From Thermococcus sp. (lineage in GTDB: Archaea; Methanobacteriota_B; Thermococci; Thermococcales; Thermococcaceae), in contig NZ_JAMOQU010000009.1 of assembly GCF_027063845.1 (NCBI RefSeq), forward strand, positions 1-50,122: a stretch of 50,122 bases of DNA, in the 5' to 3' direction. How positions within the stretch are numbered: position 1 is the stretch's first letter; each line of letters opens with the position of its first letter. Positions 1 through 50,122 of this stretch are shown here, piece by piece. A program made the translations under genes and the position numbers. Under the pieces are notes generated by a model. It worked only from the letters and a program-made list of their open reading frames with translations. It was not told where the DNA came from and searched no databases.

Positions 1-359
1 AGGTAACTCCTACCCGTGTCGTCAGTGAAGATTTGCCTCACTGGAAGTCGCCTGAGGAACTCAAGGTTCTCGACTGTCATGACGCGCTGGTGCCACCTTA
101 CGGCCTGCCTCGCGTAGGGGTTGAAGCTCCAGTCCGCGCCGAAGGCTATGGCGTTGTCGTGGTTTCCTCTGACGCAGAGAAAGGTTCTTTTCTCCATTTG
201 CTTCCGCACAAACTCAACGACCTCGTTTGGGCTTGCCCCGTAGCCGACCAGGTCACCCATGCAGAGAATCGCATCGGCGTAATCTATCTCCTCCCACACG
301 GCTTCGAGGGCTTCAAAGTTCGAGTGGATGTCACTGATGAGCGCTATGATCAAGGTCAT
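1..359 (-). CDS. Metallophosphoesterase (C-terminus beyond window)
   Basis: This is the first 119 codons of a calcineurin-like phosphoesterase; the rest lies left of the window. The metal-binding signatures are in order: a DIHSN box near residue 10, GDLVGYG near residue 38, and GNHDNA near residue 66. These are the first three blocks of the superfamily; the C-terminal His boxes would be off the edge. The ATG at 359 is preceded by GGTG. It starts 26 bp after the membrane-protein gene at 386-1174 and is probably in that operon. The family hydrolyses phosphodiesters or phosphomonoesters with two metal ions; the substrate cannot be told from this part. Confidence 0.85.
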   Translation of the reverse strand, partial: MTLIIALISDIHSNFEALEAVWEEIDYADAILCMGDLVGYGASPNEVVEFVRKQMEKRTFLCVRGNHDNAIAFGADWSFNPYARQAVRWHQRVMTVENLEFLRRLPVRQIFTDDTGRSY

Positions 360-385
360 CACCAAATGAAAATGGGAGAATGGAC

Positions 386-1174
386 TTAAAACTTCATCCC
401 GTAGGTGAAGAGGGCGATGCCCGCGAGCATGAGGCCGAGCCCAAGGGGAAGCTGGTACTCCGGGGAGCCGCTGGCCCTGCAGGCCTCAACAATTTCCCGG
501 TAGTGCTCGGTGCAGTTCTTGAACTCAAAGTACGCGTCCGGGTCATCGTAGACCACGAAACTGGAGACCTTTGCTCCTGAAAACACCCGGATTCCGGCGA
601 GGGTGCGGGAATAGAGAATATCATCCGTTTGGAGTGTTCCATTGGCGTAGCTTGCTTTCACTTCGTTGAATGCGGGGACGTAGAAGATGTTGAACCAGTC
701 GCTAACGTTGGCTCCTATCAGCCCGGAAGTCTCGATGTAAAACGCACTGAGCCCGAGGGAGTAGTTATCAAGGAAGACGAAGTAATTGCCATCGTAAGTG
801 AGGTTTGGAGGGGCAACGTTCGAAAAGTACGTGCCAACCGCGTGGAGCGTCAGGTTTCCCCTGCATCCGGGAACGTAAAAAACGTCAAAGTACCGCATAG
901 TATCCGCAACGTAGATAGAACCCTCCCTGCGGAACAAGACATGGCCGTTCTCGGAAATTACCTCGTAGACGTCCTTGTCACAGGGGCCCTCAAAGGCAAG
1001 GACGTAAGCATGCACGTCCTCCCCGTTTTTTATGTGATAACTCGAAAGCTCGAGTACGGGAAAGACCGCCCGACAGGCTATACCCGAGCAGTTGGGAACG
1101 TGATACGTCAATACAAGCAGTGTGCCCAGGAGAAAAACGATTGCCCCCATTTCCTTCAACGTCCTGCCTTTCAT
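386..1174 (-). CDS. Hypothetical membrane-anchored surface protein
   Basis: A 262-aa protein of unknown function. An N-terminal hydrophobic segment (about residues 9-24) is followed by a roughly 200-residue region with several Cys and N-x-S/T sites, then a C-terminal hydrophobic helix (LGLGLMLAGIALF) and the short tail TYGMKF. This suggests an extracytoplasmic domain held by a helix at each end. The ATG at 1174 was chosen because GGAGGGAACG precedes it and it overlaps the stop of the upstream gene as ATGA (1171-1174), implying translational coupling. A longer reading to 1261 lacks this support. It shares general architecture with the gene at 1171-2022, but I see no convincing sequence identity. 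Confidence 0.7.
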   Translation of the reverse strand: MKGRTLKEMGAIVFLLGTLLVLTYHVPNCSGIACRAVFPVLELSSYHIKNGEDVHAYVLAFEGPCDKDVYEVISENGHVLFRREGSIYVADTMRYFDVFYVPGCRGNLTLHAVGTYFSNVAPPNLTYDGNYFVFLDNYSLGLSAFYIETSGLIGANVSDWFNIFYVPAFNEVKASYANGTLQTDDILYSRTLAGIRVFSGAKVSSFVVYDDPDAYFEFKNCTEHYREIVEACRASGSPEYQLPLGLGLMLAGIALFTYGMKF

Positions 1175-2022
1175 CGTTCCCTCCTCCCAATCAGGAACAT
1201 TGATACCCCGACCATTACGAGGAATGCACCCCTCCATCCAATGGAGTGCCTGGTTTCGCATTGCTCAGAGCTACCACCATCGTAGAGGGCCAGCGAGGCA
1301 AACAGAAAACCCTTCTCAATCCTCACGGAGGCTGAGTTATCAGCGGGGACCCTGTGAAAGTACCATTTCGTGGTGCCGTTGGACCTGACGTTAACCCTGA
1401 TGAGAACGCTGGACCCGTTGAGAACTTCCTTAATTTCAAGCGAAACGGGTGTTCCGGGTATTTCATCGTCAATTGAAGGAAACTCCACCAACTCATTTCC
1501 CAGAACCACGGTGAAGTTCTCCTGCCCAATAACTTCGAGGACGCCCTTGGGTTTAGTTATTTCGAGATGGAAACCCCTCCCCACGGGGTATTCGGTCGTG
1601 GTAACGTACAGAAAGCCCCTGGGGGTTGGCACGAACTCAGGGACATCACAGGCAATAGCCGTGTACGGATTCTGCCAGTAAACCCTTGCAGTTCCGTTTC
1701 CCAGCTCCTTAATCCTGAGCATCTCAAAGGGGCAGGTCAGGTTAAGCGGATAGTAGAGCCCGTTCCTCCGCACGTAGACATCAGAACACCCCGATTCAGG
1801 GTCTAACACAGTTACGTTCGGCCTGTCAAGGGGAAGCCCAACGGCCAGGACATAACCCCCGACGAATCCACCGTTGGTTACGTTTATGATTTTTACCTCC
1901 ATGACCGTTGTTGCGGGGCTCACCGAACAGCCCGCAGTCGTTCCGGAAGTGTAGTCCCATGTGGCCAGAAGCAGGCCCGCGAGAACGAGAACGGCGCCGA
2001 GTATGAGAGGACCGGACTTCAT
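1171..2022 (-). CDS. Hypothetical membrane-anchored surface protein
   Basis: A 283-aa protein of unknown function, first gene of the operon running leftwards to the phosphoesterase. The N-terminus (LILGAVLVLAGLLLATW) is a membrane anchor or signal peptide. The middle has four Cys and several N-glycosylation-type sites. The C-terminus has a second hydrophobic helix (GAFLVMVGVSMFLIG) and a basic RRER tail, as expected for an anchor with a cytoplasmic tail. The start has the ribosome site AGGGGGATTGC. A TATA-like AGTTTTTAGG near 2057-2066 can serve as promoter. The function is unknown; surface sensing or envelope roles are only guesses. Confidence 0.7.
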   Translation of the reverse strand: MKSGPLILGAVLVLAGLLLATWDYTSGTTAGCSVSPATTVMEVKIINVTNGGFVGGYVLAVGLPLDRPNVTVLDPESGCSDVYVRRNGLYYPLNLTCPFEMLRIKELGNGTARVYWQNPYTAIACDVPEFVPTPRGFLYVTTTEYPVGRGFHLEITKPKGVLEVIGQENFTVVLGNELVEFPSIDDEIPGTPVSLEIKEVLNGSSVLIRVNVRSNGTTKWYFHRVPADNSASVRIEKGFLFASLALYDGGSSEQCETRHSIGWRGAFLVMVGVSMFLIGRRER

Positions 2023-2091
2023 GCAATCCCCCTGAGAAATTGCACTGAGGCTCCTAAAAACTTTTTGTAGTAAAGTTGAAATGAAGAGGGT

Positions 2092-2097
2092 AAAAAA
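2092..2097 (-). terminator. Oligo-T terminator after acetate-CoA ligase alpha
   Basis: Six consecutive T residues on the minus strand directly follow the TGA stop of the gene at 2098-3489. Thermococcal RNA polymerase terminates at such oligo-T tracts without needing a hairpin. Confidence 0.5.
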
Positions 2098-3489
2098 TCA
2101 CCCCTGCTTGGCCTTCCACCTGCTCCAGCGGTAGAGCGCCGCGAGGGCCTTGATAGCGCGCTCGGGCTCGGGGTAGGCAGGTATGCCCTCCTCGTTGAGC
2201 CTGTCAATTGCTTCCTTGGCCTCGATTCCGCCGACGATGGCAACGACGAGGGGCTTCTTCCTTCCGCTGGCGTTGTACTCGCGGATGACTATGTCTGCCA
2301 AATCCCTCGGGTCAAGAACTGCAGTCTGGCAGTAGAGGACCGCTATACTGTGCATCTCCGGGTGTGCGAGGGCGTCTCTAATGGCTCCCTCATAGCTCTC
2401 CGCCCCGGCCATGCCGGTCAGGTCAACCGGGTTCTTGTAGGAACCGAAGGGAGGCATGTGGTTGGCGAAGACCTTGAGCTCCTCAAGGTTGTCGTAGAGG
2501 TGCAGACCGGCTTCCTCAGCTGCATCTGTGGCCATGACGCCTATTCCACCGCCGTTGGTTAGTATGACGAGGTTCTCTCCCTCGGGCTCGGGGAGGTTGC
2601 TGAGGGTTCTCGCGTAGTCGAAGGCCTCGCCGATTGTGTAAGCCCTTATGACTCCTGCCTGCTTGAACGCTGCATCATAAACCTTGTCGCTTCCCGCGAG
2701 TGAGCCGGTGTGGGAAGCTGCAGCCTTGGCACCGCGCTCGCTCCTTCCGGCCTTGATGATGACTATCGGCTTGACCTTGCTGACCTCCTTCGCGGTTTCC
2801 ATGAACTTTCTTCCGTCCTTGACGCCCTCCATGTAGATGAGTATGGCCTTGGTGTTCTCATCCTCCTTGAAGAACTCAAGTAAATCGGCATCGTCTATGT
2901 CGCTCTTGTTTCCAACGCTAACGACAGCTGAGAGGCCGACCTTCTCAAGGATAGTCCAGCCCATGAGGGCTATTCCAAGCGCTCCGCTCTGGCTGATGAG
3001 CGCGAGCGGACCCGGAAGGACGTCGGTCGGTCCGAAGGTGGCGTTGAGCTTCTCGGGCGTGTAGACGACGCCGAAGATGTTCGGGCCGAGGATTCTCATG
3101 CCGTACTTCCTGGCGGTCTCAACGAGCTGCTGCTCAATTTTCTTGCCCTCCTCTCCGAGCTCGCCGAAACCGGAACTTATAATCGGGAGAACCTTGACAC
3201 CCTTCTTTCCGCACTCCTCAACGACCTGCGGGACGAACTTGGCAGGAACGACTATAACGGCCATGTCAACCTCGTCGGGAACCTCAAGAATGCTCTTGTA
3301 GGACTTGAAAACGCGGTTGCCAATCTTAATCTCAACGCCCTTGATGTTGACGGGGTATATTTTGCCCTCGTAGCCGTACTCCACGAGGTTCTTCATAATC
3401 GCGTACCCTATCTTACCCGGCTTCTCGGAGGCGCCTATCACGGCGATGCTCTTCGGCCTGAAAAGGGCTTCGATGTTCGGGTCAACCAT
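2098..3489 (-). CDS. acdA: Acetate-CoA ligase (ADP-forming), alpha subunit
   Basis: A 463-aa alpha subunit of the archaeal ADP-forming acyl-CoA synthetase, which turns acetyl-CoA, ADP and phosphate into acetate, CoA and ATP, the main substrate-level ATP step of peptide and sugar fermentation in Thermococcales. The N-terminal CoA-binding Rossmann region has SIAVIGASEKPGKIG. The succinyl-CoA-ligase-like region has LISQSGALG and the phosphohistidine loop AAASHTGSLAGSD, His near residue 260. It resembles what I remember of the Pyrococcus furiosus isoform I alpha chain. The start at 3489 has GGTGAT upstream; a start at 3510 would add seven residues. The beta subunit is not in this window, consistent with the split arrangement in this order. 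Confidence 0.93.
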   Translation of the reverse strand: MVDPNIEALFRPKSIAVIGASEKPGKIGYAIMKNLVEYGYEGKIYPVNIKGVEIKIGNRVFKSYKSILEVPDEVDMAVIVVPAKFVPQVVEECGKKGVKVLPIISSGFGELGEEGKKIEQQLVETARKYGMRILGPNIFGVVYTPEKLNATFGPTDVLPGPLALISQSGALGIALMGWTILEKVGLSAVVSVGNKSDIDDADLLEFFKEDENTKAILIYMEGVKDGRKFMETAKEVSKVKPIVIIKAGRSERGAKAAASHTGSLAGSDKVYDAAFKQAGVIRAYTIGEAFDYARTLSNLPEPEGENLVILTNGGGIGVMATDAAEEAGLHLYDNLEELKVFANHMPPFGSYKNPVDLTGMAGAESYEGAIRDALAHPEMHSIAVLYCQTAVLDPRDLADIVIREYNASGRKKPLVVAIVGGIEAKEAIDRLNEEGIPAYPEPERAIKALAALYRWSRWKAKQG

Positions 3490-3711
3490 TTTTATCACCT
3501 CGGATGACATTTACACGTTTACGTCTGTAAAAGGCAGTTAAAACCTTTCCCTTCTCTTTTTGCCGATATCAGACTCGACGGACGTTAAAACACCTGAAGT
3601 TCCCAACTGATGTTTCAAAATTCTCGGCGGGGATTTCTTAGGCTTTCAAAGAACCCTTAGGTTTGCCGAAAAGTTTTTAGCGAATGGGCCTAGGATTGGT
3701 TGGGTGTGTAA

Positions 3712-4167
3712 ATGGGAAGGAAGCACCATGACGTCGGCATCGTTGAGAACCTCCTCCTGAAGTGGCTCAGCGTGCTCTTTGACATGGTTGTCATAGGCCT
3801 TGCAACCATAACTATGGGTTACGTCGTTTACCTGATGTTCAACCTAATCACCGAGAGCTTCCACGCCTTCAACATCGAGGAAATCCTGCACCAGATAGTT
3901 CTCGTTGTAATCTTCCTTGAAATCTTCGAACTGCTCACCATGTACGTCAAGGAGCACCACGTCAGCATGAGGAACGTCGTCGAGCTCGGCGTTCTGGCGA
4001 TGGTAAGGAAGATTATAATAACCCTAGACTACAACCAGCTCGGCTGGCAGACCCTCTTTGGGATGGCAGCCCTGATATTTGTGATGGGCTGGATTTATGT
4101 GCAGGAGAGGCAGAGGAGAACAAGGCACGAGGAGTTCCTCATCACCCATGGAATCAAGAAAGTTTAG
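3712..4167 (+). CDS. PsiE-family membrane protein
   Basis: A 151-aa protein with four predicted membrane helices (about residues 18-47, 58-80, 90-105 and 112-130), a short basic N-terminus and a charged C-terminal tail. Its pattern, including an acidic-aromatic stretch between helices 1 and 2 and the YVKEHHVSMRNVVELG loop, matches the phosphate-starvation-inducible PsiE family as I know it. The biochemical role of PsiE is not established. A TATA-like TTTTTAG near 3674-3680, preceded by the BRE-like CCGAAA, lies about 35 bp upstream. It stands alone, with no phosphate genes nearby. Confidence 0.75.
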   Translation: MGRKHHDVGIVENLLLKWLSVLFDMVVIGLATITMGYVVYLMFNLITESFHAFNIEEILHQIVLVVIFLEIFELLTMYVKEHHVSMRNVVELGVLAMVRKIIITLDYNQLGWQTLFGMAALIFVMGWIYVQERQRRTRHEEFLITHGIKKV

Positions 4168-4265
4168 CCGATGACGACCCTTCCCCTCCCTGAGATGTGA
4201 TGATAACCCGGTAGGCCGAGGCAAACCCTAAATACTCCTTTCCCCACTTTTCTTTGGTGGTGAAG

Positions 4266-5285
4266 GTGGGAGTCCAAATCGGCGAGCTGATTCCAAGGAA
4301 TGAAATCGAGCTGGAGAGGCTTTACGGGAAGAAAGTGGCTATAGATGCATTCAACGCCATGTACCAGTTCCTCTCGACCATAAGACAGCGCGACGGGACG
4401 CCCCTAATGGATTCGAAGGGCAGGATAACTTCTCACCTGAGCGGGTTCTTCTACAGGACGATTAACCTGATGGAGGCCGGCATAAAGCCTGCCTACGTTT
4501 TCGATGGTGAGCCACCTGCTTTCAAGAGGAGAGAGCTTGAGAAGAGGCGTGAAGCCAGAGAGGAGGCCGAGGAGAAGTGGCATGAGGCCCTTGAGAGGGG
4601 CGACATAGAGGAGGCCAAGAAGTACGCGATGAGGGCGACGAGGCTCAACCAGACCCTCATAGAGGACGCCAAGAAACTGCTTGAGCTGATGGGCGTCCCC
4701 GTCGTCCAGGCCCCGAGCGAGGGCGAGGCCCAAGCTGCCTATATGGCCTCCAAGAAGGATGTCTACGCCTCCGCGAGCCAGGACTACGACAGCCTTCTCT
4801 TCGGGGCACCGAGGCTCGTCAGGAACCTCACGATAACCGGAAGGAGAAAGCTCCCTGGCAAGAACGTCTACGTTGAGGTTAAGCCAGAGCTGATAATTCT
4901 CGAAGAGGTTCTCAAAGAGCTTGGCGTAGACAGGGAGAAGCTCATTGAGCTGGCAATTCTCGTTGGAACAGATTACAACCCGGGTGGAATCAAGGGAATC
5001 GGACCCAAGAAGGCCCTGACGATAGTCAAGCGCTCGAAGGACCCTCTGAAGAAGTACCAGAAGGAGAGTGACGTTGATTTGTACGCGATAAAGGAGTTTT
5101 TCCTGAATCCGCCGGTCACGGATGAGTATGAGCTCAAGTGGCGCGAGCCTGACGAGGAAGGAATCCTAAGATTTCTCTGCGATGAGCACGACTTCAGCGA
5201 GGAGCGCGTTAAGAACGGCCTCGAAAGGCTGAAGAAAGCAGTAAAGGCAGGAAAACAGAGAACGCTCGAGAGCTGGTTCCGCTAA
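4266..5285 (+). CDS. fen: Flap endonuclease 1
   Basis: FEN-1 of 339 aa cleaves 5' flaps during Okazaki fragment maturation and long-patch repair. Metal-binding acidic residues are in place: Asp in [13 protein letters not shown], the SEGEAQ pair of Glu, the QDYDS pair of Asp, and GTDYNPGG, followed by the helix-hairpin-helix [11 protein letters not shown]. The C-terminal QRTLESWF is a classic PCNA-interacting box. The start is set at the GTG (4266), which gives MGVQIGE as in Pyrococcus FEN-1 and follows GGTGGTGA; an upstream TTG at 4254 would add four odd residues. A TATA-like CTAAATACTCC lies near 4228. The 3' end overlaps convergent tfb by 4 bp. Confidence 0.97.
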
Positions 5286-6181
5286 AGCGGTATCTTGAGG
5301 TTCAGCTTGTCAACGAGCTCCTTGTAGCGGTTCCTTACCGTGACCTCTGTGACGCGAGCGACCTCCGCAACCTCCCTCTGCGTCCTTTTCTCCCCTTCGA
5401 GCAGTCCCGCTATGTAGAGCGCCGCCGCGACCAGGCCGGCCGGGCTCTTTCCGCTCGTGAGGCCCTTCTCGTAGGCCTCCTCGAGTATCTGGATTGCTCT
5501 CCGCCTCACCTTCTCGCTCAGTCCGAGCTCGTCGGCGAACTTGTTCACGTAATCGGTCGGTTTAACGAAGAGCTTCTTCGGGGTGAGGTTGAGGTGCCTC
5601 GCTATGAAGCGGAAGCTCCTTCCGATTTCCTTCTTGTCAACGCGCGATATGTCGGCTATCTCGTCGAGCGTTCTGGGAACCTTTAAAAGTCGGCAGGCTG
5701 CATAAACGCAGGCCGCTATGACGGCCTCTATCGAGCGACCCCTTATGAGGCCCTTTCTCACTGCTTCTCTGTAGAGCCTTGCTGCCTCTTCCTCCACGTG
5801 CCTCGGGAGCTTGAGCTGGCTCGCTATCCTGTCGAGCTCGCTGAGCGCGAAAGCTAAGTTCCTCTCGGCGGCGTCGCTGACCCTTAAGCGGCTCTGCCAC
5901 TTCCTGAGGCGGTACATCTTCTCCCTCATCAAGCCGGTGAGGGAACGGTCTATTCCTATGTCGGTCGAGAGACCCTTATCGTGGAGGAGTATGCTCTCCG
6001 GCGCTCCAACGCGCGCCCTCTTCTCCCTCTGGCTGGGGTCAAAGGCTCTCCACTCGGGACCCTCATCGACGACGTTTTCCTCGATGACGTAACCGCAAAC
6101 CTTACAGACTATTTCACCCCTGCTGGGGTCGTAGATGAACTCGGTAGAGCCACAGACGGGACACACTCTCTTCCCGCTCAC
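5282..6181 (-). CDS. tfb: Transcription initiation factor B (TFB, TFIIB homologue)
   Basis: A 299-aa TFB that bridges TBP-TATA-BRE and RNA polymerase. The N-terminal zinc ribbon has Cys7, Cys10, Cys26 and Cys29. The B-reader/linker region contains EWRAFD and [18 protein letters not shown], followed by two cyclin-like repeats; the C-terminal helix-turn-helix with [22 protein letters not shown]-type spacing contacts BRE. It closely resembles the housekeeping TFB1 of Pyrococcus and Thermococcus rather than the divergent TFB2. The start codon is GTG at 6181 after GGGGGTG. It probably has its own promoter inside the end of the upstream gene. Confidence 0.97.
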
Positions 6182-6203
6182 TCAAACACCCCCGGCCGGC
6201 GGG

Positions 6204-6497
6204 CTATTTTGCAAGCCCCTTATAAACCTTAACTTTTGGAAAGACGAACTTCAACAGCCAGAGCAGGTCCTCCTTCTGGAAGGTTATCCTCTCCAAAACC
6301 CGGACGTCCCAGTCGTCCTCAACTATGTTGGCGTAAATCCAGAGGAAAACGGGGTTCTCCTCACTACCCACGTGCCGGTTCTTGTAGAGGACGTCCGCCG
6401 TGCCGTCCTCGTTTTTCCTCACGGAGACGACCTTCCAGGTGTCGAGACTGACCTCTCCCTTTTCGTCGAGAATCTTCACTATCTCCCGCGCGTCCAT
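6204..6497 (-). CDS. Hypothetical protein, conserved-looking, 97 aa
   Basis: A small soluble protein without a family I recognise. It has alternating charged strands (TWKVVSVRKNEDGTADVLYKNRHVG), an aromatic middle (FLWIYANIVEDDWDV) and a Lys-rich C-terminus (FVFPKVKVYKGLAK). The start at 6497 follows GGTGCATTG; an upstream in-frame start at 6518 would overlap the PDCD5 gene by 7 bp. It lies at the 3' end of the CRM-S19e-PDCD5 run and immediately ahead of tfb, so it may belong to that transcript. Its last codons contain the TATA box proposed for tfb. Confidence 0.65.
   Translation of the reverse strand: MDAREIVKILDEKGEVSLDTWKVVSVRKNEDGTADVLYKNRHVGSEENPVFLWIYANIVEDDWDVRVLERITFQKEDLLWLLKFVFPKVKVYKGLAK
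6216..6226 (-). promoter_or_regulatory. Probable tfb promoter (TATA) inside upstream gene
   Basis: The minus strand reads GGTTTATAAGG here, a near-consensus thermococcal TATA element about 35-45 bp ahead of the tfb start at 6181. It lies inside the last codons of the 97-aa gene (Val-Tyr-Lys-Gly), so tfb can be transcribed independently of the ribosomal operon behind it. Confidence 0.55.
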
Positions 6498-6511
6498 CAA
6501 TGCACCGTCCG

Positions 6512-6850
6512 CTACCACTTAATCCTGAACTCCCTTCTCGTCCTCGCGTCAATCTGGGCCAGTATCTTCTTCAACTTGGCATCGTCTATCGGTTCCCTTA
6601 TCTGGCCGGCTTGATAGAGCTGAACGAGGACGAGCTCAACCTGTCTCGCGAGTTCTGGTCTAACGAGCTTAACGCGACCGAGCCTCTCCCTCGCGTCAGG
6701 AGTCAGGATTTTCCTCATTATGGCATCGAGCTGGGCCTGGAGCTCCATCTCCTGCTTTATTGCCTCCTCCTGGGCCTTCTGCTGTTCAAGGTACTTCTTC
6801 TGGAGCTCCATGAGCTTGCGCTTCCTAATCTCCTCAATATCCTCGGCCAT
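6512..6850 (-). CDS. PDCD5-family DNA-binding protein
   Basis: A 112-aa archaeal homologue of human PDCD5 (TFAR19). A long Glu/Gln/Lys-rich N-terminal helix (residues 1-40) is followed by the family core with ILTPDARERLGRVKLVRPELARQVE near residues 48-72 and a final helix ending ARTRREFRIKW. Archaeal members bind DNA and are encoded with S19e, as here. The ATG at 6850 follows GGTGAGGGGC; an upstream reading to 6991 adds a low-complexity stretch and overlaps S19e, so it was rejected. The gene lies 73 bp after rps19e and probably shares its transcript. Confidence 0.92.
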   Translation of the reverse strand: MAEDIEEIRKRKLMELQKKYLEQQKAQEEAIKQEMELQAQLDAIMRKILTPDARERLGRVKLVRPELARQVELVLVQLYQAGQIREPIDDAKLKKILAQIDARTRREFRIKW

Positions 6851-6923
6851 GCCCCTCACCTCCGGTTCAGGCTCAGAAGCGGGAGTTAAAAAGGTATTGG
6901 GTGGGATGTGAGAAAAGGGGAGC

Positions 6924-7376
6924 TCAGTACTTCTTGAGCTCCGGAATCTGCTCCTCGAGCTCCTTCTTGAGCTCGGTAGCAATCTTGTCAAGGAAGCTCT
7001 GGCCCTTCGGGGTTATGACCCTTCCCTCTCCCGGAACCTTCTGGACGAAGCCAGCCGCCTCAAGCTGCTGGAGGGCCTTCCTGATTATGCTTCCGCCAGC
7101 CTTGTAGAAGTGCTCCGGGGCGTGTCCGCGGTTCTTCCTGCCTCCATACCAAGTCCTGAGCCTCTCGATTCCGACGGGGCCGTCGATGTAGACCTTTCTG
7201 AGTATGCTGGCAACCCTGTAGTACCACCAGTCCTCCTGCTCGGGAAGCCTCTCCTTGTGTCTTCCGGTCTTGACGAAGGGCGCCCACTCCGGGGGCTTTA
7301 TCTCCTCAATCTCCTTGAGCTTCTGGGCGACCCTCTCGACGAGCAGGTCACCGGGAACGTCATAGACAGTCGCCAT
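6924..7376 (-). CDS. rps19e: 30S ribosomal protein S19e
   Basis: A 150-aa small-subunit protein of the archaeal/eukaryotic set, needed for late 40S/30S assembly. The typical pattern is visible: [26 protein letters not shown], the [20 protein letters not shown] core, [11 protein letters not shown] and [13 protein letters not shown]. The winged-helix fold spans most of the chain. It starts three bases after the CRM-protein stop, in one transcriptional unit with that gene upstream and PDCD5 downstream, a linkage common in archaea. Confidence 0.97.
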
Positions 7377-7379
7377 CTT

Positions 7380-7790
7380 TCAATCCCTCCCCTTTCTAAA
7401 CTTCTTCCTGAAGTTAGCGATGTCGAGCCTGACTTTACGGACGGGCTTCTCCCGCCTCTCAGCCGACGCCTTTCTTTCAAGGCGCCTTAAATACCTTTCC
7501 CAGCCTTCCCTCGGTTTGAACAATATAAACCTTTTGCCCCTGACGTCTATCAGCTCGCTATCGGTGAGCTCGGCTACCTTCTCCGCTATGGTCTTCCTGT
7601 CCATTCCGGTCGAGATGAGCGCTCCCTTCCTTATCTCAACCTTAAGGACACCGTCCTTCTCAAGCTGGGTGTTTATCTCCTCAATCACGCTCTCGGCGAG
7701 ACCCTTCTTACCAATCCACGCTCGCGGTTCGATATCGTAGTATCTCGCGCGGAGCGACCTTCTCACCTTACCTGGTAAGCGCTTCTCCAT
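7380..7790 (-). CDS. YhbY/CRM-domain RNA-binding protein
   Basis: A 136-aa protein whose N-terminal two thirds match the CRM (YhbY) fold: LRARYYDIEPRAWIGKKGLAESVIEEI, LKVEIRKG and LVDVRG-like ELIDVRGKRFILFKP. The WIGKKG loop corresponds to the GxxG RNA-contacting loop of this family. The C-terminal 35 residues are very basic (KASAERREK, FRKKFRKGRD), as in archaeal members linked to S19e. A role in ribosome assembly is inferred from family and context. The ATG at 7790 after GAGGTGAGAG is preferred over the GTG at 7799. Confidence 0.88.
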   Translation of the reverse strand: MEKRLPGKVRRSLRARYYDIEPRAWIGKKGLAESVIEEINTQLEKDGVLKVEIRKGALISTGMDRKTIAEKVAELTDSELIDVRGKRFILFKPREGWERYLRRLERKASAERREKPVRKVRLDIANFRKKFRKGRD

Positions 7791-7823
7791 CTCTCTCACC
7801 TCTTAACCTCTCGCCCGAAAGGG

Positions 7824-7834
7824 CCTTAAAAAGG
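7824..7834 (-). promoter_or_regulatory. Promoter of the CRM-S19e-PDCD5 operon
   Basis: The minus strand reads CCTTTTTAAGG, a TATA-like element about 35-45 bp ahead of the CRM-protein ATG. It overlaps an inverted repeat (AAAAGG, TTGG, CCTTTT at 7829-7844) that could also help end vapC transcription from other directions. No other promoter is evident between the two operons. Confidence 0.4.
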
Positions 7835-7848
7835 TTGGCCTTTTAAAG

Positions 7849-8247
7849 CTATTTACCGAACCTCTTCATCGCTTCCGCAGGTGTTATCACGTCGGGCAAC
7901 CAGGCAAAGTGCCTTTTGTTGTAGGTGACGAGTGGGGCGTTGAGCTTGAGGGCTAGGGCGCCTATCATGTAATCCCTCGCGTTCTTTGAGAAGTCCCAGC
8001 GACCGATGGCGCTTTTTGAGGCTATCTTGGCCGACTCAACGTCAAAGGCCACCACATCAATCCCTACAGTCCAGAGAAGGGTCTCAAAGTTTTCCAATGC
8101 AATTTGAAAGTCGCCCGTCTTCTTGGCGAGGTGGTACAGGTACTCCGTGTAAACCACGGTGTTTATGACCGGTTTGAGATGCGAGGATTTCAGCCACTTT
8201 AGGAACTTCCAGTTGTTGAAGACGTTTGTATCAAGGACGACTCTCAT
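7849..8247 (-). CDS. vapC: VapC-type PIN-domain ribonuclease toxin
   Basis: A 132-aa PIN protein. Acidic active-site residues are present: Asp in LDTNVF (residue 6), Glu in VVYTEYLYHL and the Asp in NARDYMIGALAL, with the closing strand APLVTYNKRHF. PIN toxins cleave RNA, often tRNA or rRNA, with Mg2+. The start overlaps the stop of the antitoxin gene as ATGA, typical of VapBC operons. The pair sits between two translation-gene clusters. Confidence 0.92.
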   Translation of the reverse strand: MRVVLDTNVFNNWKFLKWLKSSHLKPVINTVVYTEYLYHLAKKTGDFQIALENFETLLWTVGIDVVAFDVESAKIASKSAIGRWDFSKNARDYMIGALALKLNAPLVTYNKRHFAWLPDVITPAEAMKRFGK

Positions 8248-8492
8248 TCTTCCTCCCCCAGCTCCTTCAGAGAGCGTGCAATTCCCCTGGCGAGTCCCTT
8301 TCTTACTTCTTCAACTGTTTCGTCCACATCTTTCATAACCTCGGCCATCTCTCGCAGGAAATCATCGAGGGGCTTTATCACGTAGCCCTCCTTTGTCCTC
8401 ACGAAAACCACCTCATCCCCTGCCTTTATTCCAAGCGCTTCCCTAACCTCCTTGGGTATCGTGACCTGGTATTTCTTCGTGACGACTGGCAT
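8244..8492 (-). CDS. vapB: AbrB-type antitoxin (VapB)
   Basis: An 82-aa protein with an N-terminal swapped-hairpin AbrB domain (VTKKYQVTIPKEVREALGIKAGDEVVFV) that should bind the operon promoter, and a helical C-terminus (LDDFLREMAEVMKDVDETVEEV) expected to wrap the toxin. The ATG at 8492 gives MPVVTKKYQ, the usual N-terminal length for this family; an upstream start at 8504 adds four residues. It is followed directly by the PIN toxin. Confidence 0.9.
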   Translation of the reverse strand: MPVVTKKYQVTIPKEVREALGIKAGDEVVFVRTKEGYVIKPLDDFLREMAEVMKDVDETVEEVRKGLARGIARSLKELGEEE

Positions 8493-8570
8493 TACCTTCA
8501 CCAAAAGAGTATTACCCTCAACCCTTAATAACCCCTGCGGTCGCTAATAAGCCCGGGAAAGGTGATGAGG

Positions 8571-9185
8571 ATGAAGGTTCACCACTTATACTCGGGCGGA
8601 AAGGACTCAAGCCTGGCCGCGTGGATTCTAAGCCAGCTCGGCTACGAGGTCGAGCTCGTAACGGTCACCTTCGGCCTGCTCGACAACTGGAGGTACGCGA
8701 GGGAGACCGCTGAAAGGCTCGGCTTTCCCCATCGAGTTCTGGAGCTTCCCCGTGAAATCCTCGAAAAAGCAGGGGAGATGGCCATAAGCGACGGCCACCC
8801 GAACAACGCGATACAGTTCATCCACGAGAGGGCTTTGGAGGCCTTAGCGTCCCTTCCCGAAGTAGAAAGGGTGAGCGATGGAACCCGGAGGGACGACAGG
8901 GTTCCGCTCCTCGATTTGCCTAAAGCGAGGTCACTGGAGGACAGGTTTGGCGTTGCCTACATAAGGCCCCTCCTCGGCCTCGGCTACAAGACGATACGCG
9001 AGCTGACAGAGAAGCTCTTCATCGTGGAAATCAGGGAAAGCGAAGAGCTACAAAAGGCTGACTACGAAGTTGAACTGAGGTATCTCCTCAGGGAGAAGGG
9101 CATAGACCCGCTCGAAATATTCCCCAAGAGGCATTACCAGTCGAGGGTTTTGGGGTGGAAAAGAGAAATCAGAGCTCAAGGCTGA
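8571..9185 (+). CDS. PP-loop ATP pyrophosphatase-like protein
   Basis: A 204-aa protein with the PP-loop signature [14 protein letters not shown] at residues 6-19, used by enzymes that adenylate a substrate with release of pyrophosphate. Downstream motifs include [27 protein letters not shown] and [14 protein letters not shown]. It is shorter than tRNA-thiolation or GMP synthases and I cannot assign a substrate. The ATG at 8571 follows GGTGATGAGG; starts at 8562 or 8565 are possible. Its last 17 bp overlap convergent rplX. Confidence 0.8.
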
Positions 9186-9402
9186 GCCTTCTGACTATCG
9201 GGTTCTCGGCCTCTTCGGGGCTTATCTCCTCGATGCTTTCAATCCATATCTTGGTCCTCGGAACGCGGTGCTTGCTCCCTATCTCGGAGTAGACGAGCTC
9301 CTCCACGTGCTCTGGCTTGAGGGCGCGGTACTCCTTGGTGAAGGGCTGCTTGAGCTTACCCCTCTGGAAGATTCCCTTAACGCGGTAGACCTTGACCTCC
9401 AT
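9169..9402 (-). CDS. rplX: 50S ribosomal protein L18a (LX)
   Basis: A 77-aa LX protein, archaeal counterpart of the N-terminal half of eukaryotic L20/L18a. It shows [10 protein letters not shown] at the start, the middle [32 protein letters not shown] and a short acidic end. Start choice: the ATG at 9402 has GGAGGG six bases ahead, whereas the ATG at 9408 abuts that element. It is the last gene of the L39e-L31e-aIF6-LX unit. Its 3' end overlaps the PP-loop gene by 17 bp tail to tail. Confidence 0.94.
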
Positions 9403-9447
9403 TTCCATCCCTCCTTCAGCGGGCCTTTGAAGGCGAACTTTTAAGCT

Positions 9448-10134
9448 TTATCCGAGGAAGCCCAAAGCTTCTTCAATCTTCACTATCTCCGGACCCGTCG
9501 TCAGGTGTCCGACGACGACGCCGTGCGAGTTGGCTATCATGCACGAGCCGACGAAGGGAACGCCCATGTTGGCGGTTCCGACGTAGACGTCAACCTTGAA
9601 GAGGTCGCTCAACCACTCAAGCTCCTCGTCGGTCGCCTCGGGATGCACGAGACCGCCTTTGTTCGTGACGACGCCAACGCTTCCAACCGCTGTATAGTCT
9701 GCGATAACCCCCCTCTCAACGGGGACACCGAGTATGTCCTCAATCTTCCTCGCTTCTTCCCTCGTGAAGTCCTTGCTAACTAAAGCGCCCTTGTCGTTGG
9801 CAAGAATCAGGTTTCCGAAGGCGGTGAGCCTGCTCTGGAAGGGAACGACCTCCATGTCAATTCCGTACTCCCTGAGCTGGGCGTTTATGAAGTCGAGCTC
9901 GGCATCCCAGATGTACCAGGGGACTATCAGGGCGTTGGAGTTGCCAGCAACGAATATGCCGACGATACGCGACTTCATGACGCTCGTCTCAATGAGCGGG
10001 ACCTTCAGAACTTCCCTGAGGACCTCCAGCTTCTTCTCGCCGAGGCCCTCTCTAATCACCGCTACCCTGTCGGTGGCGAAGCCGTAAACGCCGAGGTATG
10101 GGGAGTTTTCAAAATCGAGCCTCTCGATGTGCAT
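9448..10134 (-). CDS. eif6: Translation initiation factor aIF6
   Basis: A 228-aa anti-association factor that binds the 50S subunit and blocks premature joining with 30S. The fivefold pseudo-symmetric fold is reflected by repeated blocks such as YGFATDRVAVI, AGNSNALIVP, NDKGALVS, TAVGSVGVVTNKGGLVHP and IANSHGVVVG. Length matches archaeal aIF6. It sits between L31e and LX in the same direction, the canonical archaeal order. Confidence 0.97.
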   Translation of the reverse strand: MHIERLDFENSPYLGVYGFATDRVAVIREGLGEKKLEVLREVLKVPLIETSVMKSRIVGIFVAGNSNALIVPWYIWDAELDFINAQLREYGIDMEVVPFQSRLTAFGNLILANDKGALVSKDFTREEARKIEDILGVPVERGVIADYTAVGSVGVVTNKGGLVHPEATDEELEWLSDLFKVDVYVGTANMGVPFVGSCMIANSHGVVVGHLTTGPEIVKIEEALGFLG

Positions 10135-10161
10135 CTCTTCACCTCTAAAAAGTGGTTAAAA

Positions 10162-10434
10162 TCAGGCCAGAGAGACCTTCGCAACCCTCTTGCCGTCAAC
10201 TACCTCGACGACGACCTTAACGCGGAGCTTGTTGGGTGGCTTCTCAGCCCCGCGCTCCCAGAGCTTCTCGTTGACGGCCGGGTCGAGCTTGACCTCCTCG
10301 GCCTTGGCGTGTCTCGCTATCCACTCGCGGACGAAGCGAGCCGCTCTCGGGGCCCTCTTCCAGCGCGGAATGCGCTTCTTTATCTTCCTGATGGGAACGA
10401 CGAATATGACTTCCTGACCGGGTTCAATCGGCAT
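10162..10434 (-). CDS. rpl31e: 50S ribosomal protein L31e
   Basis: A 90-aa large-subunit protein near the exit tunnel. Family features include the basic segment [24 protein letters not shown] and the conserved [27 protein letters not shown]. The start follows GGTGATGTAA and lies 10 bp after the L39e stop. Confidence 0.97.
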
Positions 10435-10444
10435 TTACATCACC

Positions 10445-10600
10445 TCACTCCTTGAGTTTGGTTCTCCTCCAGTGCCTCCTCTTCGGGTGGGTGAGAACCT
10501 TTCTGTTCGTCTTAACGATAACCCAGACGGGAACGCGCCTGTTCTGCTTGTTAGCCTTCGCGAGCCTGAGCTTCTTTGCGAGTGGCTTGTTCCTTGACAT
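10445..10600 (-). CDS. rpl39e: 50S ribosomal protein L39e
   Basis: A 51-aa, very basic tunnel-lining protein. The translation begins [20 protein letters not shown] and ends [11 protein letters not shown], matching L39e in length and sequence. The ATG at 10600 has the ribosome site GGAGGTGTGACC. It is first in the L39e-L31e-aIF6-LX operon. Confidence 0.97.
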
Positions 10601-10642
10601 GGTCACACCTCCCCTCACAATGCCTGTTGATGCTTTGGGAAT

Positions 10643-10658
10643 GCGTTTTTAAGCTTTT
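10643..10658 (-). promoter_or_regulatory. Promoter of the L39e-L31e-aIF6-LX operon
   Basis: On the minus strand CGAAAAAGCTTAAAAA holds a BRE-like purine stretch followed by the TATA-like CTTAAAAA. It lies about 45-55 bp ahead of rpl39e, leaving a leader of about 25 nt. Confidence 0.5.
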
Positions 10659-10680
10659 TCGTGTGGGAAAGAAAAGAGGG

Positions 10681-12084
10681 TCAGCGCCTCTTCCTGAGGA
10701 GGAGTGGCAGAACGGCGAGGCCAACTATAAGGGCCGGTCCGCAGATGCCGTTTCCTTCTTCGGCTTTGACAACGTATTTGAACTCGACGTTGTCGGGAAC
10801 TTGGGCCATAAGAGCCTTGTAAGCATCGGCTGGAACGCCGTAGCGGATGTACACGTTGCTCTCTATGAGAACCTCATGGTCGTTGAGCTTGGTTACCTTC
10901 ATTACGACGCTGCCTGCCGTTGTTTTGACCTCTATGCTCTTGGGGAGTGAAACGAACTCGTAGCCTTCGGGGAGCTTAATCCTGGTAACCTTCGTCTCAT
11001 TGATGGCCGCGTTGAGTCTGTACGGAAAGCTCATGTTTCCGAGTTCAAGCTTCGGGTCGTAGTCGTAGATGTATGTGTCGTTGACCTTGCTCACGAACCC
11101 CTGAAGAACCCAGTGGTATTTCACAACCAACGGCCCCGTTGAGTTAACGTTGAGTATTGAGACGTTGCCGGAGATGACCTTTATGCCTTTGCTCTGGAAC
11201 ATCTGGGCGTATCTCTGGTAAAGACTCTGCTCTGCCTGCTGAAGTCCATGGTAGGCGAACTGGACTTTTATATAGTTAATGTATGCCTCCGGCTTGACGT
11301 ACTCCTCAACGGTGTCGAGGATTGTTTTGTCGCCCTCGACGGTTATGTTGTTGTATATCCTCATCTCCCATGTGGTGTAGTTCTCCACACCGGCTTTTCC
11401 CGTGTACTTAATCATGACCGGCTCAAGCCTGGCGTACAGAACCTTTAGGTCATCCTTTGTAACCCCCTTCTTAAGGTAGATAATTGAGTGGGCCGTAACG
11501 GTGTCCCCGGTCACGTTGACGTCCAGCTGGATGTAACTGCCGTTGGACTCAACTTTGAAGCCCCTGGTCACGTTTTCAATCTTGGCTCCTGGGGGAAGGT
11601 GCACTGTGAAGTAATTCTCAAGGTACATCGAGCCGTTAACTGCCGTCGGGTCAATCCTCGAGAGGTCCGCTATGCGTAGGGCATCGAGTGAAATCTCCCA
11701 GGCGCTGTCGTAGGAGTAGTAGCGCGCAAAGTTGGGGATGGTGCCGTTTATCACAGTCACGAGGGGCCCGGTTGTGTTGTATCCTATGATTTCAGCCGTT
11801 GGGTTTTCCAGGGTAAGACCGAGCTGTGAGAGGGCCTGCTGTTCCTGGCTGATGAACAACTGCGTCGCGTTTTCGAGCCCCATTTTAAGTATGCTCTCCT
11901 TGGTCTGGTTCAGCATCTCTTCGGGACTGTAAAATATCGTCTTCAGAGTTACATTGGCACTTCCGTCCCATGAAACCCAGTACTCGTTCTCCTGAACTTC
12001 TTTGTAGTCGTTGGACGCTGAAACTCCTCCCGCGATAATTCCGACGAGCAGAAGAGCCACTGCCAAAAATCCAAACTTCCTCAT
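10681..12084 (-). CDS. CGP-CTERM surface protein
   Basis: A 467-aa secreted protein. The signal peptide is residues 1-23 (FLAVALLLVGIIAGGVSA). The ectodomain has about twenty N-x-S/T sites and no recognised enzyme motif. The C-terminus carries the Thermococcales sorting signal: an acidic EEGNG stretch, then Cys-Gly-Pro, a hydrophobic helix (ALIVGLAVLPLLL) and RKRR. In known CGP-CTERM proteins the Cys is thought to be processed and lipid-anchored. The ATG follows GGAGGTAAAGTTAC, and GTTTTTAAGG near 12109-12118 is a fitting TATA box. No neighbour suggests its task. Confidence 0.85.
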   Translation of the reverse strand: MRKFGFLAVALLLVGIIAGGVSASNDYKEVQENEYWVSWDGSANVTLKTIFYSPEEMLNQTKESILKMGLENATQLFISQEQQALSQLGLTLENPTAEIIGYNTTGPLVTVINGTIPNFARYYSYDSAWEISLDALRIADLSRIDPTAVNGSMYLENYFTVHLPPGAKIENVTRGFKVESNGSYIQLDVNVTGDTVTAHSIIYLKKGVTKDDLKVLYARLEPVMIKYTGKAGVENYTTWEMRIYNNITVEGDKTILDTVEEYVKPEAYINYIKVQFAYHGLQQAEQSLYQRYAQMFQSKGIKVISGNVSILNVNSTGPLVVKYHWVLQGFVSKVNDTYIYDYDPKLELGNMSFPYRLNAAINETKVTRIKLPEGYEFVSLPKSIEVKTTAGSVVMKVTKLNDHEVLIESNVYIRYGVPADAYKALMAQVPDNVEFKYVVKAEEGNGICGPALIVGLAVLPLLLRKRR

Positions 12085-12164
12085 GTAACTTTACCTCCAG
12101 TTGTCCTGGCCTTAAAAACGGGAGAGGGTATATTAAGTTTGCCCAAAATTAAAGGAGGGAAGAA

Positions 12165-13451
12165 TCAGTCGCGCCACTTGCTCTCGTCGAGCTCTCCCTC
12201 GGTCTTGGCAACTATGGTAGTTCCCGCGAGGTCTCCAGTAACGTTGACCATCGTCCTGCCCATATCGAGTATCGCGTCAATGCCGAGAATCATCGCATAG
12301 GCCAGGGCAACCGGACTTCCCGCGGTGAGGTCGAGGCCGACGCTCTGAAGAACCATCGCGAGCATTATTGCGCCCGCCCCTGGAACTCCTGCCGTTCCTA
12401 TCGAAGCCAGCACGGCAGTGAGGACAACTATCAACTGCTGGCTCAGCGTGAGCGGGTGACCGATGGCGTTGGCAACGAAGAGCACGGTTACGCCCTGATA
12501 GAGGGCAGTTCCGTCCATGTTTATCGTCGCCCCGAGGGGTAGGGTGAAGGAGTAAATTCCCCTGTCAACTCCCATCTCCTCGTCTGCTACGCGCATGGTC
12601 ACTGGTAGGGTTCCGCTCGAGCTCCTCGTGACGAAAGCGGTAAGCATGGCGTCCTTCGCCTTCTTGATGAACTTAATTGGGTCAATTCCGAAGACCTTGA
12701 GCAGGATGAAGTAGGTTATGACAATCTGCAGGAAGAGGCCGAGGTAAACCGCGAGTACGACCTTTGCAAGAGGGCCGACGACCTTCAACCCTTCCTTGGC
12801 CATGACGTAGGCTATCAGCGCGAAGACACCTATCGGCGCGTACTGCATGACACCGCCGACGATGAGGTACATCGCCTCGGCCAGGCCGTCGAAGACCCTC
12901 AGCAGGGTTTCCGCCGACTTTCTGACGCGCTCCTCCTGCCTGTTCATGAGGTAGGTTATCGCTATTCCAAGGACTATGGCGAAGAATATCGTTTGGAGGA
13001 CCGCACCGTTTGAGAGGGAGGCAAACGGGTTCGTCGGCACTATGTTGAGGAGCGTCTGGACGAGGGAGGGGCTTTTAGCTTCAATCGCCTTGCCCGTTCC
13101 CGAGCCGAGGTGGACGTTTGCTCCGACGTTGAAGAGCCTGCCGACGATGAGGCCGAAGAGCACCGCCATAGCGGAGGTAGCGAGGTAATATACGATTATC
13201 TTGAGGCCAACGCGACCGAGGCGGGCGGGGCTTATGCTCGCCGCACCGACGACGAGCGATGCAAGTATAATCGGCATCACGAGCATCTTCAGCAGTCTGA
13301 CGAACAGGTCACCGAAGGGTTTGATGTACGTTGCTACAAAGCTCGTCCAGCCGAAGTGGCCCGCTATCAGTCCGAAGACCGCACCCAAAATCAAACCGTA
13401 GAGTATCTTCCAGAGCACCGGATAGTCGAGGTACTTCCTCAGTAGCCCCAT
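12165..13451 (-). CDS. Sodium-coupled aspartate symporter (GltPh/GltTk type)
   Basis: A 428-aa dicarboxylate/amino acid:cation symporter in the cytoplasmic membrane. Hallmarks: HP1 tip RSSSGTLP (276-283), TM7 motif NMDGT (311-315), HP2 GTAGVPGAG, and TM8 [20 protein letters not shown] with the Asp, Arg, Thr and Asn that bind aspartate. These match GltPh and GltTk, so aspartate with three Na+ is the likely substrate. The start at 13451 follows GGAGGTGAAAAG; a start six codons upstream is less likely. The long A/T-rich 5' region contains two ACCAAAAGT copies. Confidence 0.95.
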
Positions 13452-13545
13452 CTTTTCACCTCCGACCAAAAGTTGTTAGCATACCTGAATGCCAAACCAA
13501 AAGTACATGAAAAATAGAACCTTTTTTAACTTTTTCAGAAAAAAT

Positions 13546-13560
13546 TTGTCAAAAAGACAA
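13546..13560 (-). terminator. Hairpin plus T-tract terminator after birA
   Basis: The minus strand reads TTGTC-TTTTT-GACAA, a perfect 5-bp inverted repeat, followed by ATTTTTT. It lies 17 bp after the birA stop and upstream of the symporter gene, so it can separate the two same-strand transcripts. Confidence 0.5.
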
Positions 13561-13576
13561 TTCAGGAACGGAAGAC

Positions 13577-14290
13577 TTAAAAGACGCGGAGCGAAACGTC
13601 CCCGTAGAAAACCCTCTCAACGCCGTTCTTTGTCTCCACGAGAAGTGCGCCTGAGTCGTCTATGTCGAGGGCCCTTCCCTCAACGAGCACCTCGTCCCCC
13701 TCAACAACCATCACGTGCCGTCCAATCACTGCGCTCTTTCTCCTCACCGCGTCAAGGATTTCGTAGTGTCTGCCCCTCTTGAAGAGGCTGTACCAGTACG
13801 ATAGAGCCCTCAGAACGTTACTCAGGACGTCATCAAGGTTCAGCTCAAAGCCCGTGAGTTCCCTCATCGAGACGGCCTTATCGAGCAACTCCTCGGGAAC
13901 TTCGTTGTTCACGTTCAGTCCTATCCCGAGAAGGGCGAAATGGTTGAACTTGCACTCACTGAGGACTCCAGCTATCTTCTTTCCATCAACGAGAACATCG
14001 TTTGGCCACTTTACCTCCGCGGGAATGCCGTACTTGGCGAGGGCATCTACCACCGCAAGCGCCCCAACGAAGACCAGCTTTGGGACGTGCTCAGGGCTGG
14101 ACTTCGGCTTCAGAATCGCCGTCATCCAGAGGCCTCCCTCAGGGGAGGCCCATCTCCTTCCATTCCTCCCACGTCCGGCCGTCTGTCTCTTCGCCACCAC
14201 CACAGTCCCTTCGGGGGCCGTTGGGGCTATCCTCCTGGCGTACTCGTTGGTCGAGTCGACCTCATCGAGCGTTATGATGTTCCACTCCAT
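13577..14290 (-). CDS. birA: Biotin-protein ligase
   Basis: A 237-aa monofunctional BirA without the N-terminal helix-turn-helix repressor domain. The catalytic motifs are clear: STNEYA, the biotinyl-AMP loop GRGRNGRRWASPEGG, VKWPNDVLVDGKKIAGVL and GIGLNVN, with a small C-terminal SH3-like domain. It attaches biotin to carrier lysines; the EAMKME carrier domain in the carboxyltransferase at 15316-17097 is an obvious local target. It is divergent from fba; CTGTATAAAAGG near 14319-14330 is its likely TATA. Confidence 0.96.
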   Translation of the reverse strand: MEWNIITLDEVDSTNEYARRIAPTAPEGTVVVAKRQTAGRGRNGRRWASPEGGLWMTAILKPKSSPEHVPKLVFVGALAVVDALAKYGIPAEVKWPNDVLVDGKKIAGVLSECKFNHFALLGIGLNVNNEVPEELLDKAVSMRELTGFELNLDDVLSNVLRALSYWYSLFKRGRHYEILDAVRRKSAVIGRHVMVVEGDEVLVEGRALDIDDSGALLVETKNGVERVFYGDVSLRVF

Positions 14291-14363
14291 TTCTTATCCC
14301 TCCCCTCTTTCTCAACCCCTTTTATACAGTTTCCGGGGAAAACCTTAAATTCTTCTTCAAATA

Positions 14364-14380
14364 TATCACTCACGGTGATG
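14364..14380 (+). promoter_or_regulatory. Thermococcales glycolytic motif (TGM) at fba
   Basis: TATCAC-N5-GTGATG matches the known TGM consensus TATCAC-N5-GTGATA with one mismatch in the last base. TGM is bound by the Tgr/TrmBL1 sugar regulator. It lies downstream of the presumed TATA (CTTAAAT, 14344-14350), over the predicted transcription start and ribosome site, the position associated with repression in sugar-free conditions. Confidence 0.6.
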
Positions 14381-14383
14381 TAA

Positions 14384-15229
14384 ATGGATGCGTACCAGAG
14401 CGTCGGTATTAGGAGAAGGCTCAGGCGGTTTTTCAGGAGGGATGGGAGGGCGTTAATCTTCGCAATGGACCACGGCTTCGAGCACGGGCCGACCGATTTT
14501 GAGGAGCACTGGGAGCACGTTAACCCGAGGGTAATCCTCCGCAAGGTCGTCAGAGCGGGAATAGACGGCGTGATGATGCTCCCAGGAATCGCGAGGATTG
14601 CCGGCGACGAGGTCAAGCCCAACGTCGGTTTGATGATAAAGCTTACCAGCAAGACAAACCTCCGCCCGAAGGATGAACAGCTCCTCCAGAGCCAGCTGGG
14701 CTACGTTGAAGACGCCATAAAGCTCGGCGCCGATGCGATAGCTGCGACCGTCTACTGGGGCTCGCCTCAGGAGGACGTTATGATGCGCCAGTTCGCGGAG
14801 ATAGCGAGCTACGCCCACGACCTCGGCTTCCCGGTTGTGCAGTTCGCCTATCCGCGCGGACCGTACATAAACGAGAAGTACGGCAGGAAGGAGGACTACC
14901 GCGTCGTCATGTACGGGGCGAGAGCTGCGGCAGAGAGTGGCGCGGACATGATAAAGACCTACTGGACCGGCTCAAAGGAGACCTTTGCAAAGGTCGTCGA
15001 TGCAGCAGCTGGCGTTCCCGTCCTGCTGAGCGGTGGGGCAAAGAAGGAAAATCCAGTTGACTTCTTGAAGGTGGTTTGGGAGGTCATCGAGGCCGGTGGC
15101 TCTGGAGCCGTCGTCGGTAGGAACATCTTCCAGCGCGAGAACCCGGAGCCCTTCATAAAGGCCCTTCTTCGCGTTGTCCACAGAAACGAGGACCCGGAGG
15201 AGGCGGCTAAGGCAGAGGGCCTGCTCTGA
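14384..15229 (+). CDS. fba: Fructose-bisphosphate aldolase, archaeal class I
   Basis: A 281-aa DhnA-type aldolase that interconverts fructose 1,6-bisphosphate with glyceraldehyde 3-phosphate and dihydroxyacetone phosphate. Recognisable parts: [12 protein letters not shown] near residue 25, the FAYPRGP segment with the catalytic Tyr region, the Schiff-base lysine in [11 protein letters not shown] (Lys191), and phosphate-binding LLSGGAKKE and [10 protein letters not shown]. The ATG at 14384 is preceded by GGTGATG, which is also the right half of a TGM operator. Divergent birA lies 93 bp away. Confidence 0.96.
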
Positions 15230-15315
15230 TTTCGACAGCTGTCTAACTCTTCTTCTTTCTCCGTCGTAAGGCTTTTAAAGGCTCCGCTTCTGTGGGCATT
15301 AAAAGGGTGAAGAAA

Positions 15316-17097
15316 ATGGCAAAGGTTGACATAATTGACACAACCTTTAGGGACGCTCACCAGTCACTAATAGCCACCAGACTAACGACTGATGATATGC
15401 TGAAGATAGCGGAGACCATGGACAGGATAGGCTTCTATTCAATGGAGGTCTGGGGTGGAGCGACCTTCGACGTCTGCATACGCTACCTTAAGGAAGACCC
15501 GTGGGAGAGGCTCCGCCTCCTCAGGGAGCACATAAGGAAGACGAAGCTCCAGATGTTGCTGAGGGGCCAGAACGTGGTCGGCTATAAGCACTATCCCGAC
15601 GATGTTGTAGAGAAGTTCGTCGAGCTGGCCCACAGGAACGGAATAGACATATTCAGGATTTTCGACGCCCTCAACGACGTCCGCAACATGGAGGTCGCGA
15701 TAAGGAAGGCCAAGGAAGTCGGGGCGGAGGTTCAGGGGGCGATAGCCTACACAACCGGCAAAGTCTTCACGCTGGAGTACTACATGAAGAAGGTCGAGGA
15801 GCTCCTAAAGCTTGACGTCGACGTCATAACGATTAAGGACATGGCCGGTCTGCTTACTCCCTGGAAGGCCTACGAGCTGGTCAGCGAGATAAAGGAAACC
15901 TACGGCGTCCCCGTTAACGTCCACACCCACTCGACGACCGGAATGGCAGTGGCCGTCTATCTGAAGGCTGTTGAGGCGGGTGCCGATTACATAGACACTG
16001 CGATAAGCCCGCTCGCCTTCGGAACGGCTCAACCAGGAATCCAGACGATATGGCACGCCCTTCCCGAAGCGGTCGGGAGCCACCTCGACAGGGAGCTGAT
16101 CCACAGGGTCTCCCGCTACCTGAAGAAACTGCTCGAGGAGAAGTACTGGGGACTGCTCCACAAGGAGACGCTCATGGTGAACCCCTACGTCCTCAAGTAC
16201 CAGGTTCCCGGCGGGATGTTCTCTAACCTCATCGCCCAGCTCAAGGAGATGAACGCCCTCGACAGACTCGATGAGGTCCTCGAGGAGATTCCCCGCGTTA
16301 GAGAAGACCTCGGCTGGCCCCCGCTCGTGACGCCGACGAGCCAGATAGTTGGAACTCAGGCGGTTCTCAACGTCCTCTTCGGGCGGTACAAGCAGATAAC
16401 GCAACAGGTTAAAGACTACATCAGGGGCCTCTACGGAAGGCCTCCAGCGGAGATAAACCCCGAGCTCAAAAGGCTCGTCCTCGGCGACGAGGAGCCGATA
16501 AAGGAGAGGCCGGGGAGCCTGCTCAAGCCCCAGCTTGAGGAGTGCAGGAGAAAGCTCGAGGAGCTCGGCTACCTCCACAAGGAGGAGGACGTTCTAACCT
16601 ACTGCCTCTTCCCGGAGGTTGCCCTCGAGTTCTTCAGGGCGAGGGCTGAGGGGAGGGTGAAGGTCGAGCTTCCAAAGACGGCATCGAAGGTCAAGGTTTA
16701 CGTCAACGGCGTCGAGTTCGAGGTCGGCATCGAAGGTGTTGATTTGAGCGCTCTCAAGTACCTGTCGAGGGTCCAGGGAATTACCCCCGCTCAGACCGGT
16801 TCCCCTGAGCCTGTGCAGGTTTCGGCTCCTGCTCCTGTGAGTGCTCCGACTCCTGCCTCTACTCCAGCTCCTGCGAGTGCTTCGCCCAACACCGTTACGG
16901 CTCCAATGCCGGGTAAGATTCTTAGGGTCCTCGTGAAGGAGGGGCAGGAGGTTAAGGCAGGCCAGGGTTTGCTTGTGCTTGAGGCTATGAAGATGGAGAA
17001 CGAAATTCCCGCTCCGAAAGACGGTGTTGTTAAGAAAATCTACGTGAAAGAAGGCGACGCCGTAAACACCGGCGACCCACTGGTCGAGCTTGAATAG
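15316..17097 (+). CDS. Carboxyltransferase subunit with biotin carrier domain (pyruvate carboxylase B / oxaloacetate decarboxylase alpha type)
   Basis: A 593-aa protein of the PycB/OadA family. Residues about 1-300 form the carboxyltransferase TIM barrel (DTTFRDAHQSLIATR, TIKDMAGLLTP with the metal-binding lysine region, NVHTHSTTG, DTAISPLAFGTAQP). A conserved PYC_OADA domain follows, then an Ala/Pro/Ser linker and a C-terminal biotinyl domain with EAMKMENE and the target lysine. It could act as pyruvate carboxylase B or in oxaloacetate decarboxylation; no biotin carboxylase or membrane beta subunit is adjacent, so the direction is open. The ATG at 15316 follows GGGTGAAGAAA, and GGCTTTTAAAGG near 15269 is a TATA box. 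Confidence 0.9.
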   Translation: MAKVDIIDTTFRDAHQSLIATRLTTDDMLKIAETMDRIGFYSMEVWGGATFDVCIRYLKEDPWERLRLLREHIRKTKLQMLLRGQNVVGYKHYPDDVVEKFVELAHRNGIDIFRIFDALNDVRNMEVAIRKAKEVGAEVQGAIAYTTGKVFTLEYYMKKVEELLKLDVDVITIKDMAGLLTPWKAYELVSEIKETYGVPVNVHTHSTTGMAVAVYLKAVEAGADYIDTAISPLAFGTAQPGIQTIWHALPEAVGSHLDRELIHRVSRYLKKLLEEKYWGLLHKETLMVNPYVLKYQVPGGMFSNLIAQLKEMNALDRLDEVLEEIPRVREDLGWPPLVTPTSQIVGTQAVLNVLFGRYKQITQQVKDYIRGLYGRPPAEINPELKRLVLGDEEPIKERPGSLLKPQLEECRRKLEELGYLHKEEDVLTYCLFPEVALEFFRARAEGRVKVELPKTASKVKVYVNGVEFEVGIEGVDLSALKYLSRVQGITPAQTGSPEPVQVSAPAPVSAPTPASTPAPASASPNTVTAPMPGKILRVLVKEGQEVKAGQGLLVLEAMKMENEIPAPKDGVVKKIYVKEGDAVNTGDPLVELE

Positions 17098-17141
17098 CCT
17101 TGATGGCCCTAAATGGTTTAAACCTAAAATATGAATTTGAA

Positions 17142-17148
17142 TTTTTTT
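17142..17148 (+). terminator. T7 terminator after the carboxyltransferase gene
   Basis: Seven consecutive T residues, with more T-rich sequence following, 45 bp after the stop codon. No hairpin is needed for archaeal termination at such tracts. Confidence 0.45.
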
Positions 17149-17191
17149 CATTTTGGATAATTCCTCCAATTTTAAGTTAAAAGTCGAAATT

Positions 17192-17221
17192 CTTTCAGCC
17201 TATTGCCGAAAGACATTTAAG
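17192..17221 (+). promoter_or_regulatory. cstA promoter with flanking dyad
   Basis: The TATA-like CATTTAAG (17214-17221) is preceded by CCGAAAG. CTTTCAG (17192-17198) and CCGAAAG (17206-17212) form an imperfect inverted repeat (6 of 7) that touches the TATA/BRE region, a plausible regulator site. The start codon is at 17269. Confidence 0.35.
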
Positions 17222-17268
17222 TAGACAAAGTGTACGTTAATGTGCAAAATCTAATAGGGGGTGCAGAG

Positions 17269-19002
17269 ATGAACTCGGCTGTTGTAATCCTGATAGCCGC
17301 CGCCATATACGTCAGCATGTACTACACCTACGGTAAAAGCCTGCAGAACAAGGTCGTCAAGGCCGATCCCAACAGGCCAACTCCAGCACACAGGCTCTAC
17401 GATGGCGTTGACTACGTTCCGGCGCACCCGCTCGTCCTCTATGGACACCACTTCGCTTCAATAGCAGGGGCTGGGCCAATAGTCGGTCCGGCGGTGGCAA
17501 TGGCCTGGGGATGGCTTCCGGGACTTCTTTGGGTCTGGTTCGGAAACGTCTTCATCGGTGCGGTTCACGACTATCTGGCACTGATGTCATCGGTTCGCTA
17601 CGATGGAAGATCCATCCAGTGGATTGCAGGAAAGCTCATGAGCAAGAGGACGGGAGTTGCGTTTGAGCTTTACATCTGGTTCGCCCTGCTCCTCGTCGTG
17701 GCGGCATTCACTTCGGTCATAGCGGGCATCTTCACCAAGACCCCGGAGGCAGCGACTGCAGCACTGCTCTTCCTTGTATCAGCGGTAATCGTTGGATACC
17801 TGATGTACAAGACAAGCCTTCACTTCGCAGGGGCTACGGCAATAGGACTTATCCTCGTGGCCCTCTCAGTGTGGCTCGGCTTCAAGTTCCCGATTCAAGC
17901 CACATACCACCAGTGGGCCCTGTTCCTGCTCGTATACATCATCGTTGCAGCGTCCCTTCCAGTGTGGGTACTATTGCAGCCCAGGGACTACCTCAACGCC
18001 TACATTCTGTGGTTCGGCCTCATCCTTGGTGGCCTCGCGTTCATCCTGATTGGGAGCAAGGGAACGTTCACGGCCCCAGCCTACACCAGCTGGAGCGCCC
18101 ACGTCGTCGGCGGAAAACCCTCGCCATTCTGGCCCACTATACCGCTGGTCATCGCGTGTGGGGCTTTGAGCGGATTCCACTCTATCGTCGGTTCGGGAAC
18201 TTCGTCAAAGCAGCTTGACAACGAGCTCCACGGTCTGCTCGTTGGCTATGGTGGAATGTTCACCGAGGGCTTCCTGTCAACGATTGTCATAGCCTCGATA
18301 GCAGTCTACGGAATCAAGGTCTTCGCCGACGCTGGAATCGACATAAACGCGTCCAACTGGGCGGCCATCTATGCCCCCAAGGTTGCCAAGGAGATAGGCA
18401 AGGTTACTATCTTTGCCAAGAGCTACGCCTACGGTCTCAACGACGCCTTTGGAGTACCTCTTAAGACGGGAACTGTCTTCGCCAGCCTCTGGGTCTCGGC
18501 CTTTGCCCTGACGTCCCTCGATACAGCCACGAGGCTCGGTCGCTTCGCCTGGCAGGAAGTCTTTGGAATGGTCGTTGACACCAGCGAGGGAATCTGGAAG
18601 ATAATCACCAACAAGTGGGTAGCTTCTGCCGTAATCGCAGTTCTCGGCGTGATACTCGCGTGGGGCAACCAGTGGCTCATCCTCTGGCCGGCCTTCAGCG
18701 GCATGAACCAGATGCTCGCGAGCATTGCAATGATGACCGCTGCCCTCTGGGTCACCAAGGTTCAGAGGGCTGGCAAGTGGAGCTGGGCCGTCCTTATTCC
18801 AGCACTCTTCCTGTGGATTACAGTGACCCTCGCCCTTGGGTGGTTCCTCGTGGTGGTGGTTCCAGGAATAAGCGATGCCTTCACCAAGTACTCGGTCGGA
18901 CTGATAACCCTAATCGGCCTGCTCCTGAACCTCCTGCTGGCCTGGGACTTCTACGTTGCCTGGCAGAAGCCAGCAGAGGAGTACGAGGTAGCGAAGGCCT
19001 GA
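17269..19002 (+). CDS. cstA: CstA-family carbon starvation transporter
   Basis: A 577-aa integral membrane protein with about 15-16 hydrophobic segments. CstA signatures include PAHPLVLYGHHFASIAGAGPIVGP near residue 55, the DYLALMSSVRYDGRS loop and SGFHSIVGSGTSSKQL. Bacterial CstA and the related BtsT import peptides or pyruvate. The ATG at 17269 follows GGGGGTGCAGAG; a start at 17230 would add 13 poorly hydrophobic residues. It ends 40 bp before the ArsA operon, with T-rich sequence between, so read-through is possible but not certain. Confidence 0.9.
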   Translation: MNSAVVILIAAAIYVSMYYTYGKSLQNKVVKADPNRPTPAHRLYDGVDYVPAHPLVLYGHHFASIAGAGPIVGPAVAMAWGWLPGLLWVWFGNVFIGAVHDYLALMSSVRYDGRSIQWIAGKLMSKRTGVAFELYIWFALLLVVAAFTSVIAGIFTKTPEAATAALLFLVSAVIVGYLMYKTSLHFAGATAIGLILVALSVWLGFKFPIQATYHQWALFLLVYIIVAASLPVWVLLQPRDYLNAYILWFGLILGGLAFILIGSKGTFTAPAYTSWSAHVVGGKPSPFWPTIPLVIACGALSGFHSIVGSGTSSKQLDNELHGLLVGYGGMFTEGFLSTIVIASIAVYGIKVFADAGIDINASNWAAIYAPKVAKEIGKVTIFAKSYAYGLNDAFGVPLKTGTVFASLWVSAFALTSLDTATRLGRFAWQEVFGMVVDTSEGIWKIITNKWVASAVIAVLGVILAWGNQWLILWPAFSGMNQMLASIAMMTAALWVTKVQRAGKWSWAVLIPALFLWITVTLALGWFLVVVVPGISDAFTKYSVGLITLIGLLLNLLLAWDFYVAWQKPAEEYEVAKA

Positions 19003-19042
19003 AGAGCTTTCTCCCTTTATTTCTTTACCGGAGGAAAAAGGA

Positions 19043-19324
19043 ATGGATGTAAGAAAACTTCTCTACTGGATTTCAACCCCAGTTAGAGTCCTGTGGGAGT
19101 TCCACAAGGGTTTTCAGCTGTATTACCTTCAGGGGATTAAATGGGAGGAAGAGGAGCTGGAGAACATCTTCGCGCTCATACTCTTTGGTGACTACATAGG
19201 CCTTCCACACCCTCCAACCGATTTAACCTACCGCCTGTTGCCCTACGTCGTGAGGGAGCTATACGTGATGCAGGAGAAGAGCACGAAGGATATTTCCCTT
19301 AAGACCGGCTGGATAGGTGTATGA
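19043..19324 (+). CDS. Uncharacterised 93-aa protein, paralogue A in the ArsA operon
   Basis: A small protein I do not recognise. Its core (about residues 33-79) has EEEELENIFALILFG, IGLPHPPT, RLLP and VVRELYVMQ, sharing 29 of 47 aligned positions with the next gene. The N-terminus is aromatic and basic (KLLYWISTPVRVLWEF) and may form an amphipathic helix. There is no signal peptide or clear membrane helix. The ATG follows GGAGGAAAAAGGA. It is first of five closely packed genes ending at 21591. A regulatory or adaptor role for the ArsA ATPase is inferred from context only. Confidence 0.8.
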   Translation: MDVRKLLYWISTPVRVLWEFHKGFQLYYLQGIKWEEEELENIFALILFGDYIGLPHPPTDLTYRLLPYVVRELYVMQEKSTKDISLKTGWIGV

Positions 19325-19333
19325 GGTGGGAGT

Positions 19334-19615
19334 ATGGTAAAGAAGGTTATCGAGGACGTAAAAGCCTTTCTCAGGGGTTTTGGAGAGGCATTTAAGCATC
19401 AGTCAACCGAATACATAGAGTTCGAGGAGAGGGAGCTTGAGAACGTCTTCGCGCTGATTCTAATGGGGTCATTCATAGGGATTCCAAGTCCACCAACCAC
19501 GCTCGTGGTGAGGCTCATGCCTCACATGGTCAGGGAGATATACGTGATGCAACAAAGGGCCGTTAACCTCGATGACATCTTCGGGGAAATAGCGGGGATG
19601 TTTGACATCGACTGA
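19334..19615 (+). CDS. Uncharacterised 93-aa protein, paralogue B in the ArsA operon
   Basis: The paralogue of the preceding gene, again 93 aa, with the same core: EERELENVFALILMG, IGIPSPPT, RLMP and MVREIYVMQ. The tails differ: here the C-terminus is acidic (LDDIFGEIAGMFDID) and the N-terminus basic (MVKKVIEDVKAFLRGFGEAFK). Tandem duplication with retained core but different ends suggests a heterodimer. The ATG follows GAGGTGGGAGT, 9 bp after the stop of paralogue A, and the stop lies 10 bp before the arsA start, so all three are co-expressed. Confidence 0.8.
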   Translation: MVKKVIEDVKAFLRGFGEAFKHQSTEYIEFEERELENVFALILMGSFIGIPSPPTTLVVRLMPHMVREIYVMQQRAVNLDDIFGEIAGMFDID

Positions 19616-19625
19616 GGTGGTGAAG

Positions 19626-20636
19626 ATGAAGGACTTCCTCCTTCCAAAGAAGGGGTTCAGGACGATTTTCGTCATAGGAAAGGGTGGTGTCGGAAAAACA
19701 ACAACAAGCGCCGCCCTCGCAACGGCACTCGCGAAGAGGGGATACAAGACGCTGATAGTTTCCCTCGACCCGGCCCACAACCTGGGAGACGTCTTCATGA
19801 TGAAGCTAAGCGACGAGCCAAAAGAGCTCGCAGAGAACCTCTACGCAAGTGAACTCGACATGGAGAAGCTGATACAGAGCTATCTGAAGCACCTCGAAAC
19901 GAACCTCAAGAACATGTACAAGTACTTGACGGTGATAAACCTTGAGAAGTACTTCGAAGTCCTGAGATTCTCTCCAGGAATAGAGGAGTACGCCACCCTC
20001 GAGGCCATAAGGAACATCCTCGGCAGGGGTGAGGAGTGGGACATAATAGTCTTCGATACGCCGCCCACTGGCCTGACCCTTCGCGTTTTGGCCCTGCCGA
20101 GGATTTCACTCATCTGGGCGGACAAGCTGATAGAGATAAGGCGGAAAATCCTCGAACGGAGACGCATGATAGCCAAGATACAGGGCGAGCAAAAGTTCCA
20201 GATTGAGGGACAGGAGTTCGTCCTTCCGAAGGAGGAGGAAGAGGACCCCGTTATGAGGGAGTTAAAGAGCTATCGCGAGGAGATAAAGTTCGTTGAGGAC
20301 GTCATAACGGACCCAGACAAGACGTCTGTTGTAGCGGTCATGAACCCCGAAATGCTCCCCCTTTACGAGACCGAGAGGGCCTATGAAAGCCTTAGGAAGT
20401 TCAAGGTTCCCTTCAACATGGTTATTGTCAACAAGGTCATAACCGTGGGGCGGGAGATTCCCGAGATAAGAGTAAAGCTTGAGGCGCAGAGGAAGGTGCT
20501 CGAGGAAATTCCCAAGAAGTTCCCGAACGTCGAGATAATAAAAGTCCCCATGTTCCCGAGGGAGCCGAGGGGCCTTGAGGAGCTTGAGAAACTCGGAGGT
20601 ATGATACTTGAAGGTGGGAAGGAGGGAGATACTTGA
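19626..20636 (+). CDS. arsA: ArsA/Get3-family ATPase
   Basis: A 336-aa single-domain SIMIBI ATPase. Motifs: P-loop GKGGVGKT (18-25), switch I DPAHNLGDVF (48-57), switch II DTPPTGLTLR (from 144), and NKV in VIVNKVIT. It belongs to the group containing Get3/TRC40, which chaperones tail-anchored membrane proteins, and arsenite pump ATPases. No ars permease or regulator is nearby, so a targeting function is more likely. I see no CxxC zinc motif, so it differs from eukaryotic Get3 there. The ATG follows GAGGTGGTGAAG. The 3' end overlaps the MIP18-like gene by 29 bp. Confidence 0.9.
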   Translation: MKDFLLPKKGFRTIFVIGKGGVGKTTTSAALATALAKRGYKTLIVSLDPAHNLGDVFMMKLSDEPKELAENLYASELDMEKLIQSYLKHLETNLKNMYKYLTVINLEKYFEVLRFSPGIEEYATLEAIRNILGRGEEWDIIVFDTPPTGLTLRVLALPRISLIWADKLIEIRRKILERRRMIAKIQGEQKFQIEGQEFVLPKEEEEDPVMRELKSYREEIKFVEDVITDPDKTSVVAVMNPEMLPLYETERAYESLRKFKVPFNMVIVNKVITVGREIPEIRVKLEAQRKVLEEIPKKFPNVEIIKVPMFPREPRGLEELEKLGGMILEGGKEGDT

Positions 20637-20916
20637 ACTCCTGAAGAGCGTCAAGAACCCCTTCACGGACATGGACATCGTCAACGAGGGGCTGGTAACG
20701 AAGGTCGAAATAGACGAAGTTGAAAACAAGGTCAGGATATACGTTGCCTTCGCGAGGCACACCCCACCGCATCCGTTTGTAATGGCCGTGAACTGGCCCC
20801 TTCAGGCGAAGATAGTTAGGGACATGGTAAAGGTTTTAGAGGACAAGGTGGGATACCTTGAAATACTCGATGACACAACCCTTCAGAGGTACTACCCTCT
20901 GAACAATGAGGAATGA
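20608..20916 (+). CDS. MIP18/DUF59-like protein
   Basis: A 102-aa protein with the DUF59 (MIP18, PaaD, SufT) layout: N-terminal helix ILELLKSVKNPFTDMDIVNEGLV, strands TKVEIDEVENKVRIYVAF, then HTPPHP where the family usually has a T-x-x-x-C-P loop, and a helix ending KVLEDKVGYLEI. The family acts in iron-sulfur cluster delivery. The usual Cys is replaced by His55, so classical cluster binding is doubtful. The TTG start at 20608 has GGAGGT seven bases ahead; GTG at 20614 is an alternative. It overlaps arsA, implying coupled translation. Confidence 0.7.
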   Translation: MKVGRREILELLKSVKNPFTDMDIVNEGLVTKVEIDEVENKVRIYVAFARHTPPHPFVMAVNWPLQAKIVRDMVKVLEDKVGYLEILDDTTLQRYYPLNNEE

Positions 20917-20934
20917 TAAAATGGGGGTTGAAGA

Positions 20935-21591
20935 ATGGAGCTTACATCCGGTTTGTTGCTGGCGATAATGGTGCTCGCTGCTGTTTCATCGATTCAGTTT
21001 TACAAGGGGAGAAAGCTGAATCTGCAACTTATGCAGCACTACCTCCGCTCGATTGAGGAAGTGGTGAAGCCCGAGGACAAGGACTACGTGTGGCTCGGCG
21101 GCTACATCGGCTTCAGGGCGAGCTATAAGGTGAACCGCGACAACCTAAGGAAGTTCGAATACACGCTAACGCTCCTCCCGAGGCACAGCATCCTTTACTT
21201 CCCGATAGCGCTCCTTACGAGCAGACACGACAAGATTTACTTCGTAATCAGGCCCTTCGCCGAGATTAGGCGCGAGGCACACCTCATCCAGAAGGGCTAC
21301 TACAGGCTAAAACCGAAAATCGAAAACGAGGACTTTCTCCAGAGGGACACCATTGAAATAGCCGGTAAAGAGTACGAGGTCCTCTTCGAAAAGAGGAGGG
21401 ACGTTGAAAAGCTCAAGGAGCTCGTCGAGAACCTTTCCAGGCCCCACAACGTCAAGCACGTCTCCCTGACGCCGAAAACCAACGTCTTCTACGTTTTCAT
21501 GAAACCCGAGCCCGACACTATAGGGGAAGACGTCGAAAGGCTTGTCCGCTTCACCAACGAGAAGCTCAGGGAGAGTCCGTTTTCCTCCTAA
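20935..21591 (+). CDS. Membrane-anchored protein, CCDC47-like candidate
   Basis: A 218-aa protein with one N-terminal membrane helix (residues 4-21), then FYKGRKLNLQL and a soluble domain. From memory the order of elements resembles eukaryotic CCDC47: a helix followed by a basic R-K-N stretch, a block with L-x-[LF]-L-x-R, an Ile/Leu-Ala pair and D-[KQ]-[IV] (here TLLPRHSILYFPIALL then SRHDKIYFVI, 78-105), and a late block VKHVSL...VFYVFMKPEPD...EDVERLV (173-204). CCDC47 lacks an obvious enzyme activity and serves the multipass translocon. The assignment is an inference. The ATG follows GGGGGTTGAAGA, 18 bp after the MIP18-like gene. Confidence 0.5.
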   Translation: MELTSGLLLAIMVLAAVSSIQFYKGRKLNLQLMQHYLRSIEEVVKPEDKDYVWLGGYIGFRASYKVNRDNLRKFEYTLTLLPRHSILYFPIALLTSRHDKIYFVIRPFAEIRREAHLIQKGYYRLKPKIENEDFLQRDTIEIAGKEYEVLFEKRRDVEKLKELVENLSRPHNVKHVSLTPKTNVFYVFMKPEPDTIGEDVERLVRFTNEKLRESPFSS

Positions 21592-21637
21592 GCTCTTTTC
21601 TCTCGAAAGCTTTATTTTGTTGAACCGCGAGTTATAC

Positions 21638-21925
21638 ATGGTGATACCTTTGGTTAGCATACGCCTCAAGGTTGGCCCCAAGGGGCAGATAGTCATCCCC
21701 AAGGTTTTCCGTGAGGCCTACGGTATAAAAGAAGGCGGGGAAGTGATAGTCGAGCCTACGGAGGAGGGCCTCGTTATCAAAAAGCCGCCGAGCAAAGAGG
21801 AACTCCTAAGAAAGCTCAAGGAGTATCACAAGAAGCGAAAAGGTACTAAACCCGCCAAGCTTGGAGAGCTCAAAGGGATAAGCCTCGAAGACGAGTTCGA
21901 CGAGGTCTGGGGGATTGAGGAATGA
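21638..21925 (+). CDS. vapB: AbrB-type antitoxin (VapB)
   Basis: An antitoxin with an AbrB swapped hairpin (LKVGPKGQIVIPKVFREAYGIKEGGEVIVE) and a basic C-terminal tail with an acidic end. Two starts are possible: ATG at 21638 (95 aa) without a good ribosome site, or TTG at 21650 (91 aa) with GGTGAT four bases ahead. A TATA-like CTTTATTTTG lies at 21610-21619, which suits the TTG better. The stop overlaps the toxin start as ATGA. Confidence 0.88.
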   Translation: MVIPLVSIRLKVGPKGQIVIPKVFREAYGIKEGGEVIVEPTEEGLVIKKPPSKEELLRKLKEYHKKRKGTKPAKLGELKGISLEDEFDEVWGIEE

Positions 21926-22329
21926 AGCTCTTCCTTGATACCAACCTTTTCGTTTACCTTAACTCGAGAATTCCAGAGGATATCGCCGATGAGCTCGATG
22001 AATTCTACGCGGACCTTACTCAGAAGCATGAGCTCTACACGGATGTGCTGGTTCTCGATGAGCTAATCCACGTCTCAAAGCGCAAGTATGGAATAGCTTA
22101 CAAGGATACTCTCGAATTCATAGACGACATTGTTCTGCCCGCGGTTAGAGTCCTTCCCCTGACATTTCAGGACTATTTAACAGCCAAGGGAATTATCCTC
22201 CAATATAACCTCCGCCCTTCGGATGCCCTTCACGTTGCGGTTATCGAGAACAACGGCCTGCAGGCGATAGTAAGCGAGGATGAGGATTTTGACGTTCTTC
22301 CCCTCAAACGGGTCTGGCTGGGTGGTTGA
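21922..22329 (+). CDS. vapC: VapC-type PIN-domain ribonuclease toxin
   Basis: A 135-aa PIN protein with FLDTNLFVYL (Asp6), Glu in LVLDELIHVSKRKYG, Asp in LRPSDALHVAVIENNG and VSEDEDFDVL, the complete set of acidic residues. It is not closely similar to the toxin at 7849-8247 outside these motifs, so the two modules were probably acquired separately. The start overlaps the antitoxin stop, and the hydrolase start follows one base after its stop. Confidence 0.92.
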   Translation: MKLFLDTNLFVYLNSRIPEDIADELDEFYADLTQKHELYTDVLVLDELIHVSKRKYGIAYKDTLEFIDDIVLPAVRVLPLTFQDYLTAKGIILQYNLRPSDALHVAVIENNGLQAIVSEDEDFDVLPLKRVWLGG

Positions 22330-22330
22330 G

Positions 22331-23113
22331 ATGGAGGTTTACAGGGCCAAGTTCGGCGAACCTGAGCTCGGTTGGGTCGTTCTCGTTCACGGCCTTGGAG
22401 AGCACAGCGGAAGGTACGGACGACTGATTAGGGAGCTCAACGAGGCCGGCTTTGCCGTTTACACCTTCGACTGGCCCGGGCATGGCAAGAGCCCCGGAAA
22501 GAGGGGTCACACGAGCATTGAAGAGGCCATGGAAATAATTGATTCCATAATTGAGGAATTAGGTGAGAAGCCCTTCCTCTTCGGCCACAGCCTCGGCGGT
22601 TTGACCGTTATTCGATACGCCGAGACGAGACCCGATAGGATTAGGGGGGTGATAGCTTCATCTCCTGCCCTCGCCAAGAGCCCCGAGACGCCTGGCTTTA
22701 TGGTGGCCCTCGCGAAGTTCCTTGGAAAGGTCATCCCAGGCCTTGTTCTCTCCAACGGCATAAAGCCCGAGCTTCTCTCAAGGAACAAAGATGCCGTGAG
22801 ACGGTACGTTGAGGACCCGCTCGTCCACGACAGGATTTCGGCGAAGCTCGGAAGGAGCATCTTCGTTAACATGGAGCTGGCGCACCTTGAAGTGGGGAGA
22901 ATAAAAGTCCCGGTTCTCCTGCTCGTTGGTACTGCGGATGTTATAACACCACCGGAAGGCGCGAGGAGGCTCTTTGAGGGGCTTAAGGTGGAAGACAAAA
23001 CGCTCAAGGAGTTCGAAGGTGCCTATCATGAGATATTCGAAGACCCCGAGTGGGCGGATGAGTTCCATAGGACAATTGTTAGGTGGCTCGTTGATAGGGC
23101 TTACTCGGGGTGA
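22331..23113 (+). CDS. Alpha/beta hydrolase, lysophospholipase/monoacylglycerol lipase-like
   Basis: A 260-aa serine hydrolase. The catalytic triad is visible: Ser in FGHSLGGLT, Asp in VGTADVITPPEGA and His in AYHEIFEDPE; the oxyanion region is VHGLGEHSGRYG and FDWPGHGKS. This pattern matches the monoglyceride lipase/lysophospholipase group. It likely cleaves carboxyl esters of lipids; the natural substrate is unknown. There is no signal peptide, so it should be cytoplasmic. The ATG follows GGTGGTTGAG and lies immediately after vapC. Confidence 0.9.
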   Translation: MEVYRAKFGEPELGWVVLVHGLGEHSGRYGRLIRELNEAGFAVYTFDWPGHGKSPGKRGHTSIEEAMEIIDSIIEELGEKPFLFGHSLGGLTVIRYAETRPDRIRGVIASSPALAKSPETPGFMVALAKFLGKVIPGLVLSNGIKPELLSRNKDAVRRYVEDPLVHDRISAKLGRSIFVNMELAHLEVGRIKVPVLLLVGTADVITPPEGARRLFEGLKVEDKTLKEFEGAYHEIFEDPEWADEFHRTIVRWLVDRAYSG

Positions 23114-23181
23114 TAATTAACCCTTTTTTACGGGCCATAAACTATTTATTCTCCACATCCCAATCTCTATGGGGAGTCACT

Positions 23182-25233
23182 ATGCCATGGGAACCTTCGA
23201 TAATACTGCTCGCGCCAGAGGATTTCATAGTTGAGGGACTGGCCGAGCTCCTCAGCAGGGCCGGCTTTAATGAAACCGGAAGGGAATACAAGAGAAGAGG
23301 TAAATCGCGCCTCATAATAGTCACGGGGGAAAGAGAAGACCCATTTCATGGAAAAGAGACGCTTGCCGTTGCACTGTTGCGTGGAAAGCCCCGGAGGGAC
23401 TGGCTTGAAAAGGCGCTGTCCGGGCACGGCAGGGTTGTTTTGATAGCCCTCGACGGGCTTGACTACGGTCTCGAGGGTATTACTGTGCTTGGGCCAGAGT
23501 GGCTTGCGGAGGCCTTCAATCGCTACTCCATAGAGCCCCCACGAACCCTTCTTGAGAAGTTCATTCCCGAGCGTGAGAGACCCGAACAGCTGAAGGAATT
23601 CGTCCTCGATGGTCCCCTCGTGGAGCCCGTTTCATCTCAAAAGCTCGTGGACGAAGCTAAGAGGGTTGTATCTTATAAATTCAGCGTTCGACAGGAGGAG
23701 CTCAAGATTGAGGGTCTGAAACTGAAGTTCAGACCTGTCTACGTCGTCTCGTGGTCAAGGGAAAACGAGAGTGGTAAGGCGTTTTATGATGGCAAAAAGC
23801 TTGTTCTGAACGTTGACGGCGAGCTCAAGGGACTTGCGATGAAAGTTCTCCTTGAGGACGTTGCAACAGTTCTGGCGACCGAAGTTGAGGTCGGAGAGGA
23901 AACAGACCCAACGAAGCCCGTCGTTGAGGAAGCCGCTCGGCGCGGTTGGCTTGACTTGAGGGTTCTTCACTCGAGGAAGGCTTACGTGCCGGAAGGAGCA
24001 GAAATTCTGTTCTCCATTGGGCCCCGGACAGTAAAGGTTTCCTTCGACTTCACGGTCGGTCGCGTGAGTGCTGAGGGGGAGCCACTCAGCGAAGAGGAGC
24101 TCGTTAAGCTGGCTAAGGAGCGCGTCAGGGCGGAACTCGGTGAAGAGCCCCTTGCCCTGGAAATCGTCCGCAGGGGACGCTTTACCTTGATGAGGGGCAG
24201 GACCAAGAGGTATCTCTTCGAGATAGAGCTGAACTCCTACAGCGGAAGCGTTAGGAGATTTCAGCCAGCGCTCACCGAGGAGGCAATGCTTGAGGTCGTT
24301 CTTTCAAAGTACAGCGATGGTCACGTCATAGGCGTTGAAAGGCGCCCCAGTGCGGTCTTCGTAGACCTTCTGGCGGGAGGAAGGGTTCTCGTCTTGAAAC
24401 TCAACCAGAAGACGGGCGAAATCGTTGACACGAGGGACCTGGGCTCCCCGGAGGAGTTCCTTAAGAAGACCGCCGGTGAAATCCTGGAGGTCGTCAAGGA
24501 CCTCGAGCTGAAGTCCTGTCAGGTTATGGACCATGAGGTCGTCAGGGCGGAGTTCGAGGGCAGCGGTCTCCGTGCGTACCTGGCATACGACGGTGAGACT
24601 GGAGAAATTCTTGAGAGGGCCCTTGAGATAGGCTCCAGCGTGGCGGTTGAACTCGCGGTCAGGAAGTACCGTAGTTACAGTATCCTCTTCACCGAGGAGT
24701 CGGGGGAGGGTTTCATGCTCACGCTTGAGGGCGACAGGGACGTCGTTAAGGTATTCGTCTCCCGCTCCGGCGAAATCCGTGAGCTCGACCGCTTCCTCAA
24801 GAAGGAGGTCGTTGAGGAAATCGCGCTCTCCAAAATCCGCGAAGTTGAGCCGAGTCCCTCAATTGAAGGCCTCAAGCTGTCCGACCACTGGGAGGTGGAG
24901 TTCACCGGTGTAAAGGCCTTTGGAAGGCTGACGGTTCACAGGACGAGCGGGGAGGTCCTTGACTTCGACTACCAGTACATCGAGAGCGTCATAACCAAGG
25001 CCTTCACGGAGTTCGTAAAGAAGAGCTATGGTGACACAATAGATGTAGAGTGGATAGCACACAACCTTGAGGAGGGCTACGCGGGAATAAAAGGAGTCGG
25101 AAAGAGGGGAATCTACTTCGGCAAGTACAACACCCTCACCGGAGAGCTAATCGAGCACGACTTCGTTCCCAGCAGCGGCATCACATCAAAGCTCAAGCTG
25201 GCCCAGGTCGAGGGCAAGTACGCCGTCAAATGA
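23182..25233 (+). CDS. 683-aa protein with PepSY-like repeats
   Basis: A large soluble protein without signal peptide or membrane helix. Residues about 1-120 look like an alpha/beta domain ([27 protein letters not shown]) reminiscent of restriction-endonuclease-like folds, but catalytic residues are not convincing. From about residue 270 on there are several units of a strand pair with a Gly turn, each followed by a helix: [42 protein letters not shown]. This recalls PepSY repeats. The ATG at 23182 is supported by the TATA-like ACTATTTATTC near 23141. The 3' end overlaps purA by 8 bp. Function unknown. Confidence 0.75.
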
Positions 25234-26245
25234 CGTCTCGCCTGTCGATAATGTGCTCCAGCTCGGGCCCGGTCTTTATGAGCCCGACGGGGACCCCAAC
25301 CCTCTCCTCTATTTCTTCCACGAACTCCTTCGCCTTCCTCGGCAGTTTATCGTAATCGGTTACGCCGAAGGCGTTCTTATCGTACTTGTCGAGCATCGTC
25401 AAAGCGAGCATCGTCGCTCCGTTGATTCTTGCGGAGTAGCGGGCGAACTCGAAGTCGAACCAGCCGACGCGCCTTCTCCTTCCAGTTACAGTTCCGTACT
25501 CGACGAGGCCAAGTTTTTCGGCTTCCTCCTGGCTCATCTCCGTCGAAAAAGGTCCAGCACCGACCCTCGTCGGAAAGCTCTTGAAGACGACTATAACGTC
25601 GTCAACCCTTGTCGGGCCTATCCCGACGTCGCTCGCTATGGCGGAGGCTGTGGTGTCCTTGGAGGTCACGTAGGGGTAAGTGCCGTAGTAGAGGCTCAGC
25701 CCGAAGCCCTGGGTTCCCTCGATGAGGACGAGCTTTCCCTCGTCGAGCGCGTCGTTAACTTCTTCCGCAACGTCCGTCAGGTAGGGCTCGAGCTCCGGAA
25801 TATCTCTCGCGAGCTTTGCCTTCCTCATGACCCTGTCGGCGTTTGCCGGCCCGCAACCGCTTCCCGTCGTCCCTATCTTCTCGTGGAGGTGGCTGTTGGA
25901 GCGGTCGAGTTGCTTGTGCTTTTCCTCGATTATCGCGCAGCGGTGGTCTATCCCAACCCTCTCAGCGACGTTGAAGTCCCTGAGGTGTTCGAGCTCGTGG
26001 AAGAAGACCTCCGGGTCAACGAGGACGCCGGCTCCGACGAGAAGCCTCGCCTTCCTTTGCATGAAACCCGTTGGAAGCTGTCTTACCGCGTATTTCTTTC
26101 CATTGATAAAAACGCTGTGCCCCGCGTTCGTTCCAACGCCACCGCGTGCTATGACTTCGGGCTCGTCCTTCAGGGCAAGGTACGCTATGATGGAACCCTT
26201 TCCCTCGTCTCCCCATTGACCGCCAACAACGATGTAGCTCGGCAT
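25226..26245 (-). CDS. purA: Adenylosuccinate synthetase
   Basis: A 339-aa GTP-dependent enzyme joining IMP and aspartate in AMP synthesis. Signatures: [11 protein letters not shown] at residues 8-18, [49 protein letters not shown] and [11 protein letters not shown]. It is about 90 residues shorter than bacterial PurA, as is normal for the Thermococcales form. The start has GGTAAGGAGCC upstream. A perfect dyad lies upstream of its TATA box. The surrounding genes are not purine genes. Confidence 0.96.
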
Positions 26246-26279
26246 GGCTCCTTACCAATGTTTAAGTTAATAGGGGCCT

Positions 26280-26314
26280 TATAATGGTTTCGAAATTAAC
26301 AGAAATTTGTTAAT
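26280..26314 (-). promoter_or_regulatory. purA promoter and upstream dyad
   Basis: On the minus strand ATTATAAGG (about 26278-26287) is a TATA candidate about 35-40 bp ahead of purA. Next to it a perfect inverted repeat, ATTAACA (26295-26301), GAAATT, TGTTAAT (26308-26314), occupies the usual activator/BRE-proximal position. Confidence 0.4.
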
Positions 26315-26399
26315 CCCCTGCCGGTGGTCTTGAGAATTTCAACGTCCCGGAGCACAATCTTAAAGTACGTTGGTGCCCAATGTAGTAATGTGATGCCCA

Positions 26400-26696
26400 A
26401 TGATGAAGGCCCCAAAGGTTAACGTTAGGGTTGTCCTGGAAAACGGCAAGTTGCTTCTCGTCGAGTGCCCAAGTGAGGAGATAATCTGCGAGTTCACCCT
26501 GGACGACCTTGCGGAGATTATTGAGTTCCGCTACGCAACGCCTTGGAACAAAAGCAAGGATATTCTAGAGAAGCTCGCCATAATCATAAACGACCTCGTT
26601 GATGCTTACTCAAACGTCCCAGAGAGACCCCCCACGAAGGACGACCTGATGAAGGCCGTGAAGCTCAGGATGAGCTACTCGGAGAAAGAGACTTAA
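26400..26696 (+). CDS. Hypothetical protein, 98 aa
   Basis: A small soluble protein I do not recognise. It begins with strands (VNVRVVLENGKLLLVECPSEEIICEFTLDDLAEIIEF) and ends in helices (DILEKLAIIINDLVDAYSN and DDLMKAVKLRMSYSEKET). Two Cys occur near residues 24 and 30. Codon bias resembles its neighbours, and a TATA-like CTTAAAGTA lies at 26359-26367. The direct repeat TGCCCAATG (26374 and 26394) flanks the predicted transcription start and the initiation codon. It lies 31 bp before the epimerase gene and may be co-transcribed. Confidence 0.65.
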   Translation: MMKAPKVNVRVVLENGKLLLVECPSEEIICEFTLDDLAEIIEFRYATPWNKSKDILEKLAIIINDLVDAYSNVPERPPTKDDLMKAVKLRMSYSEKET

Positions 26697-26727
26697 GGGG
26701 CCCGGTTCTACTCCCCCGGGGTTGAAC

Positions 26728-27648
26728 ATGAGGAACAAGTTAATCGTAGTCACAGGGGGAGCCGGCTTCATAGGCTCGCACATAGCCTGGGAGCTGGTCA
26801 AGGACAACGAGGTCATCGTTATTGACAACCTCTACACCGGGAAAGCCGAGAACGTTCCGCCCGGGGCGAAGCTGGTTAAGGCCGACGTAAGGGACTACGA
26901 GGCGATAGCCGAGCTGATAAGCAATGCCGACTACGTCTTCCACGAGGCGGCCCAGGTGAGCGTCGTCGATAGCATACGTGACCCAGTCTTCACCGAGGAG
27001 GTCAACGTTCTCGGAACCCTCAACATTCTTAGGGCCCTTCTTGAGGGACACGGAAAGCTCATATTTGCATCATCGGCGGCTGTTTACGGCGATAACCCCA
27101 ACCTCCCGCTGAAGGAGACCGAACGGCCGAGACCGCTCTCGCCCTACGGCGTGACGAAGGCAACTGCCGAGGAATACCTTCGCGTTTACCACGAGCTCTA
27201 CGGTCTGCCCGTGGTTTCTCTCCGCTACTTCAACGTCTTTGGGCCGAGGCAAAGTGCCAACCAGTACGCGGGAGTGATAAGCATCTTCATAAACCGGGCC
27301 CTGGCCGGGGAGCCCCTCGTAATCTTCGGCGACGGCAAGCAGACGAGGGATTTTATTTACGTGAAGGATGTCGTTAGGGGAAACCTTCTCGTTGCCGAGA
27401 GCAAGCGTGCCAACGGAAGGGTCTTCAACGTTGCAACAGGAAAGCAGACGAGCATCCTCGAACTCGCGATGAAAATCATCGAGATAACCGGGACGACGAG
27501 CTCGATAATCTTCGACAAGCCCAGACCAGGGGATATTAGACACAGCCTCGCAGACATAACTGAAATCAAAAAGCTCGGCTTCGAGCCGAAGTGGAGCCTC
27601 GAAGAGGGACTCAAGAAGACGGTGAAGTGGTATCAGGGGCGGAAATAG
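26728..27648 (+). CDS. NAD-dependent sugar-nucleotide epimerase/dehydratase (UDP-glucose 4-epimerase type)
   Basis: A 306-aa extended short-chain dehydrogenase. Features: NAD-binding VTGGAGFIGSH (residues 8-18), VFHEAAQVSV, Ser in ASSAAVYG, the catalytic YGVTK pair, RYFNVFGPRQ and TRDFIYVKDV, typical of GalE-like enzymes. The product probably feeds glycan or S-layer glycosylation. The ATG at 26728 follows GGGGTTGAAC. The 3' end overlaps the convergent secreted-protein gene by 16 bp. Confidence 0.9.
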   Translation: MRNKLIVVTGGAGFIGSHIAWELVKDNEVIVIDNLYTGKAENVPPGAKLVKADVRDYEAIAELISNADYVFHEAAQVSVVDSIRDPVFTEEVNVLGTLNILRALLEGHGKLIFASSAAVYGDNPNLPLKETERPRPLSPYGVTKATAEEYLRVYHELYGLPVVSLRYFNVFGPRQSANQYAGVISIFINRALAGEPLVIFGDGKQTRDFIYVKDVVRGNLLVAESKRANGRVFNVATGKQTSILELAMKIIEITGTTSSIIFDKPRPGDIRHSLADITEIKKLGFEPKWSLEEGLKKTVKWYQGRK

Positions 27649-29072
27649 AGGGTGAAAGTGTATTCCCCACCTCCGATACTCGCCCCACAGTCAGATGGGA
27701 CTATAACCCTTGGTGCGGGATATGCAATTGGCCTTACCCCTACCCATTCATATACGCTTGGTCCCCCATACCGCTGTCCTAACATGAAATACCTTGCTAA
27801 AGTTTGGCTACCGGTCCAGTATCCAGCAATAAACTCGGACAGCTCAAAGTACAACCTCGTGTGCACTCCGGCATTGTAAATGTAATTGACAATGGAATAA
27901 ACGCCAGGTCCCCATGAGGGTAACGTTCCTACTGGGGCTCCACCGTTGTTAACTCTGTCCGGTGCGCTTCCCTCAACTACATAGATTGAATCGTTTCCCG
28001 TGGCCCCCAGGCCATAGTAGTATCCGGCGTCATCTACAACCGATATGAAATAGGGCCCAAGCCATGTAGGGAGGACTATACTGCCCAATGACGGTTTGCC
28101 CAAAGTAGCGTTTGTGTCTACTGCATACCCATCATAACCTGCGTTCAAGAAGTTGGAAACAGGATAATCGAGGACGTAGATATTCCCTGAGAGAAGGCCT
28201 CCCTGTATTGAAAGAGTGATATCGTTAAAGTACCAGAACACTCTGTTCGGGTTGAAGTACTGACTTGTTCCCGTCCCGTTGAGGTGTATCATTATCTCCC
28301 GCACGGAGTTAGCTGGCACGGTGTAGTTCACCCAGAACCATATTTTTCCATTGGTTGAATCGTTGAACGCCCAGAAATACAGCTGTTTCCCGGAGGAATC
28401 CGTTACGTAAACCTTGGAGAGGTCCGGAATGCACGATGGAGAAACTGTGAAGTTAATCACGTAGTTTCTCAGTTCTGGATTTCCAGTGTTGTTTACAGTT
28501 ATTCTAATCTCGCTGACGTTCAGTGGAGGTGGCGAGTAGCTCGTTGAACCAGTGCCGATTCCCTCGGATACAAGGGAAATCTCTCCCGGACACAAAGCAG
28601 TCCCGCCAGCTACAGTTCCTATAGCATTAACAATTTCCGGTTCTGGGAGATTAAAGAATGGGGACACTGCATAGTTAGGACTGGCGTTCAACGTGAGCCG
28701 ATACACTGCCCCCGCTGAGATACCCGAGTTTGTTGAAAAAGTACCCTTGACTATGTCAGTGGTTGGGGTAGAGTCCCCAAATGAACGGTACCCCTGGATT
28801 TTAATCTGAACCGTAAAATTGAACTCTCCATGGACATCATTGGAGAAAACAACGGAGGCGCCAGTGAGCGTCCACGTTTGAATAATTCCCCCTGATTTTG
28901 ACCAGTAAAGGGTAATCGTCGCCCACGTAACAGGGCTCTTAACTTGGCATTCTCCTAAGCCGAGGGGCTGAACCTTCACACTAATGTCCGGCACAGCCAA
29001 GCTTAACCCAATGAGTAGCACTGCAATTAGAACGCCTGATAGAGCCCTTCTGAGTAATTTAACCGAATGCAT
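27633..29072 (-). CDS. Secreted surface protein, possibly DUF2341-like
   Basis: A 479-aa predicted secreted protein. The signal peptide is about residues 8-27 (RRALSGVLIAVLLIGLSLAV). The rest is rich in Ser, Thr, Asn, Gly and aromatic residues with many N-x-S/T sites, beta-sandwich-like strands, and IRITVNNTGNPELRNYVINF, LYFWAF and IWFWVNYTVPANS segments like the DUF2341 lectin-type domain. There is no C-terminal anchor or CGP-CTERM motif; it ends in YTFTLYFRP, which may be assembled or shed. The coding sequence looks more A/T-rich than its neighbours, suggesting recent exchange, as is common for surface genes. Confidence 0.7.
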   Translation of the reverse strand: MHSVKLLRRALSGVLIAVLLIGLSLAVPDISVKVQPLGLGECQVKSPVTWATITLYWSKSGGIIQTWTLTGASVVFSNDVHGEFNFTVQIKIQGYRSFGDSTPTTDIVKGTFSTNSGISAGAVYRLTLNASPNYAVSPFFNLPEPEIVNAIGTVAGGTALCPGEISLVSEGIGTGSTSYSPPPLNVSEIRITVNNTGNPELRNYVINFTVSPSCIPDLSKVYVTDSSGKQLYFWAFNDSTNGKIWFWVNYTVPANSVREIMIHLNGTGTSQYFNPNRVFWYFNDITLSIQGGLLSGNIYVLDYPVSNFLNAGYDGYAVDTNATLGKPSLGSIVLPTWLGPYFISVVDDAGYYYGLGATGNDSIYVVEGSAPDRVNNGGAPVGTLPSWGPGVYSIVNYIYNAGVHTRLYFELSEFIAGYWTGSQTLARYFMLGQRYGGPSVYEWVGVRPIAYPAPRVIVPSDCGASIGGGEYTFTLYFRP

Positions 29073-29158
29073 CGTTATTCATTATGGTTGGAAAGTCCTT
29101 AAATCATTAACCTTTTTTGGAGAAAAAGAAGTTAGAAAAACTTCCGGTTGTAAAAAGG

Positions 29159-31672
29159 TCAGAAGGTGTAGTAGTCCACGCCTCCGCGCTCCTTCTCATG
29201 TCTCCGCTTCCTGCCCTCTTCGAAGTTCTTGTAGTACTCAATCATGTATGGCGTTATGCTGGGCTTGACTTTCTTCATGGCCTCCTCGAAGTCCCTCCTC
29301 GAAACCTTTAACCTTTCAAGGAACTCCTCGCTCTCGCTCTCAACGAGCTCGCTCGGAAGTTCGCGCATGACCCTGCGCATCGCTATTAATGCGGCTTCCC
29401 TGACCAGCGCCTCTAAGTCAGCTCCAGAGTAACCCTCTGTTTTCTTGGCGAGTTCGGCAAGGTTGACGTCCTTCGCGAGGGGGACGCGCCTCGTGTGGAC
29501 CTTCAGTATCTCCAGTCTCGCTTTCTCGTCGGGCGCCGGGACGAGCACGAGCCTATCGAATCTTCCTGGCCTGAGCAGGGCCGGGTCGATGATGTCCGGC
29601 CTGTTGGTGGCACCGATGACGACGACACCGCTGTTCCGCTCTATGCCGTCCATCTCGGTGAGGAGCTGGTTGATGAGCCTGTCCGTAACACGGTCGCCCT
29701 CCGCTCCTCTCGCGGGCGCTATCGCGTCAATCTCGTCGATGAATATCACCGTCGGAGCGGCCTGGCGAGCCTTCCTGAATATCTCCCTTATTCTCTTCTC
29801 GCTCTCGCCGACCCACTTGCTCAGAACTTCTGGCCCGCGGATTCCGATGAAGTTGGCCTCGCTCTCGTTCGCTACTGCCTTCGCGAGGAGGGTCTTACCG
29901 GTTCCCGGCGGACCGTAGAGGAGTATGCCCCTTGGGGGCGTTATGCCGAGCCTCTCGAACGCCTTTGGGTACTTGAGTGGCCACTCTACTGCCTCGCGGA
30001 GCTCCTGCTTGACATCCTCAAGGCCTCCGATGTCCTCCCAGCGGACGTTTGGCACCTCGAGGAGGACCTCCCTGAGCGCTGACGGCTCGACCATCTTGAG
30101 GGCCTCGTAGAAGTCCTCCTTCCTGACGCGGAGCTCCTGAAGGACCTCCGGCGGTATCTTCTCCTGCTCGGGGCTTATCTTGCCCTCGTTTATCAGCCTC
30201 CTCAGGACGACCATAGCGGCTTCCCTTGCGAGGGCCGCGAGGTCCGCTCCAACGAAGCCGTGCGTCTTGTCGGCAATCTCCTCGAGCATCTTGTCGATGA
30301 GCCTGCTTCTCACTTCAGCGTAGATTTCGCCCTCGCTCTTGAGGGCCTCCTTGGCCTCCCCTTCGTCCCTTGCCTCCTCAACCCTGCGAATCAGCGATTC
30401 AAGCTTTTTCTCATCGAAGGAGCCTTTGGACTTCATTTCCCTCAGAATCCTGAGGACGGTGGCCTTGTCGTAGTCCGGTTCAAGGGGCATTCCCCTGGTG
30501 TGTATCTGGAGTATCTCCTTTCTGCCCTGCTTGTCGGGAACGCCAACCTCAATCTCCCTGTCAAAGCGCCCAGGTCTCCTAAGCGCGGGGTCAATGGCGT
30601 CGGGCCTGTTGGTTGCGGCGATGACTATGACCTTGCCCCTGCTCTTCAGACCGTCCATCAGCGTTAGAAGCTGTGAAACAACCCTCTTCTCGACCTCTCC
30701 AACGACTTCCTCCCTCTTCGGAGCTATTGCATCAATCTCATCGATGAAGATTATGCTCGGGGCGTTCTCCTCGGCCTCTTTGAAAATCTCCCTTAGGCGC
30801 TCCTCACTTTCGCCGTAGAACTTGCTCATTATTTCTGGACCGTTGATGGCTATGAAGTGGGCGTTTGCCTCGTTCGCTACGGCCTTGGCCAGGAGAGTCT
30901 TACCCGTTCCCGGTGGGCCGTAGAGCAGGACGCCCTTCGGCGGCTCGATACCAAGCCTTTCGAAGAGCTCCGGGTGCTTGAGGGGAAGCTCGACCATCTC
31001 GCGAATCTTCTGAATCGCGTCGCTTAAGCCACCTATGTCCTCGTAGGTGACCTCCGGAATGCTCTCCTCGCGAACTTCAACCGCCTGCGGGAGAACCTCC
31101 ACTTCGGTGTTGTAGGTTATTTGAACTATTCCCTTGGGAACAGTGTTTACAACCACGAACTTGAGCTCGCCGAAACCGAGGGGCATTGCCTCGAAGAGAC
31201 CGCGCAGGAGGTCGTCGAAGGGGGAGCCGCCGTAGTAGGTCTCGTTCCTGTTGCTTGCAACTAGGAGGTCGCCCTTGACGACGGGCCTGCCGAGGAGGTT
31301 CTGCTTGACCAAATCGCCGGGAATCTGGATGAATACTCCCTTCTGGGCCGGTGCAAGCACTACTTTCTTCGCCTCCTGGACTTCGGCCCTTCTAACCGTC
31401 ACGTAGTCGCCTATGCTCACCCCCGCGTTCCTCCTGATGTAGCCGTCCATCCTGATTATGTCGAGTCCCCTGTCGTCCGGGTGCGGATTCGCCACTATCG
31501 CTGCTGTCGTCCTCTCGCCGACGAGCTCGACGATGTCGCCCGGTTCAACACCGAGTTGCCTTTGGTACTTCCTGTCAAAGCGAACTATTCCCCTGCCGAC
31601 ATCCCTTTTCAGGGCCTCGGCAACCCGGAGCTTAATCTCCTCAACTTTCTCTTCTTTTCCTCCGAATATCAT
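29159..31672 (-). CDS. cdc48: CDC48/VAT-family AAA+ ATPase
   Basis: An 837-aa archaeal p97 homologue that unfolds proteins as a hexamer, often for the proteasome. The N domain (1-200) has the double-psi barrel. D1 has Walker A GPPGTGKT at 252-259, Walker B FIDEID near 309-314 and the arginine-finger segment [10 protein letters not shown]2 has Walker A at 587-594, Walker B near 645-650 and its own RPGRFDR. A charged insertion of about 60 residues (roughly 400-460) lies before HGFVGADL in D1. The C-terminus ends VDYYTF. It overlaps the RNase H-fold gene as ATGA and is followed by a T5 tract. Confidence 0.97.
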
Positions 31673-32424
31673 CTTGAACGCCTCCTGTGAAGTTCAATCG
31701 CCTCCTCAAGGGTCAGGTTCCCGAGGGCAACCTCCCTTGCGAGGCTTGAGGGGATTGTTATGTTACCGCTCAGCTCCCTACTCCTCCTCTTAATATCCTC
31801 GATTTCCCTTTTCGTGGGTTCTTTTACCTCAAGGAGCTCCCCTATCGTCGTTTCCCTTCCGCCCCTCAGGCCGATGTTGATTGACGCAACTATATCAACG
31901 ACCGAGGAGCTTTCGATTCCTCCAACTTTTGGCGTCGTTCTGAACTCGTTGACGACGATTATCGGGTAATCGTAGCCGAGCATCTCGCCGAGGGCCTTGA
32001 GGGTCATCGTCCTGTGCCTTTTGGCGCCGTGGCCGATTTTTATCCTCGCACCTGGGTACTTCTCAAGCAGGTCAACAACGATTTCAACGTCCCTCGGACT
32101 CCCAAGGCGGTGGACCTCTATAACCCTCCCATCAGCCACCACGCTCAAACCGGGTCTCGCTCCGGGGTCTATTGCGATGAAGACGTTCTTAAACCTCTCC
32201 CTCCCTTCGAGCTTCGCGAGGAGTTCGTCTATGAAGTTCTCGTCGTGAACGATGACCTTAACCGGGAAGTCCACCTTATCCCTCTCACCCGTCAGGACGA
32301 CCTCAACGTCGTAGGGAATCCTCTCGCCAACGCGCAGGCTCAGGAAGGGGATTCGGTACTCCTTCAGGACCTTTGTTGCGGTGTAGTAGACCCGCGCGTC
32401 TCCTGTGACAATCGCAACCCTCAT
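31669..32424 (-). CDS. RNase H-fold protein coupled to CDC48
   Basis: A 251-aa protein. The N-terminal part (1-80) is a small alpha/beta region ([18 protein letters not shown]). The middle has an RNase H/RuvC-like strand, [23 protein letters not shown], with KIGHGAKRH and [11 protein letters not shown] further on. The C-terminus is helical and charged. Asp in the DPG motif could be catalytic, but the full acidic set cannot be confirmed by eye. The ATG at 32424 follows GTGGAGACC, and GGTTTATATCC near 32445-32455 is its TATA. The stop overlaps the cdc48 start by 4 bp, so the two are translated together. Confidence 0.7.
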
Positions 32425-32502
32425 GGTCTCCACTTCTCACGGGGATATAAACCTTTTTCGAAATCCCATCGGGAGCGTTCAAGCCTTTTAAACTTTTGGA
32501 AT

Positions 32503-32514
32503 AAAGTTTATAGG
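32503..32514 (+). promoter_or_regulatory. TATA box of the acidic small-protein gene
   Basis: AAAGTTTATAGG, about 33-44 bp ahead of the ATG at 32547. It supports real transcription of the 46-codon reading frame. Confidence 0.45.
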
Positions 32515-32546
32515 TCATTGAACTAAATTCCGGGCGAGGGGAGGGT

Positions 32547-32687
32547 ATGGAGCCACCCAAGAAGAAGAAAGTGATAGATGAAGAAGAGGAGTTCCTCGAC
32601 GAGGAGTTCGAGCTGGAGGAGTGGGAGGACGAGGACTGGGAGGAAGAGTGGGAGGACGAAGACTGGGAAGATGAGGACGAGTGGTGA
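32547..32687 (+). CDS. 46-aa acidic Trp-rich protein
   Basis: A very short gene: MEPPKKKKVID followed by about 35 residues made almost only of Glu, Asp, Trp, Phe and Leu, with five Trp spaced in a W-E-D-E-D-W pattern and a final EDEDEW. Support: ribosome site GAGGGGAGGG just before the ATG, a TATA box at 32503, a clean TGA, and placement between divergent transcripts. Size and composition recall DSS1/Sem1, the acidic Trp/Phe-rich proteasome-lid peptide, but low complexity alone could give that likeness. It may mimic DNA or bind a basic protein. Overlooked easily because of its size. Confidence 0.65.
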   Translation: MEPPKKKKVIDEEEEFLDEEFELEEWEDEDWEEEWEDEDWEDEDEW

Positions 32688-32760
32688 GCTTTCCGGTTAA
32701 ACGTTCTCGTTTACGCAACCCATTTATACGCCAAGGCTTTTCTTTTCTCCCGGTGATAGA

Positions 32761-33963
32761 ATGGCGTTCCTCAAAGTCGTGCCCCTTGAAAAGGCCCTTG
32801 AGGTCATAGACTCCTTCCCGCTCGAACCGGAAGTCGAGAGGGTTCCTATTTCTGAGGCCCTCGGCAGGGTTCTTGCAGAGGATATCGTTTCGCCGATAAA
32901 CGTGCCCCCCTTTGACAGGGCCACCGTTGACGGCTACGCGATTAGGGCAGAGGACACCTTCATGGCGAGCGAGAGCGAGCCCGTCAGGCTCAAGGTAATC
33001 GGCGAGGTGAACGCAGGTGACTATCCCGACTTCGAGCTGAGGCCCGGCGAGAGCGTCTACATCTCCACCGGAGCGCCCCTCCCGAAGGGCGCCGACGCGG
33101 TGATACAGTTCGAGGACGTTGACAGGGACAGCGACGAGGTAATCATCTACAAGCCCGCCTATCCTGGTCTCGGTGTCATGAAGGCCGGAGCCGACATACC
33201 TGCCGGCAAGCCCCTCCTGAAGCGCGGGACGAGGCTCGGCTTCAAGGAGACGGCCCTTCTATCTGCCGTTGGTTTGGCAGAGGTTCCCGTCTTCAGGAAA
33301 CCGAAGGTTGCCGTCATAAGCACCGGAAACGAACTCGTTCTCCCGGGCGAGGAGCTAAGGCCGGGCCAGATTTACGACATCAATGGAAGGGCAATAGCCG
33401 ACGCCGTCAGGGAGCTTGGAGGTGAGGCGGTTTTCCTCGGCATAGCCAGGGACGACCGCGAGAGCCTGAAGGCCCTGATAGAGAAGGGTGTTGAGTGCTG
33501 TGACATCGTGCTCCTCAGCGGTGGCGCGAGCGGTGGGATAAGGGATTTGACCAGCTCGATAATCGAGGAGCTCGGCGAGGTCAAAATCCACGGCATAGCG
33601 ATTCAGCCAGGAAAGCCGACGATAATCGGCTTGATAGACGGAAAACCGGTCTTCGGTCTGCCCGGTTATCCCACGAGCTGTCTGACGAACTTCACCCTGC
33701 TCGTCGCCCCGCTCCTGAGAAGGCTCATCGGAAGGGAGAGAGAGGTCAGGAAGGTCAAAAAGAGGCTTGCCCACAAGGTCTTCTCGGTAAAGGGCAGGAG
33801 GCAGTTCCTCCCGGTGAGGATTGAGAGTGATAAGGCAGTTCCAATACTCAAGGGAAGCGGTGCCGTCACGAGCTTTATCGATGCGGACGGCTTCATCGAG
33901 GTTCCCGAGAACGTGGAGATATTAGAGGCCGGGGAAGAGGTTGAGGTTACATTCTTTGGCTAA
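32761..33963 (+). CDS. moeA: Molybdopterin molybdenumtransferase MoeA
   Basis: A 400-aa MoeA that inserts molybdate, here probably tungstate, into molybdopterin for enzymes such as ferredoxin oxidoreductases. Motifs: PPFDRATVDGYAIRAEDT near residue 49, STGAPLPKGADAVIQFED, ISTGNELV, YDINGRAIADAVRELGG, LSGGASGGIRD and FGLPGYPTSCLTNF; the C-terminal barrel follows. It starts right after GGTGATAGA with a TATA (CCATTTATACGCC) near 32730. The end overlaps the convergent AAA gene by 4 bp. Confidence 0.96.
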   Translation: MAFLKVVPLEKALEVIDSFPLEPEVERVPISEALGRVLAEDIVSPINVPPFDRATVDGYAIRAEDTFMASESEPVRLKVIGEVNAGDYPDFELRPGESVYISTGAPLPKGADAVIQFEDVDRDSDEVIIYKPAYPGLGVMKAGADIPAGKPLLKRGTRLGFKETALLSAVGLAEVPVFRKPKVAVISTGNELVLPGEELRPGQIYDINGRAIADAVRELGGEAVFLGIARDDRESLKALIEKGVECCDIVLLSGGASGGIRDLTSSIIEELGEVKIHGIAIQPGKPTIIGLIDGKPVFGLPGYPTSCLTNFTLLVAPLLRRLIGREREVRKVKKRLAHKVFSVKGRRQFLPVRIESDKAVPILKGSGAVTSFIDADGFIEVPENVEILEAGEEVEVTFFG

Positions 33964-35045
33964 ACGCCGTACTCCCTCGCCCACTTTTCGTATTTCTTCA
34001 GCAGTTCCCTCCTGATGGGACTCTTTACCCTTTTGAACGCGTAGCGGAAGTCCTTTGCCTCAAGGGGCCTTATCGTGAGTTCCTTCCCCGCTATCGAGCC
34101 CACCTTTAGGGGGTCGCTCAGCTCGGGGTTCATCTCCTCCAGCATGTGGAGAACCGCGAAGGTGCAGGCGTTAGCTATCTCCCTTCCCGAGTAGAGCCTT
34201 CTTACCGCTACCCTAGCCAGGGATTCCAGCGTTACCCTCAGGGGAAGCCCCCGCAGGTGAATCGCGAAGATTTCTCGTGCGCCTTCCTCATCCGGCAACG
34301 GCACGTAAATCCTAAGCGGGAAGCGGGATAACATGGCTTCGTCGAGGTCCCAGGGTGCGTTGGTCGAAGCGAGCGTGATTACCCTCCCGGAGTCCTGAAA
34401 GCCATCCATCTCGGCCAAAATCGTGCCCAGGAGCCTCCTGCCGGCGTCCTCCATCGAGGAACGCTTCATTGCGAGCGCATCAAACTCGTCGATGAAAACG
34501 ACGCTTGGAGCCTTCTGCCTCGCGAGGGCGTAGATTGACGACGCTATCTTGCTCGACTCGCCGAAGTACTTGCTGAGGACATCGCTGACCTTGACGCCGA
34601 TAAAGGTGGCCTTCATACTACCGGCGAGGGCCTTTGCGAGGAGTGTCTTTCCCGTTCCGGGCGGGCCGAAGAGGAGGATACCTTTCCAGGGCTTGAAGTT
34701 TCCGGGAACCTTCGCCATCGTCATTCCGACGGCCTGGGCGAGGAGCTTTTTGGCTTCCTTCAGCCCGCCGACGTCCTCCCAGGTTACGTTGGAGGTAGTA
34801 ATTAGCCTCTCAACCCCGTTCGAGCGCTTTTTAACGTCCACCTCGACGTTCTCTGCCTTCCTTTCCCAGTCCTCAGCCAGCTTGAGGTAGTAATGTGAGA
34901 ACTGCAACTCCTCGGATGCGAGCTTTCTCAAGAGGCCGGCGCACTGGAGGGCGAAGAAACGCGCCTTTCCCGCGTTGCCCTCCTCAAGGGCCCTCTCGTA
35001 GAGGCGCTCGTACCTGTGGAGAAGCGACGAGTAAGCTACCTTCAT
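33960..35045 (-). CDS. MIT-like plus AAA ATPase (Vps4/katanin-type)
   Basis: A 361-aa single-ring AAA protein. Residues 5-66 look like a three-helix MIT domain (RYERLYERAL, KARFFALQCAGLLRKL, YYLKLAEDWERKAENV). The AAA module has Walker A GPPGTGKT (127-134), Walker B VVFIDEFDAL (182-191), sensor STNAPWDLDEA and the finger SRFPLRIYVPLP (Arg241). The C-terminal helix DFRYAFKRVKSPIRRELL followed by KKYEKWAREYG is the pattern seen in katanin, spastin and Vps4. No ESCRT-III-like gene is in the window. It stands alone behind moeA. Confidence 0.8.
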   Translation of the reverse strand: MKVAYSSLLHRYERLYERALEEGNAGKARFFALQCAGLLRKLASEELQFSHYYLKLAEDWERKAENVEVDVKKRSNGVERLITTSNVTWEDVGGLKEAKKLLAQAVGMTMAKVPGNFKPWKGILLFGPPGTGKTLLAKALAGSMKATFIGVKVSDVLSKYFGESSKIASSIYALARQKAPSVVFIDEFDALAMKRSSMEDAGRRLLGTILAEMDGFQDSGRVITLASTNAPWDLDEAMLSRFPLRIYVPLPDEEGAREIFAIHLRGLPLRVTLESLARVAVRRLYSGREIANACTFAVLHMLEEMNPELSDPLKVGSIAGKELTIRPLEAKDFRYAFKRVKSPIRRELLKKYEKWAREYGV

Positions 35046-35162
35046 CGCGCCGGCCCCTCTGAGGACTTCGGCGCGCGCTCTTATAGCGCTTTTGTGTAGG
35101 TGGTTGTGTAGCTTAGGAAACCTTTTTTAAAGGCCTCCCCGTTCTTTGATTAGGTGTTGGCT

Positions 35163-36530
35163 ATGCTCGACATAAAGCTCATCCGCGAAAAGCCCGAGGT
35201 CGTCAAGAAGGACCTCATCAAGAGGGGCGAAACCGAGAAGGTCAAATGGATTGACGAAATCCTCGAACTCGACAGGAAGTGGCGCGAGAACCTGAAGAAA
35301 ATCAACCAGCTCAGAAAGGAGCGCAACCAGCTTGCCGTACAGATAGGCAAGCGCAAGAAGGCTGGGGAGCCAATAGACGACCTCCTCGCGAGGAGCAACG
35401 AGATAGTGAAGCAGATTGAGGAGCTTGAGAAGGAAGTTGAAGAGCTGAGGAAGAAAATCGACTACTACCTCTGGCGCCTGCCCAACATCACCCACGAGAG
35501 CGTTCCCATAGGCAAGGACGACAGCGAGAACGTTCCAATAAGGTTCTGGGGCAAGGCCAAGGTCTGGGAGGGCTTCCTCGAAAGCTTTAAGGAGCAGAGC
35601 CTTGGAAAGATGGAGTACGAGCTTTTGAGCTGGAGGCCGAGGCTCCACGTTGATATGCTCGAGCTCCTCCGCGGTGCAGACCTTGAGAGGGCCGCGAAGG
35701 TGAGCGGTGCGAGGTTCTACTACCTCCTCAACGAACTGGTCATACTGGATTTGGCTTTAATCCGCTTCGCCCTTGACAAGCTCATCGAGAAGGGCTTCAC
35801 CCCTGTAATTCCGCCCTACATGGTGCGCCGCTTCGTCGAGGAAGGCGCTACCACCTTCGAGGACTTCGAGGACGTCATCTACAAGGTCGAGGGCGAGGAT
35901 TTGTACCTCATTCCCACCGCCGAGCACCCGCTCGCCGGAATGCACGCCAACGAAATCCTCGACGGTAAGGACTTACCGCTCCTCTACGTCGGCGTTAGCC
36001 CCTGCTTCCGTAAGGAGGCCGGAACCGCGGGAAAGGACACGAAGGGAATCTTCAGGGTGCACCAGTTCCACAAGGTAGAGCAGTTCGTCTATTCGAGGCC
36101 TGAAGAGAGCTGGGAGTGGCACGAGAAAATCATAGCGAACGCCGAGGAGATATTCCAGGAGCTTGAGATTCCTTACAGGGTTGTCAACATCTGCACCGGC
36201 GACTTGGGCTACGTAGCGGCCAAGAAGTACGACATCGAGGCCTGGATGGCAGGCCAGGGCAAGTTCAGGGAGGTCGTCTCCGCCAGCAACTGTACCGACT
36301 GGCAGGCGAGGCGCTTGAACATCCGCTTCCGTGACAAGACCCACGAGAAACCGAAGTTCGTCCACACTCTCAACTCAACTGCTATCGCGACGTCGAGGGC
36401 CATCGTCGCCATACTCGAGAACCACCAGACGGAGGAAGGCATTGTCAAGCTCCCGAAGGCCCTCTGGAAGTACACGGGCTTCAAGGAGATTCTGCCCGCG
36501 AGCATGAAGGAGAAGTGCTGTGGAGAATGA
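35163..36530 (+). CDS. serS: Seryl-tRNA synthetase
   Basis: A 455-aa class II synthetase of the common type (not the rare methanogen form). The N-terminal coiled-coil arm that grips the tRNA long arm spans about residues 25-105. Class II motifs follow: motif 2 FRKEAGTAGKDTKGIFRVHQFHKVEQ with the family's Arg and Glu, and motif 3 TLNSTAIATSRAIVAILENHQ. Length equals that of Pyrococcus SerRS. The ATG at 35163 has GGTG seven bases ahead. Confidence 0.96.
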   Translation: MLDIKLIREKPEVVKKDLIKRGETEKVKWIDEILELDRKWRENLKKINQLRKERNQLAVQIGKRKKAGEPIDDLLARSNEIVKQIEELEKEVEELRKKIDYYLWRLPNITHESVPIGKDDSENVPIRFWGKAKVWEGFLESFKEQSLGKMEYELLSWRPRLHVDMLELLRGADLERAAKVSGARFYYLLNELVILDLALIRFALDKLIEKGFTPVIPPYMVRRFVEEGATTFEDFEDVIYKVEGEDLYLIPTAEHPLAGMHANEILDGKDLPLLYVGVSPCFRKEAGTAGKDTKGIFRVHQFHKVEQFVYSRPEESWEWHEKIIANAEEIFQELEIPYRVVNICTGDLGYVAAKKYDIEAWMAGQGKFREVVSASNCTDWQARRLNIRFRDKTHEKPKFVHTLNSTAIATSRAIVAILENHQTEEGIVKLPKALWKYTGFKEILPASMKEKCCGE

Positions 36531-36572
36531 GTTCCTTTCTCCTTTTTGTTTGCTCATAGTCCCTCGCTTCTT

Positions 36573-36622
36573 GGACTGTGTGTAGTACAAGGGTTTATAA
36601 AGGGTTGTACTGTATGTAGTCC
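36573..36622 (+). promoter_or_regulatory. 50-bp dyad operator centred on a TATA box
   Basis: The left arm is GGACT-N6-AGTACAA (36573-36590) and the right arm TTGTACT-N6-AGTCC (36605-36622). They are perfect mirror images outside the N6, and the centre falls in the palindromic TATA box TTTATAAA (36594-36601). A direct repeat ACTGTRTGTAGTMC also runs through both arms. A dimeric repressor bound here would cover TATA, BRE and the transcription start of the ATPase gene at 36633. Confidence 0.75.
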
Positions 36623-36632
36623 ATGATGAGTC

Positions 36633-37889
36633 ATGATTGAGAGGGAAACCTGGGCCGAGGTCGTTCTCGATTACCGTTCGCTTCCCTTCGAGGGCATAGA
36701 GCGAGAAATCGAGGTAAAGATTCCCAACACCCAGATGGCGGTGGCGATAATCGGGCCGAGGAGGGTAGGGAAGACCTACCTCATGCGCCAGATTATGGAG
36801 AGGCTTAAGTCCGAGGACGTCCCAGAGGAGGGCATCGCCTACGTGAACCTCGAGGACCCAAGGCTTGTTGGAGCTTCCCTTGATGACCTGATGACCCTGC
36901 TCGAAGTTCTGAGGGAGATGGGAGGAGAAAAGTTCTACCTCTTCCTCGATGAGGTTCAAGCCGTTAAGGGCTGGGAGCGCTTCGTTCGATATCTTCTTGA
37001 CACAGGCCACAGGGTCTTTGTCTCCGGCTCTTCCTCAAAGCTCCTTTCGAAAGAGATAGCGACCCAGCTGAGGGGGCGTTCCATAGCGGTTCGTGTCTTT
37101 CCCTTCTCTTTCCGTGAGTTTCTGAAGGCCAGGGGATTCCAGTTCAAGCGCTACCTTTCGAGCGCCGAAAAGGCCCGTCTCAGGGCGCTTCTTGGGGAGT
37201 ACCTGGAGTGGGGAGGCTACCCAGAGGCAGTCCTCAACCCCCACATGAGGATTGAAGTCCTGAAGGGAATCCTCGACCTTGCGATATACCGCGACATCGT
37301 GGAGCGCTGGGAGGTCAGGAACGTCTCCGCTTTACGTTTGCTCCTCAAAATCCTCGCTCGCTCAAGCCACCTCACGCTCACAAAAGCGTATTCGACAATG
37401 AAGAGCCTCGGAATCTCGATAGGCAAGGGCACTGTTGCGGATTACCTTGAATACCTGAGCGATGCACTCATCATGTTCCGCCTTCCTCCCCACGTGAAGT
37501 CATACAAGAAGGCCGAACTGCTCGGCTTCAAGCCTTACCTCGTTGACAACGGCTTGCTCAGGATTATGGGGGTCCGAGACAGGGGAAGGTTGCTCGAAAA
37601 CCTCGTTATGGTCGAGCTCCTCAGGAGGGGCTTTGAGCCGGGGGAGGATTTGTTCTACGTCCCCGGTGATAGCTGGGAGGTGGATTTCCTCGCTGGAGAC
37701 GAGCTTATTCAGGTTAGCTACGAACTCCACCCACTAAACAGGGAGCGTGAGCTTGGGGCGCTCGCGAAGGCGGTGAAAAGAATCGACGCCGAGAGGCTCA
37801 CGGTCGTTACATTCGCGGATAAGGAGAGCGTTGAGGTGAATGGAAAACGGATTGAAGTCGTCCCGCTCTACGAGTGGCTTCTGCGCTAA
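36633..37889 (+). CDS. AAA-14/DUF4143 ATPase
   Basis: A 418-aa member of the archaeal ATPase family with an AAA module and a C-terminal DUF4143 domain. Walker A is IGPRRVGKTYLMRQ near residues 41-53, Walker B FYLFLDEVQ near 103-111, sensor FVSGSSSKLLS, then PFSFREFLKA and the C-terminal nuclease-like segment ENLVMVELLRRG, FYVPGDSWEVDFLAGDELIQVSYEL (Asp and Gln in the PD-(D/E)xK positions). Members are often linked to mobile elements or conflict systems; function is unproven. The start at 36633 lies about 35 bp after the operator TATA. The 3' end overlaps the convergent nucleotidyltransferase gene by 4 bp. Confidence 0.88.
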   Translation: MIERETWAEVVLDYRSLPFEGIEREIEVKIPNTQMAVAIIGPRRVGKTYLMRQIMERLKSEDVPEEGIAYVNLEDPRLVGASLDDLMTLLEVLREMGGEKFYLFLDEVQAVKGWERFVRYLLDTGHRVFVSGSSSKLLSKEIATQLRGRSIAVRVFPFSFREFLKARGFQFKRYLSSAEKARLRALLGEYLEWGGYPEAVLNPHMRIEVLKGILDLAIYRDIVERWEVRNVSALRLLLKILARSSHLTLTKAYSTMKSLGISIGKGTVADYLEYLSDALIMFRLPPHVKSYKKAELLGFKPYLVDNGLLRIMGVRDRGRLLENLVMVELLRRGFEPGEDLFYVPGDSWEVDFLAGDELIQVSYELHPLNRERELGALAKAVKRIDAERLTVVTFADKESVEVNGKRIEVVPLYEWLLR

Positions 37890-38590
37890 ACTCCTCCCCG
37901 CTCTCGCACCTTCCTCCTGACGTTCGGGTCGCGGTCGGCGATGATTTTCAGGGCCTCCTCGAAGGTCATCCAGTCAGGAACCTCTTCGTTGAGGTAGATG
38001 CCAGTCCTTCCAATCGCGTCCCTCCTCGTGAGGACGTGCACGCGCTCGGTAACGACCTCAACGCTCACGCCGAGGATTTTGGCGACTTCACTTTCCCTTC
38101 CAACAACTTCGCTCTCGATGTGGCCCCTCTCGGTGGGAATTATCAAAATCAGCTTCTTATTGACGCCCGGAACGCGCTCCTTCGTCTTGACGCCCCACAA
38201 ATCAACGGCCCCTCCCCAGCGGTAGAAGTCCAGCTCCCTGTCGGTCGGCTCGATGAGTGGAAACGTCACGGTCGTTTCTTCGTCAATCTCGATAACTCCC
38301 TTTATCAGGTGCCAGGGAGTTGCCATGACTATCTTCCTTCTCCTCACGAGACCTTCCAGGGCCAGCTCTATGAGGTAGCTCGGAACCTTAATCGGGATGA
38401 ATATGTCTATGTCGCTGTCTCGTCTCACGTCACCCCTTGCGACGCTCCCGTAGAGCAAGGGGTCAAACTGGGCTAAACGCTCCATAATCTTGAGTGCCTT
38501 CTCGCGCTTCTCCCAGAGGTAGCGCCACCTCTTGGGAGTATACACAACTTCCCTCTCGTCCCAGACACGGACAACCTTTTCCCTCGGCAT
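37886..38590 (-). CDS. Nucleotidyltransferase-domain protein
   Basis: A 234-aa protein with a MNT-like pol-beta nucleotidyltransferase motif: LYGSVARGDVRRDSDIDIFIP, with Gly-Ser and the two metal-binding Asp residues in DIDI. The rest contains a second acidic strand (EIDEETTVTFPLIEP) and a C-terminal helical region (VEVVTERVHVLTRR, PDWMTFEEALKIIADRD). It resembles an archaeal family of predicted nucleotidyltransferases rather than the short MNT antitoxins; no HEPN gene is adjacent. CCTTTAAAAG near 38611-38620 is its TATA, divergent from the gene at 38673. Confidence 0.8.
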   Translation of the reverse strand: MPREKVVRVWDEREVVYTPKRWRYLWEKREKALKIMERLAQFDPLLYGSVARGDVRRDSDIDIFIPIKVPSYLIELALEGLVRRRKIVMATPWHLIKGVIEIDEETTVTFPLIEPTDRELDFYRWGGAVDLWGVKTKERVPGVNKKLILIIPTERGHIESEVVGRESEVAKILGVSVEVVTERVHVLTRRDAIGRTGIYLNEEVPDWMTFEEALKIIADRDPNVRRKVRERGGV

Positions 38591-38672
38591 CGGTGCAACT
38601 TCGGCGGGAACTTTTAAAGGCCTACCGATATCGTTTTATACAACTCTGTTGACTTCGGGGTGGTGAAAGGAG

Positions 38673-39095
38673 ATGCCGGTGTTGGGCTACAACATAACGA
38701 AGGTTGAGATGGAAAAGCTGACGTCGAACATCCCCCCGGGACAGATTGAGGTCAAGCTCTCCCCGAAAATCGAGGAACTTCGCCTCGGTGAAATAAGGAC
38801 TCCTACCGGGAAGATGAACGGAATCGAGGTTCTTTTCGACTTCCAGGTCGAGTACAATCCTCAGATTGCCAGGGCCTCTGTGAAAGGGGCAATACTCTAC
38901 ATGCCTCCCCAGAAGGACAAGATTGATGACATACTTACAGCATGGGAAGACGAAAAGAAACTGGACTCCGTTCTGCTCGTTGAGGTCGTTAACTTCCTCT
39001 CAATGGAGCTCACTCCGATGCTGACAGTAATAGCAAAGGAGATGCGCCTTCCCTACCACGTCCCGATTCCGAGGGCCGAGCTCAGAACTCAGTGA
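38673..39095 (+). CDS. Conserved-looking 140-aa protein, SecB-like candidate
   Basis: A cytoplasmic protein of uncertain family. After a short N-terminal region, strands (PGQIEVKLSPKIEELRLGEIRTP, IEVLFDFQVEYNPQIARASVKGAILYMP) are followed by helices (KIDDILTAWEDEKKLDSVLLVEVVNFLSMELTPMLTVIAKEM) and LPYHVPIPRAEL. This order, with strand-strand-helix-helix and a final Pro-rich segment, is similar to the chaperone SecB, which ends with a comparable FPPLLLAPVNF-type strand. Primary sequence identity is weak, so confidence is low. GTTTTATACAA near 38632 is a TATA, and GGTGAAAGGAG is the ribosome site. Confidence 0.6.
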   Translation: MPVLGYNITKVEMEKLTSNIPPGQIEVKLSPKIEELRLGEIRTPTGKMNGIEVLFDFQVEYNPQIARASVKGAILYMPPQKDKIDDILTAWEDEKKLDSVLLVEVVNFLSMELTPMLTVIAKEMRLPYHVPIPRAELRTQ

Positions 39096-40263
39096 TGCCC
39101 TCTGCCTCGAGTATTTTCTTTCTTATCTCCGCCAGCTCGTCTCTCTTTTCTAGTATCTTGTCAGCGACCTCAAAGGCCTTGGGGAGGTTGTTCTTCTTCA
39201 GATGGAACTCAACCACGTCAACTTCATCAAGAACCTCCGCGGAGCCTTTCTGAGAGGCGTAGACCTTCGCAACCGCGAGCCTCACGCGGGTTCTGTGGTG
39301 AAGTCCGCTCATCAGTTCAAGGGCGCTCTTGTAGGCGTTCATTGCTTCCTCAACCTTTCCAACGCCTATCAGTGCCTCGGTGGCCTCCATGAGCTTGTGG
39401 GAGGCCATTTTATCGTTCCCGGACGCGCGGTGAGCGCTGACGACCTGGTTGAGCATCCTGATGGTGTTGATGCCTATCAGCTTTGCCCTTCCGCTGTTTC
39501 CGGCCAATAAATAAGCGTACTGGGCCTTAACGAGGTAGCTTGTGGTTCCGTCGAGGTCGCCCTCAGAGTATGCCAGCTTGCTTGCCCTCTCGTAGTTCTT
39601 CGCGGCAGTATCCATCATCTCCTTGAAGTGGGCGTCGTAACCGAATATTACCTTCGTGTAGCGCGCCAGTTCGTAAAATGCATCTGCCGCCGCGCCTGCG
39701 TCCCCTTCTCCGAGTTTTGCCTCGGCAATCTGGCCGTAGAGGCTTATAAGTTTCTCCGCAACCTTTCTTGCCTCTTCTTCAGAGCCCGCCAGCCTGTAAT
39801 ATCGGAACGCTGACTCGTAGGCTCTTATTGCGAGTGGTATGTCGCTCGCCTCCTCGTAGGAGTTCCCGAGGTCCTCGTAGATGCTGGCGAACTCCAGTGC
39901 GTACTTGCCAAGTAAGCGGGTGTCGTTGAGGGTAGCGAAGACCTCAAGAACGCTGAAGCAGTAATCGTCGAGGACGTCTATGTCCACCTCGGGCTTGGAA
40001 ATCTCTTCCTCGATGAGGTCTATGTAGAGGTAAGCGCTTTTGAGGAGAGAGGGCCTGGCCTTCTCGATTCCAGCCCGCTTGGCGAGGAAGTATCCCAAAT
40101 AACGGTACAGTCTCGCGGCGTTCTCCTTATCTCCTCTCGCCTCGTACCCCTTGGCCGCCCGAAGGATTAGTTTAAGCCCTTCTTTGGCTTTACCCTCATC
40201 TACGTATTTGAACCCGAGCTCCTCAAGTTCTTCAGGTGAAGAGTCAATACCCGGCGAAATCAA
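39082..40263 (-). CDS. Helical-repeat (TPR-like) protein
   Basis: A 393-aa all-helical protein with at least seven TPR-like pairs, for example FKYVDEGKAKEGLKLILRAAKGYEARGDKENAARLYRYLG, then AIRAYESAFRYYRLAGSEEEARKVAEKL and AMNAYKSALELMSGL. The fold recalls SNAP/TPR scaffolds that mediate protein contacts. The TTG start at 40263 follows GGTGAGGACT; an upstream GTG at 40281 would add six residues. CTTAAATATTG near 40308-40318 is a likely TATA. The 3' end overlaps the gene at 38673 by 14 bp. Confidence 0.8.
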   Translation of the reverse strand: MISPGIDSSPEELEELGFKYVDEGKAKEGLKLILRAAKGYEARGDKENAARLYRYLGYFLAKRAGIEKARPSLLKSAYLYIDLIEEEISKPEVDIDVLDDYCFSVLEVFATLNDTRLLGKYALEFASIYEDLGNSYEEASDIPLAIRAYESAFRYYRLAGSEEEARKVAEKLISLYGQIAEAKLGEGDAGAAADAFYELARYTKVIFGYDAHFKEMMDTAAKNYERASKLAYSEGDLDGTTSYLVKAQYAYLLAGNSGRAKLIGINTIRMLNQVVSAHRASGNDKMASHKLMEATEALIGVGKVEEAMNAYKSALELMSGLHHRTRVRLAVAKVYASQKGSAEVLDEVDVVEFHLKKNNLPKAFEVADKILEKRDELAEIRKKILEAEGITEF

Positions 40264-40324
40264 AGTCCTCACCCCGCCCACTCGAATCGGGTTGATTTAA
40301 TCGAAAGCAATATTTAAGCGTTGC

Positions 40325-41344
40325 CTAAGCGCGAATTATTCGGTAACCCGAAGCCTTTCTCAGCCTGTTCATTACAGCTAAGCCCAAACCCCGCTCTTCA
40401 ACTCCCTCGGCGATTATAACGTCAACTCCGCGCCTGTCGAGCTCCCTAAGGGCCCTAAACAGGTTCTTGGCAACGTCCTCAACGGTTTCCCCAAGGTGGA
40501 AGAACTCGTCGGCCTCGAACTCTTCGGTGGCCATTACTCCCACGCGGTAGCCCTTCGAGCGGTACTCCGTAACGAGTTCCTCAATCTTTTCTCTAACCTT
40601 ATCCCTCGGCCCCTCAACCACCACAACCGGGGCGTTCGGTGAGTAGTGCCTGTACTTCATTCCCGGCGCCCTCGCGAGGTCAACGGCCTTTCCCTTAACG
40701 GCCGGGTGAATCTCGACTGGGCCGATGACCTTCTCAATCTCCTCAAGGGGCAACCCACCGGGCCTGAGGAGCGTCGGCCTCTCGGAACTGAGGTCTATAA
40801 CCGTTGACTCGACACCTACCCACGTTGGTCCGCCGTCGATTATCGCCTCTATCCTGCCGTAGAAGTCATCAACCACGTGCTCCGCCAGGGTTGGACTTGG
40901 CTTCCCGCTGATGTTGGCGGAAGGTGCCGCGATAGGTGTGCTGGCCCTTATCAGTGCGAGCGCTATAGGGTGGGCCGGCATTCTTACGGCAACGGTGTCG
41001 AGTCCACCGGTAGTAACGAGCGGAACTTCTTCCCTCTTCGGCAGGACGAGGGTTAGAGGTCCCGGCCAGAACTTCTCTGCCAAAAGTCTGGCCTCCTCTG
41101 GAATCTCCCTCGCGAGCTTCTTCAGGTCGTTGAAGTCTGCGATGTGGACGATGAGCGGGTTGTCGGCAGGCCTGCCCTTGGCCTCGAAAATCCTCCTCAC
41201 GGCGTTTTCGTTCAGTGCATCTGCACCGAGTCCGTAAACCGTCTCGGTCGGAAAGGCAACGAGCTTTCCCTCTATGATGAGCCTCCCGGCGACCTTAATC
41301 TTCCTATCATCCAGACCGTCTCGCATGTTTATTACAATCGTCAT
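40325..41344 (-). CDS. sua5: L-threonylcarbamoyladenylate synthase (Sua5)
   Basis: A 339-aa two-domain Sua5 that makes threonylcarbamoyl-AMP for the t6A37 modification of tRNAs. The YrdC domain holds KLVAFPTETVYGLGADA, RIFEAKGRPADNPLIVHI, KFWPGPLTLVL and SANISGKPSPT. The linker PGMKYRHYSPNAPV, typical of Sua5, leads to the C-terminal Rossmann-like domain. The ATG at 41344 follows GGTGAGAGC; an upstream reading adds 24 residues of unlikely composition. GGTTTTTAACGGC near 41375-41385 is a TATA. Confidence 0.95.
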   Translation of the reverse strand: MTIVINMRDGLDDRKIKVAGRLIIEGKLVAFPTETVYGLGADALNENAVRRIFEAKGRPADNPLIVHIADFNDLKKLAREIPEEARLLAEKFWPGPLTLVLPKREEVPLVTTGGLDTVAVRMPAHPIALALIRASTPIAAPSANISGKPSPTLAEHVVDDFYGRIEAIIDGGPTWVGVESTVIDLSSERPTLLRPGGLPLEEIEKVIGPVEIHPAVKGKAVDLARAPGMKYRHYSPNAPVVVVEGPRDKVREKIEELVTEYRSKGYRVGVMATEEFEADEFFHLGETVEDVAKNLFRALRELDRRGVDVIIAEGVEERGLGLAVMNRLRKASGYRIIRA

Positions 41345-41384
41345 GCTCTCACCCTTGGAAATCCCTAAAAAAGCCGTTAAAAAC

Positions 41385-42413
41385 CTATCCCGTGAGGGAC
41401 TCGTAAAGGGCTTCAACCTCCCTCGCGACTCTATCCCACGTGTAGAACCGGGCGACGCGCCTTCCGATTGCTCCGGCCTTTCGGTTCACCTTCGGCTCGA
41501 GGAGCGTTCTAACGGCCTCGACGAGCCCGTCAAAGCTTTCAAAGGTCAGCCCGTTCTTCCCCTTACGTATCAGCTCTGGAATAGCACTCACTCGCCTTCC
41601 AACGGCCGGAACACCGAGGGAGTTTGCCTCCAGAATCACGAGTCCAAAACCTTCCCTCCTCGAGGGGAGAACGAGCAACCTGCTCTCTGACAGGATTCTG
41701 TTCACGTCCCTCCTGTATCCAAGGAAGCGGATGTTGCCCGGGGCTTTCTCTTCAAGCCCCTTCCTCAGCGGGCCGTCGCCAACGACGAGGAACTCTTCCC
41801 CCGGAAAGTGCCTCGCGAGCTCGATGAAGGTTTCGGGCGACTTGTACTCCCTGAGCGCCCCGATGAAGGTGATGTATCTCCTCTCCGCCGGGATTTCTTC
41901 CATCTCTTCGACGCCGTTGGGGATTACCCTGACGTTTTTTGCCCCAAGTCTCTGGGCAAGTTTGGCGAGGTAGTGGCTGACCGTTATAACGGCGTCCGCC
42001 CCCTCGAGGCTTTTTCTAACGTAAAGCCCCCCAAGCGTCAGCTTTGCGGTGTGCTCCAAATCGCTTCCGTGGGCGGTAACGACGAGCGGAAGGTTAAGCC
42101 TCTCCTTCGCTAGAACCCCGGCGAAGCTGGTCGTTCCAACGAAGTGGGTGTGAATTATGTCAAACCTGAAGCGCCTGTGGAGCCGAACTATCTTCCTCGC
42201 GCCGAGGAATGCGAAGCTCGTCCCCCTCAGCCCGTAAACCGGCGGAACCCTAACTTGGTGAACTAAATTTCTCTCGAAGTCCCTCGGCTTGACCGGGCCA
42301 TAGGTGAGAACGTGAACCTCGTGTCTCTTTCTCAACTCCCTGACGAGGTTGTCAAGGTGCCTCGCAACTCCCCCGCCGTGAGGGGGATAGTGGCCGACCA
42401 TGAGGATTCTCAT
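41385..42413 (-). CDS. Glycosyltransferase family 4 (GT-B)
   Basis: A 342-aa retaining GT-B glycosyltransferase. N-terminal MVGHYPPHGGGVARHLDNLVREL and FDIIHTHFVG, VVTAHGSDLEH, the hinge VIPNGVEE, and the donor-binding E-x7-E block SRREGFGLVILEANSLGVP near residues 254-272. It should transfer a sugar from a nucleotide donor, likely for lipid or protein glycans at the membrane face; acceptor unknown. GCTTTTTAACC lies 22 bp upstream, at the end of asnB. Confidence 0.9.
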   Translation of the reverse strand: MRILMVGHYPPHGGGVARHLDNLVRELRKRHEVHVLTYGPVKPRDFERNLVHQVRVPPVYGLRGTSFAFLGARKIVRLHRRFRFDIIHTHFVGTTSFAGVLAKERLNLPLVVTAHGSDLEHTAKLTLGGLYVRKSLEGADAVITVSHYLAKLAQRLGAKNVRVIPNGVEEMEEIPAERRYITFIGALREYKSPETFIELARHFPGEEFLVVGDGPLRKGLEEKAPGNIRFLGYRRDVNRILSESRLLVLPSRREGFGLVILEANSLGVPAVGRRVSAIPELIRKGKNGLTFESFDGLVEAVRTLLEPKVNRKAGAIGRRVARFYTWDRVAREVEALYESLTG

Positions 42414-42434
42414 GTGTCGGGATTGGAAAAGGGG

Positions 42435-43874
42435 TTAAAAAGCGTTTGGAAATGTCTCACGAAAGAGCCTTTCGGTAAATTCTCTCAGCGAGAGCCCTTC
42501 TCTATTCGCGAGCTTTTCGAGGAGCTTTTGAGCTCTGCTACCATACTGCATGGCCTTCTTCTCCCGGTTTGCTATCCACTCAGGGACTCCGAGCCTTAAA
42601 GCGAGCCTCCTGAGGATTACCTTCCTCTCCCCTCCTGCTATCTTGAGCTCGCCCGGAGTTCTCAGGGCTATGCCAACCACGGGAAGCGAGAGGAAGGGGA
42701 AGCGCCCTTCGACCCCGTTGAGCATCGCTATCTTGTCGTCGCGCGCGAGGTTCCGCTCGGCTATGCTGAGCAGGTCCTCCCACATGAGTTCGGGCCTCTC
42801 GATGTACTTCGCGTAGCCCCCGAAGAGCTCGTCCGCTCCCTGCCCGCTCAGGAGAACCTTTACACCGTCCCTTTTGGCAAGCTCTGTGGCGAAGTGGAGG
42901 GGGATTCCTATCGCCAGGTTCATCGGGTTCGGCTCTTCAATGGCAAAGATGACCCTCCTGACGGCTTCTTCCACGTCGTCCAAGTCGAAAATCCTCTCCC
43001 TCAGCTCCCAGCCGAAGTGGTCGGAAACCCTCCTCGCCCACTCCAAATCCGGACTGTCCTCGGTTCCGGCAGTATAAAGGACGAGGTCTGAGTGCTTCGA
43101 CGTGAGGTGGGCAATGAGCGTGCTGTCGAGCCCGCCGGAGAAGAGGATTCCAGTCCTCTGGGCACTCCTGAGCTTCACCGCGTAGTCAAGGACGTTTTCG
43201 AGTCCCTTCAGAACGCTCTCCCCAGGAAGGGGCTTTCCCTTCAGGCACTCCAGTGAGAACAGCCTCGCGCGCCGGACTCCATCTCCCAGAACGACGAGCT
43301 CGCCGGGCTCGACCGGAATCGCTTTCTCCCCAATCGCCCAGAGAACCTTCTTCTCGCTGGCGAAGAAGCCGTTGGGCGAGAAGTAGAGGGGCCTAACTCC
43401 AACCGGGTCCCTGAACAGGTAAATCCTCTCCCCGTCTGAGAAAGCCACCGCGTAGTCACCTTCAAGCCAGTGCATGGCTTCTTTAACCGCGTGGGGGAAG
43501 CTCAAACCCCTCTCCTTCAAAAACTCGATTAGGCGAAGTATTACCTCAGTGTCAACGTCGCTCTCAAAGGAAACGCCCTTTCCCTCAAGGAACGCCCGAA
43601 TCTGAGTGTGATTGTAGATTTCGCCGTTGTGGACGAGGGCTAACTCGTTAACGAAGGGCTGTGTAAAGGTTTTTGAACCGGTCATGGCCAGCCTGCACTG
43701 GAGGAGGCCTATCCTTCCGTCAGGAACCTCGCTCAGCCTTGAGAAGTCGCTTGACTTGAGCACTCCCCCGTCCGTCCAGACGCCGAAGCTGTCTGGCCCG
43801 CGGTGTTTTCCGGCTAAGGCCATCCTTATGAGCCTCTCCCTGACCTCACCGATTCCACCGGCGATAAGGCACAT
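42435..43874 (-). CDS. asnB: Asparagine synthetase (glutamine-hydrolysing)
   Basis: A 479-aa AsnB. The start at 43874 after GGTGAGAGC gives Met-Cys, so Cys2 becomes the N-terminal nucleophile of the class II glutaminase domain (HRGPDSFGVW, LVHNGEIYNH). The synthetase domain has the PP-loop LFSGGLDSTLIAHL and SGQGADELFGGYAKY. A longer start at 43886 would bury Cys2 and is rejected. Related enzymes may amidate other substrates, but all core residues for Asn synthesis appear present. It is somewhat shorter than E. coli AsnB (about 550 aa). Confidence 0.93.
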   Translation of the reverse strand: MCLIAGGIGEVRERLIRMALAGKHRGPDSFGVWTDGGVLKSSDFSRLSEVPDGRIGLLQCRLAMTGSKTFTQPFVNELALVHNGEIYNHTQIRAFLEGKGVSFESDVDTEVILRLIEFLKERGLSFPHAVKEAMHWLEGDYAVAFSDGERIYLFRDPVGVRPLYFSPNGFFASEKKVLWAIGEKAIPVEPGELVVLGDGVRRARLFSLECLKGKPLPGESVLKGLENVLDYAVKLRSAQRTGILFSGGLDSTLIAHLTSKHSDLVLYTAGTEDSPDLEWARRVSDHFGWELRERIFDLDDVEEAVRRVIFAIEEPNPMNLAIGIPLHFATELAKRDGVKVLLSGQGADELFGGYAKYIERPELMWEDLLSIAERNLARDDKIAMLNGVEGRFPFLSLPVVGIALRTPGELKIAGGERKVILRRLALRLGVPEWIANREKKAMQYGSRAQKLLEKLANREGLSLREFTERLFRETFPNAF

Positions 43875-43970
43875 GCTCTCACCCATCTTCCTTCGAGAGG
43901 GAGGAGAAAAGCCTTCGCCCTTCCCACTTGGGAGAGTTTGCAGGGAAAAGAATGTTTCCTGAACGCCCGT

Positions 43971-44711
43971 TCACGTCAGGTCTCCGCAGGTGCAGTAATG
44001 CTCATAGGCAGCCGTCTCAAGCTCGTCGAAGCCTTCCCTCGTTTTGGCCGAGAGGTAGAGAACCCTCGTCGGCGGGGCCAGCTCCGGAAGCGTTGAGCAG
44101 AGCTTGTAGGCGAGCAACCCCTGCGTTGAGGGTTCAAGCTTGAGCCTCGCCGTAAGGTATTCAACGTCGTCGAGGTACTTCCTCAGCTCGTCAATGCTGA
44201 CCGTGTCAACTTTACTAAGCGCCGGAACGGTCGTTATTCCGAGCCTGAGGTCTATCATGAGGCCGAAGAAGAGCGCGAAGCAGAAGTCGGTCGGCTTCCT
44301 CAGTATCTCCGGCGAGAACAGGTAGACGCCGAGGGCGTCGGGAAATGCCTCCATGAGCTTTACCCCGAACTCGTGGAAGAGGAAGGTCTCCATCTGACCG
44401 GGGGTGTCTATTAGGACGTAGTCGCTTCTTCCGTCAAGCTCCCTGATTCTCTCAGCGTACTCGTTGACCTTCGGGACGATGAGGTCGTAGCTCCTGACTA
44501 TCGCCCCGTTGGGACCCAAACCTTCCTCCATGAGCTCCCATGCGGTTATTTCCTCGCGCACATCAACGTTCGGCCGGTAGGGGAGCTTTCTAACTCCCGT
44601 GTCGAGGTTGACGTACGAGACCGAGTAGCCGTTCTCCTCCAGGTATTTTCCGAACTCGGCCGTCAGGGTTGTCTTTCCGCTCCCCGCGGTGCCTATAAAC
44701 GCCAGAATCAT
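43971..44711 (-). CDS. GPN-loop GTPase
   Basis: A 246-aa GTPase of the GPN family, like the P. abyssi protein PAB0955. G1 IGTAGSGKTTLTAEFG (residues 6-21), the defining GPN in EGLGPNGAIV, G3 DTPGQMETF and G4 SKVD. Eukaryotic relatives assist RNA polymerase II assembly and nuclear import; the archaeal role is unknown. It dimerises via the GPN loop. The start overlaps the minD stop as ATGA. Confidence 0.94.
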   Translation of the reverse strand: MILAFIGTAGSGKTTLTAEFGKYLEENGYSVSYVNLDTGVRKLPYRPNVDVREEITAWELMEEGLGPNGAIVRSYDLIVPKVNEYAERIRELDGRSDYVLIDTPGQMETFLFHEFGVKLMEAFPDALGVYLFSPEILRKPTDFCFALFFGLMIDLRLGITTVPALSKVDTVSIDELRKYLDDVEYLTARLKLEPSTQGLLAYKLCSTLPELAPPTRVLYLSAKTREGFDELETAAYEHYCTCGDLT

Positions 44712-45448
44712 CCCATCACCCTCGCCTTGAAGCCCGCTATCCTCACGACTGTCTCGGCCAGCTCGTAGAAGGCCTTCGCGCCGTCGGAGTCGGGGGCGTA
44801 CTCGACGACGGGAACTCCCTCAAGCGTCGCCTCCCTGACCTTCGGGTCCTCCGGGACGACGACCAAAAGCGGGACCTCCATGACCTCTTCGGCAACGTCA
44901 GGGGGTATGTCGTTGTCGCTCCTGCCGTAGCGATTGAGGACGAAGCCGAGAACTGCCAGACCGGCCTTCTTGAGGACGATTCCAACCTTCATGGTGTCGG
45001 TTATGCATGAGATTTCCGGGTTCGTGACGAGGATTACCTCCTCCCCGCTCATCATGGCGTTCATCGCGTCCATCTGGAGCCCCGCGGGGCAATCAATGAT
45101 GATGAAGTCGTAGTGGGGTTTGAGGGGCTTTATCGTGCCCGGTAGCTTTCGGGGGTCTGCCCTTATGACGTGTTCCCAGTCAACGGCGGCGGGAACGAGA
45201 TAAACGTTATCGTAGCTCGTCGCGTAGATTGCATCATTAATCTGGGCCGTTCCGGCCAGAACATCATGAATCGTCGTCTCGGCATCGTCTATTCCCATGA
45301 CAAGACTCAGGTTTGCCATCGTTAGGTCAGCGTCAATCGCCAGAACCTTGTAACCCATCTTGCCAAGGGCTATAGAAAGGTTCGCGGTGGTGGTCGTTTT
45401 CCCGGTTCCACCCTTCCCGCTCGCAATCGAGATTAATCGGCCCATCAT
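44708..45448 (-). CDS. minD: MinD/ParA-family ATPase
   Basis: A 246-aa deviant-Walker ATPase: SGKGGTGKTTTTANL (residues 10-24), the DADLTMANLSLVMG switch I, and IDCPAGLQ. The C-terminal amphipathic tail (ELAETVVRIAGFKARV) could bind membrane as in bacterial MinD, but no MinC or MinE is present. Archaeal MinD homologues organise surface structures or cell positioning in other species. Starts at 45448 and 45445 are both possible after GGGGTG. It shares a short bidirectional promoter region with the PINA gene. Confidence 0.88.
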   Translation of the reverse strand: MMGRLISIASGKGGTGKTTTTANLSIALGKMGYKVLAIDADLTMANLSLVMGIDDAETTIHDVLAGTAQINDAIYATSYDNVYLVPAAVDWEHVIRADPRKLPGTIKPLKPHYDFIIIDCPAGLQMDAMNAMMSGEEVILVTNPEISCITDTMKVGIVLKKAGLAVLGFVLNRYGRSDNDIPPDVAEEVMEVPLLVVVPEDPKVREATLEGVPVVEYAPDSDGAKAFYELAETVVRIAGFKARVMG

Positions 45449-45514
45449 CCCACCCCTTTAAGGTTGGCCTAAACCTTTATGAACCTTTAGCCTCAGCGAA
45501 AAGCGGTGAGAGAG

Positions 45515-47323
45515 ATGAGAGTGTTCGTTCCAGACACGAGCGTGATAGTTGATGGGAGACTAACGCAGTTCCTCTCAACCCTCGACGAGAAGGTCAAGGT
45601 CGTCGTTCCGGAAGCGGTCATAGCCGAGATAGAGCACCAGGCCAACGAGGGGAAGGCGATAGGACATACGGGCCTTGAGGAGCTTAAAAAACTGCGCGAC
45701 ATGGCCGACAGGGGAGAGATACTCCTCGAGTTCTACGGCGAGAGGCCGGAGCTCTGGCAGATTAGACGGGCCAAGGCCGGCGAGATAGACCACATGGTCC
45801 GCGAGACGGCGAAGCAACTTAACGCAACGCTCATCACCGGCGACCAGGTGCAGAGGGACATAGCCATAGCGAAGGGCATCGACGTGATTTACCTGACGGC
45901 AAAGAGGGAGGTTCGCCACCGCCTTGAGGACTTCTTCGATGAAACGACGATGAGCGTCCACCTCAAGGCTGGAGTTAAGCCTCTCGCCAAGAAGGGGAAG
46001 CCCGGTGAGTGGAGGCTCGTTCCAATCCGCGACGAACCGCTGAGCGACGAGGAGCTGGAGGAGATAGCCGACGACATAGTGGAGAGGGCCAAGCGCGAGC
46101 CCGACAGCTTCATAGAGCTCGACGAACCAGGTGCTACCGTCGTTCAGCTCAGGAATTACCGTATCGTCATAGCCAAACCGCCCTTCGCCGACAGGATAGA
46201 GATTACCGCCGTCAGGCCGGTTAAAAAACTCAGCATAGAGGACTACGAGCTGAGCGATAAGCTCCTTGAAAGGCTCAAGGACAAGGCGGAGGGAATACTC
46301 ATAGCCGGAGCGCCCGGTGAAGGAAAGACAACCTTCGCCCAGGCTTTAGCGGAGTGGTACGCGAGCATGGGCAAGATAGTGAAGACGATGGAGAAGCCGA
46401 GGGACCTGCAGGTGAGCGAGGAGATAACTCAGTACACCGCCTTAAACGGTAAGATGGAGCTGACCGGTGACATACTCCTCCTCGTGAGGCCCGATTACAC
46501 GATATTCGACGAGATGAGGAAGACGAGCGACTTCAAGATTTACTCCGACCTTCGCCTGGCTGGTGTTGGAATGGTTGGAGTGGTTCACGCGACGAAGCCT
46601 ATCGATGCCATCCAGCGCTTTATCGGAAGGGTCGAGCTCGGAATGATACCGCAGATAGTCGACACGGTTCTCTTCATCAAGGCGGGCAGAGTTGCGAAGG
46701 TTCTAACCCTTGAGTATCTCGTTAAGGTCCCGAGCGGAATGAAGGAGGAGGACCTCGCGAGGCCCGTCATAGAGGTTCGCGACTTTGAGACTGGAGAGCT
46801 TGAGTACGAAATCTACACCTACGGCGAGGAGATAAGCGTCGTTCCAGTCAAGAAGGAGGAGAAGGCCCCGGCACTGAGGCTCGCCGAGAAGAGGCTCAAG
46901 CAGGAGATTAAGAAGTTCCTGCCAGACGTTTACACCGAGGTCGAGATAGTTAGCCCGCACAAGGCCGTGATTTATGCCGACGAGTTTGACATTCCTGCAA
47001 TCATAGGCAAGAAGGGCAAGCGCATCACCGAGCTGGAGAAGAGGATAGGCATAAGCATAGACGTCAAGAGCTTCGCCGAGAGGGAAGCGCAGAAGCCCAA
47101 GGAGAAGATACCCGTCGAGGTCGAGGAGAAGAAGAAAACGATTGTCCTGAGGGTCTCGCCTGACTACGCGAAGAAACCGCTCAAGTTCTACGGTGGCGAG
47201 CAGTACGTCTTCACGGCAACGCCGAGCAAGAAGGGCCTCATAAAGGTGAGCAAGAGCACGCCGATAGGCAAGGAACTCAAGAGGCTCATCGATGCGGGAA
47301 TTCCGATTTGGGCCAGCACCTGA
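45515..47323 (+). CDS. PINA-type ATPase (PIN, VirB11-like ATPase, KH)
   Basis: A 602-aa three-part protein. The PIN domain (1-140) has VPDTSVIVDGR and GDQVQRDIAIAKG. The RecA-like ATPase has Walker A AGAPGEGKTTFAQAL near residue 268, VRPDYTIFDEM as Walker B and a His box (VGVVHATKPIDA). The C-terminal KH domain has IIGKKGKRITELEKRIGI. Archaeal PINA forms hexamers and processes Holliday junctions in Sulfolobus; RNA is another possible substrate given the KH domain. The ATG at 45515 follows GGTGAGAG. Confidence 0.93.
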   Translation: MRVFVPDTSVIVDGRLTQFLSTLDEKVKVVVPEAVIAEIEHQANEGKAIGHTGLEELKKLRDMADRGEILLEFYGERPELWQIRRAKAGEIDHMVRETAKQLNATLITGDQVQRDIAIAKGIDVIYLTAKREVRHRLEDFFDETTMSVHLKAGVKPLAKKGKPGEWRLVPIRDEPLSDEELEEIADDIVERAKREPDSFIELDEPGATVVQLRNYRIVIAKPPFADRIEITAVRPVKKLSIEDYELSDKLLERLKDKAEGILIAGAPGEGKTTFAQALAEWYASMGKIVKTMEKPRDLQVSEEITQYTALNGKMELTGDILLLVRPDYTIFDEMRKTSDFKIYSDLRLAGVGMVGVVHATKPIDAIQRFIGRVELGMIPQIVDTVLFIKAGRVAKVLTLEYLVKVPSGMKEEDLARPVIEVRDFETGELEYEIYTYGEEISVVPVKKEEKAPALRLAEKRLKQEIKKFLPDVYTEVEIVSPHKAVIYADEFDIPAIIGKKGKRITELEKRIGISIDVKSFAEREAQKPKEKIPVEVEEKKKTIVLRVSPDYAKKPLKFYGGEQYVFTATPSKKGLIKVSKSTPIGKELKRLIDAGIPIWAST

Positions 47324-47371
47324 GTCCAAAGCTTTTTAATTCCCCCTCCCATTCTTTTTCAGGTGGTGTCC

Positions 47372-47740
47372 ATGAAGTACGACGTCGTCATCATCCCGGA
47401 GAGCTTCCACCGCTTCGACAAACACAACATGGAGCACATCTGCCCCCCGATGGTAATCGGCGACAGGAGCTACGACATAGCTATGGAGATAGTGAACGGT
47501 GTTGACAAGGTCCTAAGGGCCAACTTCAACGCGAGCGTCGAGGAGCTCGAGGGCGAGGACTGCGACGTTCTCTACAGGAAGTACACGCTCGAAAAGGAGG
47601 GTACGAAGGGCATCGTCCACGTCAAGCTGAGGAGGATAGCCGAGAACTGCCCGCCGATAGAGGGAAACCGCTGTTCGGTCCTCGAGTTCGAGAGGGACAT
47701 CGAGTGTATAGGCAAAGCCATTGAGGAGTGCCTCGCTTAG
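47372..47740 (+). CDS. Hypothetical Cys-rich protein, 122 aa
   Basis: A small cytoplasmic protein I do not recognise. It begins MKYDVVIIPESFHRFDKHNMEH and contains six Cys (HICPP, GEDCDV, ENCPP, NRCSV, IECIG, EECLA) in loosely paired spacing, suggesting metal binding or disulfides. The ATG at 47372 follows GGTGGTGTCC. An AAGCTTTTTAATTC TATA-like site lies near 47330. It lies between PINA and Maf. Confidence 0.7.
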   Translation: MKYDVVIIPESFHRFDKHNMEHICPPMVIGDRSYDIAMEIVNGVDKVLRANFNASVEELEGEDCDVLYRKYTLEKEGTKGIVHVKLRRIAENCPPIEGNRCSVLEFERDIECIGKAIEECLA

Positions 47741-47839
47741 GCTCGGTTGCGAGGGTACTCATCACCGTTCAGCTAGCGAAATTGTCGTCATCGCCCGTCC
47801 AACTTGGGCGCTTTCCTTTTAACGTTTGGGGGTGTGGGA

Positions 47840-48397
47840 ATGCTCGTTCTGGCGTCAGCTTCACCGAGGAGACGGGAGATACTATCGCGCTTCATCGCCG
47901 ACTTCCACGTAATCCCGAGCAACGCGGAGGAGAGGTGTTCAGGAACTCCCGAGGAGTGCGCCGTCGAGCTCGCGAGGCTGAAGGCGCGGGAAGTTTACTC
48001 TCGAGTAGGCGGAACCGTCATCGGCGCTGATACAGTCGTCAGCATTGATGGAAGAGTCCTTGGGAAGCCGAAGGATGAGGGAGAAGCCTACGAGATGTTA
48101 AAGTCCCTCAGCGGAAGGGTTCATCGCGTCACTACCGGCTACTGCATAATCCACGAGGGAAAGGAGATAGCTGGCTCCGTGACGACCGAAGTCAAGTTTA
48201 GGGAGCTCGACGATGAGCTAATCTGGGCCTATATAAGAACCGGCGAGCCGATGGACAAGGCCGGAGCCTATGGAATTCAGGGAAAAGCGGGCCTCTTCGT
48301 CGAGTGGATTAAGGGTGACTACTACAATGTCGTGGGCTTTCCGATGGAGATTATCTGGAAGCTTAGGGAGCTCGGCTTTGAGGTGTTATTATGCTGA
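47840..48397 (+). CDS. maf: Maf-family nucleotide pyrophosphatase
   Basis: A 185-aa house-cleaning pyrophosphatase that hydrolyses non-canonical or modified nucleoside triphosphates. Motifs: LVLASASPRRREIL (residues 2-15), IGADTVVSIDGRVLGKPKD near 70, TGYCIIHEG, and EPMDKAGAYGIQGKAG near 141. The ATG at 47840 follows GGGGGTGTGGGA; earlier starts have no such site. It ends directly at the CRISPR leader. Confidence 0.95.
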   Translation: MLVLASASPRRREILSRFIADFHVIPSNAEERCSGTPEECAVELARLKAREVYSRVGGTVIGADTVVSIDGRVLGKPKDEGEAYEMLKSLSGRVHRVTTGYCIIHEGKEIAGSVTTEVKFRELDDELIWAYIRTGEPMDKAGAYGIQGKAGLFVEWIKGDYYNVVGFPMEIIWKLRELGFEVLLC

Positions 48398-48852
48398 AAC
48401 TGAAGAGTTCTTGGATTTCGAGCGTATTCCGCCATGTTTTCAAATTTGGCCTGCTGTCCGGGTCTTGGAAATCGATTTTGACTTCTCCAAGAATGTAACG
48501 TTTTGTACCAAACTATGGTTTGAACCATAATGAAATTTCTTCGAAATGCGAAACAAAGTATTTAGACCCAGTGGATTTTGTTAAACTCCGTTGGAATTGC
48601 GTCTCATTTAGTCTGACCTTCTTAAGGGAGTTCGTTTTGGGTTTACTGCCTGATTATAGCTTTAGAAATCGATACGTAGCTATTTTGCATGGAAATTTTG
48701 AGGCTCGTTATGTCCCCGCGAGTCCCGTTTCACATTCTGAAGGCCTCGATTTGCGGTCTTTATTTGGCCTTTCATGGACCAATTTTCAGAAAGCCTTAAA
48801 TATTGAGGCGTTTTTCTTTTTCTGTTGAACGAACTGGAGGAATTTTCGCCCT
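48398..48852 (+). promoter_or_regulatory. CRISPR leader (455 bp, no gene)
   Basis: An A/T-rich, non-coding stretch between maf and the first repeat; open frames here have no ribosome site or sensible product. A TATA box CTTAAATAT (48795-48803) with BRE-like GAAAG just upstream would start the pre-crRNA near 48828-48832, about 20-25 nt before repeat 1. Other features are a perfect palindrome TATGGTT-TG-AACCATA (48514-48529) and GAAATCGAT occurring twice (48468, 48665). Confidence 0.7.
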
Positions 48853-50122
48853 GTTGCAATAAGACTCGAAGAGAATTGAAAGCCAGGTCCCTGGAGGAGA
48901 CCACTCCCCTGGAGGCTATGGTTGCAATAAGACTCGAAGAGAATTGAAAGTGCTCCTTCAAAGTTCGAGATAAAGGGCTATATCTCGTTGCAATAAGACT
49001 CGAAGAGAATTGAAAGATGTTGGGAGCTCAATAACACAAAGTCCAGGAGGTGGGTTGCAATAAGACTCGAAGAGAATTGAAAGGTTGGCGACGGCTGGAT
49101 TGGAGCATTCTTCGTTTGGGAGTTGCAATAAGACTCGAAGAGAATTGAAAGGGCGTCAAGATAGTCGCTGCGAGAGCTGGAACAAGAGTTGCAATAAGAC
49201 TCGAAGAGAATTGAAAGGTGTGGCTGAGTTCATCTCGTCAACCTCTTCATCGCGTTGCAATAAGACTCGAAGAGAATTGAAAGAGGTAATAACGCCCGTC
49301 ATCACTTGGATTAACTACCGGTTGCAATAAGACTCGAAGAGAATTGAAAGGTCTTCTCGCCGAACTGGAATTCTGAACCGCTCTTTAGAGTTGCAATAAG
49401 ACTCGAAGAGAATTGAAAGTTGGAGCGAGGTATCCTGTCCGTCAAAATACGCCCGTAGTTGCAATAAGACTCGAAGAGAATTGAAAGTATGTATCTGATC
49501 CATCCTCTTCAGCTTTGCCTCACGTTGCAATAAGACTCGAAGAGAATTGAAAGAGTATTACGATGTCATGAAAGTGCTCCTTGGGAGTTGCAATAAGACT
49601 CGAAGAGAATTGAAAGCAGCAGAGGCTCTCAGGACGGATTCATAGTCAGCAGGGTTGCAATAAGACTCGAAGAGAATTGAAAGTGACAGTCATCATATAG
49701 TCGTCCTTATACTCGAACTCGTTGCAGTTGCAATAAGACTCGAAGAGAATTGAAAGCAGAACCAGTCGCTAATTTGGCTTCGAGGCGCTTGAGCGTTGCA
49801 ATAAGACTCGAAGAGAATTGAAAGGGGCTTTGAAGAATTCTTTGAGAGTGAGTTTTGGGGGTTGCAATAAGACTCGAAGAGAATTGAAAGCGATATTGCC
49901 CCTAAAGACGAGCTTTCCGTCTAAAGGTTGCAATAAGACTCGAAGAGAATTGAAAGCCGATTTCGCAGAATGGGCAGAGATGGTAACGGCTCCAGGTTGC
50001 AATAAGACTCGAAGAGAATTGAAAGCATACCACTTGACCATTCGGCGAACTTGGTCATAAGTGTTGCAATAAGACTCGAAGAGAATTGAAAGGTCGACCT
50101 GTCAAAGCTGACGGGGTGGATT
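48853..50122 (+). CRISPR. CRISPR array, 19 repeats, continues beyond window
   Basis: The 30-bp repeat begins GTTGCAATAAGACT and ends GAATTGAAAG. Starts: 48853, 48921, 48987, 49054, 49122, 49188, 49254, 49321, 49390, 49458, 49524, 49587, 49654, 49727, 49795, 49861, 49927, 49996, 50063. All copies look identical. Complete spacers are 33-39 nt except one of 43 nt (49684-49726); the 19th spacer is cut by the edge. Orientation: the leader lies left, so transcription runs rightwards, and processed crRNAs would carry the 8-nt tag AUUGAAAG, as in Pyrococcus. No cas genes are in the window, so the nucleases must be encoded elsewhere. Confidence 0.99.

Follow-up and report, generated by a model that had tools for sequence, protein, structure and literature searches.

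An acidic Trp-rich miniprotein family was found that appears to be specific to the Thermococcaceae and is apparently universal there. Its starting point was a 46-aa frame in the window, a 50,122-nucleotide stretch of Thermococcus sp. DNA. Members are present in 89 of 94 Thermococcaceae genomes, distributed over all six genera, and in all 74 good assemblies (completeness ≥ 90% and contamination ≤ 5%), counted as frames read from genome DNA rather than as profile matches. The proteins are most plausibly disordered, multivalent acidic-aromatic ligands or chaperones for basic or nucleic-acid-binding proteins, a tentative reading to which a probability of roughly 0.42 is assigned.

The 46-aa gene and its surroundings

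The frame (coordinates 32547–32687, + strand) translates to MEPPKKKKVIDEEEEFLDEEFELEEWEDEDWEEEWEDEDWEDEDEW, a protein with a computed mass of 6.0 kDa and an Asp plus Glu content of 61%. It has an M-x-P-P-K-K-K-K head and an acidic tail that ends in Trp. The original prediction described a patch of four Lys residues followed by Glu/Asp with five regularly spaced Trp residues, and this description is accurate, as Lys occupies residues 5–8 and the five Trp residues follow one another at spacings of 5, 4, 5 and 6. When the tail was shuffled 20000 times, all Trp spacings fell in the range 4–6 in 62 cases.

When the sequence was compared with five close relatives of equal length (141 bases, so that single dN/dS values are rough), the substitutions at codon positions 1/2/3 were 1/0/3, 1/0/6, 0/0/4, 2/0/14 and 2/1/13, with 2–4 amino acid differences from each relative and dN/dS values of 0.017–0.231. 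As these relatives differ almost only at third codon positions, the frame is, judged from sequence, a real gene under purifying selection; such a third-position bias would be unexpected for an RNA element or for the antisense frame. The frame had been called a real-looking gene with a ribosome site and a TATA element, and its clear conservation in related genomes bears this out.

The predicted expression signals are also in place. A purine-rich stretch resembling a ribosome-binding site, GAGGGGAGGGT (32536–32546, + strand), abuts the ATG; the sequence GAGGGGAG(G/A)GT was found in 7 of 10 compared sequences, counting that of the window. Further upstream is the putative BRE/TATA-like promoter element TTTGGAATAAAGTTTATA (32495–32512, + strand), whose AATAAAGTTTATA has its last base at 32512, 34 bases before the start codon. 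A promoter-like element of the divergent neighbouring gene (32446–32463, − strand) forms an inverted repeat with 32495–32512, with 83% complementarity. The two divergent elements (32446–32512) make up an 18-nt inverted repeat in which 31 nt separate the arms.

The divergent neighbour (31669–32433, − strand) encodes a 254-aa protein with no Pfam or NCBIfam match, for which AlphaFold2, run on this protein alone, gave a mean pLDDT of 50.4, a model of too low quality for a fold search. It is present in 91 of the 94 Thermococcaceae genomes, and this 254-aa protein, encoded upstream of CDC48, can be regarded as a core protein of the Thermococcaceae without a Pfam or NCBIfam family. The gene for a CDC48 family AAA ATPase (29159–31672, − strand; TIGR01243, 1314 bits) follows, and its first bases overlap the 3' end of the gene for the 254-aa protein. 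The miniprotein gene had been placed divergent from a CDC48 operon, and the operon does lie opposite, but the nearest divergent gene is that for the 254-aa protein, not CDC48. The next gene downstream (32761–33963, + strand) encodes a MoeA-type molybdopterin biosynthesis protein but is not a constant neighbour, as MoeA is ~200 kilobases or more from the miniprotein locus in four genomes (G019, G021, G030 and G033). A gene for a 361-aa AAA ATPase (33960–35045, − strand) with a Vps4_C match of 26.6 bits (cut-off 21.3) lies near CDC48 and is convergent with MoeA.

Distribution of the family

A first regular expression detected frames in 77 of the 94 Thermococcaceae genomes and 63 of the 74 good assemblies. 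When the expression was relaxed and applied to the misses other than G010 (16 of 17), as well as to five genomes already counted, 12 more genomes were gained, including 11 good assemblies. The five genomes in which no member was found (G010, G046, G051, G052 and G062) are each less than 90% complete. A truncated frame (L180, genome G029) and a short frame (L119, genome G078) were left uncounted, and both genomes have another member. Two distinct members occur in at least 12 of the 89 genomes.

A homology search with the window protein identified 39 of the 94 genomes and a profile search 60 of the 94 (73 of the 115 genomes of the window's phylum), and these searches undercount the family, probably owing to composition correction. 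DNA patterns for the MxPPKKK start and for Trp-acidic units matched 79 and 74 of the 94 genomes, respectively, with chance matches included (some in the former case), and supplied most of the further loci. Across the 115 genomes of the phylum, 5 of 12 genera were matched at E values up to 1, and all belong to the Thermococcaceae.

The MxPPKKKK DNA pattern was also used in a scan of GTDB contigs, where it matched at least 25 stretches (near records may be left out), and complete Thermococcus genomes are absent from these matches. Family members account for 11 of the 25 (L133, L140, L141, L142, L145, L147, L148, L150, L151, L152 and L154), all under the titles Thermococcus, Thermococci or Thermococcales, and 13 have no acidic Trp tail. 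The remaining stretch is a 32-aa frame, MKPPKKKKKVEVEEEEEEWNEEEWDDDEDEAN, of a Heimdallarchaeota genome (accession number CP070695.1; L130, 2041–2139, − strand), which has an acidic Trp tail and a head-and-tail layout like that of the family. Among 227 genomes of the phylum of this isolated case, the pattern was found in 8, and the acidic Trp tail in the Heimdall frame alone; the family profile missed that frame and matched 5 of the 227 genomes at E values of 0.1–0.8, always within frames of 146–427 aa. The layout of the Heimdall frame is striking, but convergence or chance is likely and the frame was treated accordingly. One viral contig matched the MxPPKKKK pattern, in a sequence without the acidic Trp tail.

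No match exceeded the curated cut-off in Pfam or in NCBIfam (searched with the window protein alone), and no PHROG reached a significant E value (best 0.49). The best Pfam match of the window protein, MSG_insertion, scored 13.5 bits, well short of its cut-off (24.8). PDB sequences gave no match to the window protein at E values up to 10 and a single match to the family profile, a centrin (E 0.017) over profile positions 1–21 only. As no paper on an acidic Trp-rich family of this kind was found in the portions of the literature searched, the family is regarded as undescribed in the protein-family libraries and literature covered.

Genomic position of the family members

In 38 of the 41 match rows of the homology search, the member is divergent from the 254-aa gene at ~70–318 bases (distances worked out by hand from match positions), and the other three are weak matches inside frames of 310–426 aa. 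This is the position in most Thermococcus. A second type of member, of the form MY(Y)PPKKKVQPK... (MYYPPKKKVQPK...EFEPLDAVEEAYE...), is flanked by a threonine-synthase-like gene on one side and an MFS transporter gene on the other (L167, 1031–1201; L234, 1321–1530; L238, 1273–1569; L241, 1485–1775). Several Thermococcus genomes yielded this type alone, and its C-terminal residue is mostly Asp or Glu instead of Trp. In genus g3, which its neighbouring genes suggest is Pyrococcus-like, the frame is between dihydropteroate-synthase-like and NIP7-like genes (L222–L226); frames were also read in the g3 genomes G011 and G012, and the Pyrococcus-like genomes with a frame read number eight. Further members are upstream of a PiT-type phosphate permease gene in genera g5 and g6 (L184 and L178) and after an ABC transporter gene in genome G001. 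Apart from MoeA and CDC48, the neighbours are named for what we take them to be from their sequences. In L222, the acidic frame (1396–1590) overlaps the start of the NIP7-like gene (1580–2080), suggesting that translation of the two may be coupled.

No miniprotein frame was found beside the 254-aa gene in L080 and L082 (both Pyrococcus-like), L084 (genome G024) or L090 (genus g5). Genomes lacking the CDC48-side copy, such as G020, G024, G028, G068, G069 and G072, have a member elsewhere, which would be in keeping with a requirement for one copy. The family has no constant neighbour, the CDC48 region included, and the genes around its members point to no consistent pathway.

These positions bear on two explanations. 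The earlier suggestion that the protein is a specific adaptor or regulator of CDC48 draws on the divergent arrangement in 38 of 41 match rows and on the near-identical core elements shared by both divergent promoters. However, the frame is missing from that place in the Pyrococcus-like, g5 and G024 loci above and found elsewhere instead, as it also is in G001, and the presence of CDC48 beside the 254-aa gene was checked in the window only. The case for a functional tie to the CDC48 operon is thereby weakened, and an adaptor of this kind is quite improbable. The second explanation, suggested by the five Trp codons of a short frame that precedes another gene, is a leader peptide controlling that downstream gene. 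It is close to refuted, as the downstream gene varies (MoeA, MFS transporter, phosphate permease or NIP7-like), the downstream genes read include none for Trp synthesis, and conservation covers the acidic residues and not Trp alone.

Architecture, likeness to known proteins and possible function

The common layout is an M-x-P-P-K-K-K head (MxPPKKKK or close variants) followed by a Glu/Asp tail with Trp residues mostly 4–6 apart. In an alignment of 30 members, P4, K5, K7, E14, W31, E32, W35, E38, D39 and W40 are invariant. The 96 distinct members are 41–71 aa long, with a median of 5 Trp residues and a median net charge of −26, and 74 of them have a C-terminal Trp. A basic residue beyond position 18 occurs in only 4 of the 96, and the residue preceding Trp is Asp or Glu in 493 of 517 cases. 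Trp spacings of 3 or less make up 2.6% of 421 (2.9% of 174 among 42 less similar representatives), compared with a mean of 35% and a minimum of 28.5% in 500 sets of shuffled tails. As short spacings are far rarer than in shuffled tails, the even spacing looks selected rather than a by-product of composition. AlphaFold2, run on 12 aligned members, returned one helix (residues 6–42) with a mean pLDDT of 67.7; this low-confidence model is uninformative, though it leaves room for a helical form, which would speak against disorder.

That the Trp spacing is kept while length varies from 41 to 71 aa is easier to reconcile with a disordered multivalent ligand than with a folded domain. In such a ligand, the acidic stretch would imitate a polyanion, and the evenly spaced Trp residues could make several weak hydrophobic contacts. 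The Lys head may bind the tail of its own or of a sister chain, or orient the protein on its target. Abundant basic or nucleic-acid-binding proteins, chaperoned or held off nucleic acid, would be the likeliest targets, though basic-protein targets are proposed from charge alone. Acidic disordered histone chaperones of the prothymosin-alpha type likewise combine a highly acidic chain with a short basic patch; to our knowledge, they are not homologous to the miniprotein and have no Trp array.

Another possibility is that the protein mimics DNA or an SSB tail. The acidic tail with its C-terminal aromatic residue would then regulate one OB-fold protein or other DNA-binding protein by filling its nucleic-acid cleft. 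The acidic tails of bacterial and phage SSB proteins end in an aromatic residue and occupy the nucleic-acid cleft, and the extreme acidity and the C-terminal Trp of 74 of the 96 members agree with this. However, the type found between the threonine-synthase-like and MFS transporter genes mostly ends in Asp or Glu, and none of the loci read had a DNA-protein gene as a neighbour. The miniprotein also differs from SSB-type tails in standing alone and in having several Trp residues and a Lys head. Mimicry of this kind is thus considered unlikely.

Membership of DSS1/Sem1 is not supported by sequence. PF05160 (DSS1_SEM1) was over its cut-off in none of the 94 genomes, a result without a positive control as 14 control genomes also gave none; its 8 weak matches were not at miniprotein gene positions, and composition correction may cost sensitivity. 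No DSS1_SEM1 match was obtained when the 30 members were compared with Pfam at E values up to 10. In DSS1/Sem1, a helical C-terminal segment follows the acidic motifs. The window protein and most members lack such a segment and end in the acidic Trp array, with nothing after it, and the miniprotein differs further in starting with PPKKKK.

A likeness in composition had been predicted, and this was found to go further than composition. The disordered ubiquitin-binding motif (DisUBM) of Dss1 is described in PMC9381478 as X{W}XXX{W}X, where X is acidic and Trp is preferred, with tandem copies favouring chains. The miniproteins resemble DSS1/Sem1 in being small and very acidic, with Trp in an acidic context and acidic aromatic-xxx-aromatic units, which 78 of the 96 members contain; in 500 shuffles, the number of such members averaged 40.6 and never exceeded 54. 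In the window protein, W31-EEE-W35 is the one such unit. This is a likeness of mechanism that is possibly convergent, as a shared motif does not amount to shared descent.

An archaeal counterpart of the DisUBM, in which the WxxxW units would bind an archaeal ubiquitin-like modifier of the SAMP/MoaD/Urm1 type and pass the proteins so marked on to CDC48 or to the proteasome, would account for these units and for the location of most Thermococcus copies beside the 254-aa gene. However, no PF05160 match exceeded its cut-off in the 94 genomes, the family spacing is usually 4–6 (3–5 residues between Trp) whereas the motif prefers 2–3, and the Pyrococcus-like genus, among others, does not retain the position on the CDC48 side. 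This counterpart is therefore rather doubtful. Its fullest form, a universal Thermococcales equivalent of Dss1, by convergence or by descent too old to trace, that binds ubiquitin-like modifiers through tandem disordered motifs and links conjugates to CDC48 or the proteasome, is more improbable still.

The Thermococcales PCNA inhibitor TIP is likewise a small protein found only in this order, described in PMC4929162 as a 64-aa protein that has a possible PIP motif at its N-terminus and a C-terminal half of partial PH-like character. Judged by eye against that description, the 46-aa sequence, a Lys head followed by an acidic Trp array, has neither a PH-like half nor a PIP-like motif and does not match TIP as described.

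The shifting genomic position of the miniprotein gene separates its function from any single operon. Trypsin would release most of the window protein as a single 38-residue peptide consisting mainly of acidic residues and Trp (computed), thus standard proteomics would tend to miss it. A protein that is present in all 74 good assemblies, under strong purifying selection and without a profile in Pfam or NCBIfam is likely to be a missing part of a well-used model group.
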